Shown piece after piece: positions 1 through 64,000 of a DNA stretch of 64,000 nt. Where the stretch lies: contig NZ_FCOJ02000042.1 of NCBI RefSeq assembly GCF_001545035.1, forward strand, positions 1 through 64,000, in the 5' to 3' direction. The stretch's first letter is position 1, and each line of letters starts with the position of its first letter. A program made the position numbers and the translations under genes. The notes under the pieces were generated by a model, which saw only the letters and a list, made by a program, of their open reading frames with translations, did not search any database and was not told the DNA's origin. This stretch comes from Caballeronia glebae. Lineage in GTDB: Bacteria; Pseudomonadota; Gammaproteobacteria; Burkholderiales; Burkholderiaceae.

Positions 1-651
1 ATCTATGCTCAGCCGCGTGGCGAATTGCGCCGCCAGTTGATTGCCTGCCTGCGCCACGGCCACAACACCCGCATGTCCCGCACGCGCGGTACAGACCGAC
101 GCGGGCAGATTCCCGAGATGGTGAGTATTCATGTGCGCCCACCCGAAATCGAGGACCGCCTGCTGCCTGGCCACTGGGAAGGCGATTTCATAAAAGGCGC
201 TGGGAACCAATCCTCCGTTGGCGTGCTGGTTGAGCGCACCAGCCGGTTGGTGCTGCTTGCCAAGATGGAGGACGCTACCGCCGCCTCAGCTCTGGCAGGC
301 TTCTCGGCCAAACTCAACTCGATTCCTGAACCCCTGCGCCAGAGCTTCACCTATGACCAGGGCAAGGAACTCGCGCGGCATCAGGAACTCGCTGCGGCTA
401 CCGGCGTGCGCGTGTACTTCTGCGACCCCCATAGCCCCTGGCAGCGCGGCACATGTGAAAACACCAACGGGTTGCTGCGCCAGTACTTGCCCAAGGGAAC
501 CGACCTCTCGGTCTACACACAAGACGAACTCGATGCTATCGCCGACAGCTTGAACAACCGGCCGCGCGCAACTCACGCGTTTCATTCACCGTTCGAGGTC
601 TTCGCCGCCACGCTCGCCTCAGCAAGCCAACCTCAAGGCGCTAAACATTAA
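1..651 (+). CDS. IS30-family transposase, C-terminal part (5' end outside window)
   Basis: The reading frame is open from the first base, so the N-terminal helix-turn-helix lies outside the window. The visible part is the DDE integrase-like core: GHWEGDFIKG carries the first Asp, TYDQGKE the second, and the segment around CENTNGLLRQY carries the Glu. These spacings and the closing RPRATHAFHSPFEVF-like segment are typical of IS30 transposases, which cut and join the element ends. Nothing in the visible part looks broken. Its position marks the left flank of the accessory region. Whether the full element is intact cannot be judged here. Confidence 0.9.
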   Translation: MYAQPRGELRRQLIACLRHGHNTRMSRTRGTDRRGQIPEMVSIHVRPPEIEDRLLPGHWEGDFIKGAGNQSSVGVLVERTSRLVLLAKMEDATAASALAGFSAKLNSIPEPLRQSFTYDQGKELARHQELAAATGVRVYFCDPHSPWQRGTCENTNGLLRQYLPKGTDLSVYTQDELDAIADSLNNRPRATHAFHSPFEVFAATLASASQPQGAKH

Positions 652-657
652 CCCCCC

Positions 658-686
658 TGTTGCACCTCGGCTTGAAACCGCCAGTC
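658..686 (+). repeat. Candidate right terminal inverted repeat of the IS30 element
   Basis: Seven bases after the transposase stop there is a TGTTGCACCTCGG segment followed by CTTGAAACCGCC. This resembles the inner-to-outer reading of IS30-family ends. The partner repeat is outside the window, so the boundary is an estimate. Confidence 0.4.
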
Positions 687-914
687 TATAAAAAGAACGA
701 CCTCAACCCTTTTTGAATCCTCCGAACGTTCGGGCTCGTCAATCATCCGCATGAACGCCTTATCTGTCTTCCGTCCCCCTTGTTGCGTCATGCGCGCGAG
801 AAAGCGCTAGGCCACTGGCCAGCCCAGAGAAGCCGCCTGACCAAACAAGCGATATGGCTTCGCTTTGTCCTCGTAGTAATGTTTTATTGCACTCTCGTAA
901 ATCACTGCCTAAGG

Positions 915-1295
915 CTAACTCTGCGGGGCATTTTTGCTGTCGCTGACCTGCGAGCAAGTAGGTGAGAGCACGGCACCCGATGCATAGTAGTCTTTGTTGA
1001 GGGCGCCCGGGGCCTTCGATATCGCTTCAGTCACCTCGCTTACTGGGACGCAAACGAAGTCCTGTCAAGCGAGACTGAGAAGTCCGTTCGTGCAAGGTAG
1101 GCTTGAACGAACTTTCCGCTGTCGTCGACCTCGCTGAACGGTTCCTCATGGGCAACAACAAACGGATTTGACAGTCCCATGGCCTTCGAAACAGAGATGG
1201 CAAGCTCAGCCGGCGAGTCAGTTGTATTGCCTAGGTTCTATAACGCCCTAAAACCCACTGTTCGCCATTACATAGATGTATCCGATGTTGCTCAT
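915..1295 (-). pseudogene. Broken GIY-YIG (T5orf172/MUG113-like) nuclease gene
   Basis: On the minus strand an ATG at 1295 begins MSNIGYIYVMANSGF, which matches the start of GIY-YIG proteins of the T5orf172 type (GYIYV motif). A TAG follows at 1248-1250. After a frame change near 1225-1240 the frame reads LGNTTDSPAELAISVSKAMG and then a PFVVAHEEPFS segment, as in the conserved middle of the family. After a second frame change near 1058-1064 it reads FVCVPVSEVTEAISKAPG and ends at a TAG at 915-917. One stop and two frameshifts make it non-functional as it stands. The family call is by eye from motifs; the coding origin of the three pieces is well supported by their order and fit. Confidence 0.6.
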
Positions 1296-1387
1296 TTCGC
1301 CCTACGTTGACTGTCTGCGCCTCGCTCTTTGTCGATAGAGCTCACATGCCTACGTGACTCCTCATGTCTTGTGCGAGTGCGTACCAT
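1292..1387 (-). other. Short 31-codon frame bridging the helicase and the GIY-YIG remnant
   Basis: An ATG at 1385-1387 overlaps the helicase stop (TGATG). The frame runs 31 codons and its stop overlaps the ATG of the GIY-YIG remnant (ATGA at 1292-1295). The peptide is very basic and has no recognisable domain. It may be a translated linker that couples the two genes, or chance. Confidence 0.2.
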
Positions 1388-2787
1388 CAGCGTGACGTTC
1401 GGTTATATAACGCGTCGTCTGCAGGAAGCAAGCTAGTGACTTCGCCAGTATGGGTCAGCAACAATGCGTCCTTTGCACGGGTTATGCCCACGTACAAGAG
1501 GCGCCCATCTTCAGCACATATCTCGTCTATTTCGTCCGGCTCGACCTCTTCTAAATACGGTAGTTCTGTAGCCGACAAGAAGGGGAGGATTACCCTGTCG
1601 AACTCAAGCCCCTTAGCCGAATAGTACGTACCGTAGTACGCTCCTTGCCCCGCGTTCCAATCCATACGCTCCGCACGGAGTTCGACTGCAGTCTCGGGGA
1701 GATACGGCCTAATTTCATGGAGCTTCTCGTACGTTCGCAGCAGAACTGCCACCCTCTGGGTACGGTGCCATTTAGCCACGACGTTACCTACTAGAACACG
1801 CTCCTTCTCGGGGTCGTCGAAGCTCACTAACCAAGGCTTAGCTCCCTCGGCCGCTGATGGAATAGGCGCAACTACGTCTGGTCCTGCTACGAAATATGGC
1901 ATTTCCGACAGAGCGACCGCAAGGTTGGCGATATCTCGTTTGTTTCGATAATTCAGTTCGAATCGCCAAACCAGGCGCGTCTGAAGGCCTGCCTCGCGCC
2001 AACTCATTCCCCGACCTTGACCATAGATTCGCTGCGCTACATCTCCAAAGAACGTGATAGACCCGTCAGACGCAGTTGCTTTTGCCAACGACCGAATCAT
2101 CTCAAGCGACAAATCCTGCCCCTCATCGATGATGACGTGCTTGTACTTTCGTGGATTCATGTCTTCGTCGAGCGACGCTGACACCGCAGCAGCGATGTCG
2201 TCCATGTCGTATAACTTTCCGATTCCTCTCCTAAGTTCTCGGTAGCGCTCAAGAATCTCCCACATGACCGGCCGTAAGGCTCGGTTCATCTGCGCGGAAG
2301 CACGGCCCGTGCGGGTCACTGCGTTATAGTGCTCAACAGACTGGATATTGCGTCCGTTCAGCCATTGAATCTCATCAAGAAAAAATTTCAGAGGTCGACG
2401 AAAGAAAGGGGCGTCCTTGTGAACTGCTTTGACATCTCCAAGCGCACGCTCAATCAACTTTTGGCGTTGCTGACTAATCGCGATGTTACCGTCGCGAAAC
2501 TTGCCGCGCGACTTTAGATAATTACGCGCGAATAGGTGATAGTTACACACGTCAACATCGTGAGGAATGTCGATTCCAAAGCTTTTGATGTAATTCATTA
2601 ACGCTTTGTTGTACGTGACAATCAATGTTCGACCAGCATCAGGAAGGAGCTTGTTCGTGAGATACACAGCACGGTGGATGGCCATCGTGGTCTTACCGCT
2701 CCCGGCCGTTCCAAGTACCACATGCTGTCCAGAGCTAGGAAGACAGACCACTTCCCGTTGCTTTCCGATTGGTTTAGGCAATGTCAT
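1387..2787 (-). CDS. Compact UvrD-like SF1 helicase (copy 1)
   Basis: This 466-residue protein has the full set of superfamily 1 helicase motifs: Walker A GTAGSGKTT (about 26-34), DEGQD (about 221-225), GDVAQRIYG, a YR-containing motif IV region, and YVGITRAK near the C-terminus. It is much shorter than UvrD or PcrA (about 700 residues) and closer in size to GajB-type helicases of defence systems. It is a close paralogue of the helicase at 5826-7226, identical at about 53 of the first 60 residues by eye. Its stop leads into the broken GIY-YIG gene. It has its own 5' region, separated from the upstream glycohydrolase gene by 487 bases. It probably translocates on or unwinds DNA; its role in conflict is inferred from context. 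Confidence 0.85.
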   Translation of the reverse strand: MTLPKPIGKQREVVCLPSSGQHVVLGTAGSGKTTMAIHRAVYLTNKLLPDAGRTLIVTYNKALMNYIKSFGIDIPHDVDVCNYHLFARNYLKSRGKFRDGNIAISQQRQKLIERALGDVKAVHKDAPFFRRPLKFFLDEIQWLNGRNIQSVEHYNAVTRTGRASAQMNRALRPVMWEILERYRELRRGIGKLYDMDDIAAAVSASLDEDMNPRKYKHVIIDEGQDLSLEMIRSLAKATASDGSITFFGDVAQRIYGQGRGMSWREAGLQTRLVWRFELNYRNKRDIANLAVALSEMPYFVAGPDVVAPIPSAAEGAKPWLVSFDDPEKERVLVGNVVAKWHRTQRVAVLLRTYEKLHEIRPYLPETAVELRAERMDWNAGQGAYYGTYYSAKGLEFDRVILPFLSATELPYLEEVEPDEIDEICAEDGRLLYVGITRAKDALLLTHTGEVTSLLPADDALYNRTSR

Positions 2788-3274
2788 GTAATTACATCGC
2801 TGCTCGCAGCGTCCTTATTATTCTTTGAGTGCGTCGGGACTCAAGCGGTTGGGCTAGCCGGAACACAACTACGCAGCGATTCGGTTGCTTCAACGCTCGC
2901 AACCTTGAACACTGTAACCGCAGCCCGAAAAATGCAAAGCAACTTTGCCGCCTTCTAACGAAATTGCTTATTTCGCGTAGAGACATAAGGAGTCGAACAG
3001 TTTAACCGGCTAGCGCATGGAAATTGTACCTAAAAGCCCGTAACTGGGCGACTACCTGTGGGCACCCATTGAACCGCTGCTGCCCCCAACCCGGCACCTG
3101 CAAACGCTGACTCGACGCATGAAGGAGAAATATCTCTGCTCGGCGCTACTGAAGCGAGACCTTCTGCCCATCTTCCATCGCGCGCACTGCCAATGATGCC
3201 TGCCACTCGCTCGGTCTTCGTGAAGTTCAGAAACACGATATTGGCGCTCGATGTACTGAGCCGTTCAGTGCCGC
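2788..3274. other. Gap between helicase copy 1 and the glycohydrolase gene
   Basis: No gene is convincing here. A minus-strand TACAAT at 3023-3028 follows a small GCCC/GGGC hairpin with a T run (about 3031-3050). These could be the terminator of the upstream operon and a promoter for helicase copy 1. A 68-codon minus-strand frame at 3030-3236 resembles nothing known to me. Confidence 0.3.
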
Positions 3275-5140
3275 TCAGTTCATCGCGTGAGTCTTCGACC
3301 GCTCAAACACCTCGATGGCATACCCGGCCGGGTCGCGACACTCGAAAGAACGAGTATTTCCTCGAACTAGAATCTCAGAGAACTCAACTCCCGCTTTGGT
3401 CAGTCTTTCCAAACATGAGCTTACGTCAGAGACGTTGACGAAGAGTTTGACTCCTCCACAAGATACCGGAGCGCTCTCATCCTCTCGAAGGGCAAGAGTT
3501 GAAGAGAAACGGACAACCTTCTGCGATGCGCCGGTGACTTTCAATCCAAGAAACCTCTCATAGAACACGCGCGATGTGTTGAGGTCTCTAACTAGCAGGG
3601 ACATACCCACCGCCGGTTCAAAATCACCGTCCGAGTGGTAGGGACTCTCCACTGTACCTTCTGGCTTTCGAACGACGCCCTGAGCACTTTCGGCTTTTTG
3701 TACAGCGCCCTCCGGACTTTCCTCATTCTGTGAGGCGCCTTCCAAATTTATCGTTCTTTGACCGATGGCTTCTGGACTTTCAGCTTTCTTAGAACTGCTG
3801 TTTGGAATGAATAAGGTCAATCCAGCGTCTGTCGCAACAACAAGCGTTTCCACAAGGCGTTCGCCGATTTGCTCTTGGCGATTTTCAACTGATGCCACTC
3901 GAAGCCCAATAGGCAGCGAAATGCCTGATGCTGCTTCCTTGTCTCCGAGCCGGCCTTTGAATACATTGAGGTCTCGCTTTGTTATCTCTTTGCAAACCGT
4001 AGGGGTTTTGCGCATAAAAACCAGATGCTCTGCGGTCCGCCGAATGTAGGCGCCGTCCTGGACCTTTTCGTCATAGTCCTGCAACCAGGACATGCCATTT
4101 ATCGCTCCCAGAAGACTAGCAGTCATAGATGCAAGAGTGTCTGTATCTGCACCCTCGGCAGTAGCTGCGTAACGCATCCCCTCGGTTGGAGAAGCCGCAT
4201 ATCGAGACGCGTAATACAGTGCTGCAACAGACGTGGTGGTACCAGCGCCATTTGTTCTCGGACTCAGACCTCCGAGTTTTTTCATTACCGCCATGTCGTC
4301 CGACAGCACACCGGCGTCAAGACCATCTATGGCGTGACGGCAAAGACTCATCACTTCACTCACCGTAGAGAGCCAAAGCCCATTGAAGTCTTGTACGTAC
4401 TTTTGTGTAGCCGAAACCCACGAGGGCCACTGACTCGAGATGTCGGGTAGCGTTGCCCAGACCGATATCTCCTCCGCGCATCGATGAAGCAGAGACCCGT
4501 AATCGAGCGTGTCGACTCTCTTGAAGGCATTCCACAAGATATACCCAAAAGCTAGCGCGCCCACTAACGCACGTGGATGGCCATGTGTAGTCACAGCGTC
4601 GGCAAGGATGTCTCTAGCCAACGCGGAGAAGTGGTCGTCCCTTGCACGAGATACGCAGTGGGGCAATACGCGCATCGCGCCGCCATTGCCTCCCGCTTCA
4701 AAGTATCGCTTAGCGACGTCCTTAGCCTCGGAGTCCCACGGAGCAGTTCCCGCGAGCCACGAATTGGCTGCCCGCTTCGTCGCCCCGCCGCCACCGCGCT
4801 CGTAGCAGGTCCAGAACGGCAACTCGACGCGAGCAAAATGCTCCCACCAGTTCTGTTCTGTCGCCCGTGAGCGCGAGATTGCGAGGATGAGTTGGGTATC
4901 GTCGCTATAGGCGCCCGCCTCGACTTGCTCCCAGCGAGGTGAAAATCTGCTGCCGCTGCGTCTCGTCCAATTGAAGAACTGGCCGTCCCATTTCCGAATA
5001 TCGACTTTGCCGACAGCTCTGCCCTCGAAAGGCCAGCCGAGGGCGTCCCCCACAGCAGCCCCGACAAACGCTGCGAGAGCACGTTCGGGGCTCGTTGTGG
5101 TCGTCTGCTCTACAGGACGGTTCAGAATGCTGTCGGTCAT
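3275..5140 (-). CDS. ADP-ribosylglycohydrolase (DraG/ARH type) fused to a VOC/glyoxalase-fold domain
   Basis: The start is the ATG at 5140, which overlaps the DarT-like stop as ATGA; the frame is open further upstream but that part overlaps the previous gene. Residues about 20-400 are a DraG/ARH glycohydrolase, a family that removes ADP-ribose from macromolecules using two Mg ions. The signature motifs are present: GDALG (31-35), SDDT (79-82), GGNGGAMR (150-157), THGHP (185-189) and GADTDTLA (330-337), so the metal site looks intact. A linker of imperfect SPE/EGA repeats (about 450-505) leads to a C-terminal VOC domain (about 515-621) with a LLVRDLNTSRVFYERFLGL start and a DPAGYAIEVFE end. 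It probably reverses the modification made by the DarT-like protein. The role of the VOC domain is unknown; it may bind a small ligand or modified base. Confidence 0.85.
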   Translation of the reverse strand: MTDSILNRPVEQTTTTSPERALAAFVGAAVGDALGWPFEGRAVGKVDIRKWDGQFFNWTRRSGSRFSPRWEQVEAGAYSDDTQLILAISRSRATEQNWWEHFARVELPFWTCYERGGGGATKRAANSWLAGTAPWDSEAKDVAKRYFEAGGNGGAMRVLPHCVSRARDDHFSALARDILADAVTTHGHPRALVGALAFGYILWNAFKRVDTLDYGSLLHRCAEEISVWATLPDISSQWPSWVSATQKYVQDFNGLWLSTVSEVMSLCRHAIDGLDAGVLSDDMAVMKKLGGLSPRTNGAGTTTSVAALYYASRYAASPTEGMRYAATAEGADTDTLASMTASLLGAINGMSWLQDYDEKVQDGAYIRRTAEHLVFMRKTPTVCKEITKRDLNVFKGRLGDKEAASGISLPIGLRVASVENRQEQIGERLVETLVVATDAGLTLFIPNSSSKKAESPEAIGQRTINLEGASQNEESPEGAVQKAESAQGVVRKPEGTVESPYHSDGDFEPAVGMSLLVRDLNTSRVFYERFLGLKVTGASQKVVRFSSTLALREDESAPVSCGGVKLFVNVSDVSSCLERLTKAGVEFSEILVRGNTRSFECRDPAGYAIEVFERSKTHAMN

Positions 5141-5829
5141 ACGGCAGTCTCGATTGGACGGCGCCCCGTCCAAATGTGGTTGGTCAGCGATATTTTATCG
5201 AACAGGTCCGGAGCGACGACCATTGGCACCTTCGGTGGCGCAAGACCCAGAGTGTCCCACCGAGCTCTCTCAGTACTGGCCTGCCTCTCCGTCAACATGG
5301 CCATACCCTGAATGGCTTCGATAGGGATGGGTCCGCGCACCAGGACCTCTGCTTGGAGGTCCGTCGGTGAGCAGGACAGATGTGTGGCATGACGCCTGAA
5401 AACCCTTCCTCCCGCTCCTTGGACTCTGGCGGCAAACATGGACTCGTACCCCGGCCAGCCGTCCGCTATCAACGAGCCGTTCTCGGCAGCCGCATTCCTT
5501 TGGCAAAAAAGCGTTCCGGGCGACCACAACACCACCGGGTCGATGAAGAGTATCACCCAGTCGAGGAAAATCAGTTCCTTCTTTGTCACGATGTCAAGGT
5601 AGTATCCGTTCGGATACTCAACAGAGCAGCAAATCTTGTCCAGATGCCCGTCCCGACGGTACGCGTCCGTCGGATTGACCTCGTCGCGAGCTTCCATGCT
5701 CAGCGTCTGCCGGTCCTTCAGATAACCCGATGCCAAGACATGGATGAGATTCCGTGACGGGGTAAAGTGGCACAGGCGCGTAATGCCCCGTTTGGCACAA
5801 TCATCCAGGATGTTCTCGTTCACCGTCAT
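5137..5829 (-). CDS. DarT-like (DUF4433) ADP-ribosyltransferase
   Basis: This 230-residue protein matches the DarT family, whose studied members ADP-ribosylate thymidine or guanine in single-stranded DNA. It has the N-terminal RLCHFTPSRNL segment (His21, expected to contact NAD), a VNPTDAYRRDG region, a CSVEYPNGYYLD strand, and LQAEVLVRG with Glu161 in the place of the catalytic Glu. The start overlaps the stop of the helicase as ATGA (5826-5829), and its own stop overlaps the next start in the same way, so the three genes are very likely translated together. No DarG-type macrodomain gene is present nearby. The base and strand specificity cannot be read from sequence. Confidence 0.8.
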   Translation of the reverse strand: MTVNENILDDCAKRGITRLCHFTPSRNLIHVLASGYLKDRQTLSMEARDEVNPTDAYRRDGHLDKICCSVEYPNGYYLDIVTKKELIFLDWVILFIDPVVLWSPGTLFCQRNAAAENGSLIADGWPGYESMFAARVQGAGGRVFRRHATHLSCSPTDLQAEVLVRGPIPIEAIQGMAMLTERQASTERARWDTLGLAPPKVPMVVAPDLFDKISLTNHIWTGRRPIETAV

Positions 5830-7226
5830 CGCGAGGTTCGGTTGTAAAGCGCATCGTCTGCGGGCAGCAACTTGGTGACATCGCCAGTGTAGGTTAGCAC
5901 CAAGGCAGTCTTTGCCCGAGTGATGCCGACATAGATGAGCCGGCCGTCTTCGGCGAAAATCTCATCCATCTCGTCTGCCTCGATATCCTCCAGACTCGGA
6001 ATTTCAGCGTCGGACAGGAAGGGAAGAACCACGAGGTCAAACTCAAGGCCCTTGGCTGAATGGTACGTGCCGAAATATGCACCATGCCTTGCCGTCCAAT
6101 TCGCACCCTCTTCCTTCAGTTGCACCGCCTCGTCTGGCAGATACGGACTGATTTCTCGAATCTTCTCGTGAGTGCGCAGCAAGACCGCCACGCTCTGAGC
6201 ACGGTAACGCCTTTCCACCACCGTGCCGACCAACTCCCGCTCCTTTTCAGGGTCAGCGAAGTGAACGAGCGACGGCTTCGGCCCATCGGCAGCGGAAACA
6301 ATCGGCGTAATCATGTCCTGGCCGCCCAAAAAGTAAGGCATATCCGACACGGCAACCGCCAGTGTGGCGATGTTTCGAGTGTTTCGATAGTTTTGCTCGA
6401 AGCGCCACACCTGCCGAGTTTGAAAGCCTGCCTCACGCCAGCTCATCCCGCGGCCGTGACCGTAAATTCGTTGCGCCACATCCCCAAAGAACGTGATGGA
6501 CCCGTCCGGCGGGATAGCCTTCGTCAATGACCGAATCATCTCGAGAGATAGGTCTTGTCCTTCGTCGATGATGACGTGCTTGTACATTCTTGGGCCCTTG
6601 TCACGGTCAAGCGATGACGACACCGCCGCCGCTATGTCATCCAGGTCATAGAGCTTCCCTCTTTCCAGCCTCAACTCCCTGTAGCGCTCGAGTATCTCCC
6701 ACATGATAGGGCGCAGCACGCGACTCATCTGTGCCGAGGCGCGACCCGTACGGGTCACCTCGTTGTAACGGTCGACCGACTCGATGTTGCGCCCACACAA
6801 CCACTGAATCTCGTCGAGGAAGAACTTCAGCGGACGATGGAAGAAGGGGTGGTCCTCGTAGCCTTCTTTGACATCCACAATCGCTCGCTCGATGAACTGC
6901 TCGCGCTGCCGTCCGACAGCGATGCAACCATCTGGGAGTTCGCCACGGGACTTGAGATAGCCCCTGGCAAAGCGATGATAGTTCCGAACGTCAACATCTT
7001 CAGGAATCTCGCGTCCGAAGCTATTGATGTAGTTCATTAGCGCCTTGTTGTACGTGACAATCAAGGTGCGGCCTGCGTCCGGAAGCAGGTTGTTCGTCAG
7101 GTATCTTGCGCGCGCTATGGCCATCGTGGTCTTGCCACTACCCGCAGTACCGAGCACAACATGTTGTCCGGATGCCGGCAGGCACACTACCTCAAGCTGC
7201 TTTCCGATTGGTGTTGGCAATGCCAT
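5826..7226 (-). CDS. Compact UvrD-like SF1 helicase (copy 2), first gene of the DarT-like operon
   Basis: The 466-residue protein carries Walker A GTAGSGKTT (26-34), DEGQD (221-225), GDVAQRIYG (248-256) and YVGITRAK (432-439), so it should be an active ATP-driven SF1 enzyme. It has the same length as copy 1 and ends with the same LYNRTSR. Its stop overlaps the DarT-like start, which ties it to the ADP-ribosylation pair. It could expose single-stranded DNA for a DarT-type enzyme or act as the sensor of invading DNA. A role like GajB of Gabija is an analogy based on size and family. Confidence 0.85.
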   Translation of the reverse strand: MALPTPIGKQLEVVCLPASGQHVVLGTAGSGKTTMAIARARYLTNNLLPDAGRTLIVTYNKALMNYINSFGREIPEDVDVRNYHRFARGYLKSRGELPDGCIAVGRQREQFIERAIVDVKEGYEDHPFFHRPLKFFLDEIQWLCGRNIESVDRYNEVTRTGRASAQMSRVLRPIMWEILERYRELRLERGKLYDLDDIAAAVSSSLDRDKGPRMYKHVIIDEGQDLSLEMIRSLTKAIPPDGSITFFGDVAQRIYGHGRGMSWREAGFQTRQVWRFEQNYRNTRNIATLAVAVSDMPYFLGGQDMITPIVSAADGPKPSLVHFADPEKERELVGTVVERRYRAQSVAVLLRTHEKIREISPYLPDEAVQLKEEGANWTARHGAYFGTYHSAKGLEFDLVVLPFLSDAEIPSLEDIEADEMDEIFAEDGRLIYVGITRAKTALVLTYTGDVTKLLPADDALYNRTSR

Positions 7227-8040
7227 ATTGATGCGAGCCGCTCTCAGCGTTCTCCGTTCTCGTTCTACATGCCTACGGCGATGGAAGTTCGCAACCGTGA
7301 CAAGCGCTGAATCCGGCTAGACACTTCGGCCGGCAAACCGCGCAAGGTCAGGAAGAGATGCCTGCCCAAGCCTATCGTCCGCCTTTGACGCATGCGCGAA
7401 GACGCCTCGCAAGGGCATCCTCTCGATGCGCGGCTTGCGCGAAGGAATCACGTGCATCCTGTGACTCGATAGGCGCCAAGCCGGCTCTCCGTCGCGAATC
7501 GAGTAATACTCGTTTTCGACGGTCGCTCGTTGTGAGATGTCCCGCGCCGGTCTGTGTTCAGACCGCGAAGATACAGCTTTGCCGCTGCGCTTCTTTAGAC
7601 ACGCGTTAAATTTACGAGCGCAACAAAAAATCCGCGCGAATGATGCCGCGACGAAGCTGAACCAATCGGGACATCGAAAGTGAACTCTACCTTAATTCGT
7701 AAGGCTATCGCGCGGTCACCGTTTCCGGCGAGCAACACCCATCGAAACTTTGGACGTCAGACACTGGCCGCAACCTCAGGCCTCGGTAACTAGGAGCGGT
7801 CAGACCTGCGCGATGCAGCGTGTTTGCAAACAGCATTCCCCGCGCTCGGGCGAGCGCACGGCTCCCGGTGGGCGCGTGATGAGGTTTGACACGGCAATAG
7901 CAATACACCGCCGGTTCGCGCTCGGCGCGCACGCGAGCCATGGCTGCGACGCGTCTTCGAATAGCGTCATGCTGACAGAGACGTGCGGCGACGTTCGGTC
8001 CACGGGCCGCAGGCACAACGAACACGGGACCGTTTTATCG
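7227..8040. other. 814-base stretch without a convincing gene
   Basis: Several overlapping open frames exist on both strands (for example 7750-8091 plus and 7705-8025 minus), but none has a recognisable domain, clear ribosome binding site or consistent codon use. It holds the 5' region of the helicase-DarT-like operon. The first bases upstream of both helicase copies resemble each other (CGCTGCTCGCAGCG versus GCCGCTCTCAGCG), so the duplication may extend a little beyond the gene. Confidence 0.4.
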
Positions 8041-8271
8041 CTAGTCGGATATGCGGAGGTCAGCGTCGAAGAGATGGCCGCTTCCGCGTAGTCGGCGCAT
8101 TCTTGCGCCGCAGAAGTCTGTCACGAGGTCGTCGTCTGAACCCATGATGACCTTGCCGGACTCCGTACCCGTCAACGTCTGACTACGTTTCGACAAACTG
8201 AAATACCCGCGTGAAAGCTCGTGGTCGCAGATGCCGCAGAAATGGCCGAGATAAGAATTTTCCATGCTCAT
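8041..8271 (-). CDS. Small hypothetical protein with a possible Cys-pair motif
   Basis: The ATG at 8271 has a GGAG seven bases upstream, which favours it over the longer frame from 8295. The 76-residue product contains FCGICDHEL near the N-terminus and an FCGARM near the middle. Two CxxC-like sites could form a small zinc ribbon, but the second lacks a full pair. No family is recognised. It stands alone in the island. Confidence 0.4.
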   Translation of the reverse strand: MSMENSYLGHFCGICDHELSRGYFSLSKRSQTLTGTESGKVIMGSDDDLVTDFCGARMRRLRGSGHLFDADLRISD

Positions 8272-8436
8272 TCGTCTCCGAGGAACGTTAGGCAACTAGC
8301 GAATGAGCAGGAGTCTAGTCTCGTATTGGGACACCCTGCGTCTCAGTCCAAGACCGTAATCTGACTCCGGACCGTATCTGGGACGAAACCCGGAGAAGTC
8401 TCCGGTCAATCGACCGCGAGCCGGAGCGTAGTGCAG

Positions 8437-9252
8437 TCAGTCGCTGGCAAGCCCTTCGGGATGCGCGAACTCTTCGGTCTGAGCCTCAATTGAGAGGCGC
8501 GTGTTCCTAACCTCGTAATCTTCCGATTCGCGATTATTCACCTCGTCCAACACAGCCGCTTGGTATTCGTCAAAACTCTTGCCGTGTTTTAGCGCCGAAG
8601 TCAAAGCAAATACACGGTCTTCAAGGTAGCGAATGCGCTCAGCCATCCGACGCTCAAGCTCGAACAGCTTGCTAGGCAAATCAACAAGAGTGATGTCAGT
8701 CCACGCTTTGCGGATTCGCTCGTCTCGCTCAATCTCAGCCGTCGCGAACTGGACAGCGTGCTTGTCGGCAACGTCGAGGATGGTGCGCTTTTGAGGCCAG
8801 GGCTGACTTTCCTTGGATTCCTTCCTTGCGCGAAGTCGCTCCTGATTCTCTGGCTTCGACTGGTATTCGAGCAACGCCTTCATCGCCCATTCGGGGCAAA
8901 ACCGGCTGCTAGGTTTGCCGGGCTCGATTAACCACGCCTGCACGGTGCGAGCTGAGACGTTCCGAGATGCGAGCTTAGAAATTACGGACGCTACGAATTG
9001 GCGGTCACCCGCGAATTCGCTCTCCACCATGGAGCGCATCCGGGTGCGGCGCCGTTCGTCGTGCATGGCCACCCACAATTCCTCTTTCAGCGATTCAATC
9101 TCCGTCCGAGAGAACTGCTGTCTCGGACCCGATATTGGCCGAATGGTGATATCAGTTGGCGATTGCGTATTCCGAGCGTATTCAATAGTAAAGACGGTTC
9201 CGGTCTCTTTATGAGTGCCCTGACTGCTCAGGTACGAATAAATCCAAGTCAC
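8437..9252 (-). CDS. Putative DNA-binding protein with helix-turn-helix-like and coiled-coil segments
   Basis: The frame is open from 9312, but a GTG at 9252 preceded by AGGAGAAGG is the likely start; the longer version would begin inside a perfect palindrome. The product has 271 residues. The middle (about 100-150) contains VISKLASRNVSARTVQAW followed by a Pro and Ser turn and an Ala/Leu helix, which reads like an XRE-type helix-turn-helix. The C-terminal part (LFELERRMAERIRYLEDRV) is likely coiled coil. The palindrome just upstream suggests autoregulation. No exact family is recognised. Confidence 0.6.
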   Translation of the reverse strand: MTWIYSYLSSQGTHKETGTVFTIEYARNTQSPTDITIRPISGPRQQFSRTEIESLKEELWVAMHDERRRTRMRSMVESEFAGDRQFVASVISKLASRNVSARTVQAWLIEPGKPSSRFCPEWAMKALLEYQSKPENQERLRARKESKESQPWPQKRTILDVADKHAVQFATAEIERDERIRKAWTDITLVDLPSKLFELERRMAERIRYLEDRVFALTSALKHGKSFDEYQAAVLDEVNNRESEDYEVRNTRLSIEAQTEEFAHPEGLASD

Positions 9253-9659
9253 AATGCCTTCTCCTACGCGTCCAATGCGCACATTGTGCGCGCACAATGT
9301 GCGCATCGTCAACCTTCGGTTGTGTGCCTCGGACGGTAAGCGCTATCTTGAGGACGAGAAGGCTCGGTTTGGCCGTGGCCGCACTGCAAGAGCGAAATTC
9401 AAAAGTAATGGCCCGGCGCCTTTGTAGAAGATGCCAGCCGCCGCCCTGCCCACCGTGCTGACCGAAAGTTTTCTCGCGAACGCCATCGCGGATTTCGACC
9501 TTGTCTCTCGCGAAGTATCTTTGTAGCGAGCGATGCTTGACCGCATGCGGCGCGCACCGATTGCCTGCAGTGTTCAAGTGAAACTTCGGAGGGGGATAAG
9601 GAGCGGAGTCAGTGATGACTCTGCCGTACAGGGACACCGGCGCTGGCGCGTTGTGTATG
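9253..9659. other. Upstream region of the DNA-binding protein gene
   Basis: Apart from the palindrome at 9275-9306 nothing here looks coding. A 67-codon minus-strand frame at 9343-9546 has no recognisable features. Confidence 0.4.
9275..9306. promoter_or_regulatory. Perfect 32-bp palindrome, candidate operator
   Basis: The two 16-base arms (ATGCGCACATTGTGCG and its exact complement) meet with no spacer. The right end lies 22 bases before the GTG of the putative DNA-binding protein, a normal place for a promoter or operator. The inner unit TTGTGCGCGCACAA is itself strongly symmetric. Confidence 0.6.
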
Positions 9660-10004
9660 TCAGCGTTGAACATAGACCGACATCGACTCGCCATGCACCC
9701 GCAAAACATCCCCTTGAGGCGTCCTTCTGCGAGGGATGTCATCGAACGTGGGAACGCGTCGTTTGGTGGCGACTGATGCCGGCAGCGGTGCTGCTACCGA
9801 TTTCATCGGACCCCGCTGCTTCCTACGAACCACCGGTCTCTTCACACTTGCCGGGCGCTTTTCGGCCGACTTGTGGTCACGCGCAACGCTCGATAATGCG
9901 GTACGGTGCGCCTCTGGTGGATTCCAGACCTCAACATAATGCTGACCCGCGAACGCCGTAGCGGCCATCGTCAACAGCGCGGTGAAAAGGAAGGTCTTTG
10001 GCAA
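9660..10004 (-). CDS. Small secreted basic protein, hypothetical
   Basis: A TTG at 10004 with GGGAGA upstream gives a protein beginning MPKTFLFTALLTMAATAFA, a clear Sec signal peptide with cleavage likely after AFA. An alternative ATG at 10037 would add 11 residues. The mature part begins GQHYVEVWNPPEA and continues as a Lys/Arg/Pro/Ala-rich chain ending near VLRVHGES. I believe small Burkholderia exported proteins with this YVEVWNPPEA segment exist, but their function is unknown to me. It sits at the edge of the island, so it may be native. Confidence 0.6.
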   Translation of the reverse strand: MPKTFLFTALLTMAATAFAGQHYVEVWNPPEAHRTALSSVARDHKSAEKRPASVKRPVVRRKQRGPMKSVAAPLPASVATKRRVPTFDDIPRRRTPQGDVLRVHGESMSVYVQR

Positions 10005-10263
10005 ACGTTTTCTCCCGGGTTCGTGCGCGCGGGGCATTGTTGACAGCGCGCGCCGTATTCTGCCACGCGCTCGTGTCTATTCCTGGCGCGTACCCCACTT
10101 GCAGAATGCACGCGTGCATCCACTCTCGCGGTACCTCCACGCCGTCGCAACGGTCTTTCCTCGCGTTGGGCGAATATAGTTCCGAATCAGGACGTCGCAC
10201 GTCTCGATGCTCAGCTCAAATGGGGGACACCGAGTGTACGAGCCGACCCATCGCTGAACGTAT

Positions 10264-10635
10264 AAGCTTCTGGAGACTCTGCTGTCAGATGCGGCGGCTG
10301 ACGTCGAGGTTGTCGCGCGCGAACTCGGACTGGCAGACCAGATGCGAGAGCGCCTTCGGCGTGCGCTCGACCGTGTTGACTGTGCGCAGAGTGTTTTGAA
10401 AGCAGTGCGGGGAACTGCAGGTTCAGCTGATGTGTGGACGGAGCGGCACGCACGGAGATGCGGTCGCAGCGTACCGAATGGTGAACCCACCGGAGACTAT
10501 GAGAATGACGCTTCCATAGAGGCGATGGAGCACGCTTGGGATGCGACGGAATTGCTTGCTGGAGATTGGCCACAGGACTACCCGGAGGGGGCAGTCGAGT
10601 GGCTCATCTTCGAAAAAGAGCGCGCGCTGGCATGA
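10264..10635 (+). pseudogene. Hypothetical gene, apparently lacking its 5' end
   Basis: An ATG at 10342 opens a 97-residue frame ending in a well-formed acidic stretch (EAMEHAWDATELLAGDWPQD). The same frame is open back to a TGA just before 10264 and reads like coding sequence there (SDAAADVEVVARELGLADQM), but that part has no ATG or GTG start. The gene may therefore be truncated, or start at 10342. No family is recognised. A terminator-like hairpin follows. Confidence 0.4.
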
Positions 10636-10665
10636 CTGCGGCGCATTCCTGACGCCAAGAGCTTG

Positions 10666-10719
10666 AAAATCACCCCTCGCTAAAAGTGTCCCTCGAGGAC
10701 GCGGGGGGTGGTTTTTCTT
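10666..10719 (+). terminator. Rho-independent terminator
   Basis: AATCACCCCTCGC can pair with GCGGGGGGTGGTT (two G-U pairs) around a 20-base loop, and TTTTTC follows. It fits the end of the plus-strand gene at 10342-10635. Confidence 0.5.
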
Positions 10720-10863
10720 GGAGAAAGGGAGGGGGTAAAAAGCCGAAAAAATTCAGGCTTCGCCTCATACTAATTGATAGTGTCCCCGGCCTTATCTCGT
10801 AAGGGTTTGCGGCCGAAATCACCCCCCTCGAGGGACGCTTTTTCTTAGGGGATGAGGGACACT
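10685..10863. repeat. MITE-like inverted-repeat segment next to glmS
   Basis: AGTGTCCCTC at 10685 is matched by GAGGGACACT ending at 10863, and the match extends to 12 bases with the flanking A/T pairs. A further AGTGTCCCC occurs at 10789. The 179-base segment encodes nothing. No target duplication is clear, so it could be a small mobile element or a structured repeat at the island edge. Confidence 0.35.
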
Positions 10864-10879
10864 TTCATTCTTAGTGGAC

Positions 10880-10960
10880 AGAAGGGAATAGAGCGTCGTG
10901 CCCAATCACTCCACCGTAACCGACTTCGCCAGATTCCTCGGCTTATCGACATCCGTTCCA
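10880..10960 (-). other. Putative attTn7 neighbourhood at the glmS 3' end
   Basis: The end of glmS (NLAKSVTVE plus stop) is the conserved recognition region used by TnsD, and Tn7-like elements insert about 25 bases past the stop. The accessory region starts just there. No Tn7 transposition gene is in the window. Confidence 0.35.
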
Positions 10961-12723
10961 CGCGCACAAGCCGTGTGATACGCCAACAACTGCAACGGCA
11001 CGACGTGCAGAATCGGCGACAACGCCCCGTAATGCTCCGGCATGCGAATCACGTGAATGCCGTCCTCGCTGACGATGCGGGTATCCGCATCCGCGAACAC
11101 GTACAGCTCACCGCCGCGCGCGCGCACTTCCTGCATGTTCGACTTCAGCTTTTCGAGCAGCGTGTCGTTCGGCGCGACGGTCACGACCGGCATCGCCTCG
11201 GTCACGAGCGCGAGCGGACCGTGCTTCAACTCGCCCGCCGGATACGCCTCCGCGTGAATGTACGAAATCTCCTTGAGCTTCAGCGCGCCCTCAAGCGCGA
11301 TCGGATAGTGCAGGCCGCGGCCGAGGAACAGCGCATTCTCCTTGCGCGCGAACTCTTCCGACCACGCGATGATCTGCGGCTCCAGCGCAAGCACGCTGTT
11401 CAGCGCGGCCGGCAAGTGCCGCAGTTGCGTGAAGTACGCGGCTTCGCGCTTCGCGTCCACGTGACCCCGCATCTTCGCGAGCGTCACCGCGAGCACGAAC
11501 AGACCGACGAGCTGCGTCGTGAACGCCTTCGTCGATGCCACGCCGATCTCCGTGCCCGCGTGCGTCAGGAAGGCGAGTTCCGTCTGACGCACCATCGCGC
11601 TCGTCGCGACGTTGCATACCGCGAGCGTGTGCTTGTGGCCGAGCGACTGCGCGTGCTTGAGCGCGGCGAGCGTATCGGCGGTTTCGCCCGATTGCGAGAT
11701 CACGACGACGAGCGCCTTCGGATTCGGCACCGATTCGCGATAGCGATATTCGCTCGCGATCTCGACCTGCGTAGGAATCTTCGCGATCGATTCGAGCCAG
11801 TACTTCGCCGTCACGCCCGAGTAATAGCTCGTGCCGCACGCGAGAATCAGAATGCTGTCGATCTGCGTGAACGCGTCGCGCGCGGCGTCGCCAAAGAGCG
11901 ACGGATCGAACTGATCGGCTTGCGGAATCGTGTCGGTGATCGCGCGCGGCTGCTCGAAGATCTCCTTCTGCATGAAGTGGCGATACGGCCCGAGTTCGAC
12001 CGCGCCGCCATACGCCGTCACCACGCGCACTTCGCGCTCGACGGGCAGGCCTTCGCGATCGACGATCTTCACGCCTTCGAGACCGATCTCCACGACATCG
12101 CCTTCTTCCAGGAACGCGAAGCGGTCCGTGCTGCCGGCGAGCGCGAGCGCGTCCGACGCGAGGAAGTTCTCGCCCTCGCCCACACCGACGACGAGCGGCG
12201 AACCCTGGCGCGCGCCCACGACCGTGTGCGGTTGATTCCTGTGCATCACCGCGATCGCATACGCGCCGTGCAGTTGTCTCACGGCTTCGCGCACGGTCTG
12301 AAACAGGTCGCCGCGATACATGCTGTGGATCAGATGCGCGATGACTTCGGTATCGGTCTGCGACACGAACTCGTAGCCCTTGCCCCTCAGCATCTCGCGC
12401 AGCGACTCGTAGTTCTCGATGATGCCGTTATGCACGAGCGCGACGGTATCGCGCGAGAAGATCGGGTGCGCATTGTCCGTGACGGGCGCGCCGTGCGTGG
12501 CCCAGCGCGTATGCGCGATACCAGTCATGCCGCCGAGATTCGTATCGCGCACTTGCGCGTCGAGATCGGCCACGCGCGCGACGCTGCGCGCGCGGCGCGG
12601 CTCGCCGTTGCTCAGAACGGCCACGCCGCACGAGTCGTAGCCGCGATATTCGAGCCGGCGCAGACCTTCGACCAGCACCGAGACGATGTTACGTTGCGCT
12701 ACCGCGCCGACAATTCCGCACAT
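10906..12723 (-). CDS. glmS: Glutamine-fructose-6-phosphate aminotransferase (isomerizing)
   Basis: GlmS makes glucosamine-6-phosphate from fructose-6-phosphate and glutamine, the first step toward UDP-GlcNAc for peptidoglycan, lipopolysaccharide and the surface sugars made later in this window. The 605-residue length is standard. Cys2 in MCGIVGA is the glutaminase nucleophile, and EYRGYDSCG follows in the N-terminal domain. Two SIS domains hold the isomerase site ([20 protein letters not shown]), and the chain ends in the usual NLAKSVTVE. It lies 82 bases downstream of glmU on the same strand. Confidence 0.98.
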
Positions 12724-12805
12724 GGACGTTCTTCCTTTGAAACTTGCATTCGAAAGCGCGATGCACGAAGCGCCGCGCGCGTTGGGCTGAATCTTCCGTA
12801 CAGCC

Positions 12806-14167
12806 TTACGACTTCTTTTTCACCGGGCGTACATAGCCCGTCTTGCTCACCTGCGACTTCTCGTTGAGCACCAGTTCATCTTCGCCGACGTCTTTCCACA
12901 CCGTCGTGCCGGCCGCGATCGTCACGCCGCGGCCCACGCGCACCGGCGCGACGAGTTGCGTATCCGAGCCGACGAACACGTCGTCCCCGATCACCGTGCG
13001 ATGCTTGTTCGCGCCATCGTAATTGCAGGTGATCGTGCCCGCGCCGATGTTCACGCGCGCGCCGATATCCGAATCGCCGATGTAGCTGAGATGGTTCGCC
13101 TTCGAGCCGCGCCCAAGCACCGCGTTCTTCACTTCGACGAAGTTGCCGACATGCGCCTCGTCGCCAAGCGTGGCGCCCGGACGCAAGCGCGCATACGGAC
13201 CGAGCACGACATTCGCGCCGGTCGTGCCGCCTTCGATGTGCGTGTACGCATCGACGCGCGTGCCCGCGCCGATCGTCGCATCGCGGATCACGCAATTCGG
13301 GCCGATCGTCACGTTGTCGGCCAGCGTCACGCGCCCTTCGAACACACAATTCACGTCGATCGACACGTCTGCGCCGCATTCGAGCGTGCCGCGCACGTCG
13401 ATGCGCGCCGGGTCCATCAGCGTCACGCCCGCTTCGAGCAGCGCGTTCGCGACGTTGCGCTGATGGACGCGCTCCAGTTCGGCAAGCTGAATCTTGCTGT
13501 TCACGCCAAGCGTTTCCCATTCGGCGTCCGGCTGCGCGGTGACGACTTCGACACCCGCTTCGATCGCGCGCTCGACGACGTCCGTCAGGTAGAACTCGCC
13601 TTGCGCGTTGGTGTTCTTCAGCGACGCGAGCCACGATTCGAGCGTGCGCGTCGGCGTGATGACGATGCCCGTGTTGATTTCCGCGATGCGCCGCTCTTCC
13701 TCGCTCGCATCTTTCTGTTCGACGATCTTCTTCACCTTGCCCGCGCCGTCGCGCACGATGCGGCCATAGCCGGTCGGATCGCCGACGGTCACGGTAAGCA
13801 CGCCGTAACGCTCGGTGCCCGCCGCGTCGATCAGGCGTTGCAGCGTGCTCGCGCGCGTGAGCGGCACGTCGCCGTACAGCACGAGCGTCGGAACCGACGG
13901 ATCGAGCAGCGGCAGCGCCTGCTGCACGGCGTGACCCGTGCCGAGTTGTTTGTCCTGCAAAGCAAACTGGACGTCCGGTGCGCCGACTGTTTCGCGGACT
14001 TTATCGGCGCCGTGCCCGACGACGACGACGAGGCGCGTCGGCGACAGCGTCCGGGCCGTGTCGATGACGTGCGCGAGCAATGGCTTGCCCGCCAATGAAT
14101 GGAGTACTTTCGGCAGGGCGGAGCGCATGCGCTTGCCCATGCCGGCAGCCAGAATCACGATGTTCAT
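12806..14167 (-). CDS. glmU: Bifunctional UDP-GlcNAc pyrophosphorylase / glucosamine-1-phosphate acetyltransferase
   Basis: GlmU acetylates glucosamine-1-phosphate and then couples it to UTP to give UDP-GlcNAc. The 453-residue protein has the N-terminal nucleotidyltransferase motif [15 protein letters not shown], a YGDVPL site, and a C-terminal left-handed beta helix made of hexapeptide repeats (for example [15 protein letters not shown]). UDP-GlcNAc is also the starting sugar for pseudaminic acid made by the cluster at 35504-40557. Upstream of glmS on the same strand, so probably co-transcribed. Confidence 0.98.
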
Positions 14168-14264
14168 CGCTGGAAGCCTTGCTGGGTATGACGAGCCGCC
14201 AATTTATCACGCGGCTCTTTGGCGCAGTGCGGCGAAGCCCACGCTGCGCCTTATTGGATAAAGG

Positions 14265-15224
14265 TTACAGATCGTCGAATTGCACAATTGAAACCGTGCC
14301 GGACGATCCTGACGGTTCGGTTGCACACGGTTCCTCGTCGAACGCGATATCGCCTTGCGGGTCGGCCTCGCCCGTGGCGCGCAGCCCGGCGAACGGGAAA
14401 AGTTTGCTGTCCATCAAATGTGACGGCGCCACGTTCGACAATGCGTTGAACATGTTTTCCACGCGCCCCGGAAAACGCTTGTCCCATTCGCGGATCAGCG
14501 CCTTCATTTCCGCGCGTTTCAGGTTCGGCTGGCTGCCGCACAGATTGCACGGAATGATCGGGAATTCGCGCAGTTCGGCGTATTTTTCGAGATCCACTTC
14601 CTTCACGTAGGCGAGCGGACGAATGACGATGTTCTTGCCGTCGTCGGATTGTAGCTTGGGCGGCATGCCTTTCAGCTTGCCGCCGTAGAACATGTTGAGC
14701 AGCAGCGTTTGCAGGATGTCGTCCCGATGATGGCCGAGCGCGATCTTGGTCGCGCCAAGTTCACCCGCCACGCGATACAGAATGCCGCGGCGCAGTCGCG
14801 AGCACAGCGAGCATGTCGTCTTGCCTTCCGGCACGAGCCGCTTGACGATGCTGTACGTGTCCTGATTCTCGATGTGAAACGGAATATCGAGCTTGGCCAG
14901 ATAGTCCGGCAGAACGTGCTCCGGGAAGCCCGGCTGCTTCTGGTCGAGATTGACGGCGACGATCTCGAAGTTGATCGGCGCGCGCTCGCGCAGGCGCATC
15001 AGGATTTCGAGCATCGCGTAGCTGTCCTTGCCGCCCGACAGGCACACCATGACCTTGTCGCCTTCCTCGATCATGTTGAAGTCGCCGATCGCCTCGCCGA
15101 CCTGGCGCACGATGCGCTTGAACAGCTTGTTGTTCTCGTACGCTTCCTTCTGCTGGCGCTTCGTCAGCGGCTCGCGCGTGGGCTTTTCCGCCTCCGCTGC
15201 TGCGATCGTGTCGGGCGCGTTCAT
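14265..15224 (-). CDS. ttcA: tRNA 2-thiocytidine(32) synthetase
   Basis: TtcA thiolates cytidine 32 in tRNA using an iron-sulfur cluster. The frame is open much further upstream, but the ATG at 15224 overlaps the folB stop as ATGA and gives the standard MNAPDTI start. The 319-residue protein shows the PP-loop SGGKDS (63-68) and two cysteine pairs, CSLC and CNLC, expected to hold the cluster. The C-terminal tail after SHLMDSKLF is acidic and low in complexity. Confidence 0.95.
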
Positions 15225-15622
15225 GCTCGTTCCTCTTTGATGCGGAAAACTTCGACGCCGACCGCATCGCAATCGGGATAAACGTCGGGCTTCTCCGTCG
15301 ATACGGCCACCGCGCGCACGTTCGGATGCGCGAGCAAGGCGGCGGCGACGTCGTCGCACAGCGTTTCCTGCAAGTGAATGTGGCCGCGCTTCACGCGCTC
15401 GGCGATGGTCGAGCGCATGAAGTCGTAGTCGACCACTTCGGCCAGTTTGTCCGCGACGGGCGTCGACAGCGCGAGCGGCACGTACAGCTCGACGTTGATC
15501 ACGACACGTTGCTCGCCGCGCTTTTCGAAGTCGTGCACACCGATGTTGATGCGCACTTCGTAGTTGCGCAGAAAGAGCCGCCGGCAATCGGCCAGCCGGG
15601 GATGCGAAAGTGCGGCAAGCAT
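15221..15622 (-). CDS. folB: Dihydroneopterin aldolase
   Basis: FolB cleaves 7,8-dihydroneopterin to the hydroxymethyl pterin used for folate. The 133-residue protein has the family's [14 protein letters not shown] start region and the conserved Glu/Lys segment [18 protein letters not shown]. Its stop overlaps the ttcA start. The FolM-like reductase gene lies 28 bases upstream on the same strand, making a small pterin operon. Confidence 0.9.
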
Positions 15623-15650
15623 GTTGGTTCCAATATTGAGTAGACGCGTT

Positions 15651-16493
15651 TCAGGGCTTTTGCGCGCCGATCATGTACATCACGTCGCGCGGGCTCGGCA
15701 CGAGATGCTGGCCGCCGTCGACGACAAGCGTCGTGCCGGTCACGCCATGCGCGTTTGCGAGATAGCACGCGGCCTGCGCGACGTCATCGACCGTCGATGC
15801 GCGGTTGAGCGGCGTCACGCGATGCGCCGTCTCGAACGACGCGGGCGTCTGCCCGGTGGAAATCAGCGTCAGACCGGGCGCGAGGCCAACCACGCGCAGT
15901 TTCGGACCCAGCGCCTGCGCGAGCGCGACGGTGGCGTTTTCGAGCGCCGCCTTCGTCAGCGTGTACGACAGGTAGTCCGGGTTCATGTTGTACAGCTTCT
16001 GGTCCAGCACGTTGATGACGACGCCGCGTAGCGCGTCGTCGGCGGCGGCTGCATCGGGCGTGATCTCGTGCAGCATGCGCGCGAGCGTGATCGGCGCGGC
16101 GACGTTGACGGCGGTCATTTCCAGCAGCTTCGCGAAACCGAAGTCGATGGCCGTGTCTTCGTCGAAACGCGACGCGCAGTTCACCACGCAATGCAGGCCG
16201 CCGAACGCCTCGGCGCACGCCGGCACGAGCCGCTCGACCTCGGCCTCGACCGCCAGATCCGCCTTCAACGCGACCGCGCGCCGCCCGAGCGCCTCGATCT
16301 CCGCGACGGTTTCGTGCGCTTCATGCGCCGAGCGCCCGAAATGCACGGCCACATCCCAGCCTCGCCGCGCGAATTCCAGCGCAATGCCGCGCCCGATGCG
16401 CTTTGCCGCCCCGGTCACGAGCACGGCGCGGGTAAGGGAAACGGGACCGGATGACGGCGCGTTGGCGGAAGAAAACGGCTTGGAAGCGCTCAT
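15651..16493 (-). CDS. Short-chain dehydrogenase, FolM/pteridine reductase-like
   Basis: The 280-residue protein is a classical SDR: TGAAKRIGRGIA (nucleotide binding, about 26-37), NCAS, and a YTLTK catalytic pair. The Arg in the glycine-rich motif and the placement next to folB suggest a dihydromonapterin or dihydropteridine reductase (FolM), acting in pterin recycling. The first 20 residues are a Ser/Pro-rich extension. Substrate is inferred from context. Confidence 0.75.
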   Translation of the reverse strand: MSASKPFSSANAPSSGPVSLTRAVLVTGAAKRIGRGIALEFARRGWDVAVHFGRSAHEAHETVAEIEALGRRAVALKADLAVEAEVERLVPACAEAFGGLHCVVNCASRFDEDTAIDFGFAKLLEMTAVNVAAPITLARMLHEITPDAAAADDALRGVVINVLDQKLYNMNPDYLSYTLTKAALENATVALAQALGPKLRVVGLAPGLTLISTGQTPASFETAHRVTPLNRASTVDDVAQAACYLANAHGVTGTTLVVDGGQHLVPSPRDVMYMIGAQKP

Positions 16494-16506
16494 TTACAAT
16501 ACTGGG

Positions 16507-17712
16507 ATGAATCCAAATGCCAGACAATCCGATAGTTTACCTGCTCCGGGCGCCGACGCGCTCGCACAGTCCGACGCGCTTACGGACTTGATCAGCGGGC
16601 GCATCGCGGCGGCGGGCGGCTGGCTGCCGTTCGACCGCTATATGGACCTCGCGCTGTACGCGCCCCGCCTCGGCTACTACAGCGGCGGAGCGATGAAATT
16701 CGGCCGCCGCGCGGAAGACGGCAGCGATTTCGTCACCGCGCCCGAACTGTCCCCGCTTTTCGCGACGACACTGGCGCGGCCCGTCGCGCAAGCGTTGCAG
16801 CAAAGCGACACTCGGCAGTTGATGGAGTTCGGCGCGGGCACCGGCAGGCTCGCGACGGGCTTGCTTAGCGCGCTCGCCGATCTCGACGTGGCCTTCGACA
16901 GCTACGCGATCGTCGATCTTTCGGGCGAGTTGCGCGATCGCCAGCGCGAGACCATCGCGAAGCTGGCCCCGGCGCTCGCCGCGAAGGTGAAATGGCTCGA
17001 TGCGCTGCCCGACCGGTTCGAAGGCGTCGTGATCGGCAACGAAGTGCTCGACGCGATGCCCGTGCGTCTCGTCGTGCGCAAGCTCGGCGCGTGGCACGAG
17101 CGCGGCGTCGTGATGCTGAACGACCGCTTTGCCTTCGACGACCGGCCGATCGCGCCGGATGCGCAGATCGAATCGATCGATGCCGCCATCGACGAATCGA
17201 ATGACGAGCCGTTCGCCGAGTACCTCACCGAAACGCACGAAGCCGCGCTGGCGTTCACGAAAACCGTTTGCACGATGCTCGTGCGCGGCGCGGCGTTTTT
17301 CATCGACTATGGCTTTCCGCGGCGGGAGTTCTATCACGCGCAGCGCGCGACGGGCACGCTGATGTGTCACTACCGGCATCGCGCGCACGCGGACCCGTTT
17401 CTGTATCCGGGCTTGCAGGACATCACGGCGCACGTGGAATTCACGGGCATCGCGGAAGCGGGCGTCGAAACGGGCGCGGATCTGCTCGGCTTTACGTCGC
17501 AAGCGCGATTTCTGATGAATGCCGGCATCACCGATGTCTTGAGCGATCTCGATCCCGCCGACGTGAAGCGCTTTCTGCCCGCTGCGAATGCCGTGCAAAA
17601 GCTGCTGTCGGAAGCGGAAATGGGCGAGCTTTTCAAGGTGATCGCGTTCTCGCGCGGCATTCCCGGCACGCTCGACGCATTCGCGACGGGCGATCGTTCT
17701 CACACGTTATGA
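16507..17712 (+). CDS. MidA/NDUFAF7-type SAM-dependent methyltransferase
   Basis: The true start is taken at 16507, 13 bases from the divergent SDR gene, not at the start of the longer open frame. The 401-residue protein has the family's PFDRYMDLALYAPRLGYY opening, FVTAPELSPLF, and the SAM-binding MEFGAGTGRLA. The mitochondrial homologue methylates an arginine of complex I subunit NDUFS2; the bacterial role is less clear. Divergent from the pterin operon. Confidence 0.85.
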   Translation: MNPNARQSDSLPAPGADALAQSDALTDLISGRIAAAGGWLPFDRYMDLALYAPRLGYYSGGAMKFGRRAEDGSDFVTAPELSPLFATTLARPVAQALQQSDTRQLMEFGAGTGRLATGLLSALADLDVAFDSYAIVDLSGELRDRQRETIAKLAPALAAKVKWLDALPDRFEGVVIGNEVLDAMPVRLVVRKLGAWHERGVVMLNDRFAFDDRPIAPDAQIESIDAAIDESNDEPFAEYLTETHEAALAFTKTVCTMLVRGAAFFIDYGFPRREFYHAQRATGTLMCHYRHRAHADPFLYPGLQDITAHVEFTGIAEAGVETGADLLGFTSQARFLMNAGITDVLSDLDPADVKRFLPAANAVQKLLSEAEMGELFKVIAFSRGIPGTLDAFATGDRSHTL

Positions 17713-17722
17713 GTGCGCGATC

Positions 17723-17917
17723 ATGATCCGCTGGGTTCTCACGACGTTCATCGCGCTCGCGATTCTTTCGGGCTCGCTGCCTTGGTTGAAGAAGATCGGG
17801 ATCGGCCGACTGCCGGGGGATTTCACGCTGCGGATCTTCGGGCGTGAGTATTCGTTCCCGTTCATGTCGACGTTGGTGCTGTCGATGTTGTTGTCGTTTC
17901 TTGCGCGGGCGCTTTGA
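17723..17917 (+). CDS. DUF2905 small membrane protein
   Basis: This 64-residue protein has two hydrophobic segments around a LPGDFTLRIFGREYSFPF core, the hallmark of DUF2905. It lies 10 bases after the MidA-type gene and is probably co-transcribed. Function unknown. Confidence 0.85.
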   Translation: MIRWVLTTFIALAILSGSLPWLKKIGIGRLPGDFTLRIFGREYSFPFMSTLVLSMLLSFLARAL

Positions 17918-17936
17918 CGCGCCTCCTGAAAAACGC

Positions 17937-19172
17937 TCAAACCTTCAAAGCCCCCTTCACCGCTGCAACGCGCGCGTCGTGCACGGCATCCTTGATCTTC
18001 GAAGGCTGATCCGCATACTGCTGCGCCACCGCGCCCGCATCGACCGCGCGCGCCGCGACCAGCGCCTCGCGCAGACGCTCGGCCTGCGGATAAGCCTGCT
18101 GCTCCAGTCCCAGCCTGCCTCGCGCGTCGGCGAGACACGCCTGCAACGCTTCGGCGAACCGCGCCGGCTTGCGCATCGCATCCGATCGTTCGAACAACCT
18201 GACGAGCGCCGCCGCGCCCATATCCATCACGCGATGAATATTGCCGTGCTCACGCGCGACGAGCATCGCCAGATCGCGGCATTCGTTCGGCACGCGCAAG
18301 CGCTCGCATAAAGGCCGCAAGAGATCGACGCTGCGTCCTTCATGGCCGATGTGACGCGGCAGGATGTCTTCGGGCGTCGTCGCCTTGCCGAGATCGTGCG
18401 TGAGCGCGGCGAAGCGCACCGGCAGCGCGAATCCCCGCGACGCGGCGTAGTCGAGCACCATCATCACGTGTACGCCGGTATCCACTTCCGGGTGATAGTC
18501 GGCGCGCTGCGGCACGCCCCACAGCGCATCGACCTCGGGAAGAATCCGCGCGAGTGCGCCGCAACCGCGCAGCACCTCGAACATGCGCGAGGGCTTCTTT
18601 TCCATCAGCCCGCGCGACACTTCCTGCCACACGCGTTCGGCGACGAGCGCATCGACTTCGCCGGCCGCGACCATCTTCTTCATCAACTCGGCGGTTTCGG
18701 GCGCGACATCGAAATCCGTGAAACGCGCCGCAAAACGTGCGATACGCAGAATACGCACCGGATCTTCGATAAACGCATCGCCGACATGCCGGAACAGCCG
18801 GTTCTTCAAATCGCTCTGGCCGTCGAACGGATCGATGACCGGGCCGGTCAGCTCGCCCGCCGGCGTCACTTCGCGCGCCATCGCGTTGATCGTGAGATCG
18901 CGGCGCGCGAGATCTTCCTCCAGCGTCACGTCGGGCGAGTAGTAGAACTGGAAGCCGTGATAGCCCGCCGCCGTCTTGCGTTCCGTGCGTGCGAGCGCGT
19001 ATTCCTCGTGCGTTTGCGGATGCAAAAACACCGGAAAGTCCTTGCCCACCGGCCGATAACCCTGCGCCACCATCTGCTCGGGCGTCGCGCCCACGACGAC
19101 ATAGTCGCGATCCACCACCGGCACGCCGAGCAACTCGTCGCGGATCGCGCCGCCTACTGCATAGATGTTCAT
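17937..19172 (-). CDS. cca: Multifunctional CCA tRNA nucleotidyltransferase
   Basis: Cca adds or repairs the CCA end of tRNA. The start at 19172 overlaps the GST stop as ATGA. The 411-residue protein has GGAIRDELLG, the catalytic DRDYVVVG, RRDLTINAMA, and a C-terminal HD domain (ALTHDLGK), which in gamma- and betaproteobacterial enzymes gives phosphatase and phosphodiesterase activity. The upstream extension of the open frame is a shadow of GST. Confidence 0.95.
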   Translation of the reverse strand: MNIYAVGGAIRDELLGVPVVDRDYVVVGATPEQMVAQGYRPVGKDFPVFLHPQTHEEYALARTERKTAAGYHGFQFYYSPDVTLEEDLARRDLTINAMAREVTPAGELTGPVIDPFDGQSDLKNRLFRHVGDAFIEDPVRILRIARFAARFTDFDVAPETAELMKKMVAAGEVDALVAERVWQEVSRGLMEKKPSRMFEVLRGCGALARILPEVDALWGVPQRADYHPEVDTGVHVMMVLDYAASRGFALPVRFAALTHDLGKATTPEDILPRHIGHEGRSVDLLRPLCERLRVPNECRDLAMLVAREHGNIHRVMDMGAAALVRLFERSDAMRKPARFAEALQACLADARGRLGLEQQAYPQAERLREALVAARAVDAGAVAQQYADQPSKIKDAVHDARVAAVKGALKV

Positions 19173-19789
19173 CGCGCTTCCTCGCGCGCGCCATCGATCC
19201 AGGCGGCCACCGCCGGCAGCGCCGTGATGCGCTTCGCGTAGTCGAGCGACGTCGCGCTCAAATCGGGCGCGTAGGTATTGAAGCGCATGACGACCGGCGC
19301 GAACATCGCGTCCGCGATGCCGAACTCGCCGAACAAAAAAGGCCCGCCCGATTTCGCCAGACACTCCGCCCAGATCGCCTCGATGCGCGCGATGTTTTCC
19401 AGCACGCCCGGCGTCGCGCCCGTGCCCGGCGCGCGCGTCGTGATTTCCATCGGCATGTTCTGGCGCAAGTCCGCGAAGCCCGCGTGCATTTCCGCGCTGA
19501 TGCTGCGGGCGTGCGTGCGCTGGGCGGCATCGCGCGGCCACATCGCGTGTTCGGGATGCGTCTCGGCGATCGTTTCGACGATCGCGAGCGATTCCCACAC
19601 CGAATCGCCCGCATCGGTAATGAGGCACGGCACCTTGCCGGACGGCGAGACTTCGAGAATCTTCGCTTTCGTGTCGGGCCGGCCGAGGCGGATCAGGGTC
19701 TCATCGAACGGGATGCCGAAATGTTTGAGCAGCACCCACGGGCGCATCGACCAGGAAGAGTTGAGCTTGTCACCGATAACGAGTTTCAT
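19169..19789 (-). CDS. Glutathione S-transferase family protein
   Basis: The 206-residue protein has an N-terminal thioredoxin-like domain (LNSSWSMRPWVLLKHF, with Ser at the usual active position) and the SGKVPCL cis-Pro loop, followed by an all-helical C-terminal domain. It resembles the YfcF-like group. Substrate not predictable. Its stop overlaps the cca start. Confidence 0.88.
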   Translation of the reverse strand: MKLVIGDKLNSSWSMRPWVLLKHFGIPFDETLIRLGRPDTKAKILEVSPSGKVPCLITDAGDSVWESLAIVETIAETHPEHAMWPRDAAQRTHARSISAEMHAGFADLRQNMPMEITTRAPGTGATPGVLENIARIEAIWAECLAKSGGPFLFGEFGIADAMFAPVVMRFNTYAPDLSATSLDYAKRITALPAVAAWIDGAREEAR

Positions 19790-19807
19790 GCGATCACAAA
19801 AAGAAGA

Positions 19808-20764
19808 TTAACGATGCGCGGTTGCGCGAAATGCGTTGAAGCGCGAACGCGGCGAGTTGCCGCTCAGATACAGCGGCGCGATGGTCTCGATGCTCGCCGG
19901 CTCGTCGATGCCCAGTTCCGGCGCAAGCGGGCCGCTCGCGATGTTCGGCGTTTTCATCGAATCGAGATTGTCGCGCGAGATGACGGGCTGACCGGGCGCC
20001 ATTTCCATCGTCATCGCCTGAAGCCGGCCGAGGCTCTCCGGCAGCTTGATGATGCGCGAATGCTTGCCGATGGTCGCGCCCGCGAAACGCACGAGTTCCG
20101 CGAGCGTGTAGACGCTTGGTCCGGCGAGCTCGTAGACGTGGCCGTTGGCGGCGTCGAGATCGAGCACGTTGACCATCGCCTTCGCCACGTCGCCGACGAA
20201 GACGGGCTGGAACTGCGCATCGGCGCAGGCGAGCGGGATCACCGGGAACATGCGCTCAAGGAACGCAAACTGGTTGAGCAGGTTGTCCTCGGGACCGAAC
20301 ACGACCGAACTGCGGAAAACGGTCCAGTCGAGTCCCGATTCACGGACGATCTTCTCGCCGTCGCCCTTCGAGCGCAGATACATGCTCGGACCCGCCGGAT
20401 CGGCGCCGATCGCGCTCATATGCAACAGCCGCCGCACGCCCTTCGCCTCGCACGCGGCGGCGATCTTGTGCGGCAGTTCCACATGAGCCTTCGCGAACTC
20501 CGGCCCATACGGATCGCCGCGCCGCCCCTGAAGAATGCCGACGAGGTTGATCACCGCGTCGGTCTGATCGATGAATGCGGCGAGCTTCACGGGATCGTGT
20601 ACATCGGTTTCGATGACATCGACGGGCAACAGCGTGAGATGCGCGGCGTTCGAGCGCCGTCGCGTCGCGATGCGCACGTTCTTGCCGAGATCGACAAGCG
20701 CATTGACGAGATGGCTGCCGATGAATCCCGAACCGCCGATCAGCGCTACATGTTGGTGTCGCAT
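19808..20764 (-). CDS. NAD(P)-dependent epimerase, complex I NDUFA9 subunit family
   Basis: The 318-residue protein is an atypical SDR with GGSGFIGSHLV at the N-terminus, VDVIETDVHD, VINLVGIL, and HMSAIGADPAGPSMYLRSK. This pattern fits the NDUFA9-like family found near cca and slt in Burkholderiaceae. The expected catalytic Tyr lies in SMYLRSK. Function in bacteria is unsettled. Confidence 0.82.
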   Translation of the reverse strand: MRHQHVALIGGSGFIGSHLVNALVDLGKNVRIATRRRSNAAHLTLLPVDVIETDVHDPVKLAAFIDQTDAVINLVGILQGRRGDPYGPEFAKAHVELPHKIAAACEAKGVRRLLHMSAIGADPAGPSMYLRSKGDGEKIVRESGLDWTVFRSSVVFGPEDNLLNQFAFLERMFPVIPLACADAQFQPVFVGDVAKAMVNVLDLDAANGHVYELAGPSVYTLAELVRFAGATIGKHSRIIKLPESLGRLQAMTMEMAPGQPVISRDNLDSMKTPNIASGPLAPELGIDEPASIETIAPLYLSGNSPRSRFNAFRATAHR

Positions 20765-20820
20765 AGTTCGCCTCTTGGGTCGCGGCCTGACGAATGCAGC
20801 TTCAGTTCAGAGCGGCGGGC

Positions 20821-20865
20821 CGAAAACGAAAACGCCCGCGCGTTCTGTCGTTCGACGCGCGGGCG
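20821..20865 (-). terminator. Rho-independent terminator of the transglycosylase gene
   Basis: CGCCCGCGCG (20833-20842) pairs exactly with CGCGCGGGCG (20856-20865). Read on the minus strand the stem is followed by TTTTCGTTTTC. Confidence 0.75.
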
Positions 20866-20886
20866 TGAGGCTTCGCTTTGGGACGG

Positions 20887-22854
20887 TCAGGGCGCGATGT
20901 AGCCCAGACGCGCCTTCAGCGACTGCGGACGGCCTTCGAACAGCGCGGCATAGTAGACGGTGTTCGACAGCACGTTCTTCACGTAATCGCGAGTCTCGGT
21001 GAAAGGGATCGTTTCAGCAAAAACCGCGCCCTCCACGGGAGCGCGCAAGTCCTGACGCCACTGGCGCGGCCGGCCCGGACCGGCGTTGTAGCCGGCGGTC
21101 GCGAGCACGGGCGAGTTATCGAATTGATTGTAGATCATCGAAAGGTAATTCGTGCCGAGCAGGATATTGGTGTTGATGTCGTTCATCTGCGCGCGCGACA
21201 CCGTGCCGAGACCGATTTTCTTCGCGACGAGTTGCGCCGTGCCGGGCATGAGTTGCATCAGGCCGCCCGCGCCGACTTCCGACCGCGCATTGATGATGAA
21301 GCGCGACTCCTGGCGAATCAGCCCATACGCCCATTCGATGTCGAGACCGGTGTTCTGCGCGTCGCGCTCGACGATATCGCGGAACGGCGACAGATAGCGC
21401 AGCGTGAAATCGTGCTCCGTTTTCGTCTTGTCGGCAGTGTTCACGGTGCGGTCGAACATCTCGATGCGCTTCGCGTACTGCGCCGCGGCGATAAGCTGGC
21501 GATCCGTCATCGTGCGCAGCGGCCAGTTCCATTCGCGGTTGCCTTCGAGCCGCATGTTCAGCGCGTAGAAACGCTGCGACAACGCGAAGCCCGGCACCGA
21601 TTGCATCTGCGCGATCTCGGCGTCGGACACCGTGGTGCGCGGCGGCACCGTGATCTTCTGACCGAGCTCTTCCAGCGAGAGCTGGCCGTAGAAGTTGTAC
21701 TGGTCCGCGATGGTCTGGAATTCCTGATTCGCCGTGGCCGGGTCGCCGGCCTGCTTCACGGCGCGCGCGTGCCAGTAGACCCACGACGGCTGGGCGCGCA
21801 GCGCGGGCGGCATCTGTTCGATGGACCAGCGCACCATGTTCCAATCGCCGGCGAGCAGCGCGCTGCGCGTGCGCCATTCATACGCCGGGTTGGACAATTG
21901 CGCGTTCGCCGACAGCCGATACCAGTCCGACGCCGCCGGCATGCGCTTGATGGCCGCCTGATAGCCGATCGTGCCCCAGCCGGTCGCGCGCTCCGCGGGC
22001 GTGAGGCTCGGGGCGACGGAACTGAACGTGGCGGCGGCCATCGCCGGATCGTTGCGGGCCATGCGCGTGATCGCGAGCAGCGTGAGCTGATGCGCCGGCG
22101 TGTTCGGCATCACGCCGCGCGCGAGATAAAGCGGCGGTTTGTTGACGGCGTCGTCCAGCAGCGAACCCTTCGGCTTTTCCTGGCCGAGCGCTTCGACGAT
22201 ATTCGAGCCGGTCGACGTGTAGTTCTGCTCGTAGGCGAGGCGGATCTGCTGCCAGATGTCGTCGCTCGTGAACTGGTTCGATTCCGCGAGCGCGCCGATC
22301 AGATCGACGCAGCCGTCGCCGTACCATTTCGGCTCGACGAGCAGCGCGCGCGCTGAATCCGCGACGTTCTCGCCGCGCGACAGGCGCGCTTCGAGCGCAT
22401 AGCACTTGACCTGCGTGTCGTCATTGAGAACGAAACGGGAATACTGCTGCTCGAAGTTCTTCCAGTCGTGACGGCTGCCGAGCACGACGAGATAGTCGTT
22501 GCGCAAGCGGTCGGCGATTGCCTGGCCGTCGTAGCGCTGCAGGAACGAGAGCACCGGCGCGTCGGGCGCGTCGATGCGCGCGTGGCCTTGCGAATCGAAA
22601 AGCTGCGGCTTGATCGTGAAGTATTCGATGTAACCCGGCGCCGGATAATCTGGAATCTGCGCGGCGAGCATCGCCGCTTTGCCGGCGTCGTTCGCGCGCG
22701 CGGCATCGCGCAACTGCATGAAGACGCGGTCGTCGGACGTGGGCGGCAAATCTGCATCGGGACGGACGGCGGAAGCCGTGCCGCAGGCGACGAGCGTGGC
22801 GGCGGCAAGCGCCGCACCGACCGCGAGATATACTCGGTTGAGGCGTTTTGACAT
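20887..22854 (-). CDS. Soluble-type lytic murein transglycosylase
   Basis: The start MSKRLNRVYL at 22854 gives a lipoprotein-like signal with LVAC (Cys24). The 655-residue protein has a long helical superhelical region and a C-terminal SLT domain with IRQESRF (catalytic Glu) and GLMQLMPGTA. It cleaves peptidoglycan strands to anhydro-muropeptides in the periplasm. It is divergent from the folate gene at 22874, with only 19 bases between the starts. Confidence 0.92.
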   Translation of the reverse strand: MSKRLNRVYLAVGAALAAATLVACGTASAVRPDADLPPTSDDRVFMQLRDAARANDAGKAAMLAAQIPDYPAPGYIEYFTIKPQLFDSQGHARIDAPDAPVLSFLQRYDGQAIADRLRNDYLVVLGSRHDWKNFEQQYSRFVLNDDTQVKCYALEARLSRGENVADSARALLVEPKWYGDGCVDLIGALAESNQFTSDDIWQQIRLAYEQNYTSTGSNIVEALGQEKPKGSLLDDAVNKPPLYLARGVMPNTPAHQLTLLAITRMARNDPAMAAATFSSVAPSLTPAERATGWGTIGYQAAIKRMPAASDWYRLSANAQLSNPAYEWRTRSALLAGDWNMVRWSIEQMPPALRAQPSWVYWHARAVKQAGDPATANQEFQTIADQYNFYGQLSLEELGQKITVPPRTTVSDAEIAQMQSVPGFALSQRFYALNMRLEGNREWNWPLRTMTDRQLIAAAQYAKRIEMFDRTVNTADKTKTEHDFTLRYLSPFRDIVERDAQNTGLDIEWAYGLIRQESRFIINARSEVGAGGLMQLMPGTAQLVAKKIGLGTVSRAQMNDINTNILLGTNYLSMIYNQFDNSPVLATAGYNAGPGRPRQWRQDLRAPVEGAVFAETIPFTETRDYVKNVLSNTVYYAALFEGRPQSLKARLGYIAP

Positions 22855-22873
22855 CTTTATTTCTGGAGCGCGA

Positions 22874-23503
22874 ATGGTCTTGAACCGGGTCCTGAGATCG
22901 GAGGAAAGCATAGCACGCAACGTTTGCGATCAACCCAAGAACCAGCCTAAAAGCGCCTTGCGTGCAACGCTTCTCGCGACGCGCGAGGCGCAATCCGAAC
23001 AACCCGGCCAGGCCGCGCGAAACGAGGCGCTCGCGCTGCGCATTCAGGATATGCTCGCGCGGCACGAGGCGCGCAGCGTCGGCTTCTATTGGCCGGTCGC
23101 GGGCGAGTTCGACGCGCGCGACGCGCTCGCGCGCTGGCTCGGCGCCGACGCGACGCGCACCGCTGCGCTGCCGGTGGTCGTGAAACCGCACGCGCCGATG
23201 GTCTTCCACGCCTGGCGTGCCGATGCGCCGATGAAAGAAGGCCGCTACCGGATTCCGGTGCCCGCCGAAGAACAAGTCGTCTTGCCGGAACTGTTGCTGA
23301 TTCCTTGCGTCGGTTTCGATGCGGATCGGTACCGGCTGGGCTACGGCGGCGGTTATTACGACCGCACGCTCGCCGCATGGCCGAACGGCGCGCGGCCGGT
23401 AACGATAGGCGTCGCGTACGAATCGGGCCAATGCAAAACGTTGCCGCGCGAGACGCACGACATGCCGCTCGACGCGATCATCACTGAATCGGCGATCTAT
23501 TAA
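22874..23503 (+). CDS. 5-formyltetrahydrofolate cyclo-ligase
   Basis: This enzyme converts 5-formyl-THF to 5,10-methenyl-THF with ATP. The 209-residue protein has the ligand-binding GYGGGYYDRTLA motif and the VGFYWPVAGEFD segment. The start at 22874 is preferred over the longer open frame because the extra part is antisense to the transglycosylase. Its stop shares the bases TTAA with the convergent MarR-like gene. Confidence 0.92.
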   Translation: MVLNRVLRSEESIARNVCDQPKNQPKSALRATLLATREAQSEQPGQAARNEALALRIQDMLARHEARSVGFYWPVAGEFDARDALARWLGADATRTAALPVVVKPHAPMVFHAWRADAPMKEGRYRIPVPAEEQVVLPELLLIPCVGFDADRYRLGYGGGYYDRTLAAWPNGARPVTIGVAYESGQCKTLPRETHDMPLDAIITESAIY

Positions 23504-24012
23504 AGAGATGCCGCCGCGCGCGCGGCGGTATCGTAGAGGCCGGATGCATTGCGCATCAGTTGCGCGGCCTCGCCGATCTGCTCGTTGCTGAGGCCGCTTT
23601 CGCGCAGCGTTTCGATCAGGCACGCCTCGCGCACTTCGCGATACTTGCCGCACAGTTCGCGCCCCGCCGGGGTCGCGCAAAAGAACACTTCCTTGCCGGA
23701 TTTCTCGCTTTGCACGTAGCCGCGAGCGACCAGTTTCTTCAGCGCATATGTGGCGACGTGCGTGTCCTCGATGTTCAGCACGAAGCAGATGTCGGCGAGC
23801 TTCTTCTTGCGGTCGCGATGGCTCACGTGATGCAGCAGCGACACCTCCACCGCCGTCATGTCCTTCGCGCCCGCCGCGGACATGCAGCGCACCATCCAGC
23901 GATTGAACGCATTGCCCGCCATGATGAGGCCGTACTCGAACTCCGACAATTCCGCGCTGGCTTCGGAGACGAGATGCTCGGACGAAACGATCTTGGTGGG
24001 ATGGCGCGGCAT
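23500..24012 (-). CDS. MarR-like winged-helix regulator
   Basis: The start MPRHPTKIVS at 24012 fits the family; the longer frame from 24216 runs through the pxpB promoter. The 170-residue protein has a helical start and a winged helix (MTAVEVSLLHHVSHRDRKKK, then VATYALKKLVARGYV and a wing around SGKEVFF). It probably binds DNA as a dimer. It is divergent from pxpBCA, so it may regulate that operon. Confidence 0.8.
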   Translation of the reverse strand: MPRHPTKIVSSEHLVSEASAELSEFEYGLIMAGNAFNRWMVRCMSAAGAKDMTAVEVSLLHHVSHRDRKKKLADICFVLNIEDTHVATYALKKLVARGYVQSEKSGKEVFFCATPAGRELCGKYREVREACLIETLRESGLSNEQIGEAAQLMRNASGLYDTAARAAASL

Positions 24013-24195
24013 GGCGATGACCGATTTGAAGTGCGTTGGAGTGTAGCGCAGCGTCGATTTGGCGAGCGACGAGGCGCCTCGGCGAAAACCTGTATTGATA
24101 ATTTCTTGATAATTTATTGACAATGTAACATTCTGCGACGGCGCGGCGTTCATCGGATCGACGAATTTCGCGCATCGAAAAGGCAAATCTGAGGC

Positions 24196-24849
24196 ATGAC
24201 AAGACCACGTATTCACTCGCTAGGCGACACCGCGCTCGTGTGCGAAGCCGCGCCGCCCGCCACGCTCGACTGCCAGCGGCGCATCTGGGCGCTGGCCGAG
24301 CACGCGCGTCTCATGCCGCACGTCGTCGAAGTGGTGCCGGGCATGAACAATCTGACGATCGTGTTCGATCCGCTGGAAGCGGACTACGAAACGCTCGCCG
24401 CGCACCTCGAAAGCGGCTGGGACGCCGTCGAGGCGACCGATATGCACAGCGCCGAGATCGAGATTCCGGTGCGCTACGGCGGCGCCGACGGGCCCGATCT
24501 CGCCGCGCTCGCGAATCACACGGGCTTTTCCGTCGATGAAGTGGTGAAACGTCATACGCAAGCCGAGTACATCGTGTTCTTCCTCGGCTTTCAGCCGGGC
24601 TTTGCCTATCTCGGCGGGCTCGATCCCGCGCTCGCGATGCCGCGCCGCGCGGAGCCGCGTCTGGAAGTGCCGGCGGGATCGGTCGGAATCGGCGGGCCGC
24701 AGACGGGCATTTATCCGGCGGCGTCGCCGGGCGGCTGGCAGTTGCTCGGGCGCACCGAGCTGAAACTCTTCGATCCGGCCGCAAATCCGCCGACGCTCAT
24801 GCAGCCCGGCGATCGCGTGCGCTTCACGGCGCTGGAGGTGCGCGCATGA
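24196..24849 (+). CDS. pxpB: 5-oxoprolinase subunit B
   Basis: PxpB, PxpC and PxpA together open 5-oxoproline to glutamate with ATP. The 217-residue protein shows the family's HSLGDTALVCE start, GFQPGFAYLGGL, and SVGIGGPQTGIYP. Stop and pxpC start overlap (ATGA). Confidence 0.94.
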   Translation: MTRPRIHSLGDTALVCEAAPPATLDCQRRIWALAEHARLMPHVVEVVPGMNNLTIVFDPLEADYETLAAHLESGWDAVEATDMHSAEIEIPVRYGGADGPDLAALANHTGFSVDEVVKRHTQAEYIVFFLGFQPGFAYLGGLDPALAMPRRAEPRLEVPAGSVGIGGPQTGIYPAASPGGWQLLGRTELKLFDPAANPPTLMQPGDRVRFTALEVRA

Positions 24850-25886
24850 TCGACGTGATTCGCGCGGGCGTGCTCACTTCCGTCCAGGATCTCGGCCGGC
24901 GCGGCTACCGGCATCTCGGCGTGAGTTCGGGTGGCGCGCTCGATGCGCTGTCGCTGGAAATTGGGAATCGCATCGTCGGGAACAGGCCGGACGCGGCGGG
25001 CATCGAGATCACGTTCGGGCCGACGGTGTTGCGCTTCAAGCACGCGACGCGCGTTGCCATCACTGGAACCGATTTCGGCGCGACGCTCGACGACAAACCG
25101 GTGTATTCGTGGTGGAGCCTGCCGGTGCGCGCGGGTCAGGAGCTGACGCTGCGCGCCGCGAAGCGCGGCATGCGCTGCTACGTGGCGATCGCGGGCGGCA
25201 TTGACGTCCTGCCGATGCTCGGCTCGCGCTCGACCGATCTCGCCGCGTGCTTCGGCGGTCTCGGCGGGCGCGCGCTGCGTGACGGCGACCGTCTGCCGGT
25301 CGGCGTGCCGCAGCCGCACAAAGGCATCGCGTTTTCGCCGGAAGAACCCGCGTTCGGCGTGAAGGCGCCCGCGTGGTGCAAGTTCGTGCTCGTCGACGAA
25401 CCCGTGCGGCGCGGACGCCATTCGCCGGGCCTCGCGTGGGCGGTGCCGATTCGCGTGCTGCGCGGCCCGGAATACGCGAGTTTCAGCGACGCCGCGCAGC
25501 AGGGTTTCTGGAACGACGAATGGACGATCACGCCGAACAGCAACCGCATGGGCTTTCGTCTCGCGGGCACGGCGCTGGAGCGGCGCGAAAAGATCGAGTT
25601 GCTCTCGCATGCGGTGTTACCCGGCACGATTCAGGTGCCGCCGAACGGCCAGCCGATCATCCTCATGGGCGACGCGCAGACCACGGGCGGCTATCCGAAG
25701 ATTGGCGCGGTGATTAAGGCGGATTTGTGGAAGCTCGCGCAAGTGAAATTGAACGGCGGCGTGCGTTTTGTCGAGACATCCGTGGAAGAGGCGCGCCACG
25801 CGCTCGCCGACGAACGTCAATATGTGAGCCAGGTGGAAACGGCCATCGCGATGCACGAAGAACGCATCGCACGCGCGGGCTCCTGA
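24846..25886 (+). CDS. pxpC: 5-oxoprolinase subunit C
   Basis: The 346-residue protein matches the biotin-dependent carboxyltransferase-like family of Pxp[28 protein letters not shown], and [20 protein letters not shown]. It follows pxpB by translational overlap. Confidence 0.94.
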
Positions 25887-25953
25887 GTCGCGAGCCGTGC
25901 GTACGACGCGGCGCATCACATCCAACATCCAACGGAACGACTGCAAAAACATC

Positions 25954-26703
25954 ATGGAAATCGATCTCAATGCCGATCTCGGCGAAGGCTGCGGCTCCGA
26001 CGAAGCACTGCTCGATCTCGTGAGTTCCGCGAACATCGCGTGCGGCTGGCACGCGGGCGGCGCCACGGCAATGCGCGATTGCGTGCGCTGGGCCGTCGAG
26101 AAGCGCGTCGCCATTGGCGCGCATCCGAGCTTCAACGATCCCGAGAACTTCGGCCGCAAGGAAATGGATCTGCCGCCGGAGGAAATCTACGCGGGCGTGC
26201 TGTATCAACTCGGCGCGCTCTCGGCGATCGCGCAGGCGGAAGGCGGGCGCATCGCGCACGTGAAGCCGCACGGCGCGCTCTACAACCAGGCGGCGAAAAG
26301 CACCGAAATCGCGGATGCCATCGTCTCCGCCGTGCACGACTTCGATCCGTCGCTGCTCGTCTTCGGCCTCGCGAACAGCGGGCTCATCGAAGCGGCGCGG
26401 CGTGCGGGCCTGATCGCCATCGAAGAAGTGTTCGCGGATCGCGGTTATCGCGCGGACGGATCGCTCGTGCCGCGCAAGGAGCCGGGCGCGCTGCTCGACG
26501 ACGAAAACCTCGTGCTCGACCGCACCCTCGCGATGGTGCGCGAGCAGCGCGTGCGGGCCGTGTCCGGCGAATGGGTGCCGCTCAACGCGCAGACGATCTG
26601 CCTGCACGGCGACGGCGCGCATGCGCTCGAATTCGCGCGGCGCATCCGTGACGCGCTCGCGGATGCGGGCATCGCGGTGCGCGCCGCGCACGCCGCCGCC
26701 TGA
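25954..26703 (+). CDS. pxpA: 5-oxoprolinase subunit A (LamB/YcsF family)
   Basis: The start [12 protein letters not shown] at 25954 is the family's conserved N-terminus. The 249-residue protein has [30 protein letters not shown] and [15 protein letters not shown], covering the usual metal and substrate sites. Confidence 0.95.
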
Positions 26704-26722
26704 CGCGCTATTGAAGCATTGG

Positions 26723-26747
26723 ACGCCCCGCCAGCCGGGGCGTTTTA
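26723..26747 (+). terminator. Terminator or attenuator after pxpA
   Basis: ACGCCCCG pairs with CGGGGCGT around CCAGC, and TTTT follows. It separates pxpA from the DUF969 gene, so the membrane pair may depend on read-through or its own promoter. Confidence 0.65.
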
Positions 26748-26835
26748 ACGAGCGGCCACGGCAGTTCAGAGAGCCGCAAGTAGTAATCCCACGCGCCCGT
26801 CACGAGGCGTGATGTCTATATCGTTTGGAGAACTC

Positions 26836-27555
26836 ATGGCAACTGCTGTCAACTTGTGGCCGCTCATCGGCGTGGCCGTCATCATCGTAGGCTTCGTGCT
26901 GCGCTTCAATCCGATGCTGATCGTCGCGGCGGCGGCGATCATCACCGGCTTCGCGGCGCACTTTCCCGTCGAGAAAATCCTGACCGCTATCGGCAGCGGT
27001 TTTCTCAAGACGCGCAACATTCCGCTCATCATTTTGTTGCCGCTGGCGGTCATCGGCCTGCTCGAACGGCACGGCCTGCGCGAGCGCGCGCAAATGTGGA
27101 TATCGAGCATCAAGGCCGCGACGGCCGGGCGTCTGCTGATCGTCTATCTGTTCGTGCGCGAGATCACGGCGGCGGTCGGCCTCACGGGACTCGGCGGTCA
27201 TCCGCAGATGGTGCGTCCGCTGCTCGCGCCGATGGCCGAGGGCGCCACCGAAGCGCGCTACGGCAAGCTCTCCGACGCGGTGCGCAACAAACTGCGCGCG
27301 TATTCCGCGGCGACCGATAACGTCGGCCTGTTCTTCGGCGAGGATATTTTCGTCGCGTTCGGCGCGATCGTGCTGATGACCACGTTCCTGAAGGAAGCCG
27401 GCATTGTCGTCGAGCCGATGCACGTGGCGGTCTGGGGCATTCCCACCGCGATCTGCGCGTTCCTGATCCACGGTTTCCGGCTCTGGCTGCTCGACCGCAG
27501 GCTCGCGCGCGAACTCGGCGCGCTCACGCGCAACGTCGCGGGAGAAAAAGCATGA
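26836..27555 (+). CDS. DUF969 membrane protein
   Basis: A GGAG six bases upstream of the ATG at 26836 sets the start. The 239-residue protein has several membrane helices and the REITAAVGLTGLGGHPQMV core of DUF969. DUF969 and DUF979 genes commonly accompany pxpABC, and together they are thought to carry 5-oxoproline or a related acid; that is an inference. Confidence 0.88.
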   Translation: MATAVNLWPLIGVAVIIVGFVLRFNPMLIVAAAAIITGFAAHFPVEKILTAIGSGFLKTRNIPLIILLPLAVIGLLERHGLRERAQMWISSIKAATAGRLLIVYLFVREITAAVGLTGLGGHPQMVRPLLAPMAEGATEARYGKLSDAVRNKLRAYSAATDNVGLFFGEDIFVAFGAIVLMTTFLKEAGIVVEPMHVAVWGIPTAICAFLIHGFRLWLLDRRLARELGALTRNVAGEKA

Positions 27556-28508
27556 CGCTCACGATCAACTATCTGTTCTATCTCGTCGGCATCATCCTGC
27601 TGGTGGTCGGCGGCATGATCATCACGGACAAGTCGCATCCGCGGCGGCTGACCGCAGGCGGATTCTGGCTGATCTACGCGCTGATCTTCCTCGTCGGCGA
27701 CTGGATTCCGGTGACGGTCGTCGGCGTGCTCGTCGTGGCCATGGCGCTGATCGCCGGCTTTCACGGCGTCACGGGTGCGAAGCCGAGGATGCTCTCCGAG
27801 GAAACGCGCCGCCAGAGCGCCGTGCGGCTCGGCAACAAGCTCTTCGTGCCCGCGCTGACGATTCCCGTCGTCACCGTGATTCTCACGCTCGGCGCCAAAT
27901 ATCTCGTGTTCGGCGGCGTGCCGCTGATCGAGCTGAAGAACGTGACGCTGATCGGCTTCGGCGTCGGCTGCGTGATCGCGCTGGCGATCGCGTGCGTGAT
28001 GACGCGCGATACCGTCGGCCAGTCGATGCGCGAAACGCGCCGTCTCATCGACGCGCTCTCGTGGGCCGCCGTGTTGCCGCAGATGCTCGGCATGCTCGGG
28101 CTCGTGTTCTCCGACGCAGGCGTGGGCAAGGCGGTCGCGCATGTGACGACGGCTTACGTCAACATGGACTACCGGCTCGTCGCGGTGGCGGTGTATGTCG
28201 TCGGCATGGCGCTCTTCACGATGGTCATGGGCAACGGCTTCGCCGCATTTCCAGTGATGACGGGCGGCGTCGGCGTGCCGATCCTCGTCGGCGTGTTTCA
28301 CGGCAATCCCGCGACGATGGCCGCGATCGGCATGTTCTCCGGCTACTGCGGCACGCTCATGACGCCGATGGCCGCGAATTTCAATATCGTGCCCGCCGCG
28401 TTGCTGGAGTTGCCGGATAAGAACGCGGTGATCAAGGTGCAGGTGCCGACGGCGGTGACGCTTTTAGTGGTAAATATATTTTTGCTTAACTGGTTGATGT
28501 TTATCTGA
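27552..28508 (+). CDS. DUF979 membrane protein
   Basis: The 318-residue, strongly hydrophobic protein starts by ATGA overlap with the DUF969 gene. GNGFAAFPVMTGGVGVPIL and GYCGTLMTPMAANFNIVP are typical of DUF979. The pair probably forms one transporter. Confidence 0.88.
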   Translation: MTLTINYLFYLVGIILLVVGGMIITDKSHPRRLTAGGFWLIYALIFLVGDWIPVTVVGVLVVAMALIAGFHGVTGAKPRMLSEETRRQSAVRLGNKLFVPALTIPVVTVILTLGAKYLVFGGVPLIELKNVTLIGFGVGCVIALAIACVMTRDTVGQSMRETRRLIDALSWAAVLPQMLGMLGLVFSDAGVGKAVAHVTTAYVNMDYRLVAVAVYVVGMALFTMVMGNGFAAFPVMTGGVGVPILVGVFHGNPATMAAIGMFSGYCGTLMTPMAANFNIVPAALLELPDKNAVIKVQVPTAVTLLVVNIFLLNWLMFI

Positions 28509-28556
28509 TAGATAAGATAAAGCGAAACATAAAAATATCTTTCAATAGACCTATAT

Positions 28557-28593
28557 AGCGCATTCAGGTTAAATCGCCTGAGTGCGCTTTTTT
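28557..28593 (+). terminator. Strong rho-independent terminator
   Basis: AGCGCATTCAGG pairs with CCTGAGTGCGCT (one G-U) around eight bases, then TTTTTT. It ends the 5-oxoprolinase/transporter region. Confidence 0.85.
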
Positions 28594-28953
28594 ATTTCCG
28601 GCCTGCTGCGCCACCCGCTAAGCCACGTCCCTCTTGAGTTTTGCGGGAAAAACATCTCGCTCCGCTTGTCGCTAATTTAGTAATCCCTATCAGATTATTC
28701 AAAGTTATTGTCAAAAAAAGCTGCTAGTAATTAGGACGACGCTTATATCTGTCAAACATCGGCTTGATGGAGACTCCACCCTCGGTGCCGGTTCGAAACG
28801 ATTTCCGTTACGCGTGACATTTTTGCGGTTTTTAAATGTCTCGCGAATGTCGCAAGCGGCCTTCGAATCCCAACCATCCCATCCCGGAATCTAGTTCGGA
28901 ATACTTCGCAACTCGCGAGCGACAGCCGAGCCATTAGTCCGCCCACGTCCGCC
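28594..28953 (+). other. Leader region of the polysaccharide cluster
   Basis: This 360-base stretch is AT-rich around 28670-28760 (TTGTCA at 28708, TATATC at 28744), so the cluster promoter probably lies there. No exact promoter can be fixed, and no gene is seen. Confidence 0.4.
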
Positions 28954-30327
28954 ATGCGATTGCCGAGCTATATCCGATTCAATAACGCACCTGCGGGGCG
29001 TGATCTACCGCTGCGGCTGATAGAAAGCGTCTTCGTCGCGATCTGCGCGATGGTCATCCATAGGCACGCCGATGGAAGTTACCTGGCGGCCTATCGCAGC
29101 ACGGTTGTCGCACTCACGATCGTTTTCGCGTGGTGCGCAATGGACGCGCGCGGGACGCCTCGCGCAGCGCCGGTTAAAGGCGCGCTTCTGACGGGACTCG
29201 GCTGGGTGTTCTGCGAAGCGCTGGCGGTCGCCGTAGTCAAGCTGATGCATCCGGACTACCAGCCGTCGCTCAGGTCGTTCGCGGCTCTGGGTGCGATGAC
29301 GGTCGTCGGCATCTTCATTTTCAGGATGGCCCGTGCGCGTGGTGCGCGCACCTATTCGGTGGCTGTCGTGGGGCGCGGCGATCATTGCGCCGCCCTCGTG
29401 CGCAACGTCGAGGCCATGCACGAGCCGATTTACCGGATCGAAGCCCGATTCGAGACGGGCGAAGAAACCGCGGCTTCGCTCGACGGCGTGCCGTGCTTTC
29501 ACGACATCGATGCGTTCGTATCGCATATGCATACGCAGCGGATCGACGAACTGTGGCTCGCCCTGCCGCTCACCGATGAGAAAACGCTGCACCGCTTTAT
29601 CGATGCGTTTCACAACGAACTCGTGAACATCCGCTTCATCCCGGACGTGTCCAACCTGTCGCGTTTTCAGAGCGGCGCGGTCAATCTCGACGGGGCGCTC
29701 GCGATCAATCTCGTCGCCACGCCGCTCACGGCGGACAAGCTCGCCGCCAAGACGATCTTCGACCGCGTGTTCGCCGCCTGCGCGATTCTCGGCACCTCGC
29801 CGGTGCTGCTCGCCATCGCGCTCGCCGTCAAGCTCTCGTCGCCGGGACCGGTGCTGTTCAAGCAGCGACGCCGCGGCGCGAGCGGGCAGCCGTTCGAGAT
29901 CTACAAGTTCCGCACGATGCGCACGCACGCGCCCGGCGACGGCGTGGTTGTCCAGGCCCGGCGCGGCGATCCGCGGGTCACGCGTGTCGGCGCGTTCCTG
30001 CGCCGTACGAGCCTTGACGAGTTGCCGCAGTTTTTCAACGTGCTGCGCGGTGAGATGTCGGTCGTGGGGCCGCGTCCGCATGCGATCGAGCACGACGATC
30101 TGTATCAGGACATCGTCGACGACTACATCCATCGGTATCGCATCAAGCCGGGCATCACGGGCTGGGCGCAGATCAATGGATTTCGCGGTGAAACCGATTC
30201 CGTCGACAAGATGCAGCGGCGCGTCGAACACGATCTCTATTACCTCAGCAACTGGTCGTTCGCGCTGGACATGCGCATTGTGCTCGCGACCGTCGTGCGG
30301 GGTTTCGTTCATATCAATGCGTATTGA
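28954..30327 (+). CDS. Undecaprenyl-phosphate glycosyl-phosphate transferase (initiating enzyme)
   Basis: This protein starts the repeat unit by moving a sugar-1-phosphate to undecaprenyl phosphate at the inner membrane. The 457 residues hold about four N-terminal membrane helices, a soluble CoA-binding-like region, one more helix, and the C-terminal bacterial sugar transferase domain: FEIYKFRTMRT, RRTSLDELPQFFNVL, MSVVGPRPH, and KPGITGWAQINGFRG. The family is WcaJ/WbaP-like; which sugar is used is not visible. Confidence 0.93.
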   Translation: MRLPSYIRFNNAPAGRDLPLRLIESVFVAICAMVIHRHADGSYLAAYRSTVVALTIVFAWCAMDARGTPRAAPVKGALLTGLGWVFCEALAVAVVKLMHPDYQPSLRSFAALGAMTVVGIFIFRMARARGARTYSVAVVGRGDHCAALVRNVEAMHEPIYRIEARFETGEETAASLDGVPCFHDIDAFVSHMHTQRIDELWLALPLTDEKTLHRFIDAFHNELVNIRFIPDVSNLSRFQSGAVNLDGALAINLVATPLTADKLAAKTIFDRVFAACAILGTSPVLLAIALAVKLSSPGPVLFKQRRRGASGQPFEIYKFRTMRTHAPGDGVVVQARRGDPRVTRVGAFLRRTSLDELPQFFNVLRGEMSVVGPRPHAIEHDDLYQDIVDDYIHRYRIKPGITGWAQINGFRGETDSVDKMQRRVEHDLYYLSNWSFALDMRIVLATVVRGFVHINAY

Positions 30328-30343
30328 CGCGTAGGACCCCTTC

Positions 30344-31522
30344 ATGAAGCAATCGATTCAACGCGTTCGACCGACGATGTGGCGCGCTGCGTTTCCACGG
30401 ACGGCACTGGCCATTGCGCTCGCGAGCGTGCTGAGCGCATGCGCGTTCGCGCCGGGCTTCCGCATGCCTGTGACCGCCGATCCGGCGACGAGCGGGAGCG
30501 CAGCCGGATCGCACGTCCAGGCCACCGCTGCGACGCCCGCGATTCCCGTTACGGAACTCGACCTCGAAGTCGTGACGCGCTACGCCAAGCAACGCAAGGC
30601 GAGTCAGGATCAGGAGGCGAAGCAGCTTTTCGGCGCGCCGCGGACCTACACGGTCGGCGCGGGCGACGTGCTGCAGATCGTCGTCTGGGACCATCCGGAA
30701 TTCGCGGCGGCGCTCGGCACAGGACAGAACCAGGCGAGTGCGAAGGATGGCGATCCCGCGGTAGGTTTCATTGTCGATCAGAAGGGCAACTTGCGTTTCC
30801 CGTATGCGGGCACGATAGCGGCCGCCGGGCTGCGCACCGATGAAATCCAGCAAAAGCTGACGACCGCGCTCTCGACTTATCTCGTCAAGCCGCAAGTCAC
30901 CGTCCGGATGACGTCGTATCGCTCGCGCCGGGTGTATGTCGACGGCCAGGTGCACAACCCTGGCGCGCTCTCGATAACCGACGTGCCGCTCAACTTCTAC
31001 GACGCGATCGCGCGCGCCGGCGGTTTCGCCGACAGCGCCGATCAGAGCGATGTCGTACTGGTGCGCGGCGATATCTCGCATCGGATCGACGTGCCGCAAC
31101 TGCTCGCGCAAGGGCTCAATCCGTCGAAGCTGTATCTGGAGTCGGGCGACCTGCTGCGCGTCACCTCGCGCGACGACAACATCGTCTACGTGATGGGCGA
31201 AGTGAACAAGCCGGGCTCGGCCGCGCCGCGCCGCGACGGTCGCATGTCGCTCGCGGATGCGCTCGCGCAGGCGGGCAGCATCAATTCGAGCACGGCCGAT
31301 ACCGCGCAGATGTTCGTGATCCGCCAGAGCGAAGGCATGCCGCAAGTGTTCCACCTCGATAGCCGCTCGCCCGTGTCGATGCTCGTGGCGAACGAATTCG
31401 AGCTGCAGCCGAAGGACATCGTTTACGTCGACGGCAGCGGCCTCGTGCGCTTCAACCGCGTGATCAGCTTGCTGATGCCGTTGATCAGCACCGGCCTCAC
31501 AGCGGGGGTGATCACGAAATGA
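30344..31522 (+). CDS. wza: Outer-membrane polysaccharide export lipoprotein, Wza-like
   Basis: The 392-residue protein has a lipoprotein signal ending in LSAC (Cys33), a polysaccharide export domain (GAGDVLQIVVWDHPEF) and SLBB repeats (RRVYVDGQVHNPGAL, NIVYVMGEVNKPGSA). It forms the outer-membrane channel for the polymer. It is 16 bases after the initiating enzyme. Confidence 0.94.
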   Translation: MKQSIQRVRPTMWRAAFPRTALAIALASVLSACAFAPGFRMPVTADPATSGSAAGSHVQATAATPAIPVTELDLEVVTRYAKQRKASQDQEAKQLFGAPRTYTVGAGDVLQIVVWDHPEFAAALGTGQNQASAKDGDPAVGFIVDQKGNLRFPYAGTIAAAGLRTDEIQQKLTTALSTYLVKPQVTVRMTSYRSRRVYVDGQVHNPGALSITDVPLNFYDAIARAGGFADSADQSDVVLVRGDISHRIDVPQLLAQGLNPSKLYLESGDLLRVTSRDDNIVYVMGEVNKPGSAAPRRDGRMSLADALAQAGSINSSTADTAQMFVIRQSEGMPQVFHLDSRSPVSMLVANEFELQPKDIVYVDGSGLVRFNRVISLLMPLISTGLTAGVITK

Positions 31523-31956
31523 TCCGCTCGGTATTGATGGTGTGCGAGGGGAATATCTGCCGCAGCCCGCTCGCGGCGGCGTTGCTTGCGCGTGAGTTGC
31601 CGCATCTCGATGTCACGTCGGCGGGCACGCATGCGCTGATCGGCGAGCCCGCGAACGCGGTGATCGTCGAACTGGCGCAGGCGCACGGGCTCGCGCTGGA
31701 TGCCCACGTCGCGACGCAAATCGAAGCGTCGCACGCGCGCGACTCAGACCTGATTTTGACGATGACTCAAGCCCAGCGCGCATGGGTGGAGGCCGCTTGG
31801 CCGCCCGCGCGCGGCAAGGTGTTCCGTCTTTGTGACGAGCAGGCCACCGATGTCACCGATCCGTACAAGCGCCACCGCGCGGTGTTCGAACTCGCCTTTG
31901 CCCAGATTCGGGAAGGCGTCACGCGATGGAGCCGCGCGCTCTCGGAACAACGATGA
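31519..31956 (+). CDS. wzb: Low-molecular-weight protein tyrosine phosphatase, Wzb-like
   Basis: The 145-residue protein has the P-loop CEGNICRS (Cys9, Arg15) and the acid DVTDPYK (Asp114). It should dephosphorylate the tyrosine kinase Wzc encoded next. It overlaps wza and wzc by ATGA. Confidence 0.94.
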   Translation: MIRSVLMVCEGNICRSPLAAALLARELPHLDVTSAGTHALIGEPANAVIVELAQAHGLALDAHVATQIEASHARDSDLILTMTQAQRAWVEAAWPPARGKVFRLCDEQATDVTDPYKRHRAVFELAFAQIREGVTRWSRALSEQR

Positions 31957-34169
31957 AAGAACAATACATCAAATCTTCCCCGCTCCCGGTCGACACCGGC
32001 GACGATGAAATTCGGCTGGCGGAGATCGTGGGCGTGCTGCGGGAAAATCGCAAGCTGATCGCGGTCGCTACTGCATGCATGTTGATTGCCGGATCGCTGT
32101 ACGCGTTCCTTTGGACGCCGACTTATCGCGCCGACGCGCTCGTTCAAGTCGACGACGACAGCGGTTCGGGCTCGCTCAACGACAAGCTGGGCGATCTCGC
32201 GGCGTTGTTCCAGAACAAGTCGACCTCCGATGCCGAGATCGAACTGATGCGTTCGCGTACGGTCATCGGCGATGCCGTCTCGCGTCTGCATCTCGATATC
32301 GATGCGCGCCCGCACTATTTCCCGCTCGTCGGCGCGCCCTATGCCCGTTTTGCGGGCCGGGACGGTCTCGCGAGCGCTGCTTTGGGACTCGACGGCTACG
32401 CTTGGGGTGGGGAGCGGATCGGCGTCACGACCTTCGACGTACCCGCCCGGCTTTACGACAAGACCTTCACGCTGATCGCGCGGGGCGGCGAGCGCTACGA
32501 ACTGCAATCGCCTGAAGGCGTTACGGTTCTGCGCGGCCGATCCCGCGAAACCGTGACGGCGAACATCGACGGCGCGCCCGTCAAGTTGACCGTGGCGTCG
32601 CTGCTCGCGCGGCCCGGCACGCGCTTTGACCTTTCGCGCTCGTCCACGCAGCAAACCATCGCTGATCTGCAGAAAGACCTGAAGATCGCGGAGAAGACGA
32701 AGCAGTCCGGCATCATCGGCTTGTCGCTCGACGGGGCGAATGCCGAAAGGATCACGACGACGGTCAACACGATCGCGACGCTCTACGTGCAGCGCAACGT
32801 CGACCGTAAGTCCGCACAGGCGCAGCAGATGCTCGCCTTCCTCGGCGACCAGTTGCCGCAACTGCGCGCGGACCTGGACCGGGCCGAAGCGCGCTACAAC
32901 GAATATCGCGCACGCAACGGCGCAGTCGATCTGGAAGAGCAAAGCAAGTTGTTGCTTCAGACGGTCGTCGATAACAAGACGAAACTCATCGAGCTGCAGC
33001 AACAGCGCGCCGATCTCGTGCAGCGCTATACCGCGATGCATCCGTCGGTTTTGGCGGTCGACATGCGCATCGGCGAATTGCAGCGTCAAGCCAGCGAGTA
33101 CGAGAAGCAGGTCGGCACGTTGCCGTCGGTGCAGCAGGACGCGGTGCGTCTGCTGCGCGACGTGAAGGTCAGCAACGATCTGTACACCAGCCTGCTCAAC
33201 AGCACGCAGCAATTGCGCGTGCTCAAGGCCGGGCAGCTCGGCAATGTCCGAACCGTCGACTACGCCATCACGCCGGAAAAGCCCGTTGCGCCGAAAAAGG
33301 CGCTCGCGCTTGCGCTCTCCGTGCTGCTCGGCCTGGTGGCCGGATGCGGTATCGCGCTCGCGCGCCGCATGTTCAATCGCGGTCTCGAAACACCGGTCGA
33401 GGTCGAAAGCGCGATCGAGATTCCCGTCTACGCGATCATTTCGCACTCGCCGCGTCAGGCTTCGCTCGACGCGTCGCGCCGACGCGGCACCTCGGGACGT
33501 CGTGTGCTTGCGAGTCTCGCTCCTGACGATGTCGCAATCGAAGGCCTTCGCAGTTTGCGTACCGCGCTGCAATTCGGCGTGCTGAAGCAACGCCATAAGG
33601 TCGTCATGTTTACGGGGCCGCGGCCGGGTATCGGCAAGTCGTTCGTCTCGGTCAATTTCGCGGCGGTGCTCGCGGCCGGCGGCGAACGCGTGCTGTTGAT
33701 CGACGGCGACATACGGCGGGGCAATCTGAACGGTCTGCTCGCGCTTTCCAGGAAGCCGGGACTGTCGGAACTGATCGGTGGCGCGCAGCCGGATGCCGTG
33801 ATCAATCGCGACGTGCTTCCCGGCCTCGACGTCATCACCAATGGCGGCACGCCTGCTCAGCCATCCGAACTTCTGATGAGCGCGCGCTTCGAGAGCGTGC
33901 TGGACGATCTGCGTCAGCGCTACGACTACGTGATCGTCGACTCGCCGCCCGTGCTCGCAGTTACCGATGCCGGCCTGATCGGCAGGCATGCCGACGCGAC
34001 GCTGCTCGTCGTGCGGCACGGCGTGCACACGGCGGCGGAACTCAGTCAAGCCATGCGGCAGCTCTTCAGCGCGGGGGTTTCGGTGGATGGCGCACTGCTT
34101 ACGTGTACGCCGTCGCGCGGGACTTCCTATGGCGCCTTCACCCAATACGCGAACCGTGGCAGCGAATAA
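31953..34169 (+). CDS. wzc: Polysaccharide co-polymerase and tyrosine kinase, Wzc-like
   Basis: The start at 31953 overlaps the wzb stop. The 738-residue protein has an N-terminal Wzz domain with two membrane helices, a periplasmic coiled-coil region, and a cytoplasmic BY-kinase: Walker A GPRPGIGKSF (near 553), LLIDGDIRRG (near 582) and VIVDSPPVLAVTDA (near 660). The C-terminal tail has only a few Tyr (SYGAFTQYANRGSE), fewer than in E. coli Wzc. It controls chain length and export with Wza. Confidence 0.93.
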   Translation: MKEQYIKSSPLPVDTGDDEIRLAEIVGVLRENRKLIAVATACMLIAGSLYAFLWTPTYRADALVQVDDDSGSGSLNDKLGDLAALFQNKSTSDAEIELMRSRTVIGDAVSRLHLDIDARPHYFPLVGAPYARFAGRDGLASAALGLDGYAWGGERIGVTTFDVPARLYDKTFTLIARGGERYELQSPEGVTVLRGRSRETVTANIDGAPVKLTVASLLARPGTRFDLSRSSTQQTIADLQKDLKIAEKTKQSGIIGLSLDGANAERITTTVNTIATLYVQRNVDRKSAQAQQMLAFLGDQLPQLRADLDRAEARYNEYRARNGAVDLEEQSKLLLQTVVDNKTKLIELQQQRADLVQRYTAMHPSVLAVDMRIGELQRQASEYEKQVGTLPSVQQDAVRLLRDVKVSNDLYTSLLNSTQQLRVLKAGQLGNVRTVDYAITPEKPVAPKKALALALSVLLGLVAGCGIALARRMFNRGLETPVEVESAIEIPVYAIISHSPRQASLDASRRRGTSGRRVLASLAPDDVAIEGLRSLRTALQFGVLKQRHKVVMFTGPRPGIGKSFVSVNFAAVLAAGGERVLLIDGDIRRGNLNGLLALSRKPGLSELIGGAQPDAVINRDVLPGLDVITNGGTPAQPSELLMSARFESVLDDLRQRYDYVIVDSPPVLAVTDAGLIGRHADATLLVVRHGVHTAAELSQAMRQLFSAGVSVDGALLTCTPSRGTSYGAFTQYANRGSE

Positions 34170-34216
34170 CATGCGGACTTCCTTGCTTCCGTTCGATCGC
34201 CTGACGAGGAGCGGCC

Positions 34217-35476
34217 ATGACGCTTGACGGAATGTTCGGCGCGCGCCTTATGAGGGTTGCAAATGTATCGTTGCGTGGGCTGACGCTGGCGAGCAAGTTC
34301 ATCTTGCTTCTCGTTATGGCGAAATTCATGACGCTGTCCGAAGTAGGTCAGTACGGCGTACTGGCCGCAACGGTCAGTTACGCGCTCTTCATTCTCGGTC
34401 TAGATTTTTATACTTACAGCACGCGGGAGATGCTGAGCGTCGACCAAATACTGTGGCCGTCCTTGTTGCGCAATCAAGCTGCGTTTTTCGCGGTCTGTTA
34501 CGCGACGATGCTCCCGGTCTTCTATCTCGCGCTGAAGTGGTCTGACACAGTTTCTGAACGGCTCGTGCTTTGGTTCCTCGTACTCGTTGTGCTGGAGCAC
34601 CTTGCGCAGGAATTGACTCGTCTTTTGGTAGCCATGTCGCGACCGGTATCCGCGACTGTCCTCGGGTTTCTAAGGGGTGGCCTATGGGCATGCGCTTGCA
34701 TTGCGGTGATGGTCGTGGCGCCGGCTCTCCGAAATATCGAGACAGTGCTCATCGCATGGGTATTGGGAAGTCTTTGCGCCTCCTGTTTTGGCTTTGCGTG
34801 CATTCGCGGGTTGCCTTGGTCCGTCGCAACGAAGCGTCCGGTCGACTGGCGATGGATATGGCGCGGCGTAAGAATCTGCACGCCTCTGCTCGTAGCAACG
34901 CTGGCCATTCGTGGGATCTCCGTTTTCGACCGCTACATGCAGGGCTATTTCGCGGGCGACGAAGCGCTCGGCGTCTACACGTTCTATGCAGGCGTAGCTA
35001 ATGCCATTCAGGCGTTTCTCGATGCAGCCGTTTTTTCTTTTTTGTATCCCCGCTTGGTCAAAGGCGCGAAAAGCGAGGATAGATCTATTTTCGACGCGGC
35101 GGTCAGTCAACTGACTCGTGCGACTGTTCTCACAACGACCGTGCTTTCATTCGTGGCCTTGGTCGGAATCAAGCCAGTGCTGACACTGCTGCGAAAGCCA
35201 ATATATGCCGAGCATTTTGGGATGTTTCTTTGGATTCTGTCGGGAGTCGTCCTTTTCTCATTGAGCATGATTCCGCACTACGTGCTCTACGCGACGCGGC
35301 AGGATCGGGCCATTCTTGCCACCAACCTAATTAGCCTTGTCGTATTTATTGTGGCCGCACCTTTGCTCGCGCCGCACTTGAAATCTCTGGCGGTCCCCGT
35401 CGCCCTCACCGTCGCATTCGGAACGATGTATGTGTCGAAGCTCGCGCTTTGCCGAAAATTCGGCATGCGAAGATAA
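34217..35476 (+). CDS. Repeat-unit flippase, Wzx-like
   Basis: The ATG at 34217 has GAGGAG upstream. The 419-residue protein has about 12 membrane segments and matches the MATE/polysaccharide-transporter superfamily (LRGLTLASKFILLLVMAKFM start). It should flip the lipid-linked repeat unit across the inner membrane. Confidence 0.82.
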   Translation: MTLDGMFGARLMRVANVSLRGLTLASKFILLLVMAKFMTLSEVGQYGVLAATVSYALFILGLDFYTYSTREMLSVDQILWPSLLRNQAAFFAVCYATMLPVFYLALKWSDTVSERLVLWFLVLVVLEHLAQELTRLLVAMSRPVSATVLGFLRGGLWACACIAVMVVAPALRNIETVLIAWVLGSLCASCFGFACIRGLPWSVATKRPVDWRWIWRGVRICTPLLVATLAIRGISVFDRYMQGYFAGDEALGVYTFYAGVANAIQAFLDAAVFSFLYPRLVKGAKSEDRSIFDAAVSQLTRATVLTTTVLSFVALVGIKPVLTLLRKPIYAEHFGMFLWILSGVVLFSLSMIPHYVLYATRQDRAILATNLISLVVFIVAAPLLAPHLKSLAVPVALTVAFGTMYVSKLALCRKFGMRR

Positions 35477-36504
<1,028 letters not shown>

Positions 36505-37662
36505 ATGATTCCATACGGCAGACAGGAAATCACCCAGGCCGATATCGACGCAGTAGTCGATGTTCTTGGCTCTGATTTCCTTACGCAGGGTCCAGCAGTA
36601 CCGAACTTTGAGAACGCGATAGCCAAGCGGGTTGGCGCGCGCTTCGGCGTCGCGGTGAACAGCGCGACATCGGCCTTGCATATCGCTTGCCTTGCGCTCC
36701 GACTCGGTGCGGGGGATCTTCTTTGGACGACTCCGATTACCTTCGTCGCCTCGGCGAATTGTGCTCGATATTGCGGCGCGGACGTCGATTTCGTGGATAT
36801 CGACCCGGCGACCTACAACATCGACGTCGAAGCGCTCGCGCTGAAGCTCAACGACGCGCAGAAGAAAGGCGAATTACCAAAGATCCTCGTCGTCGTTCAT
36901 CTTTGCGGTCAACCGTGCGACCTCGATGCGATCCACGCGCTGAGCGGAAAGTATGGGTTTCGTGTCATCGAAGACGCCTCGCATGCGATAGGCGCTTCCT
37001 ATAGGAACGAGCCCGTTGGCAACTGCCGATATTCGGATATCACGGTCTTCAGCTTCCATCCCGTGAAGATTATCACCACGGGTGAAGGCGGAATGGCGAT
37101 GACGAATGACCCGGAGCTCGCCAGCCGCATGGAGTTGTTCAGGAGCCACGGGATAACCCGTGATGCCGGCTTGATGACGCACACACCAGACGGTCCGTGG
37201 TATTACCAGCAGATCGACCTCGGTTTCAATTACCGGATGACGGACATCCAGGCCGCGCTCGGTCTGACGCAATTGACACGCCTTGATGCCTATGTGGCTC
37301 GCCGCAAGGCTATCGCGGTTCGTTACGACAGCTCTCTGAACGCATTGCCTGTCCAGACTCCGCTACAGGTCGCAGAAGCCGCGTCGGCATGGCATCTCTA
37401 TGTGATTCGCCTGCGTCTCGATGAAATCACGCGCTCGCGTGAGGCAGTCGTGCAGACGCTGCGCAGCGCGGGAATCGGCGTCAATGTCCACTACATTCCC
37501 GTGCATACGCAGCCTTATTACCGATCGCTCGGATTCCAGGCAGGGGATTTTCCGAAAGCGGAGCGCTACTACAGCGAGGCGATCAGCTTGCCCCTGTACG
37601 CGACGATGAGCGATGCGCAGCAAGACGCGGTTGTCGATGCGCTTAATAAGGCGCTGTCATGA
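36505..37662 (+). CDS. pseC: UDP-4-amino-4,6-dideoxy-N-acetyl-altrosamine transaminase
   Basis: The 385-residue DegT/DnrJ-type aminotransferase has the PLP lysine in SFHPVK (Lys188), GEGGMAMTND after it, and the N-terminal MIPYGRQEITQADIDAV region typical of PseC. It aminates the 4-keto sugar made by PseB. Confidence 0.93.
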   Translation: MIPYGRQEITQADIDAVVDVLGSDFLTQGPAVPNFENAIAKRVGARFGVAVNSATSALHIACLALRLGAGDLLWTTPITFVASANCARYCGADVDFVDIDPATYNIDVEALALKLNDAQKKGELPKILVVVHLCGQPCDLDAIHALSGKYGFRVIEDASHAIGASYRNEPVGNCRYSDITVFSFHPVKIITTGEGGMAMTNDPELASRMELFRSHGITRDAGLMTHTPDGPWYYQQIDLGFNYRMTDIQAALGLTQLTRLDAYVARRKAIAVRYDSSLNALPVQTPLQVAEAASAWHLYVIRLRLDEITRSREAVVQTLRSAGIGVNVHYIPVHTQPYYRSLGFQAGDFPKAERYYSEAISLPLYATMSDAQQDAVVDALNKALS

Positions 37663-38375
37663 CGACCGTTGCCGTCATTCCGGCACGCGGCGGCAGTAAG
37701 CGAATTCCGGGCAAAAACACAAAGCTGTTTAGCGGCAAGCCGATCATCGGCTGGTCGATCGAGGCGGCGGCGCGCGCGGAATGCTTCGATCGCATCGTGG
37801 TCTCGACTGACTGCGCTCGAATTGCCGAAATCGCTTGTGCTTTTGGTGCGGAAGTGCCGTTCATGCGCCCAGTCGAATTGGCGGACGACCATGCGCCGAC
37901 CATATCGGTGATGAAACATGCATTGTCGTCGCTGGGGTGGGAGGCGGGCGATCTGGCTTGTTGCATCTATGCGACCGCGCCGTTCCTATTGGCCGACGAC
38001 TTGGCCCTCGGCCTGGAAACACTTCGAACATCGAAAGCCGATTTCGCTGTCAGCGTTACGACGTTCCCATACCCGATTCAACGGGCGCTTCGCATTTCCG
38101 CCGAGCGCCGCCTCGCGATGTTCGATCCGCAAAACTATCTCGTCCGATCGCAAGACCTGGAAGAGACCTATCACGACGCAGCGCAATTTTATTGGGGCAC
38201 GGCGGAGGCTTTCGTCGCCTCGCGCGCGATACTCGGAGAAGGCACGGTTCCTGTCGAGATTCCGCGCCATCGTGCGCAGGACATCGATACACCGGAAGAC
38301 TGGATTCAGGCGGAAGCGATGCATACCGCATTGATCAATCTCGGAATGGGCAATGCGCATCGTCTTTCGTGCTGA
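37659..38375 (+). CDS. pseF: Pseudaminic acid cytidylyltransferase
   Basis: The 238-residue protein has the CMP-sugar synthetase motif IPARGGSKRIPGKN (near 6-19) and FAVSVTTFPYPIQRAL, as in PseF. It makes CMP-pseudaminic acid for the transferase. It overlaps pseC as ATGA. Confidence 0.92.
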   Translation: MTTVAVIPARGGSKRIPGKNTKLFSGKPIIGWSIEAAARAECFDRIVVSTDCARIAEIACAFGAEVPFMRPVELADDHAPTISVMKHALSSLGWEAGDLACCIYATAPFLLADDLALGLETLRTSKADFAVSVTTFPYPIQRALRISAERRLAMFDPQNYLVRSQDLEETYHDAAQFYWGTAEAFVASRAILGEGTVPVEIPRHRAQDIDTPEDWIQAEAMHTALINLGMGNAHRLSC

Positions 38376-39477
38376 TTCGTCATCGTTAATCGGCAGCGGG
38401 CATGTGATGCGGTGCCTTGCGCTCGCCCGCGAATTCAAGCGGTCAGGGGCGGAGATTCACTTCGTGTGCGCCCCATATGAAGGAAAACTCGACGGGCTAA
38501 TCCGGGCATCGGGATGCGCATACCATGAGTTGACCGGAATGGACGAGCGCTTGTCGATGGACCATCGGCTTTGGAATGCAGGCGCAGTGTCCGCTCATGT
38601 TGCCGATGTGGGCCGGACTCTCGCGTCGATCGGTGCCGTGGACTGGCTCGTCATCGACAACTATGGACTCGACGCGGGCTTCGAGTCGCCATGTCGCAAT
38701 TTCGTGAGGCACGTGGCCGTGATCGACGATCTGGCCAATCGCGAACACGACGCTACGCTGCTCGTCGATCAGAACCTGTTCCAGGACGCCGACGAGCGCT
38801 ATCGCGCACTGCTGCCCGTGAACTGCCTCACATTGCTCGGGCCCAGGTATGCGTTGCTGCGTGAGGAGTTTCGCGCGCAGCGTGAGGCGCGCGTTGAGAG
38901 GATTGCGCCTTCGGGCGCGTTGAACGTACTAGCCTTCTTCGGCGGAGGCGACAATAGCAACGAGACAGAAAAATTCCTGCTGGGCTGGCGCGATTCGGTC
39001 GATGGAAACCTCTCGGCAGATGTGGTGGTGGGTGGGGGCAATCCGAAAATAGACCGTTTGCGCTCGCTTGCCGCAACGATGCAGCACGTACGCATCCACC
39101 ATCAGACGTTAGAAATGGCGAGCCTCATGGCCGGAAGCGATTATGCGTTCGGTGCATCAGGCATTGCGAACTGGGAGCGCCTGTGTCTCGGACTGAACGC
39201 GAGCGTGGTTTGCGTCGCGGAAAATCAGGTGCAACCGGCTCGTGCATTAGCCCAAGAAGGGCTGATCGATTACATCGGGAGCGCAGACGAAACGAGTCCG
39301 TCGACATACGCACAGGCCCTGCACCGTCTCAAGGCGAATCCAACTGATTACCTCCGGCACGCCGAGCGGCTGATGAACTACGTAGACGGATTGGGCGCGC
39401 GCCGCGTTGCGCGCGCGATCCTCAATAGGGCAAGTCAAGGGCGCGGCACGCGCTCATTTATTCACTTTGGAACTTGA
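38353..39477 (+). CDS. pseG: UDP-2,4-diacetamido-2,4,6-trideoxy-beta-L-altropyranose hydrolase
   Basis: PseG removes UDP to give the free 6-deoxy-altrose derivative used by PseI. The 374-residue GT-B fold protein starts MRIVFRADSSSLIGSGHVMR, the typical opening, and has FFGGGDNSNET and GASGIANWERLCLG. The start overlaps the end of pseF by 23 bases. There is no fused acetyltransferase domain. Confidence 0.92.
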   Translation: MRIVFRADSSSLIGSGHVMRCLALAREFKRSGAEIHFVCAPYEGKLDGLIRASGCAYHELTGMDERLSMDHRLWNAGAVSAHVADVGRTLASIGAVDWLVIDNYGLDAGFESPCRNFVRHVAVIDDLANREHDATLLVDQNLFQDADERYRALLPVNCLTLLGPRYALLREEFRAQREARVERIAPSGALNVLAFFGGGDNSNETEKFLLGWRDSVDGNLSADVVVGGGNPKIDRLRSLAATMQHVRIHHQTLEMASLMAGSDYAFGASGIANWERLCLGLNASVVCVAENQVQPARALAQEGLIDYIGSADETSPSTYAQALHRLKANPTDYLRHAERLMNYVDGLGARRVARAILNRASQGRGTRSFIHFGT

Positions 39478-40557
39478 ATGAAACGGAACCTCACGCCAAC
39501 GATACAGATTGCCGGCAGATCGATTGGCCCGAAACATCCGCCCTACGTCATCGCCGAGCTTTCCGCCAATCACAACGGCGACCTCGGTACAGCCTTGCGC
39601 ATTATCGATGTGGCAAAAAAAGCCGGCGCGGATGCTGTGAAGCTGCAGACATATCGGCCGGATACGATCACGCTCGATTCGACAAGCCCCGATTTCATGA
39701 TTCGGGGCGGCCTATGGGACGGTAAATCGCTCTATGAGCTTTATCAATGGGCGCACATGCCGTGGGACTGGCACAAACCGCTGTTCGAGCACGCCCGTCG
39801 GCAGGAAATTACCATCTTCAGTTCGCCATTTGACTTTAGCGCTGTAGACCTGCTCGAAGATCTCAACGCACCAGCCTATAAGATCGCGTCCTTCGAGGCA
39901 GTCGATCTACCGCTCATCAAATACGCTGCGAGCACCAAGAAGCCGCTGGTCATTTCGACAGGAATGGCGTCCAAAGACGAGATCGCCGAGGCCATCGACG
40001 CGGCGCGTTCCGCCGGTTGTCGCGAACTCGCCATTCTTCATTGCGTAAGCGGCTATCCTGCGCTCGCTGAGCACTACAACCTCCGTACCATCGGGAACAT
40101 GATCGATCACTTCGGCGTGGTAGTCGGACTATCAGATCACACCATCGACAACACGACCGCAGTCGCGAGCGTGGCACTTGGCGCGTCGATCATCGAGAAG
40201 CACGTCACGCTCGATCGAAAAGGCGGTGGCCCTGACGATAGCTTCAGCCTCGAACCGGACGGTCTCGTTGCACTCACGACCGAGGCTCGTCGTTGCTGGT
40301 CCGCCCTGGGGGACGTGACCTACCAGCTTCAGGAAAGCGAAGCCCCGAATCAAAAATTTCGGCGTTCTCTGTATATCGTGAAGTCCATCGCCGCCGGCGA
40401 AGAATTCTCGCCCGAGAACGTCAGGAGTGTTCGGCCGGGTTATGGACTCGCGCCGAAGCACTATCACGCATTGATCGGGCGCGTGGCCTCTCGGGATTTT
40501 GCAGCAGGCGAACCCGTACCGCGCGACATACTGATCGTCGGCGATTCCGCCGAATAA
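39478..40557 (+). CDS. pseI: Pseudaminic acid synthase
   Basis: The 359-residue NeuB-family protein condenses the altrose derivative with phosphoenolpyruvate. It has ELSANHNGDLGTAL, a TIM barrel with HCVSGYPA and GLSDHTIDN, and a C-terminal SAF (antifreeze-like) domain beginning near RRSLYIVKSIAAGE. It starts directly at the pseG stop. Confidence 0.93.
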   Translation: MKRNLTPTIQIAGRSIGPKHPPYVIAELSANHNGDLGTALRIIDVAKKAGADAVKLQTYRPDTITLDSTSPDFMIRGGLWDGKSLYELYQWAHMPWDWHKPLFEHARRQEITIFSSPFDFSAVDLLEDLNAPAYKIASFEAVDLPLIKYAASTKKPLVISTGMASKDEIAEAIDAARSAGCRELAILHCVSGYPALAEHYNLRTIGNMIDHFGVVVGLSDHTIDNTTAVASVALGASIIEKHVTLDRKGGGPDDSFSLEPDGLVALTTEARRCWSALGDVTYQLQESEAPNQKFRRSLYIVKSIAAGEEFSPENVRSVRPGYGLAPKHYHALIGRVASRDFAAGEPVPRDILIVGDSAE

Positions 40558-40598
40558 CTCGACTTCTCCAGAAAAAAGCCCTATTTCAATACCGAGTC

Positions 40599-41618
40599 AT
40601 GTCGACCTTATTCGTCGTTCAAAACGACACACACGCCAAGAATTTCAACATTATGGCCCGCGAGGCAGTCGCGAGAGGTGAGGCCGTGTCGATACTACTC
40701 CTTGACGGCGCTACGCATGAGTCGACGCAGCGATTCTTCGACGAAAGCCTGAATCCACTGATTAGACACGTTGAACAGACGTCCAATGCGTTCTACCGCT
40801 CGGGCAATATGTGCCGCGCCCGCACTTGCCTGCAGTTCCGGGCGTGGGCACGCGAGACGATTGGCACATTCGATCATGTCGTTCTTGGAAATGACGGCGC
40901 GCTGCAGAAGATCATCGTCAAGGCAGCGCGAGCGAGAAGCGCGAACTGCCGTGTGAGCGTCGTGCTCGACGGACTGCTCACGCGCGAAAAGGGGCTGCGG
41001 GCCCTCACAAAGCGCCGCTTGCAACGGCTGGCCGAAAATTTGAACCTTGATGCTCTTTTCCCGAGCACAGTGGGGATCAGTTGCCTGATCGATGACATCA
41101 CCGTCATGCACACCTCGGTCGCCGATGTGCTTCGCTTTCACGGCTCGAAGGCACAAGACATCGTGGTCGCGCCGTTGCCGCGTCATGCCGCCATACGCGC
41201 GACTGCGCGCCGGTACGAGTCCGGCAAAACGCGCATCTTGTTCTTGGGCGGCGCATATCTCTGGCATAACGAACAAGTCGGCCATAGTCGACAGGTGGAA
41301 GACTTCTCGGCGTTCTGCGAATTCGCGACGCGATCGACCGATGTCGAATGCCGTCTCCGTATTCATCCACGCGACGATATCTCGATATATCGGCAACTCG
41401 ATAGCGCGCGCTTGCAAGTTGGCGGAAGCGAAAACAGTCTTGAGCACGATCTGGCGTGGGCCGACATCGTCGTGGCCTCGCGCTCGTCAGGCCTGTTCGA
41501 TGCAATGCTCGCGGGGCGACGCGTATTCGTCTATACGGCCCATTTCCCCCTACCGAACGACGACACGTTCTTTAGTTCGCTTCCCTCGGTCTCGACCTTC
41601 GAAGAACTCAGGAAATGA
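40599..41618 (+). CDS. Putative glycosyltransferase (possible nonulosonic acid transferase)
   Basis: The start MSTLFVVQNDTHAKN at 40599 lies 41 bases after pseI; the longer frame overlaps pseI. The 339-residue protein has a GT-B-like pattern: a first Rossmann-like half with VSILLLDGA and a second with RILFLGGAYLWHN, LRIHPRDD, and LAWADIVVASRSSGLFDAML. The last segments resemble the donor site of capsule and sialyl-type transferases. Placed right after pseI, it is a good candidate for the pseudaminyl transferase, but the family is not certain. Confidence 0.6.
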   Translation: MSTLFVVQNDTHAKNFNIMAREAVARGEAVSILLLDGATHESTQRFFDESLNPLIRHVEQTSNAFYRSGNMCRARTCLQFRAWARETIGTFDHVVLGNDGALQKIIVKAARARSANCRVSVVLDGLLTREKGLRALTKRRLQRLAENLNLDALFPSTVGISCLIDDITVMHTSVADVLRFHGSKAQDIVVAPLPRHAAIRATARRYESGKTRILFLGGAYLWHNEQVGHSRQVEDFSAFCEFATRSTDVECRLRIHPRDDISIYRQLDSARLQVGGSENSLEHDLAWADIVVASRSSGLFDAMLAGRRVFVYTAHFPLPNDDTFFSSLPSVSTFEELRK

Positions 41619-42823
41619 AGTCATCCAAATTCCTGTCGCTGGGGATGTATTTCCTGTTCCTGGTCTATCTGCCACTGACGGGATACACATATGTCTCCAT
41701 TCGCGGCGGATCGCAAATTATTGACAAAAATGTCCGTGCAGGGGTTGTCCTCATATTGTTCGGAATTGTCGCGACGCTGTTTGCACTCACTCGCAGAGTC
41801 GATTCCATTCCCCGAAGCGTTGTAGGTTTGGGAAGTTTTTTTCTCTACGGCTTCGCAGTTTCCGTGGTTCGCAATTCGCCTGATGAGTACCTCTCCTACT
41901 TTCTTCGGATTGGGTCACTCGTCTTGGTGTTCTGGATTGCCTATTCGTGGGCGAAGAAGAATCGGTGGGATTGGTGGCGCTTCACTCGAAATATTGTCAC
42001 GGGAAGCACGCTGATCTACGTCGCCCAGTCTCTCGTCGACCTGCTGGCCGGGCGTGCGCTCGCGATGAACGGCGCCGTACGGTTTCCGGGCAGCCTAGGC
42101 AGCCCGCCCGGTTACGCATCCGTGTGCATGATTTTCCTCTTGGCGAATATTTATTTCCTCGTATGCACGAGATCGAGGCTTCATCTCCTACTTTCCCTGC
42201 TTTTGGTCGTTTGCTCCTTTCTTACGGGAACGCGTGCAATTGCAGTCACCGGACTGCTCGCCCTGATTCTCGCTTTAATTGCATATCACCGATCGATCTA
42301 TCTTCGCGTGATCCTTCTGTTTGCGACATTTATCTTGGCGCCGGTCGTGGTGGGCTGGATCTTGAACAACACGGAAATAGGCTCGCGAGTTGAACTTTCT
42401 TTCAACAATCAAGGAAATGACACGTCAACCAATTTTCGGTTGATGATCCTGTCCACCTATTTCTCCCGGATCTCCATATCGCAGCTTTTGTTCGGCCTTG
42501 GCGTAGGAGGCTTCCCGAAATGGTTCGCTGCACAAACGGCGATTGAGGACGTCGGACCACACTTCGAGTTCTTGTGGGCGCTTTCCGAATTAGGGCTCGT
42601 GGGCTCTGTCATCTACATACTCGCGGTCTGGGGCAGCACACGGTGGGTCTTTTCGCGAAAAAGGCAACTCGGATGGGCAGAAAGGATCTCGGTTTTAGTT
42701 CTGACTTTTTCACAACAGCTGATATTCCAATTCACCAATCCTCTCTACTTTTATCAATTGTGTGTTCCCGCTCTGTTCATGCTTGGCGGGATGTTCGGAA
42801 GTGAGCGCAGCAGAAATAGGTGA
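41615..42823 (+). CDS. Polysaccharide polymerase (Wzy/O-antigen ligase-like)
   Basis: The 402-residue protein has about ten membrane segments and a periplasmic loop region with FGLGVGGFPKWFA, as in Wzy and O-antigen ligase-like proteins. It overlaps the preceding gene as ATGA. In a Wzx/Wzy cluster the polymerase joins repeat units at the periplasmic face. Confidence 0.8.
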   Translation: MKSSKFLSLGMYFLFLVYLPLTGYTYVSIRGGSQIIDKNVRAGVVLILFGIVATLFALTRRVDSIPRSVVGLGSFFLYGFAVSVVRNSPDEYLSYFLRIGSLVLVFWIAYSWAKKNRWDWWRFTRNIVTGSTLIYVAQSLVDLLAGRALAMNGAVRFPGSLGSPPGYASVCMIFLLANIYFLVCTRSRLHLLLSLLLVVCSFLTGTRAIAVTGLLALILALIAYHRSIYLRVILLFATFILAPVVVGWILNNTEIGSRVELSFNNQGNDTSTNFRLMILSTYFSRISISQLLFGLGVGGFPKWFAAQTAIEDVGPHFEFLWALSELGLVGSVIYILAVWGSTRWVFSRKRQLGWAERISVLVLTFSQQLIFQFTNPLYFYQLCVPALFMLGGMFGSERSRNR

Positions 42824-43593
42824 TTGTTTTGAGTGAAAATGGTTTCGTGCAACACAGGAAGTTCAATCTGATCAGAATAATATTCGAGCGAATCTTGAAT
42901 AGTGAAAACGACGACTGTTCAGGTCAGTCAGTGATATTTCTGAACCCTCATTCCTACATGATTCTGCGCGAGCATCCGGATCTCTTCGCGACAAATAGCA
43001 AGGTTGGAATCGACGGTCAAGTGCTAGTAAGGATTCTGTCGCTATTCTGGTCCCGGCACGTCGATCGGGTGAGTTTCGACATGACGTCACTCGCGCCGCG
43101 GGTATTTCAAGACGCAGCGGCTTCGCGCAAGCGCGTGTATATCATCGGATCCACGCAGGCCAGTCTCGACCGTTCTCTCTCGGTGCTGGTCGGAGCGTTC
43201 CCCGAACTCGATATCTGCGGTAGCCGAAATGGATATTTCCTTAGCGAAGTCGACCGAATTAGTGCGCTCCATGACGTTATGGAGTCCGAAGCGAATGTGA
43301 TAATTTGTGGCATGGGATCGCCGCATCAAGAACGCTTCCTTCACGAGCTTCGCGCGCTAGGTTGGACGGGTACGGGCTACACATGTGGCGGGTTCCTGCA
43401 TCAGACCGCCAAGAGAGGCGAGCGGTATTATCCCCGTTGGATCGATCGTCTCCAATTGCGCTGGGCCTATCGAATATACGACGAACCGAAGTTGTTCAAA
43501 CGCTACTTCTTTGGTTATCCGATAGCCTTGCTTTTCATCGTCAAAGATTGTGTCGGCTATGCGATGGGCAAGTTGTGGAGGTCTCCCTCATGA
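42820..43593 (+). CDS. WecG/TagA/CpsF-family glycosyltransferase
   Basis: The GTG at 42820 overlaps the polymerase stop as GTGA. The 257-residue protein has the family's NPHSYMILREHPDLF, GIDGQVLVRI and CGMGSPHQERF segments and a basic C-terminus. It should add a sugar (often ManNAcA or ManNAc) to the lipid-linked unit. Confidence 0.85.
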   Translation: MIVLSENGFVQHRKFNLIRIIFERILNSENDDCSGQSVIFLNPHSYMILREHPDLFATNSKVGIDGQVLVRILSLFWSRHVDRVSFDMTSLAPRVFQDAAASRKRVYIIGSTQASLDRSLSVLVGAFPELDICGSRNGYFLSEVDRISALHDVMESEANVIICGMGSPHQERFLHELRALGWTGTGYTCGGFLHQTAKRGERYYPRWIDRLQLRWAYRIYDEPKLFKRYFFGYPIALLFIVKDCVGYAMGKLWRSPS

Positions 43594-45008
43594 GGCGCAG
43601 ACGACAGATGCTGAAGTCATTGCTCGCGCTCCCATTCTCCGCAGTGAACCTGGGCGTCCTTGCACGTTCGGGTCGACCGGTCGGGCCGCCGACGTTCCCG
43701 GAGTCTTCGAAACTTGAGGCTACCCTGTTGCGATCTACCGGTGTGCGCTTTGGCCCGGGCGATCTCGAGATTCTCCGTTCGCATTTCGACCTGGCTGCAT
43801 ATACCGGACAAGCAAGCCATGTTTTTCTGCGAAGCCCTGGTCTTCCGGTGGCACAGCAACAACGCTTCTTTCGTCGCGATGTCAGCGGTCGACCTACGGA
43901 GGAGCCCCTTATCGACGCTCTGGGAAGAGCATGGCTACACGATCGCAGACAATTGGTCGATGTCAGGAAATTCGGAGGAGTGAAACGCGGTGACGACTAT
44001 ACGGCATCGATTACGCGCGCGCTCACGGAGTCAGATGTCTACGCCTGGATTCCTCCGGACTTGAGCGGGACCGCGCTTGATGTCGCGTTGCCCTCGAACG
44101 CGATCTTGGTCATCGACGGTACGATCGAGATGCCGGCCAGTGCACCCTTGCGCGCGGCAATTTTCAGAAATGCAGATCCAGACGCAGGCAATTCGCATAT
44201 CGCGTTAGTCGGCAACGGTTGTATCGACGGTGCGAAGGCGCGTCAGGCGTTGGAAGCGGAACATGAATTGGTGCGCTTCATTAACTGTTCATCGGTGGCA
44301 ATACATCTCGCACAAGCTGGCGGAAACCGCTTTTCTAAAAGCATACGAGAGCGCTCGGGTGCCGCAGTACATCTGCTGGGCGGGAGGGATCATTCCGTTT
44401 CTATCGATCGTTTGCAGGACTATGGTCGGGAGGGTATCTGGCTCTACGATGTAAGCCACAGCATGGTCAGCGATACAGAAACCAACGGCGGCGGTGAGAG
44501 TTGGAGCGGTGTTCAGGTTGGCGGCCCAACGGCGACCCTAAACAGAATCTCGAACGTCGCGACGCACCTTGCGGGCGCCTCCGGCATTGGCTGCGACTCG
44601 AAGGAGTCGTTGGTTGTAGACTGTAGCAGCCGCGCCAATGAATATTTCCACGGATTCAACTTCGGACATGCAGGGCAACCCGCTGACGATACAACGGGAC
44701 TGCGGCTTCGTTCGATTTCCGCAGGAACTGCCGGCACGGCTAGTGCCGACTTCAACGGTTTCAGCATCGTCAATGGAAGCCGACGCGTGAGACTGATTGA
44801 CTGCGTGGCCGAGCAGGCCTTCAGAGATGGATTCAACACATCGGCAGGTGCGGACGGATCTACACTTGTGCGTTGTGCCGCCTCAGGATCCGGACGCTAT
44901 GGGGTCAACGCCTGGGGTGCAACGGTCGTCACCCGTGATTGCAGCTTTGATTCGAACGCCGGCGGATCGATATCGCCGTCGGGCAATGGTCGCGTGATCG
45001 TTGACTGA
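43590..45008 (+). CDS. Exported right-handed beta-helix protein
   Basis: The 472-residue protein starts with MRRRRQMLKSLLALPF, a basic export signal (Tat-like but without a clear twin-Arg consensus). It overlaps the WecG-type gene. From about residue 110 it looks like a parallel beta-helix: FGGVKRGDDYTASITRAL matches the opening of pectate-lyase-type phage and surface proteins, followed by short repeats such as LVVDCSSRANEY and RLIDCVAEQAF. It could cut or modify the polymer (lyase or epimerase) or bind it. Catalytic residues are not clear. Confidence 0.75.
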   Translation: MRRRRQMLKSLLALPFSAVNLGVLARSGRPVGPPTFPESSKLEATLLRSTGVRFGPGDLEILRSHFDLAAYTGQASHVFLRSPGLPVAQQQRFFRRDVSGRPTEEPLIDALGRAWLHDRRQLVDVRKFGGVKRGDDYTASITRALTESDVYAWIPPDLSGTALDVALPSNAILVIDGTIEMPASAPLRAAIFRNADPDAGNSHIALVGNGCIDGAKARQALEAEHELVRFINCSSVAIHLAQAGGNRFSKSIRERSGAAVHLLGGRDHSVSIDRLQDYGREGIWLYDVSHSMVSDTETNGGGESWSGVQVGGPTATLNRISNVATHLAGASGIGCDSKESLVVDCSSRANEYFHGFNFGHAGQPADDTTGLRLRSISAGTAGTASADFNGFSIVNGSRRVRLIDCVAEQAFRDGFNTSAGADGSTLVRCAASGSGRYGVNAWGATVVTRDCSFDSNAGGSISPSGNGRVIVD

Positions 45009-45058
45009 GCCGCACTTCGCACAATTCTTTACTGTCTTTCAATCGCGAGACTTTAGAC

Positions 45059-45508
45059 ATGTTGACTCTGAGAAAAGCCACTGCCCGAGATTCAGATCTC
45101 CTCTACGAGTGGAGGAACGATCCAATCACGCGACGCAGTAGTCACGACACTTCGGAAATCGCACGCGAGCGACATGAACGCTGGTTAGCCGCGAGCCTCG
45201 AAAATTCTCGACGGCAAATATTTATCGCTGAGGAACACGAACGCCTCGTGGGCACGGTGCGCGTTGACCACGGCCCCGACGGCACGGCGGAACTTTCGTG
45301 GACAGTTGCGCCTGATGCGCGCGGTAAGGGAGTGGCAACGCGCATGGTCCGGCGTGTGGCAGACGAAATCTCTGGCAAATGTCCCGTTCGCGCTGAAGTC
45401 AAGGCTGGGAATCACGCGTCGGTGAAAGTGGCCAACGCTGCGGGAATGCATTTGGTCAACGAGGGGCGAGATGTATTGCACTTCTATCGCGCAGCTTCGC
45501 CCGAATGA
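45059..45508 (+). CDS. GNAT acetyltransferase, candidate PseH
   Basis: The 149-residue protein is a GNAT enzyme: LRKATARDSDLLYEWRNDP at the start and PDARGKGVATRMV as the acetyl-CoA loop. The EWRNDP opening matches acetyltransferases linked to, or fused with, PseG. No other pseH gene is seen in the cluster, so this last gene may supply the N-acetylation between PseC and PseG. That role is inferred. Confidence 0.75.
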   Translation: MLTLRKATARDSDLLYEWRNDPITRRSSHDTSEIARERHERWLAASLENSRRQIFIAEEHERLVGTVRVDHGPDGTAELSWTVAPDARGKGVATRMVRRVADEISGKCPVRAEVKAGNHASVKVANAAGMHLVNEGRDVLHFYRAASPE

Positions 45509-45536
45509 TTGGCGACCGATGATAGCGCGTCCGCAG

Positions 45537-46628
45537 TCATCCCGGTCCCACCAAAAACCCCCTCTTCCTCAACAACTCCAGCACCCCCCTCGCCCCCCCA
45601 AGATGCAACGCCCCGATCGCCACAAACACCGGCCTATCCGGCGCGGCCATCCCAACGATCCTCGTGACGAACCGCTGATTCCGCTGATAAACCACGCGGT
45701 TATCGACCTGCGCCGCCAGCGCCTTATTCCTCGCCAGCTTGCTCGATTTCGCATCGTCCCAGGCCTTCAACGCATCCGCATCGCCGATGCGCCACAACCT
45801 ATGCAACTCCTTCACATCGGCGACATTCTCCGCCGGCGACTGCACCAGATCCTGCGCGAGCATCTCTCTCTGCTGCGCCGACGTCAGCCGCGTGAACGTC
45901 GAAATCTGCTCGTTCAACGTCTCCAGCCCGACGATCTTCCCGCGCGCCCGAAGATACACATTCTGCAACTGAGCCTCGGTGCCGTAGTCGCTCTGAAACC
46001 CGGCCTTGAGCGTGTCGTAGGTTTCGATCAGCATCGACGCGAGCCACGGCCGCGTATGCCTTATATCCTTCAGCGCCGCCGGATTGCTGCGCATACGCGC
46101 CTCGACCTTCTTCCACATCGCGTCCGGCAAATAATCGATCAGACACTCGCTGCGGCACATGCCATTCCGATTCACGTCCTCTTGCGAGAGCAATAGTTCG
46201 TCGGGAGAAATTTCAAGCGCCAGTGTAGGCGATGCATCGAGCGCCGCGAGTATCGCTTTGCGAAACGGTTGCTCGGGCGGATAGTCGCTCGCGAAACCCA
46301 CGTGAAGCGTGCCGAGCACATAGATGGTCGTCGCGCCCTTGGTCGCGACATAGAAAGGCATGCGCGGCGGCTGCGCGCGCACCGGGCCGCTCGCGGTCGT
46401 GCCGTTCGAGCGGTCCGCTCGCGGCGGCGGCGCAGGATTGGCGGGCGCGGCGGCGGACCCCGCATCGCCCGCGGCTTGCGGCGTGCGCGATCCAATCACC
46501 GCAAAGCCTGGCGGCGACACCGAGACGCCCGCCGTAAACAGCAAGAACGACAGCACGAGGGCTGTCGTTTTGGCGAACGCCGCGCGCAGAAGACGCGGCT
46601 TGTCGTATGAATCCGGCACGATCGACAT
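45537..46628 (-). CDS. TraB/GumN-family protein
   Basis: The start MSIVPDSYDK at 46628 is chosen over a longer open frame. The 363-residue protein has an N-terminal membrane or signal segment (TTALVLSFLLFTAGVSV), a Pro/Ala-rich linker, and the TraB/GumN core: YVLGTLHVGF, LETLNEQ, and a C-terminal VAIGALHLGGARGVLELL. The paired GTLHVG and GALHLGG motifs are a family mark. Possibly a membrane-anchored metalloprotease-like protein; function unproven. Confidence 0.85.
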   Translation of the reverse strand: MSIVPDSYDKPRLLRAAFAKTTALVLSFLLFTAGVSVSPPGFAVIGSRTPQAAGDAGSAAAPANPAPPPRADRSNGTTASGPVRAQPPRMPFYVATKGATTIYVLGTLHVGFASDYPPEQPFRKAILAALDASPTLALEISPDELLLSQEDVNRNGMCRSECLIDYLPDAMWKKVEARMRSNPAALKDIRHTRPWLASMLIETYDTLKAGFQSDYGTEAQLQNVYLRARGKIVGLETLNEQISTFTRLTSAQQREMLAQDLVQSPAENVADVKELHRLWRIGDADALKAWDDAKSSKLARNKALAAQVDNRVVYQRNQRFVTRIVGMAAPDRPVFVAIGALHLGGARGVLELLRKRGFLVGPG

Positions 46629-46672
46629 CTTAAAACATTCGCGTGACGCGCCGTCCGCCCGCCCAGCGAGAT

Positions 46673-47677
46673 TCAGACTTCGACTTCGCCCACCTCCTCG
46701 GCGCGATGACACGAGACCTGGCGTCCATCGACGACACGCAGTTTCGGCTCTTCCACGCGGCATCGCTCGATCGCATACGGGCAGCGCTGATGGAACGTGC
46801 AGCCCGACGGCGGATTGAGCGGCGACGGCATCTCGCCCTGCAGCTTGATCTTGATGCGCCGGTCTTCCTCGAAAATCGCGGGCGTCGCGGACATCAGCGA
46901 GCGCGTGTACGGATGGCGCGGATTCGCGAAGATCGTCTTCTTGTCGCCCACTTCCGCGACGCCGCCGAAGTACATCACCATCACGTCGTCGGCGATATGC
47001 TCCACCACCGACAAGTTATGCGAGATGAACACGTAGCTCGTGCCGAACTGCGCCTGCAGATCCATGAACAGATTCAGGATCTGCGCCTGAATGGACACGT
47101 CGAGCGCGGACACCGGCTCATCGGCGACAACGATTTGCGGGTCGAGAATCATCGCCCGCGCGATCGCCACGCGCTGACGCTGTCCGCCAGAGAACATATG
47201 CGGATAGCGCGTCGCATGCTCGGGCCGCAAGCCGACGGTGCGCATCATCTTCGCGATGCGCTCGGCACGCTCGGACGACGACATCGACGTGTTGATGGCA
47301 AGCGGCTCGCCGAGCGTCTGCTCCACGGTCTTGCGCGGATTCAGCGACGCGAACGGGTTCTGAAACACCATCTGCACGCGCTGACGCAACTCCGCGATCT
47401 TCGCGCGGCTCGCGCCCGCGACGTCCTCGCCTTCGATCAGCAAGCGGCCCGACGTGGGCGCTTCGATCATCGTCAACTGGCGCGCGAGCGTGGATTTACC
47501 GCAGCCCGATTCGCCCACGACCGCGAGCGTGCGTCCGCGCGTCAACTCGAACGACACGCCGTTGAGCGCCTTCACTGTGCCGTGCTTGAACGCGCTGCGC
47601 TTCACGTCGTAGTGCTTCGTGAGCTGGTCGGCGGCGAGCACGATGTCCTGTTTCGATTCCTTCGGTACGGCGTTCAT
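46673..47677 (-). CDS. dppF: Dipeptide ABC transporter ATP-binding protein
   Basis: The 334-residue ATPase starts at 47677, overlapping the dppD stop as ATGA. It has Walker [10 protein letters not shown], the signature [12 protein letters not shown], Walker [13 protein letters not shown], and the C-terminal oligopeptide-type extension with a [10 protein letters not shown] Cys motif. It works with DppD on the DppBC permease. Confidence 0.94.
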
Positions 47678-48666
47678 CGCGCGCCTCCTTCCACCACCAC
47701 ATCGATGTTCAACGGCTTGATGCATCGCGCGCGCACGGCGGGATCGTTCTTGTCGAGCTGATAGAGGTTCGGCCGGCCCTTCCAGCAATCGTCGATCACA
47801 TATTTGCAGCGCGGCGCGAAGAGACAGCCGCTCGGCCGGTCGTCCTTGCCCGGCACCATGCCCGGCAGCGCGGCGAGACGTTCCGCGCCGCGCGAATGCT
47901 CGGGAATCGCGGCAAGCAGCGCTTCCGTGTACGGATGATGCGGCTCGCTGAAGATCGTCGGCACGTGATTCGTCTCGATGATCTCGCCCGCGTACATCAC
48001 CGCGACGCGCTGCGCCACTTCGGACACGACTGCCAGATCGTGCGAAATCAGCACGAGCGCCATGCCGCGTTCCTTCTGCAGCTTCACGAGCAGTTCCATG
48101 ATCTGCGCCTGGATCGTCACGTCGAGCGCGGTGGTCGGCTCGTCGGCGATCAAAAGCTTCGGATTGCACGCGACCGCCATCGCGATCATCACGCGCTGGT
48201 TCATGCCGCCCGACATCTGATGCGGAAACGAGTTGATGCGGCCTTTGGCATCCGGAATGCCGACCTGATCGAGCAGTTCGAGCGCGCGTTTGTCGAGCGC
48301 ATCGCCGCGCAAGCCTTCGTGCAGCTTCAGCACTTCCTTGATCTGATAGCCGACGGTGTAGCTCGGGTTCAGGCTCGTCAGCGCGTCCTGAAACACCATC
48401 GCGATATCCTTGCCGATGATCCTGCGACGCGCGCGCGACGACGCCTTCAGCAAGTCCTTGCCGTCGAACGTGACCTGATCGGCGGTGACTTTGCCGGGCG
48501 CGTCGATGAGGCCCATCAGCGCCATCATCGTGACGCTCTTGCCCGAGCCGGATTCGCCCACGACGCCGACCACTTCGCCCGGCTTCACGGAAAGGTCGAT
48601 GCGATCGACGGCTTGCGTGCCGCCGAACGTCACCTGCAAATTGCGGATAGTCAGAAGATCGTCCAT
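47674..48666 (-). CDS. dppD: Dipeptide ABC transporter ATP-binding protein
   Basis: The 330-residue ATPase starts [14 protein letters not shown] one base past the dppC stop. It shows [32 protein letters not shown], and the C-terminal [10 protein letters not shown] motif. Confidence 0.94.
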
Positions 48667-48667
48667 A

Positions 48668-49585
48668 TCAGCCCATCCGTTTGAGTTTCGGATCGAGCGC
48701 ATCGCGCAGTCCGTCGCCGAGCAGATTGATCACGAGCACCGAGATCAGGATCGACAGACCCGGCATCGTCACGATCCACCATGCGCTTTCGATGTAATCG
48801 CGCGCCGATGCCAGCATCGCGCCCCACTCCGCCGCCGGCGGCTGCACGCCGAGGCCGAGAAAGCCGAGCGCGGCGGCATCGAGAATCGCGGACGAGAAGC
48901 CGAGCGTCGCCTGCACGATCAGCGGCGCGGCGCAGTTCGGCAGCACTTGCGAGAACATCAGGCGCACGGTGCCCGCGCCCGCGACGCGCGACGCCGTCAC
49001 GTATTCCTTCTGCAATTCGCCGAGCGCCGACGCGCGCGTGAGCCGCACATAACCCGGCAGCGCGACGATCGCGATCGCGAGCATCGTGTTGACGAGCCCG
49101 GGCCCGATGATCGCGACGACCGCGACCGCGAGCAGCAGCGACGGCAACGCGAGCAGCACGTCCATCACGCGCATGATCGGCGTATCGAGCCAGTTGAAGA
49201 ACGCAGCCATGAGTCCGAGCACGACGCCCGGGATCAGCGCGAGCACCACCGAAACGAAGCCGATCCAGAACGACAGCCGCGCGCCGTACATAAGACGCGA
49301 GAGGATGTCGCGGCCGGCTTCATCGGTGCCGAGCACGAACATGCGGTTGCCGCCTTCGAGCCACGCGGGCGGAATTTTCACGTACTCGCGATATTGCTCG
49401 ATCGGGCTGTGCGGCGCGATCAAGGGCGCGGTGATCGCCACCAGAACCAGCAACACGACGATCAGGCCCGCAACGACAGCACCGCGATTGCGCGAGAAGT
49501 TCGCCCAGAACTCCCGCGCCGCGACCATGCGGCCGGAAGGCGGCGTCAGCATTTGCGGAGGGAGATTGTTTTGTATGTCGGCCAT
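48668..49585 (-). CDS. dppC: Dipeptide ABC transporter permease
   Basis: The 305-residue permease has six membrane helices, a [19 protein letters not shown] opening typical of DppC, and the EAA-type loop around [15 protein letters not shown]. Confidence 0.94.
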
Positions 49586-49594
49586 ATCTTTCAG

Positions 49595-50605
49595 TTACCT
49601 CGTATGGCGAATGCGCGGATTCAACACGCCGTACAACAGATCGACGACCAGGTTCACGACGATCACGAGCGTCGCGATCATCAGAATGCCGCCTTGCACG
49701 ACCGGATAATCGCGACGCGAAATGGCGTCGATGAGCCACTTGCCGACGCCCGGCCACGAGAACAGCGTCTCGGTCAGCACCGCGCCCGCGAGCAGCGTGC
49801 CCACTTGCAGACCGATCACGGTCACGACGGGAATCAGCGCGTTGCGCAGCGCATGAACCACCACGACGCGCAGCGGCGACAAACCCTTCGCGCGCGCCGT
49901 GCGGATGTAGTCCTCGCGCAGCACTTCGAGCATCGACGAGCGCGTCATGCGCGCGACGACCGCGAGCGGAATCGTGCCGAGCACGATCGTCGGCAGGATC
50001 AGATGGCTTACCGCGGACGTGAACGCGCCTTCATCGGTTGAGAAGAGCGCGTCGATCAGCATGAAACCGGTCACGTGCGGAATGTCGTATTCCACCGCGA
50101 TGCGGCCCGACACGGGCGTCCAGCCGAGCTTCGCCGAGAAGAACATGATGAGGATCAAGCCCCACCAGAAAATCGGCATCGAGTAACCGGTGAGCGCGGT
50201 GCCCATCACGCCGTGATCGACGACCGTGCCGCGCTTCAACGCCGCCGCGACGCCCGCCGGCAAGCCGATGGCCAGCGCAAAGATCATCGCGCAGATGGAG
50301 AGTTCGACGGTCGCCGGAAAGCGCGCGAGGAACTCGCCCATCACGCTCGTATTCGTGATGATCGACGTGCCGAGATCGCCCTTCAGCGCGTGACCGACGT
50401 AGGTGAGGTATTGGACCGGAAGCGACTGGTCGAGGCCGAGGCGCTTCATGGCTTCGGCGTGCATCGCCGGGTCCACGCCGCGTTCACCCATCATCACTTC
50501 GATGGGGTCGCCCGGGATCAGGTGAATGAGTGCGAACGCGAGAATCGTAATGCCGATGAACGTCGGTATCACCATTCCTATGCGTCGCAAAACGAATCGG
50601 AACAT
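49595..50605 (-). CDS. dppB: Dipeptide ABC transporter permease
   Basis: The 336-residue permease begins MFRFVLRRIGMVIPTFIGI and has the typical LIPGDPIEVMMGERG, six helices and the EAA loop near EDYIRTARAKGLSP. It lies 9 bases before dppC. Confidence 0.94.
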   Translation of the reverse strand: MFRFVLRRIGMVIPTFIGITILAFALIHLIPGDPIEVMMGERGVDPAMHAEAMKRLGLDQSLPVQYLTYVGHALKGDLGTSIITNTSVMGEFLARFPATVELSICAMIFALAIGLPAGVAAALKRGTVVDHGVMGTALTGYSMPIFWWGLILIMFFSAKLGWTPVSGRIAVEYDIPHVTGFMLIDALFSTDEGAFTSAVSHLILPTIVLGTIPLAVVARMTRSSMLEVLREDYIRTARAKGLSPLRVVVVHALRNALIPVVTVIGLQVGTLLAGAVLTETLFSWPGVGKWLIDAISRRDYPVVQGGILMIATLVIVVNLVVDLLYGVLNPRIRHTR

Positions 50606-50641
50606 GATCGCCCTTTTCGGTATTGGAGGACTGAAAACGCA

Positions 50642-50679
50642 TCCGGCGGCTGGGATCGTTGTCGACCCGCGCCGCCGGA
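50642..50679 (-). promoter_or_regulatory. Intercistronic stem-loop between dppA and dppB
   Basis: TCCGGCGGC (50642) pairs with GCCGCCGGA (ending 50679). No T run follows on the minus strand. It may protect the abundant dppA mRNA and lower read-through to the permease genes. Confidence 0.45.
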
Positions 50680-50729
50680 CCTGTTCGATTAGTTATGGTT
50701 TAGTGCAAAAAGTGGTCCGCAGCAAAACC

Positions 50730-52361
50730 TTATTGCATGCCGACGCCATCGAAGCGCACGTAGCCGAGCGGCTCGATCTTCATGTTCGTCACCTTCTTGC
50801 TAACCGGCTGATACACCGTCGAGTGCGCGATCGGCGAGAACGGCAGTTGCTGCTCGAAGATCTGCTGCGCGTCGGTGTACGCCTTCGTGCGCGCCGCGAC
50901 ATCCGTCGTCGAACGGCCCTTTACCACGAGCTCGTCGAACGGCTTGTAGCACCACTTCGAGAAGTTGCTGCCCTTTACCGCGTCGCAGCCGAGCAGCGTG
51001 CCGAGCCAGTTGTCGGGGTCGCCGTTGTCGCCGGTCCAGCCGATCAGGAGCGCATCGTGTTCGCCCGCGTGCGCGCGCTTCAGATACTCGCCCCACTCGT
51101 ACGAAACGATGTTCGCCTTCACGCCGATCTTCGCCCAGTCCGCCTGGATCATTTCCGCCATCAGGCGCGCGTTCGGGTTGTACGCGCGCTGCACGGGCAT
51201 CGCCCACAGCGTGATCTCGAAGCCATTCGGGAAGCCCGCTTTCGCGAGCAGCGCCTTCGCCTTCGCGGTGTCGTACGCCTGGCCTTTCAGATTCTTGTCA
51301 TAGGACCATTGCGTCGGCGGCATCGGTGCGGTGGCCGGCTGGCCCGCGCCCTGATACACGGAATCGATGATCGCTTTCTTGTTGATCGCCATGTCGAGCG
51401 CGCGGCGCACGTCGGTGTTGTCGAGGCTCTTCTTCGTCACGTTGTACGCGACATAACCTTCGTTGAAGCCCGCCTGCGACGGCGTATCGACGCTCGATAC
51501 CGCCTTCAGCGTGGAGATGTCGCCCGGACGCGGATAGCTCATCACCTGACATTCGTTGCTCTTCAGCTTCTGCACGCGCACGGCGGCGTCCGGCGTGATC
51601 GAGAAGATCAGCTTCGAGATCTGCACCGCGTTCGGCTTCCAATAGTCAGGATTGCCGTCGAAGCGAATGGTCGCGTCCTTCGTGTAGCTGCGGAAAATGA
51701 ACGGGCCCGTGCCGACCGGCTGCTGGTTGATGTCGGCGGCCTTGCCGTCCTTTATCAGCTTGTCCGCGTATTCGGCGGACAGGATCGACGCGTACTCCAT
51801 CGCCATGTTCTGGATGAACGGCGCGCTCACTTCCTTCAGCGTGAATTTCACGGTGTAAGGATCGACCTTCTCGACCTTCGAAATCAGCTTGTCCATGCCG
51901 AGGTCCGTGAAGTACGGAAACTGCACGTTGTACGCCTTGCGGAACGGATTGTTCGGATCGAGCATGCGGTTGAACGTGAGGACCACGTCGTCCGCGTTGA
52001 ATTCGCGCGTCGGCTTGAAGAACGACGTCGTCTGGAACTTCACGCCATGACGCAGATGGAACGTGTAGGTCAGGCCGTCCGAGGACACATCCCACTTTTC
52101 GGCGAGACCCGGCTCGACCTTCGTGCCGCCGCGCTCGAATTCGACGAGACGGTTATAGACGGTGAAAGTGTTCGCGGTGAAATCGGTGCCGGTGGTGTAC
52201 TGGGCCGGATCGAAACCGGCCGGGCTGCCTTCCGAGCAATACACGAGCGTCTTGTTCGGAATGGCGGCGTTCGCCGCGTTTGCTGCGAAAAGCGTCGCCG
52301 TGGCTACGGCGCCTGCGAGCGCCGATCTGCGGATGGCTCGCAACAGGCTGTTTTTGTGCAT
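50730..52361 (-). CDS. dppA: Dipeptide-binding periplasmic protein
   Basis: The 543-residue solute-binding protein has a Sec signal ending in AANAANA, then KTLVYCSEGSPAGFDPAQYTT, the opening of DppA-like proteins. It delivers peptides to DppBC. Confidence 0.94.
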   Translation of the reverse strand: MHKNSLLRAIRRSALAGAVATATLFAANAANAAIPNKTLVYCSEGSPAGFDPAQYTTGTDFTANTFTVYNRLVEFERGGTKVEPGLAEKWDVSSDGLTYTFHLRHGVKFQTTSFFKPTREFNADDVVLTFNRMLDPNNPFRKAYNVQFPYFTDLGMDKLISKVEKVDPYTVKFTLKEVSAPFIQNMAMEYASILSAEYADKLIKDGKAADINQQPVGTGPFIFRSYTKDATIRFDGNPDYWKPNAVQISKLIFSITPDAAVRVQKLKSNECQVMSYPRPGDISTLKAVSSVDTPSQAGFNEGYVAYNVTKKSLDNTDVRRALDMAINKKAIIDSVYQGAGQPATAPMPPTQWSYDKNLKGQAYDTAKAKALLAKAGFPNGFEITLWAMPVQRAYNPNARLMAEMIQADWAKIGVKANIVSYEWGEYLKRAHAGEHDALLIGWTGDNGDPDNWLGTLLGCDAVKGSNFSKWCYKPFDELVVKGRSTTDVAARTKAYTDAQQIFEQQLPFSPIAHSTVYQPVSKKVTNMKIEPLGYVRFDGVGMQ

Positions 52362-52682
52362 GTTTCCTCCAAGTCAATGCCGGCTTCTGGCCGGCTTAGC
52401 GCGAGTTTACTTGATCGCACCGCCCGTTTTTCGACGCGTGTGCGCAAAGTCGGGCGCTACCGTAGCACGAACAAAAGTGACATGTGCACTTGGTTTTCCC
52501 CACTAGAGTTTGTCGTCGATGGCGCTTTGATAAGAGTAGGTTATCGGCCATGCGCGCAGGTGATAGGTCGGCGGACGCAATATTCCGCGCATCGAGTCGA
52601 GCCGACGCAAAAAGGCGAAGAAAAACGCGTATCAGGAAAGAACCGCGCGGCGAGCGCCGCGCGGGTGAAACATTGATGCAGA
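52362..52682. other. Region between dppA and metF
   Basis: It holds the dppA promoter region (not resolved) and the metF terminator. Short open frames here have no support. Confidence 0.5.
52636..52664 (-). terminator. Terminator of the ahcY-metF operon
   Basis: CCGCGCGGC and GCCGCGCGG form a near-perfect stem (52643-52664). On the minus strand TTCTTTCC follows, just after the metF stop. Confidence 0.65.
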
Positions 52683-53522
52683 TCAGACGCTCTTGAAGCC
52701 GAGACGCTCGCAAACCATCTTCGAAGCCCACGAGCCGTTGAGCGTGTAGAAATGCAGCCCCGGCGCGCCTTCGTCGAGGAGACGGCGGCACAGGCCCGTC
52801 ACCACGTCCACGCCGAATGCGCGGATCGACTCGCGATCGTCGCCGAAGCTTTCGAGCCGGCGCGCGATCCACCTCGGCACTTCAGCGCCGCACATGTCGG
52901 AGAAGCGCATCAGTTGCGAGAAGTTCGTGATCGGCATGATGCCCGGCACGATCGGCACGTCGACGCCGAGTTTCCTCGCTTCCTCGACAAACCTGAAGTA
53001 CGAATCGGCGTTGAAGAAGTACTGCGTGATCGCCGAATTCGCGCCCGCCTTCACTTTGCGAGCGAAGTTTTCGAGATCCGCGCGCGGCGATCTCGATTGG
53101 GGATGGAACTCCGGATACGCGGCCACTTCGATGTTGAACCAGTCGCCGTGCTCCTGGCGGATAAACGCCACGAGCTCCGACGCATACCGCAACTCACCGA
53201 CTTCGCCCATGCCCGAAGGCAGATCGCCGCGCAGCGCGACGATATGGCGAATGCCGTGCTCGCGATACTGCAAAAGAATGGCGCGCAAATTGTCCCGCGA
53301 CGAGCCGATGCACGAAAGATGCGGCGCGGCTTCGAAGCCTTCCGCGGCCATTTCGAGCACAGTGTCGAGCGTGCCTTGCTGCGTGGAGCCGCCGGCGCCG
53401 AACGTCACGGAGACGAACTTCGGCGAAAGCGTCTTCAACTCGGCGCGGGACGCGCGCAACTTGTCCACGCCTTCCTGCGTCTTCGGCGGGAAAAACTCGA
53501 ATGAGAGTTCGATCGGTTTCAT
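52683..53522 (-). CDS. metF: Methylenetetrahydrofolate reductase
   Basis: The 279-residue flavoprotein reduces 5,10-methylene-THF to 5-methyl-THF for methionine synthesis. It has FEFFPPKTQEG, VTFGAGGSTQQGT, HLSCIGSSRDN and TQYFFNADSY. It is the last gene of the SAH-riboswitch operon. Confidence 0.96.
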   Translation of the reverse strand: MKPIELSFEFFPPKTQEGVDKLRASRAELKTLSPKFVSVTFGAGGSTQQGTLDTVLEMAAEGFEAAPHLSCIGSSRDNLRAILLQYREHGIRHIVALRGDLPSGMGEVGELRYASELVAFIRQEHGDWFNIEVAAYPEFHPQSRSPRADLENFARKVKAGANSAITQYFFNADSYFRFVEEARKLGVDVPIVPGIMPITNFSQLMRFSDMCGAEVPRWIARRLESFGDDRESIRAFGVDVVTGLCRRLLDEGAPGLHFYTLNGSWASKMVCERLGFKSV

Positions 53523-53560
53523 GATGTTTTATGACGGGCGACAGCGTCCGTGGTCCAACG

Positions 53561-53914
53561 TCAACCGAAGTTGCGATTGCCGAAAATCAGCGCCGACAGC
53601 AACCACGACACGATGCTGTACAGAATCGAGCCGAAGAACGCGGACCAGAAGCCCGTTACTTCGAAGCCCTTCAACAGCGTCGAGCACAGCCAGAAACACA
53701 GCGCATTCACGACGAGTATGAAAAGCCCGAGCGTGAGCACTGTAACCGGCAGCGTGAGGATGATGAGGACGGGCCGGATGATCGCGTTGATGAGACCCAA
53801 CACCACCGCGATGATGAGCGCCGTACCAAAACTGCGAATGTGAATCGAAGGCACGAGGTAGGTGATGATCAAAAGCGCGAGTGCATTGATCAGCCATGTC
53901 AGCAGCACGGTCAT
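53561..53914 (-). CDS. Phage holin family 4 (PF04020-like) membrane protein
   Basis: The start MTVLLTWLINALAL at 53914 fits the family; the longer frame adds a non-homologous tail. The 117-residue protein has four membrane segments and GLINAIIRPVLIILTLPVTV. Such genes commonly sit between ahcY and metF in Burkholderiaceae. Despite the name it is probably not a phage lysis protein. Confidence 0.85.
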   Translation of the reverse strand: MTVLLTWLINALALLIITYLVPSIHIRSFGTALIIAVVLGLINAIIRPVLIILTLPVTVLTLGLFILVVNALCFWLCSTLLKGFEVTGFWSAFFGSILYSIVSWLLSALIFGNRNFG

Positions 53915-53943
53915 CGAGGAATCTCCGGTTGATGCGTTGAATC

Positions 53944-53970
53944 GCGCGGGCGTGGTCGTCACGCCCGCGC
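53944..53970 (-). promoter_or_regulatory. Stem-loop between ahcY and the holin-like gene
   Basis: GCGCGGGCGTG pairs exactly with CACGCCCGCGC around five bases. No T run follows, so it is more likely an mRNA-stabilising or attenuating structure than a full terminator. Confidence 0.45.
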
Positions 53971-53992
53971 AAGATACCGCCGCCGTCAGCGA

Positions 53993-55414
53993 TTAATAGC
54001 GATAGTGGTTCGGCTTGAACGGGCCGCTCTTGTCGACGCCGATGTAGCCGGCCTGCTCGTCCGACAGCACGGTCAGTTCCGCGCCGATGCGCCCGAGGTG
54101 CAGACGCGCGACCTTTTCGTCGAGATGCTTCGGCAGCACGTAGACCTTGTTCTCGTACTTCTCGCCCTGGCAGAACAGTTCGATCTGCGCGAGCGTCTGG
54201 TTCGTGAACGAGTTCGACATCACGAACGACGGATGGCCCGTCGCGCAGCCGAGGTTCACCAGACGGCCTTCAGCCAGAATGATGATCTTCTTGCCGTCCG
54301 GGAAGACGATGTGATCGACTTGCGGCTTGATGTTGTCCCACGTGTACTGGCGCGTGGAAGCAATATCGATTTCCGAATCGAAGTGGCCGATGTTGCAGAC
54401 GATCGCGTTGTTGCGCATCGCCTTCATGTGATCGTGGTTGATGACGTGGAAGTTGCCCGTCGCCGTCACGAAAATGTCGGCGCGGCTCGCGGCGTATTCC
54501 ATCGTCACGACGCGGTAGCCTTCCATCGCGGCTTGCAACGCGCAGATCGGATCGATTTCCGTGATCCACACCGTCGCGCCCAGACCGCGCAGCGATTGCG
54601 CGCAGCCCTTGCCCACGTCGCCGTAGCCCGCGACCAGCGCGATCTTGCCCGCGATCATCACGTCGGTCGCGCGCTTGATGCCGTCGACGAGCGACTCGCG
54701 GCAGCCGTACAGATTGTCGAACTTCGACTTCGTGACCGAATCGTTCACGTTGATGGCCGGGAACGGCAGGCGGCCGTCCTTTTCCATCTGATACAGGCGA
54801 TGCACGCCCGTGGTGGTTTCTTCCGTCACGCCCTGAATGTGCGCGAGGCGCGTGGAGTACCACGTCGGATCGGCGTCGAGGTGCGATGCGATCGACTTGT
54901 ACAGCGCGATTTCTTCCTCGTTCGTCGGCTTGGCGATGACCGAGCGGTCCTTTTCAGCCTTCGCGCCGAGAATGAGCAGCAGCGTTGCGTCGCCGCCGTC
55001 ATCGAGAATCATGTTGGCGAATTCGCCGTTCGGCCATTCGAAAATGCGATGCGAGAATTCCCAGTATTCGTCGAGCGATTCGCCCTTGAACGCGAACACC
55101 GGCGTGCCGCCCGCGGCGATCGCGGCGGCTGCGTGGTCCTGCGTCGAGAAGATGTTGCACGAAGCCCAGCGCACGTCCGCGCCGAGCGCGGTGAGCGTTT
55201 CGATGAGAACGCCCGTCTGGATGGTCATGTGCAGCGAACCGGCAATGCGCGCGCCCTTCAGCGGCTGCTGCGCCTTGTACTCTTCGCGCGTCTGGATGAG
55301 ACCCGGCATTTCCGTTTCGGCGATGTCGAGTTCCTTGCGGCCCCATGCGGCCAGCGACATGTCGGCGACGACGAAATCCTTGTGATTCTTGGAATCGAGA
55401 ACTGCGGCGTTCAT
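53993..55414 (-). CDS. ahcY: Adenosylhomocysteinase
   Basis: AhcY splits S-adenosylhomocysteine (SAH) to adenosine and homocysteine. The ATG at 55414 lies five bases after GGAGG; a GTG one codon earlier is too close to the ribosome site. The 473-residue protein has [15 protein letters not shown]-like and [15 protein letters not shown]-binding segments and ends in the typical [13 protein letters not shown]. An SAH riboswitch precedes it. Confidence 0.97.
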
Positions 55415-55448
55415 CACGCCCTCCTTTTCTAAAAAGACTAGAAATGTT

Positions 55449-55579
55449 GACGTGAGCGCCGTTCGATGCGGTGGCTCAACGGGCGCCTTGACTGCATGGC
55501 GCTTTTGAACCGTCCGGATTGAATGCTTCCGAGCCTGGCGGGTGGATTATGAAGAATCGCCCGTCGCAACGCTCCTCGG
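55449..55579 (-). promoter_or_regulatory. S-adenosylhomocysteine (SAH) riboswitch
   Basis: On the minus strand the leader reads CCGAGGAGCGTTGCGAC, then GCCAGGCTCGGAA, and finally AACGGCGCTCAC. These are the conserved blocks of the SAH riboswitch in order: CCGAG pairs with CTCGG, and GAGCG with CGCTC. SAH riboswitches raise expression of ahcY and metF when SAH builds up. The end lies 34 bases before the ahcY start, next to a TTTCTA/TAGAAA pair and the GGAGG ribosome site. Confidence 0.93.
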
Positions 55580-55591
55580 AAACGAGCGTCG

Positions 55592-55597
55592 ATTGTA
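55592..55597 (-). promoter_or_regulatory. Candidate -10 element of the ahcY operon
   Basis: TACAAT on the minus strand, 12 bases before the riboswitch. A good -35 match is not seen. It falls between the riboswitch and the stop of the upstream glycosyltransferase gene. Confidence 0.45.
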
Positions 55598-55611
55598 GCA
55601 AAAAAGCCGCG

Positions 55612-56400
55612 CTACTTCGCCTGAGCGCCGTGCGAAAGGTTCCTGATTCCGAAGCCGCGCAACTCCTCGAACGCAGCGACGGCGCGACGTGCGACGCGCA
55701 TCTGTTCTTCAATCAGCGCGGCGGTCTGGGCCGGATCGGGATCGGTCGAGAATCCCATGTTGATGGAAAAGAACCGCGCCGCGTGGATGCCCGCATGAAA
55801 ATGCATGCGCACACTCCTGTTCCCCGTCAGGCGTCTGTTTTCGAAAAGCAGGAAGAGCGCCTTTGAGAGCGGCATGTCTTCGCCTCCGGCCACGCGAAAG
55901 ATTTCATCAGCAGGAAAGCCGCCGAGCGCCATGAAAGCCGAGCGGCGAATCACCAGGCTGCTCGGGACAGTGCCCGCTATCAGGCCGGAAAGTCGCTCGA
56001 AATCGGGATGACGCGTGATTTCGTCGGGAAAGCCGCAAAACTCGATATTCAGCCGGATGCTCGGCCGATCCGGATGGCGCGCCAGAAACCCCGTTGCGTC
56101 CGCCAGCGCGCCGGGCACGTATTCGTCGTCGGCGTCGAGGAAGGCGAGCGTGTCGAAATCGGCGTGCATCGCGCCCCAGTTGCGCGCCCGCGCGGGGCCG
56201 CTGTTCTGGCTCAGCGGCAATGATTTCACGCGCGGGCACTGTGCGGCGTAGTGCGCGGCGATGTCCCTCGAAGCGTCGGCCGAGCCGTCGTCCACGACGA
56301 TGATCTGCGATGCTTCAGGCTGCGCGATGCAACTGTCGAGCGCGCGGGAAAGCGTGGAAGCCGCGTTGAAACAGGGAATGATGACTGACGTGGGGAGCAT
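55612..56400 (-). CDS. Family 2 glycosyltransferase
   Basis: The start MLPTSVIIPCFNAAST at 56400 gives a 262-residue GT-A protein with VVDDGSAD and LDADDEYVPG (DxD-type). Acceptor unknown. It may act on a cell-surface glycan; it is not part of the main polysaccharide cluster. Confidence 0.88.
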   Translation of the reverse strand: MLPTSVIIPCFNAASTLSRALDSCIAQPEASQIIVVDDGSADASRDIAAHYAAQCPRVKSLPLSQNSGPARARNWGAMHADFDTLAFLDADDEYVPGALADATGFLARHPDRPSIRLNIEFCGFPDEITRHPDFERLSGLIAGTVPSSLVIRRSAFMALGGFPADEIFRVAGGEDMPLSKALFLLFENRRLTGNRSVRMHFHAGIHAARFFSINMGFSTDPDPAQTAALIEEQMRVARRAVAAFEELRGFGIRNLSHGAQAK

Positions 56401-56494
56401 GGCGCGATTCGGGACGAGATTCAGCCCTCGAATGTATCCGTCGAGCGGCCCGCGCTGAGTCGGACCAATCTCAAAATCATCCGAAGTACGCGAA

Positions 56495-57217
56495 CTAGAA
56501 CGGCAGCGCGGAGAGTAGAGGAGCCAGCAAGACCATGACGACACCGGCGATCATCATCGTCAGACTGGCGACGACGCCCTCTTCGTTCCCCAATTCGCGC
56601 GCCTTCGCCGTGCCAACGCCGTGCGCCGCCGCTCCGAACAGCGCGCCGCGCGCGAGCCGCGTGCGCAGCGGCACCAGCGCGAGCACGATTTCGCCGAAGA
56701 GCATGCCGCAGACGCCCGTCGCGATCACGAAGAGCGCGGTCAGGTCCTTCGGCGCGTGGATTTTGTCGGAGACGGCGAGCGCGAACGGCGTGGAGACCGA
56801 GCGCGTCGCGAGGCTGCGTTGCAGTTCCGGCGACAAATGGAGCAGTTTCGCGAGCGCAAGCGATCCGCCGACCGCCACCAGAATGCCGACCGTGACGCCG
56901 ACGGTGAGCGAAATCCAGTGCCGTTTGATCAGTTCGCGGTATTCGTAGATCGGCACCGCGAACGCGACCGTCGCCGGGCCGAGCAGCCACATGAGCCAGC
57001 GCGTGTCGGTGTAATAGACCGAGTACGGAATGCGCGCCGCCACGACGATGACCGCGAGCACCGCCGGCACGGCCAGAAGCGGCGTGAGCCACGGCCGCCT
57101 GAAGCGCGCATAGAGCTGCTTGGCCGCGAAATACAGCGCGACGGTCAGCACGAAGCAGCCCGCCGCGATGAGGCGCGCGGCGTCGTCTTCGAAGAGGGAG
57201 TCGATAAAGTGGTTCAT
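56495..57217 (-). CDS. lrgB: LrgB/CidB-family membrane protein
   Basis: The 240-residue protein starts MNHFIDSLFEDDAARL and has the LrgB core VSTPFALAVSDKIHAPKD and AAHGVGTAKARELG. LrgA and LrgB have been linked to holin-like control of cell lysis or to transport of small metabolites. It lies 10 bases after lrgA. Confidence 0.92.
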   Translation of the reverse strand: MNHFIDSLFEDDAARLIAAGCFVLTVALYFAAKQLYARFRRPWLTPLLAVPAVLAVIVVAARIPYSVYYTDTRWLMWLLGPATVAFAVPIYEYRELIKRHWISLTVGVTVGILVAVGGSLALAKLLHLSPELQRSLATRSVSTPFALAVSDKIHAPKDLTALFVIATGVCGMLFGEIVLALVPLRTRLARGALFGAAAHGVGTAKARELGNEEGVVASLTMMIAGVVMVLLAPLLSALPF

Positions 57218-57227
57218 GTCCGCTCGC

Positions 57228-57671
57228 TCAGGCGCGCGCCGCATGCCGCGCGACGAGCACGCGACGCAATGCGAGATGGCGTTCGAGGCGCGCCGCACGG
57301 TCGACGGCGAACGCGACGGCCACCATCACCATCAACGTGCCCGCGACGACCACGAGCGCGAGCCGCCAGCCGTCTTCCATGAAGAGACCGCCATACTGAA
57401 CCGCCGCGACCGCCGCCGGAATGAAGAACAGGAGCATGTCGGAAAGCAGCCAGTCCGCGCCCGCCTTGACCCAGCGCGGCGCGATGCCGCCGCAGAACAA
57501 CAGCGCGAGCAGCGCGACGAGGCCGATCACGCCGCCCGGCACGGGCAGCGCCAGCTTGCGCGCGACGAAATCCGCGACGACCCAGATCGCCGCGAGCGCA
57601 GCGGACTGCACCGCGACGCGCAGAAAGCGGGCGAAGGCGGACAGCGTTTTGATCGGCAGGGCGTCGGACAT
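57228..57671 (-). CDS. lrgA: LrgA/CidA-family membrane protein
   Basis: The 147-residue protein has four membrane helices and the LPVPGGVIGLVALLAL and DMLLFFIPAAVA segments of CidA/LrgA. It is divergent from the LysR gene at 57801. Confidence 0.9.
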   Translation of the reverse strand: MSDALPIKTLSAFARFLRVAVQSAALAAIWVVADFVARKLALPVPGGVIGLVALLALLFCGGIAPRWVKAGADWLLSDMLLFFIPAAVAAVQYGGLFMEDGWRLALVVVAGTLMVMVAVAFAVDRAARLERHLALRRVLVARHAARA

Positions 57672-57773
57672 GGCGGCTCTCGTGCGGTGGAAGGCAATTG
57701 ATTAGGGTTATCCCGTAGTCAGAGTATATGGGCGCCCCTCGCATAATAAAAATGACTTAACCTTATTCAAATT

Positions 57774-57788
57774 ATTCCAAACTGGAAT
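57774..57788 (+). promoter_or_regulatory. LysR-type T-N11-A operator
   Basis: ATTCC-AAACT-GGAAT is a perfect interrupted inverted repeat with T-N11-A spacing, in the gap between lrgA and the LysR gene. It is a likely site for the LysR protein. Confidence 0.55.
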
Positions 57789-57800
57789 TCGGAGCCGACG

Positions 57801-58745
57801 ATGGAATTACGCGCTTTGCGGTACTTCATCGAAGTGGTGAAGCAAAAGAGCTTCACGGCTGCCGCCGAACACATGTTCGTGACGCAGCCGACCATCAGCA
57901 AAATGGTGAAGGCACTGGAAGATGAGGTCGGCTCGCCGCTGCTTTTGCGCGAAGGCCGGCAGATGGTGTTGACGGACGCCGGACAGATCGTCTGGCAACG
58001 CGGCGTCGAGGTGCTGGCGGCGCACGCGCGTCTGGAAGCCGAACTAAACGATCTCGGCACGTTCGGGCGCGGCACATTGACGATCGGCATTCCGCCGATG
58101 GGCGGATCGCTCTTCACGCCGGCCATCGCCGCGTTCCGGCAGCGGTATCCGAAGGTCGAACTCAAGCTGTTCGAGCGCGGCTCGAAGGCGATCGAGGCGG
58201 CGCTGATCGACGGCGAGCTCGAACTGGGCGGCGTCTTGCAGCCGGTGGACACCGCGATGTTCGACGTCCTGCCGGTCAGCCGGCAGATTCTGTGGCTCGT
58301 CGCGCAGAAGGGCTCGCGCTGGGACGATGCCCGCGAAGTCGCGCTCACCGATCTTGCCGCCGAGCCGTTCGTGTTCTACGGCGAGAGCCTCGCGCTCAAC
58401 GACGTCGTGCTCAACGCGTGCCGCGAGGCAGGTTTCGCGCCGACGATCGTCGGTCGCAGCGGGCACTGGGATTTCATGGCGGCGCTGGTGCAGGCCGGCA
58501 TCGGCATCGCGTTGCTACCCGCGCCGTACTGCCGGCGTCTCGACGCCAGCGCCTTCACGTGCCGTCCGGTCGTCGCGCCGGAAATTCACTGGGACATGGC
58601 GCTCGGCTGGCGGCGCAACGGCTATCTGTCGCACGCGGCGCGCGCGTGGATAAAAGTCGCGCGGGAAATGCTGCCCGCCAATCTGGATCAGGATTTCATG
58701 GCCGATGGCTTTCCGCGCGCGCGACCCGGCGCTCCCGGGAACTGA
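57801..58745 (+). CDS. LysR-family regulator, CidR-like
   Basis: The 314-residue protein has the N-terminal helix-turn-helix (FTAAAEHMFVTQPTISKMVK) and a C-terminal effector domain (GIPPMGGSLFTPAIAAF). Divergent placement next to lrgAB suggests it controls that pair and itself. Confidence 0.93.
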   Translation: MELRALRYFIEVVKQKSFTAAAEHMFVTQPTISKMVKALEDEVGSPLLLREGRQMVLTDAGQIVWQRGVEVLAAHARLEAELNDLGTFGRGTLTIGIPPMGGSLFTPAIAAFRQRYPKVELKLFERGSKAIEAALIDGELELGGVLQPVDTAMFDVLPVSRQILWLVAQKGSRWDDAREVALTDLAAEPFVFYGESLALNDVVLNACREAGFAPTIVGRSGHWDFMAALVQAGIGIALLPAPYCRRLDASAFTCRPVVAPEIHWDMALGWRRNGYLSHAARAWIKVAREMLPANLDQDFMADGFPRARPGAPGN

Positions 58746-58760
58746 ATCGCCAGCGGCCAT

Positions 58761-58799
58761 AAAAAACGCGCCGGTCCGCGATGAGCGGACCGGCGCGTT
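58761..58799 (-). terminator. Convergent terminator between the LysR gene and the OmpA-like gene
   Basis: AACGCGCCGGTCCGC pairs perfectly with GCGGACCGGCGCGTT around GATGA. On the minus strand TTTTTT follows, so it is strongest for the OmpA-like gene; on the plus strand it may also stop the LysR transcript. Confidence 0.85.
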
Positions 58800-58830
58800 G
58801 TTCACAGCGGCTTTCGGGGCGTTTCCCGGA

Positions 58831-60492
58831 TCAGTTCAATTCCTTGAACTCGATCCGGCGATTCGTCGCGCGGCCGTCACGCGTGGCGTTGTCGCCGATC
58901 GGATTCGCGTCGCCGAAACCTTCCGCCGTCAGGGAGCCAGCCGGCGCGCCCTGCTGGATCAGATACAAGCGCACCGTCTCCGCGCGCTTTGCCGACAGGC
59001 TGATATTCACCGCCGGATCGCCCGAACTGTCCGTGAAACCGCCGATCTGCAGCTTGATCGGCGTGCCGGCCGCGTTGCAATCCTTCAGCGCCTTCGCGGA
59101 TTTCGCGAGCGCATTCAGCGCCGCGGGCGGCAGCGAGTTCGACGCGAAGCCGAAGCTGACCGGACGCAGATTCAGACTCTTCACGACGTCTTTCCCTGAG
59201 CAGACTGCATCTGCGTGCGCGTCCGAGGCGGCGAGATCCTTGGCCGCGGGCGTCGTGTCGGTTGCGCCGATCGTCCAGCCGTTGCCGAAGAGCGTTTTCA
59301 GATTGTCCACCCAGCCGAGCGGCGCATCGCCCGCTCGGCCGCTCAGGTCGATCTTGTGGCCGACGATGCTCATTTGCGCGCCCGGCAGCGCCATGATCGG
59401 CAACAGGCCGTCGAGCTTGCCGATCCAGTCGGCCGGCTTCCTGTTCGGATCGACGGTGATGTTCGCCTTGAACTTGTCCACGCCGAGCTTCGCCGCGAGG
59501 GCGTCGATCAGTGCGCGGCGCTCGTCTTCGCTGCTGACCGTGGCGGTCAGCGTGGGAACGCCGGATGCGTCGACGACGAAGGACATCGTCGCGTCCTTGG
59601 TGGGCAGCGCGGCGGGCGCGGATGCCTGGTCGACGGCAGCGGGTGCCGACGCCGTGACCGCGCTCGGATCGGACGCCGCGTCCCGCTTAGCCGGCGCCGT
59701 CTCTTCGGATTTCTCCAGCTTCTCCGTCGTGCAACCACGCCCGATCAGAAGCGCGAGCAGCGCCAGCGCAGCGGCCAATGCGAGCCACCACCACTTCTTG
59801 TTGCCCGCGTCTTCCTTCACGGGTTGCTCCGGCGCGGCGGGCGCTTCCTGCGGCTGCGTAAACGCCGCGGCTTCGTGCGTTGCCGGATGTTCGAGATGCG
59901 CCGACACGGCCTTCAGCCGCGAAACGACGCCCGCGACAAACGCGCCGACCGTGCCGAGACCGAGCGCTTGCGCGAACGCGTCCGTCATGTTCGCGCGCAC
60001 CACCGGCACCTGATGGCCGAGCAGCGTCGGAAGCTGACCGGGGTGGCCGTTGTGCTGCGTGAGATAGCGCTTGAGCACGCCGAAGAGGGTCGCGCTGACC
60101 ACGCCGCCCAGCGTGCGCGTGGCGCTCGCCGCCACGCCGGTGTATTCGGCGATGCGCTCGGCGAGGAGGTTGAGGCTGTCGTGCGAGGCGATTTCGGTAT
60201 CGGTTTTCTCGCCGATATCAAGGAGCGTTTTGAAGCCCGCGCCGTGCGCGACGGCTTGCGGCAGATCGTCGGCGATCAGCGCGTTCGTCGCCGGCGACAT
60301 GATCGCCGTGAACAGGTGGCGCGCGCCTTCGAGCGTCGACGCCTTGTTCATCATCGCGCCGATGAGCGCCGGTCCGCAGAGCGACACCACGCGCCTGGCA
60401 GATTCCGGCGCACAGCCGATGCGCCCGGCAATTTGCTGCAGCACGCTTTCTGTTAAAGCGCCCTGGACGAGTTGATTGAGGTTGATGCTCAT
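58831..60492 (-). CDS. DUF937 and OmpA-domain membrane protein
   Basis: The 553-residue protein begins with a DUF937-like helical region (about 1-200, LVQGALTESVLQQIAG), then one membrane helix near 231-250 (WWWLALAAALALLALLIG), an Ala/Pro-rich linker, a BON-like middle, and a C-terminal OmpA domain (GGFTDSSGDPAVNISLSAKR, ending RRIEFKELN). It probably ties the inner membrane to peptidoglycan. There is no signal peptide. Confidence 0.88.
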   Translation of the reverse strand: MSINLNQLVQGALTESVLQQIAGRIGCAPESARRVVSLCGPALIGAMMNKASTLEGARHLFTAIMSPATNALIADDLPQAVAHGAGFKTLLDIGEKTDTEIASHDSLNLLAERIAEYTGVAASATRTLGGVVSATLFGVLKRYLTQHNGHPGQLPTLLGHQVPVVRANMTDAFAQALGLGTVGAFVAGVVSRLKAVSAHLEHPATHEAAAFTQPQEAPAAPEQPVKEDAGNKKWWWLALAAALALLALLIGRGCTTEKLEKSEETAPAKRDAASDPSAVTASAPAAVDQASAPAALPTKDATMSFVVDASGVPTLTATVSSEDERRALIDALAAKLGVDKFKANITVDPNRKPADWIGKLDGLLPIMALPGAQMSIVGHKIDLSGRAGDAPLGWVDNLKTLFGNGWTIGATDTTPAAKDLAASDAHADAVCSGKDVVKSLNLRPVSFGFASNSLPPAALNALAKSAKALKDCNAAGTPIKLQIGGFTDSSGDPAVNISLSAKRAETVRLYLIQQGAPAGSLTAEGFGDANPIGDNATRDGRATNRRIEFKELN

Positions 60493-60762
60493 TAAGAATG
60501 CTTCCGTGAAAGGCGTTACTGCGTTCGTCGAATTTAGGCGAGCCGATTATAGGTTCGGGCTCCTTCGGTTCATTGGGTCGGGATAACAATCGGATTTGTC
60601 TCAGTGAGCGGCGCGTTAGAACCGCGCATCGGAATGTTCTTGGCGATTCTGAAAAGAACGGTGCGTCTACACGTCCAATCCATGCTCGGCCTATCATTCC
60701 TGAATTCCGAGATAACGAATCGCGCGTGGCCGTTTCCGCGCGTGCAAGGAAGGAGACCGACG

Positions 60763-62460
60763 ATGTCCGATCCCGCCGATCGCCCGTTCGGGCAGACACA
60801 CGACGTCACGAATCAGGTGTCGCCGCTCGTCGGCTATGACGCCTTCGCTTTCGATCCGGCGCTCGCCGCCGCCGTCGAGCGCGAAGGCGCGCAGTGGCAC
60901 GCGGAGACGCTCTCGCGCGACGGCATGGCGCTGACGCAGCCCGATGTCGTCGCGCTGGCGGAACTTGCCAACCGGCACGAGCCGTCGCTGGCGACGCACA
61001 GTCCGCGCGGCGAGCGCATCGACGCCGTCGAATTTCATCCGGCGTGGCACGAATTGGTGCGGCGTTTGCGGCGCGAGGGACTGCACGCGATGCCGTTCGA
61101 GCCGTCCGCGCGCGCCGGGTCGATGGCCGCGCGCTGCGCCGGCTACTACTTGCACGGCCAGCTCGAATCGGGGTCGCTGTGTCCGATCACGATGACCTTC
61201 GCGAGCATTCCGGTTCTGCGCAACGAACCCGACCTGTTCGCGCGCGTCTCCCACGCGCTGCTATCGCGCGAGCACGATCCGCGCGACATTCCGCTCGAAG
61301 CCGGCAAGCATTCGATGATGGTCGGCATGGGCATGACCGAAAAACAGGGCGGCTCCGACGTGCGCAGCAACCGCACGCGCGCGCACGCGCTCGGCGCGCC
61401 GGGACGCGGCGGCGCTTATCGGCTGGTCGGTCACAAATGGTTTTTCTCCGCGCCGCAATGCGACGCGCATCTCGTGCTCGCGCGCACCGCCGAAGAAGGC
61501 GGCCTGTCGTGCTTCTACGTGCCGCGTTTCGCGCCGGACGGCCGCAAGAACGCGGTCCAGGTCCAGCGCCTGAAAGACAAGCTCGGCAATCGCTCGAACG
61601 CGAGCAGCGAAGTGGAGTTTCTGGATGCCTATGGCGTGATGATCGGCGACGAGGGGCGCGGCGTGCCGACCATCATCGAGATGGCGAACTTCACGCGGCT
61701 CGATTGCGTGATCGGCAGCGGGGCGCTGATGCGCGCGGCCCTCGTGCAGGCGATCCATCACGCGCGCCAGCGCAGCGCGTTCGGCGCGCATCTCGTCGAT
61801 CAGCCGTTGATGCGCAACGTGCTCGCCGATCTCGCGCTCGAATCCGAAGCGGCGACGGTCCTCTTCATGCGGCTCGCGGGCGCGTTCGAGCAGAGCGCCG
61901 CGCCGGACGGAGCGCTCGCCGAGCGCGCGTGGCGGCGCATCGTCACGCCGGCCGCGAAGTTCTGGGTGTGCAAGCGCGCGCTCGAATTCACCGGCGAGGC
62001 GATGGAAGTGTGGGGCGGCAACGGCTACGTCGAAATCGGGCCGATGGCGCGTTTCTATCGCGAGGCGCCGGTCAATTCGATCTGGGAGGGTTCGGGCAAC
62101 GTGATGTGCCTCGACGTGCTGCGCGCGTTCGAGCGCGAGCAGGACGCGGCGCACGCGCTCTTCGACGACTGGAAGACGACTGCTGGCGCGCATCCGGCGC
62201 TGGCGGGCGCGCTGGCGTCGCTCGTTGCCATGCTGACGGGCGATCCATCGACGCGGGAAGCGTCGGCGAGGCGCGTCGCGCAGCAACTGACGCTTTGCGC
62301 GCAGGGCGTGTTGCTGGCGCGGCATGCGCCGCAGGACGTCGCGGATGCGTTCATCGAATCCCGTCTCGGCGATGCGCGCGGCGAAACCGGCCGCGTGTAC
62401 GGCACGCTGCCCGGGCGCTTCGATCACGCGGGGATCGTCACGCGGGCGTTTGGCGCGTAG
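60763..62460 (+). CDS. AidB-like acyl-CoA dehydrogenase
   Basis: The start MSDPADRPFGQTHDV at 60763 with AAGGAGA upstream is the family's typical opening. The 565-residue flavoprotein has GMGMTEKQGGSDVR (about 189-202), LKDKLGNRSNASSEVEF and NSIWEGSGNVM, as in the AidB (alkylation response) group. Whether it acts on acyl-CoA or in protection from alkylating agents is not clear. Confidence 0.9.
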   Translation: MSDPADRPFGQTHDVTNQVSPLVGYDAFAFDPALAAAVEREGAQWHAETLSRDGMALTQPDVVALAELANRHEPSLATHSPRGERIDAVEFHPAWHELVRRLRREGLHAMPFEPSARAGSMAARCAGYYLHGQLESGSLCPITMTFASIPVLRNEPDLFARVSHALLSREHDPRDIPLEAGKHSMMVGMGMTEKQGGSDVRSNRTRAHALGAPGRGGAYRLVGHKWFFSAPQCDAHLVLARTAEEGGLSCFYVPRFAPDGRKNAVQVQRLKDKLGNRSNASSEVEFLDAYGVMIGDEGRGVPTIIEMANFTRLDCVIGSGALMRAALVQAIHHARQRSAFGAHLVDQPLMRNVLADLALESEAATVLFMRLAGAFEQSAAPDGALAERAWRRIVTPAAKFWVCKRALEFTGEAMEVWGGNGYVEIGPMARFYREAPVNSIWEGSGNVMCLDVLRAFEREQDAAHALFDDWKTTAGAHPALAGALASLVAMLTGDPSTREASARRVAQQLTLCAQGVLLARHAPQDVADAFIESRLGDARGETGRVYGTLPGRFDHAGIVTRAFGA

Positions 62461-62467
62461 AAAGGCT

Positions 62468-62782
62468 TCAGCGAATCGCTTTCATCGCCTCCTTCATCGG
62501 CTCCTCGTCCTCCAGCCGATACACCCACGACAGCAATTCCGCCACCGCCTGATACAAGGCGGGCGGAATGTGCGCGTCGAGATCGACCTGCATCAGCAGC
62601 GACACCATTTCCGGCGATTCGTGCACGTATAGCCCCGCGTCCTTCGCGCGCTGCACGATCATGTCCGCGACCATGCCGTAGCCCTTCGCGACGACGCGCG
62701 GCGTCGCCTCGCGATTGCCCGCTTCGTAGGCGAGCGCGGTCGCCTGCCTGCGCGTGTACGGCGGATGATCCTGCGCGCTCAT
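62468..62782 (-). CDS. FlhB C-terminal domain protein (FlhX/FhlB-like)
   Basis: The 104-residue protein matches only the cytoplasmic domain of FlhB/YscU (RRQATALAYEAGNREATPRVVAKG). The NPTH self-cleavage site and the membrane part are absent. It overlaps the fliK stop as ATGA. Such short FlhB-like proteins are common next to fliK in betaproteobacteria and may help flagellar export specificity. Confidence 0.88.
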   Translation of the reverse strand: MSAQDHPPYTRRQATALAYEAGNREATPRVVAKGYGMVADMIVQRAKDAGLYVHESPEMVSLLMQVDLDAHIPPALYQAVAELLSWVYRLEDEEPMKEAMKAIR

Positions 62783-64000
62783 GCTTCACTCCCATCGCCG
62801 TGCGGCGGGCGGAACAGATGTTCGAGCGGCGAGCGCAGCGGCTTTTTTGCGGCGGTTTTGTCGCCGGAAAGCGCGAGATCGGTCGTGCCGTCCATCGAGC
62901 GCACGGACAGCGACGCGAGCGCGATGCCCGCCGCTTCGAGCTGACGCGCGAACGCGGCGCCATCGGCGGCGAGACGGCGCGCGCCCGCGTCGCGCGCCTT
63001 GATGCGCGCAACGAGCTTCTCGCCCGCCAGCACGAGTTCGGCATCGACCGTGCCGAGCGCGGGCAGCGACAGCGTGATGCGCGTGCGCCACGCGCGTTCG
63101 TCGGCGACATCGTCGGATGCGCGCTGATCGCGCGGCTCGCGGGCGACTTCCCATTCGAAGCGCGTGCCGGGCCACGCCTCGCCCTGCCAGCGGAATTGCT
63201 GGTTCGCGAGGACGTCGAGTTGCTGGCGCACGACATTGAGCGTCGCGGGATGGATGCCCGCCGCGACCGACGCCTGCAACGCCGATTCGTGCTGGCTCGG
63301 CGCCGCGCTCTGGGCGTTCGCGCCGCTCGCGGCGTTGCCGTTTTGCGAATTCGAGAGTTCGGACGGCGACGCGTCGCGCACCGACGCCGCGAGCGCGGCC
63401 GCTTGCTGCGGCGTCTGCGGCGTCGCGATCTGGCGGCCGTGAAAATCGGGCAGATCGGGCGTGAGTTGCGGCGCGCGGGCATCGTCGAGACCGGTGTCGG
63501 CGGGCAACGCGGCGTTCGCGAGATCGAACGGCAAGGACATCGAGCGCGCATCGACGCGCGCCTGCGGCTCGTTGCCGAGCGACGCCGTGCTGCGCTGGCC
63601 CGCGAGCCATTGCACGAGATGCGATTCGTAGAAGAGTCCGCTTTCGTCGACGGTTTTCGCGAGCGCGCTCGCCAGCGCGGCGGCGGGCAGCGGCGGCAGA
63701 TTCTGCGTCGCGGCGCGCGCGCTCGCGACGGCGGCGGCGTTGGCGGAGAAAGCGGTATCGAAGAGGCCGGTCGTGAGCGCGGCGAAGGCGCTCGCGGGGC
63801 GCGGCGGCGTCGGCCAGAGCGGGGCGTCGCCGGTCAGCGCGGGCGTCGCGCCGCCGAAGCGCGAAATCACGTCGAGCGTGCGCGCGACGTTCGAGAACGC
63901 GGTTTGCGCCGATGCCGCCGGACCCGCCGCGCCGGCAGGCGCGCCGACGCTCTGCCCCATGTCCGTTTGCGTCGTCGTCTGCCCGACGCTCGCGCCGGTC
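62779..64000 (-). CDS. fliK: Flagellar hook-length control protein FliK (5' end probably outside window)
   Basis: The frame is open to the window end, with a possible ATG at 63960, so the true start is likely outside. The product is Ala/Pro/Gln-rich through much of its length, and the C-terminal part (about the last 150 residues, TRITLSLPALGTVDAELVLAGEKLVARI) is the conserved FliK domain. FliK measures hook length and switches the export gate. Confidence 0.85.
   Translation of the reverse strand, partial: TGASVGQTTTQTDMGQSVGAPAGAAGPAASAQTAFSNVARTLDVISRFGGATPALTGDAPLWPTPPRPASAFAALTTGLFDTAFSANAAAVASARAATQNLPPLPAAALASALAKTVDESGLFYESHLVQWLAGQRSTASLGNEPQARVDARSMSLPFDLANAALPADTGLDDARAPQLTPDLPDFHGRQIATPQTPQQAAALAASVRDASPSELSNSQNGNAASGANAQSAAPSQHESALQASVAAGIHPATLNVVRQQLDVLANQQFRWQGEAWPGTRFEWEVAREPRDQRASDDVADERAWRTRITLSLPALGTVDAELVLAGEKLVARIKARDAGARRLAADGAAFARQLEAAGIALASLSVRSMDGTTDLALSGDKTAAKKPLRSPLEHLFRPPHGDGSEA

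Follow-up and report, generated by a model that had tools for sequence, protein, structure and literature searches.

A minus-strand operon of three overlapping genes, encoding an SF1 helicase, a DarT-family ADP-ribosyltransferase and an ADP-ribosylglycohydrolase of the ARH/DraG fold, is present in the window (the whole 64,000-nucleotide stretch of Caballeronia glebae DNA that was analysed; Table 1), and the same gene trio recurs in distant groups. We judge it slightly better than an even bet (about 0.55) that the trio is a mobile toxin-antitoxin or defence module built around a third class of DarT, with a DNA base as its target, the ARH as antidote, the helicase as helper and a shift in specificity. 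The two DarT classes already described have two unrelated antidotes; a third class, if true, would complete the set by using the third family of ADP-ribose-removing enzymes, and an ARH with activity on DNA bases is predicted from it. The trio and its two ATGA junctions had been read from the letters alone in a first-pass annotation, and both are borne out by the open reading frames. We found no description of a helicase-DarT-ARH module in the open-licence papers searched; an apparent 'DarTG3' there is DarTG followed by the reference number 37.

Table 1. Features of the operon and its surroundings (positions in the window)
Feature	Position	Strand	Basis
UvrD-like SF1 helicase, 466 aa	5826..7226	(-)	ORF, Pfam, motif letters
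DarT-family ADP-ribosyltransferase, 230 aa	5137..5829	(-)	Pfam, alignment, AlphaFold model
ARH/DraG-fold ADP-ribosylglycohydrolase, 621 aa, with C-terminal VOC/glyoxalase domain	3275..5140	(-)	Pfam, model, motifs
VOC/glyoxalase domain of the ARH protein, about residues 515-611	about 3308-3598	(-)	
ATGA overlap, helicase/DarT	5826..5829	(-)	
ATGA overlap, DarT/ARH	5137..5140	(-)	
Solo second helicase copy, 466 aa, 75% identical to the operon helicase	1387..2787	(-)	

A survey of neighbourhoods, as the first-pass annotation had proposed, covered 61 loci and returned 15 complete triads, spread over Proteobacteria, Actinomycetota and viral contigs: those of the window, Trinickia (L002), two further members of the window's order (L096, L099), Shinella, Cereibacter, a Salmonella plasmid, Streptomyces (two), Rhodococcus and five viral contigs. 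The helicase and DarT genes overlap by 4 nt (ATGA or GTGA) in 13 of the 15 and abut as TAAATG in the other two. When the search was reversed and started from related ARH genes, DarT adjoined in 8/8 plasmid records and in five of six viral contigs; these five had already been seen to have it, and the sixth is cut off where the ARH gene begins. Chance neighbourhood is rejected by the 15 triads in distant groups together with this reverse test. The three genes also co-diverge, the distances of their proteins being correlated across the 15 triads (Mantel r 0.93-0.96, 0/5000 permutations for each pair). The counts leave out L094 (the hit is a 73-aa open frame, and no DarT was read in the stretch), take in 15 of 20 plasmid records (H8, H13, H16, H19 and H20 were left out), and use longer stretches from the same sites in place of the short duplicate loci L001, L009-L017 and L040-L068; a second Cereibacter plasmid (L107) stands outside the 62 counted DarTs.

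The module is rare. It was found in 2/398 other genomes of the window's order and, searched by DarT, in 0/397 other genomes of the phylum sample (the fragment G454 aside); searched by ARH, with at most three candidates scored per genome so that some may be missed, it was found in 0/397 others of the phylum sample and 0/368 others of the class sample. A scan of genome contigs with the window DarT, the only copy found in its genome, gave one relative, that of Trinickia, and no match was found in phage records or for near-identical plasmid DNA. The defence context implied by the earlier proposal of a helicase that meets invading DNA is evident in several neighbourhoods: the Nostoc DarT-ARH pair (L006) lies inside BREX, one triad (L018) is flanked by type I R-M and Mrr genes, another (L030) adjoins Tmn, and L005 is near multiubiquitin/ThiF and Abi genes. 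The contigs of three further loci (L027, L023 and L026) carry gpA, capsid or Zot genes of phages.

The hydrolase that adjoins DarT was read for 62 DarT genes and is an ARH at 16, NADAR at 21, a macrodomain protein at 19 and none of these at 6; the class sizes are not population frequencies, because the window DarT was among the seeds of the survey, and the counts are not independent events, because the rows are related. No DarT adjoins two kinds of antitoxin (0/62). A helicase of the window type is upstream of 15/16 ARH-linked DarTs, 1/21 NADAR-linked DarTs and 0/19 macrodomain-linked DarTs, and the sixteenth ARH-DarT pair, that of Nostoc, is preceded by a different SF1 helicase (AAA_11/AAA_12). 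In one genome (L089), the helicase-DarT overlap is followed by NADAR in place of ARH. As the first reading had it, no macrodomain was found in the three operon proteins or beside the window DarT; NADAR was likewise found neither in the three proteins (Pfam) nor beside DarT. The suggestion that the ARH protein replaces DarG holds for occupancy of the antitoxin slot, given the mutual exclusion among the 62 DarTs and the swap in L089; antidote action of the ARH is predicted.

DarTs without helicase and ARH neighbours, which the first-pass annotation had expected to tell against its reading, do exist; nearly all belong to other sub-branches, where the neighbour is NADAR or a macrodomain protein. 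An exception is L095, which is basal to the ARH group of the window DarT (97/87) and has no ARH, NADAR or macrodomain protein adjoining; its upstream flank runs off the contig; the DarTs of L035, L037 and L039 are also without a recognised antitoxin. The statement that some DarT2-type toxins pair with NADAR needs correction, as the NADAR partner in print is DarT1 (PMC11543638); in our tree, two DarTs that fall on the DarT2 side (L088, L093) nevertheless have NADAR. The ARH-linked DarTs are without support as a single clade, and their single origin is neither shown nor rejected (constrained together, p-AU 0.111).

Profile search (PF14487, 64.1 bits, cut-off 22.5) agrees with the initial identification of the transferase as DarT-like. 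Its AlphaFold model (pLDDT 85.5) has DarT1 as best Foldseek match (8baq; TM 0.70/0.77, 2.8 A, 32% identity), and the other seven matches with E<=0.001 are DarTG or DarT of M. tuberculosis, Thermosipho and Thermus (query TM 0.51-0.55, 12-15% identity). The window DarT has H21-F22-T23 (H21 being the NAD-binding His), R58, D60, S69, N112, Q159 and E161. Glu161, picked out as catalytic in the first reading, aligns with the position of E152, the catalytic Glu of E. coli C7 DarT1 (PMC11543638), where the crystallised chain has Ala, and this column holds Glu in 59/60 aligned DarT rows and a gap in the remaining one (60 of the 62 rows were scored; L088 and L093 were left out). The possible loss of NAD-binding residues raised there was not seen: NAD-site and catalytic residues are kept, in a model nearest DarT1. 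Six of the seven residues of the DarT1 active-site set H17/R52/D54/S63/M71/N104/E152 are kept (H21, R58, D60, S69, N112, E161), and Met71 is replaced by Tyr77. The window DarT falls within the guanine-modifying DarT1 branch (DarT1-side placement, 39 rows, support 100/98) but with changed active-site residues.

Active-site residues of DarT correlate with the adjoining antitoxin. Ser69 (DarT1 S63) is Ser in 15/16 ARH-linked and 18/18 DarT1-side NADAR rows, and this column is Tyr in 17/19 macrodomain-linked DarTs; Asn112 (DarT1 N104, base-coordinating) is kept in 16/16 ARH-linked DarTs. An aromatic residue stands at the DarT1 Met71 position in 15/16 ARH-linked DarTs (Nostoc has Met) and in 0/21 NADAR-linked DarTs (17 Met, 3 Leu, 1 Ala); because M71A inactivates DarT1 (PMC11543638), this could signal either a different chemistry or loss of activity. 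At the guanine-contacting positions, read ungapped, K74 corresponds to K/R in 2/16 ARH-linked vs 17/21 NADAR-linked DarTs and Y75 to Tyr in 0/16 vs 10/21 (Ile80/Val81 in the window DarT, Arg and Tyr in L089), a comparison that is fragile because the pairwise alignment opens a two-residue gap immediately ahead of them and thereby sets different window residues opposite. In sub-clade II of the ARH-linked DarTs (8/16), R58 is kept in all eight and D60 in only one. The base or linkage specificity of these DarTs has probably shifted to one that is hydrolysable by ARH and not by NADAR, and the residue-antidote correlation makes this specificity directly testable.

The ARH assignment likewise holds (ADP_ribosyl_GH PF03747, 118.8 bits, cut-off 26.2; the model matches ARHs), and the metal motifs reported as intact are so throughout: SDDT, NG.AMR and T/S-HGH are kept in 16/16 DarT-linked ARHs, with DTDT (12/16) or DTDS (4/16) as the last motif. 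No Asp occupies the likely window position of the DraG-specific Asp97 (GGGG), where the pairwise alignment is gapped. In published assays, as given in excerpts of two papers, the ARHs examined (S. coelicolor SCO5809 and human ARHs) failed to act on guanine-linked ADP-ribose in RNA (PMC11833690); on uridine-ADP-ribose, S. coelicolor ARH-like proteins were inactive and human ARH3 showed weak but detectable activity, measured with a synthetic probe (PMC13036486). The first-pass annotation made no mention of the C-terminal glyoxalase/VOC domain of the window protein (Pfam, 32.5 bits, cut-off 20.6), which is joined to the ARH domain by a linker of low confidence in the model.

We propose that DarT would place ADP-ribose from NAD+ on a nucleobase of single-stranded DNA, where the modified base would block replication. 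The SF1 helicase may open or mark foreign DNA (a replicating phage or plasmid), giving DarT its substrate there, and the ARH would act as antidote, clearing the mark from the host's own DNA as long as the cell is uninfected. The module may serve in phage defence. The helicase as supplier of single-stranded DNA or sensor of invaders was part of the first-pass proposal, and a dedicated helicase may show the route by which DarT reaches the single-stranded DNA of an invader. DNA-modification tools could also make use of a new base mark. A more specific form of this mechanism, in which DarT modifies neither thymine N3 nor guanine N2 but another base or atom, the ARH is dedicated to DNA-base ADP-ribose, the SF1 helicase brings DarT to foreign DNA and the residue at the Met71 position predicts the antidote family, is put forward tentatively, at clearly less than even odds.

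It seems fairly unlikely that DarT in the same module keeps guanine N2, the target of DarT1, with no shift in base or linkage, the ARH family having converged on the NADAR reaction. The DarT1-side placement, the DarT1 fold match, the invariant Asn112 and the NADAR of L089 all point that way, but the Met71 position is systematically unlike that of NADAR-linked DarT1s (as are K74/Y75, if ungapped), and ARHs assayed in print fail on guanine-ADP-ribose (PMC11833690, in excerpt). DarTG1 (DarT1-NADAR) does share with this operon a DarT1-like fold, the Ser of the ART triad, the base-coordinating Asn and a hydrolase gene directly downstream, but plain DarTG1 is ruled out by the ARH in place of NADAR and by Tyr77, an aromatic residue, at the Met71 position; the SF1 helicase gene directly upstream is a further difference. 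We doubt still more a switch like DraT/DraG, in which the transferase modifies a protein, most simply the co-encoded helicase, the ARH reverses this and ADP-ribosylation gates an effector helicase. A helicase gene does precede 16/16 ARH-linked DarTs (15 window-type, 1 other SF1), ARH1 acts on arginine-modified proteins (PMC7050489, in excerpt), and pairs of an ART with an ARH-type hydrolase (ARG) are known or predicted (PMC3482391; PMC9503650; PDB 6dre, 8za7). The transferase here, however, is a DarT, and the DarTs described in the literature consulted modify single-stranded DNA bases; its Asn112, Ser69 and Gln159 are kept, and the antidote slot of L089 holds NADAR, a base de-ADP-ribosylase. 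DraT-DraG resembles the operon in having a transferase that works with a DraG-fold hydrolase, but that transferase is of another family. The ARTs of other ART-ARG pairs, one of which (PDB 6dre) is presumably Tre1-Tri1, are secreted and protein-targeting. In such toxin-immunity pairs (Imm-ARG, PMC3482391; PDB 6dre, 8za7) an ARH likewise stands beside the ART that it presumably neutralises, but Imm-ARG 'strictly associates' with ARTs of the R-S-E clade (PMC3482391), and the partner here, a DarT, has H-S-E instead.

A helicase on the antidote side, unwinding modified duplex to give the ARH or excision repair access to the ADP-ribosylated base, is decidedly improbable: its association with ARH is far above that with NADAR, and the lesions made by EPEC DarT are repaired through RecF recombination and through nucleotide excision repair, which involves UvrD (PMC7003065, in excerpt), but the helicase gene overlaps the toxin gene and not the ARH gene, and in L089, a single distant case, it is still found beside DarT although the hydrolase is NADAR. 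A role in controlling replication instead of defence, which has been proposed for M. tuberculosis DarTG, is very improbable. Excerpts of PMC12170906 describe M. tuberculosis darTG as co-transcribed with dnaB, the gene for the replicative helicase, and this DarTG2 (DarT2-DarG macrodomain) resembles the operon also in its DarT-family toxin adjoining a hydrolase. Here, however, the helicase is a small UvrD-like protein and not DnaB, the distribution is sparse, on plasmids, on viral contigs and near defence genes, and GC in the operon-bearing stretch of the window (0.50-0.59) is below that of the genes from 11 kb on (0.60-0.68). DarTG2 itself is ruled out, as no macrodomain was found and Ser69 occupies the Tyr position of the H-Y-E triad.

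The operon helicase scores 77.4 bits for UvrD_C and 51.4 bits for UvrD-helicase (Pfam) and contains GTAGSGKTT, DEGQD, GDVAQRIY, NYRN, KGLEFD and YVGITRAK, which we take to be SF1 helicase motifs; 'compact' was an apt description, the five best-matching helicase chains having 647-774 aa. Its top-scoring PADLOC models, GajB and NERD+UvrD, liken it to Gabija GajB and other defence UvrD-like helicases. Gabija consists of the OLD/TOPRIM nuclease GajA and GajB; it is ruled out here, since the operon has only helicase, DarT and ARH+VOC domains and no GajA-like nuclease is among its three proteins. The solo helicase copy, which the first-pass annotation did not mention, might have been the leftover of a second triad, an idea we rejected when tblastn of the window found no DarT or ARH remnant elsewhere in it. 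A promoter scan gave 3 candidates, no better than shuffles (mean 3.5), and terminator-like sites numbered 11 vs a shuffle mean of 7.1 (sd 2.3).

The first-pass annotation had read the helicase, DarT and ADP-ribosylglycohydrolase (ARH) genes of the window as one operon joined by two ATGA overlaps, and this reading was borne out: the genes lie on the minus strand, the overlaps are present at both the helicase/DarT and DarT/ARH joints, and Pfam searches recovered UvrD, DarT and ADP_ribosyl_GH domains, respectively. PADLOC 2.0.0 returned one weak match for the window DarT (19.5 bits) and none for the ARH. Among the relatives found, Trinickia fusca is the closest (87% for DarT). GC content per kb is 0.50-0.59 over the first 11 kb of the window versus 0.60-0.68 at 11 to 20 kb, consistent with an acquired island. 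An IS30-like transposase fragment, labelled by eye, lies close to the border of the low-GC region (25-651, plus strand), and a 291-aa open frame without a Pfam match lies upstream of the operon (8437-9312, minus strand).

Features of the window operon and of locus L089, a surveyed DarT locus
Feature	Position	Strand	Remarks
Helicase	window 7226-5826	-	first gene; UvrD helicase domains (Pfam)
DarT	window 5829-5137	-	second gene; DarT domain, 64.1 bits (Pfam)
ARH	window 5140-3275	-	third gene; ADP_ribosyl_GH, 118.8 bits, and glyoxalase/VOC domain at protein end (Pfam)
VOC/glyoxalase-fold tail	window about 3308-3598	-	ARH C-terminus
Second helicase copy	window 2787-1387	-	75% identical to triad helicase; solo, adjoined by neither DarT nor ARH
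Helicase-DarT overlap, then convergent NADAR-DarT1 gene	L089:525-3334		antitoxin swap in helicase-linked setting

A neighbourhood survey for helicase-DarT-ARH triads, as the first-pass annotation had proposed, drew on plasmids, viral contigs and genomes and was seeded partly with the window's own DarT. We read 61 loci, 60 of which contain 62 DarT genes (two loci carry tandem DarTs) and one of which, L094, contains none. Ten sampled neighbours were confirmed by Pfam (six NADAR-DarT1, four Macro), the remaining NADAR and macrodomain calls relied on profiles derived from these ten, and the profiles for ARH and helicase came from early triad members. The partner adjoining DarT was an ARH in 16 cases, a NADAR protein in 21, a macrodomain protein in 19 and none of these in six, and no DarT among the 62 was adjoined by two kinds of partner. 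Two of the six partnerless DarTs stand first in a tandem DarT pair, and a macrodomain protein is encoded beyond the pair. At L076:4854-6121 and L077:4955-6190, the tandem DarTs precede a single macrodomain gene, and the upstream DarT comes from another branch of the tree.

Counting a helicase as preceding DarT if it lay on the same strand and no more than 150 nt away, we found the compact UvrD-like SF1 helicase of the window type before 15/16 ARH-linked DarTs, 1/21 NADAR-linked DarTs and 0/19 macrodomain-linked DarTs; one of the six others (L037) is preceded by a NERD-helicase that matched weakly (E ~1e-9). The sixteenth ARH-linked DarT, from a Nostoc BREX locus (L006), is instead preceded by an AAA_11/AAA_12-type SF1 helicase of 1251 aa. 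In 13 of the 15 triads the helicase and DarT genes overlap by 4 nt (ATGA/GTGA), and in the other two they abut. In the reverse direction, DarT adjoins the ARH in all eight plasmid records with a related ARH and in five of six viral contigs, the sixth of which stops where the ARH gene begins. Across the 15 triads, the distances for the three proteins correlate strongly, as expected if the genes are inherited together. The triad is rare in the genome samples, occurring in 2/398 other genomes of the window's order and 0/397 of its phylum. On an Azospirillum plasmid (L037:3-4624), a helicase-related gene, an MZB-domain gene (annotated DUF1998) and the NERD-helicase gene precede a DarT without a recognised antitoxin, a gene set that we take to resemble DISARM.

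Two loci bear on how strictly the unit holds together. In L089 (genome G671, of the same class as the window), an ATGA overlap joins an SF1 helicase gene to DarT, and a NADAR-DarT1 gene (299 bits) follows on the opposite strand; therefore either ARH or NADAR can occupy the antidote slot. This is a single case, distant from the triads in both helicase (25-30% identity) and DarT (20-29%). The first-pass annotation had named DarT homologues lacking the helicase and ARH neighbours as a finding that would refute the unit. The DarT of L095 (genome G127; 3740-4582, minus strand), which is basal to the ARH-linked group of the window (97/87) and shares that group's aromatic residues (NNYYF), is adjoined by no ARH, NADAR or macrodomain protein, and its upstream side lies beyond the contig end. 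We count it as a case against the unit, although it may be a remnant.

No description of a DarT-ARH pair or of the triad came up in full-text searches of open-licence PMC papers. In a 2012 paper, ARG immunity proteins are said to go strictly with R-S-E ARTs (PMC3482391); another paper mentions an ART-ARG pair in Aeromonas phages, as well as DarT with Macro or NADAR (PMC9503650).

In a midpoint-rooted maximum-likelihood tree, ARH-linked DarTs group with NADAR-linked DarT1s (39 rows, 100/98), apart from macrodomain-linked DarT2s. Two supported groups (7 rows, 98/93; 8 rows, 100/100) take in all of them except the Nostoc row, which has a long branch, and a tree constrained to keep the 16 together is not rejected (p-AU 0.111). 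NADAR-bearing DarTs at L088:4993-6199 and L093:4263-5512 fall on the DarT2 side. The AlphaFold model of the window DarT (pLDDT 85.5) best matches DarT1 (8baq), and its residues were mapped by pairwise alignment onto those described for E. coli C7 DarT1 in PMC11543638. H17, F18, T19, R52, D54, S63, N104, Q150 and E152 (Ala in the crystallised chain) correspond to identical window residues H21, F22, T23, R58, D60, S69, N112, Q159 and E161. The Glu161 proposed earlier as catalytic occupies the E152 position, and the loss of NAD-binding residues that the first-pass annotation named as refuting its reading is not seen.

The metal motifs of the hydrolase, noted as intact in the window, are kept in all 16 DarT-linked ARHs. 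The window ARH model (mean pLDDT 68.9; core largely confident, 449-571 low-confidence) matches MJ1187, ARH3, DraG and two ART-immunity ARHs (6dre, 8za7), all with similar scores. A VOC-like tail is present in 6/16 DarT-linked ARHs, all in the 7-row group (window, L002, L003, L004, L005 and L018).

One rival explanation is that DarT chemistry on guanine is unchanged. At the position of Met71, essential in DarT1 (PMC11543638), 15/16 ARH-linked DarTs are aromatic versus 0/21 NADAR-linked DarTs (17 Met, 3 Leu, 1 Ala). At the guanine-reading positions named there, read ungapped, K74 is K/R in 2/16 versus 17/21 and Y75 is Tyr in 0/16 versus 10/21. The Met71 result is firmer because that position lies three residues past a largely conserved Asn, without gaps, whereas the window-DarT1 alignment places a gap at K74/Y75; for all such counts the rows are relatives, and a Fisher value overstates their independence. 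In the L089 DarT, Met71 is replaced by Leu, and K74/Y75 correspond to Arg and Tyr, such that in this one case these residues follow the antidote rather than the helicase. We infer that ARH-linked DarTs yield a product other than guanine-N2-ADP-ribose, distinct in base, atom or geometry.

As judged from sequence, the triad comprises an intact transferase, hydrolase and helicase with fixed order, tight coupling and an exclusive antidote slot. Its neighbourhoods include ones of mobility and defence (BREX, type I R-M with Mrr, Tmn, multiubiquitin/ThiF and Abi, phage replication and structural genes). In published work, DarT modifies ssDNA and blocks replication, and the hydrolase partner protects the host. 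The helicase of the triad would make or find ssDNA on invading DNA, and infection would tip the toxin-antidote balance. Alternatively, the transferase and hydrolase could form a protein-directed switch acting on the helicase, the helicase could be a repair helper, or the unit could serve replication control. In the Nostoc locus (L006:6029-7624), where the ARH lies alongside within the BREX locus, the DarT domain is preceded by about 340 residues that match nothing in Pfam.
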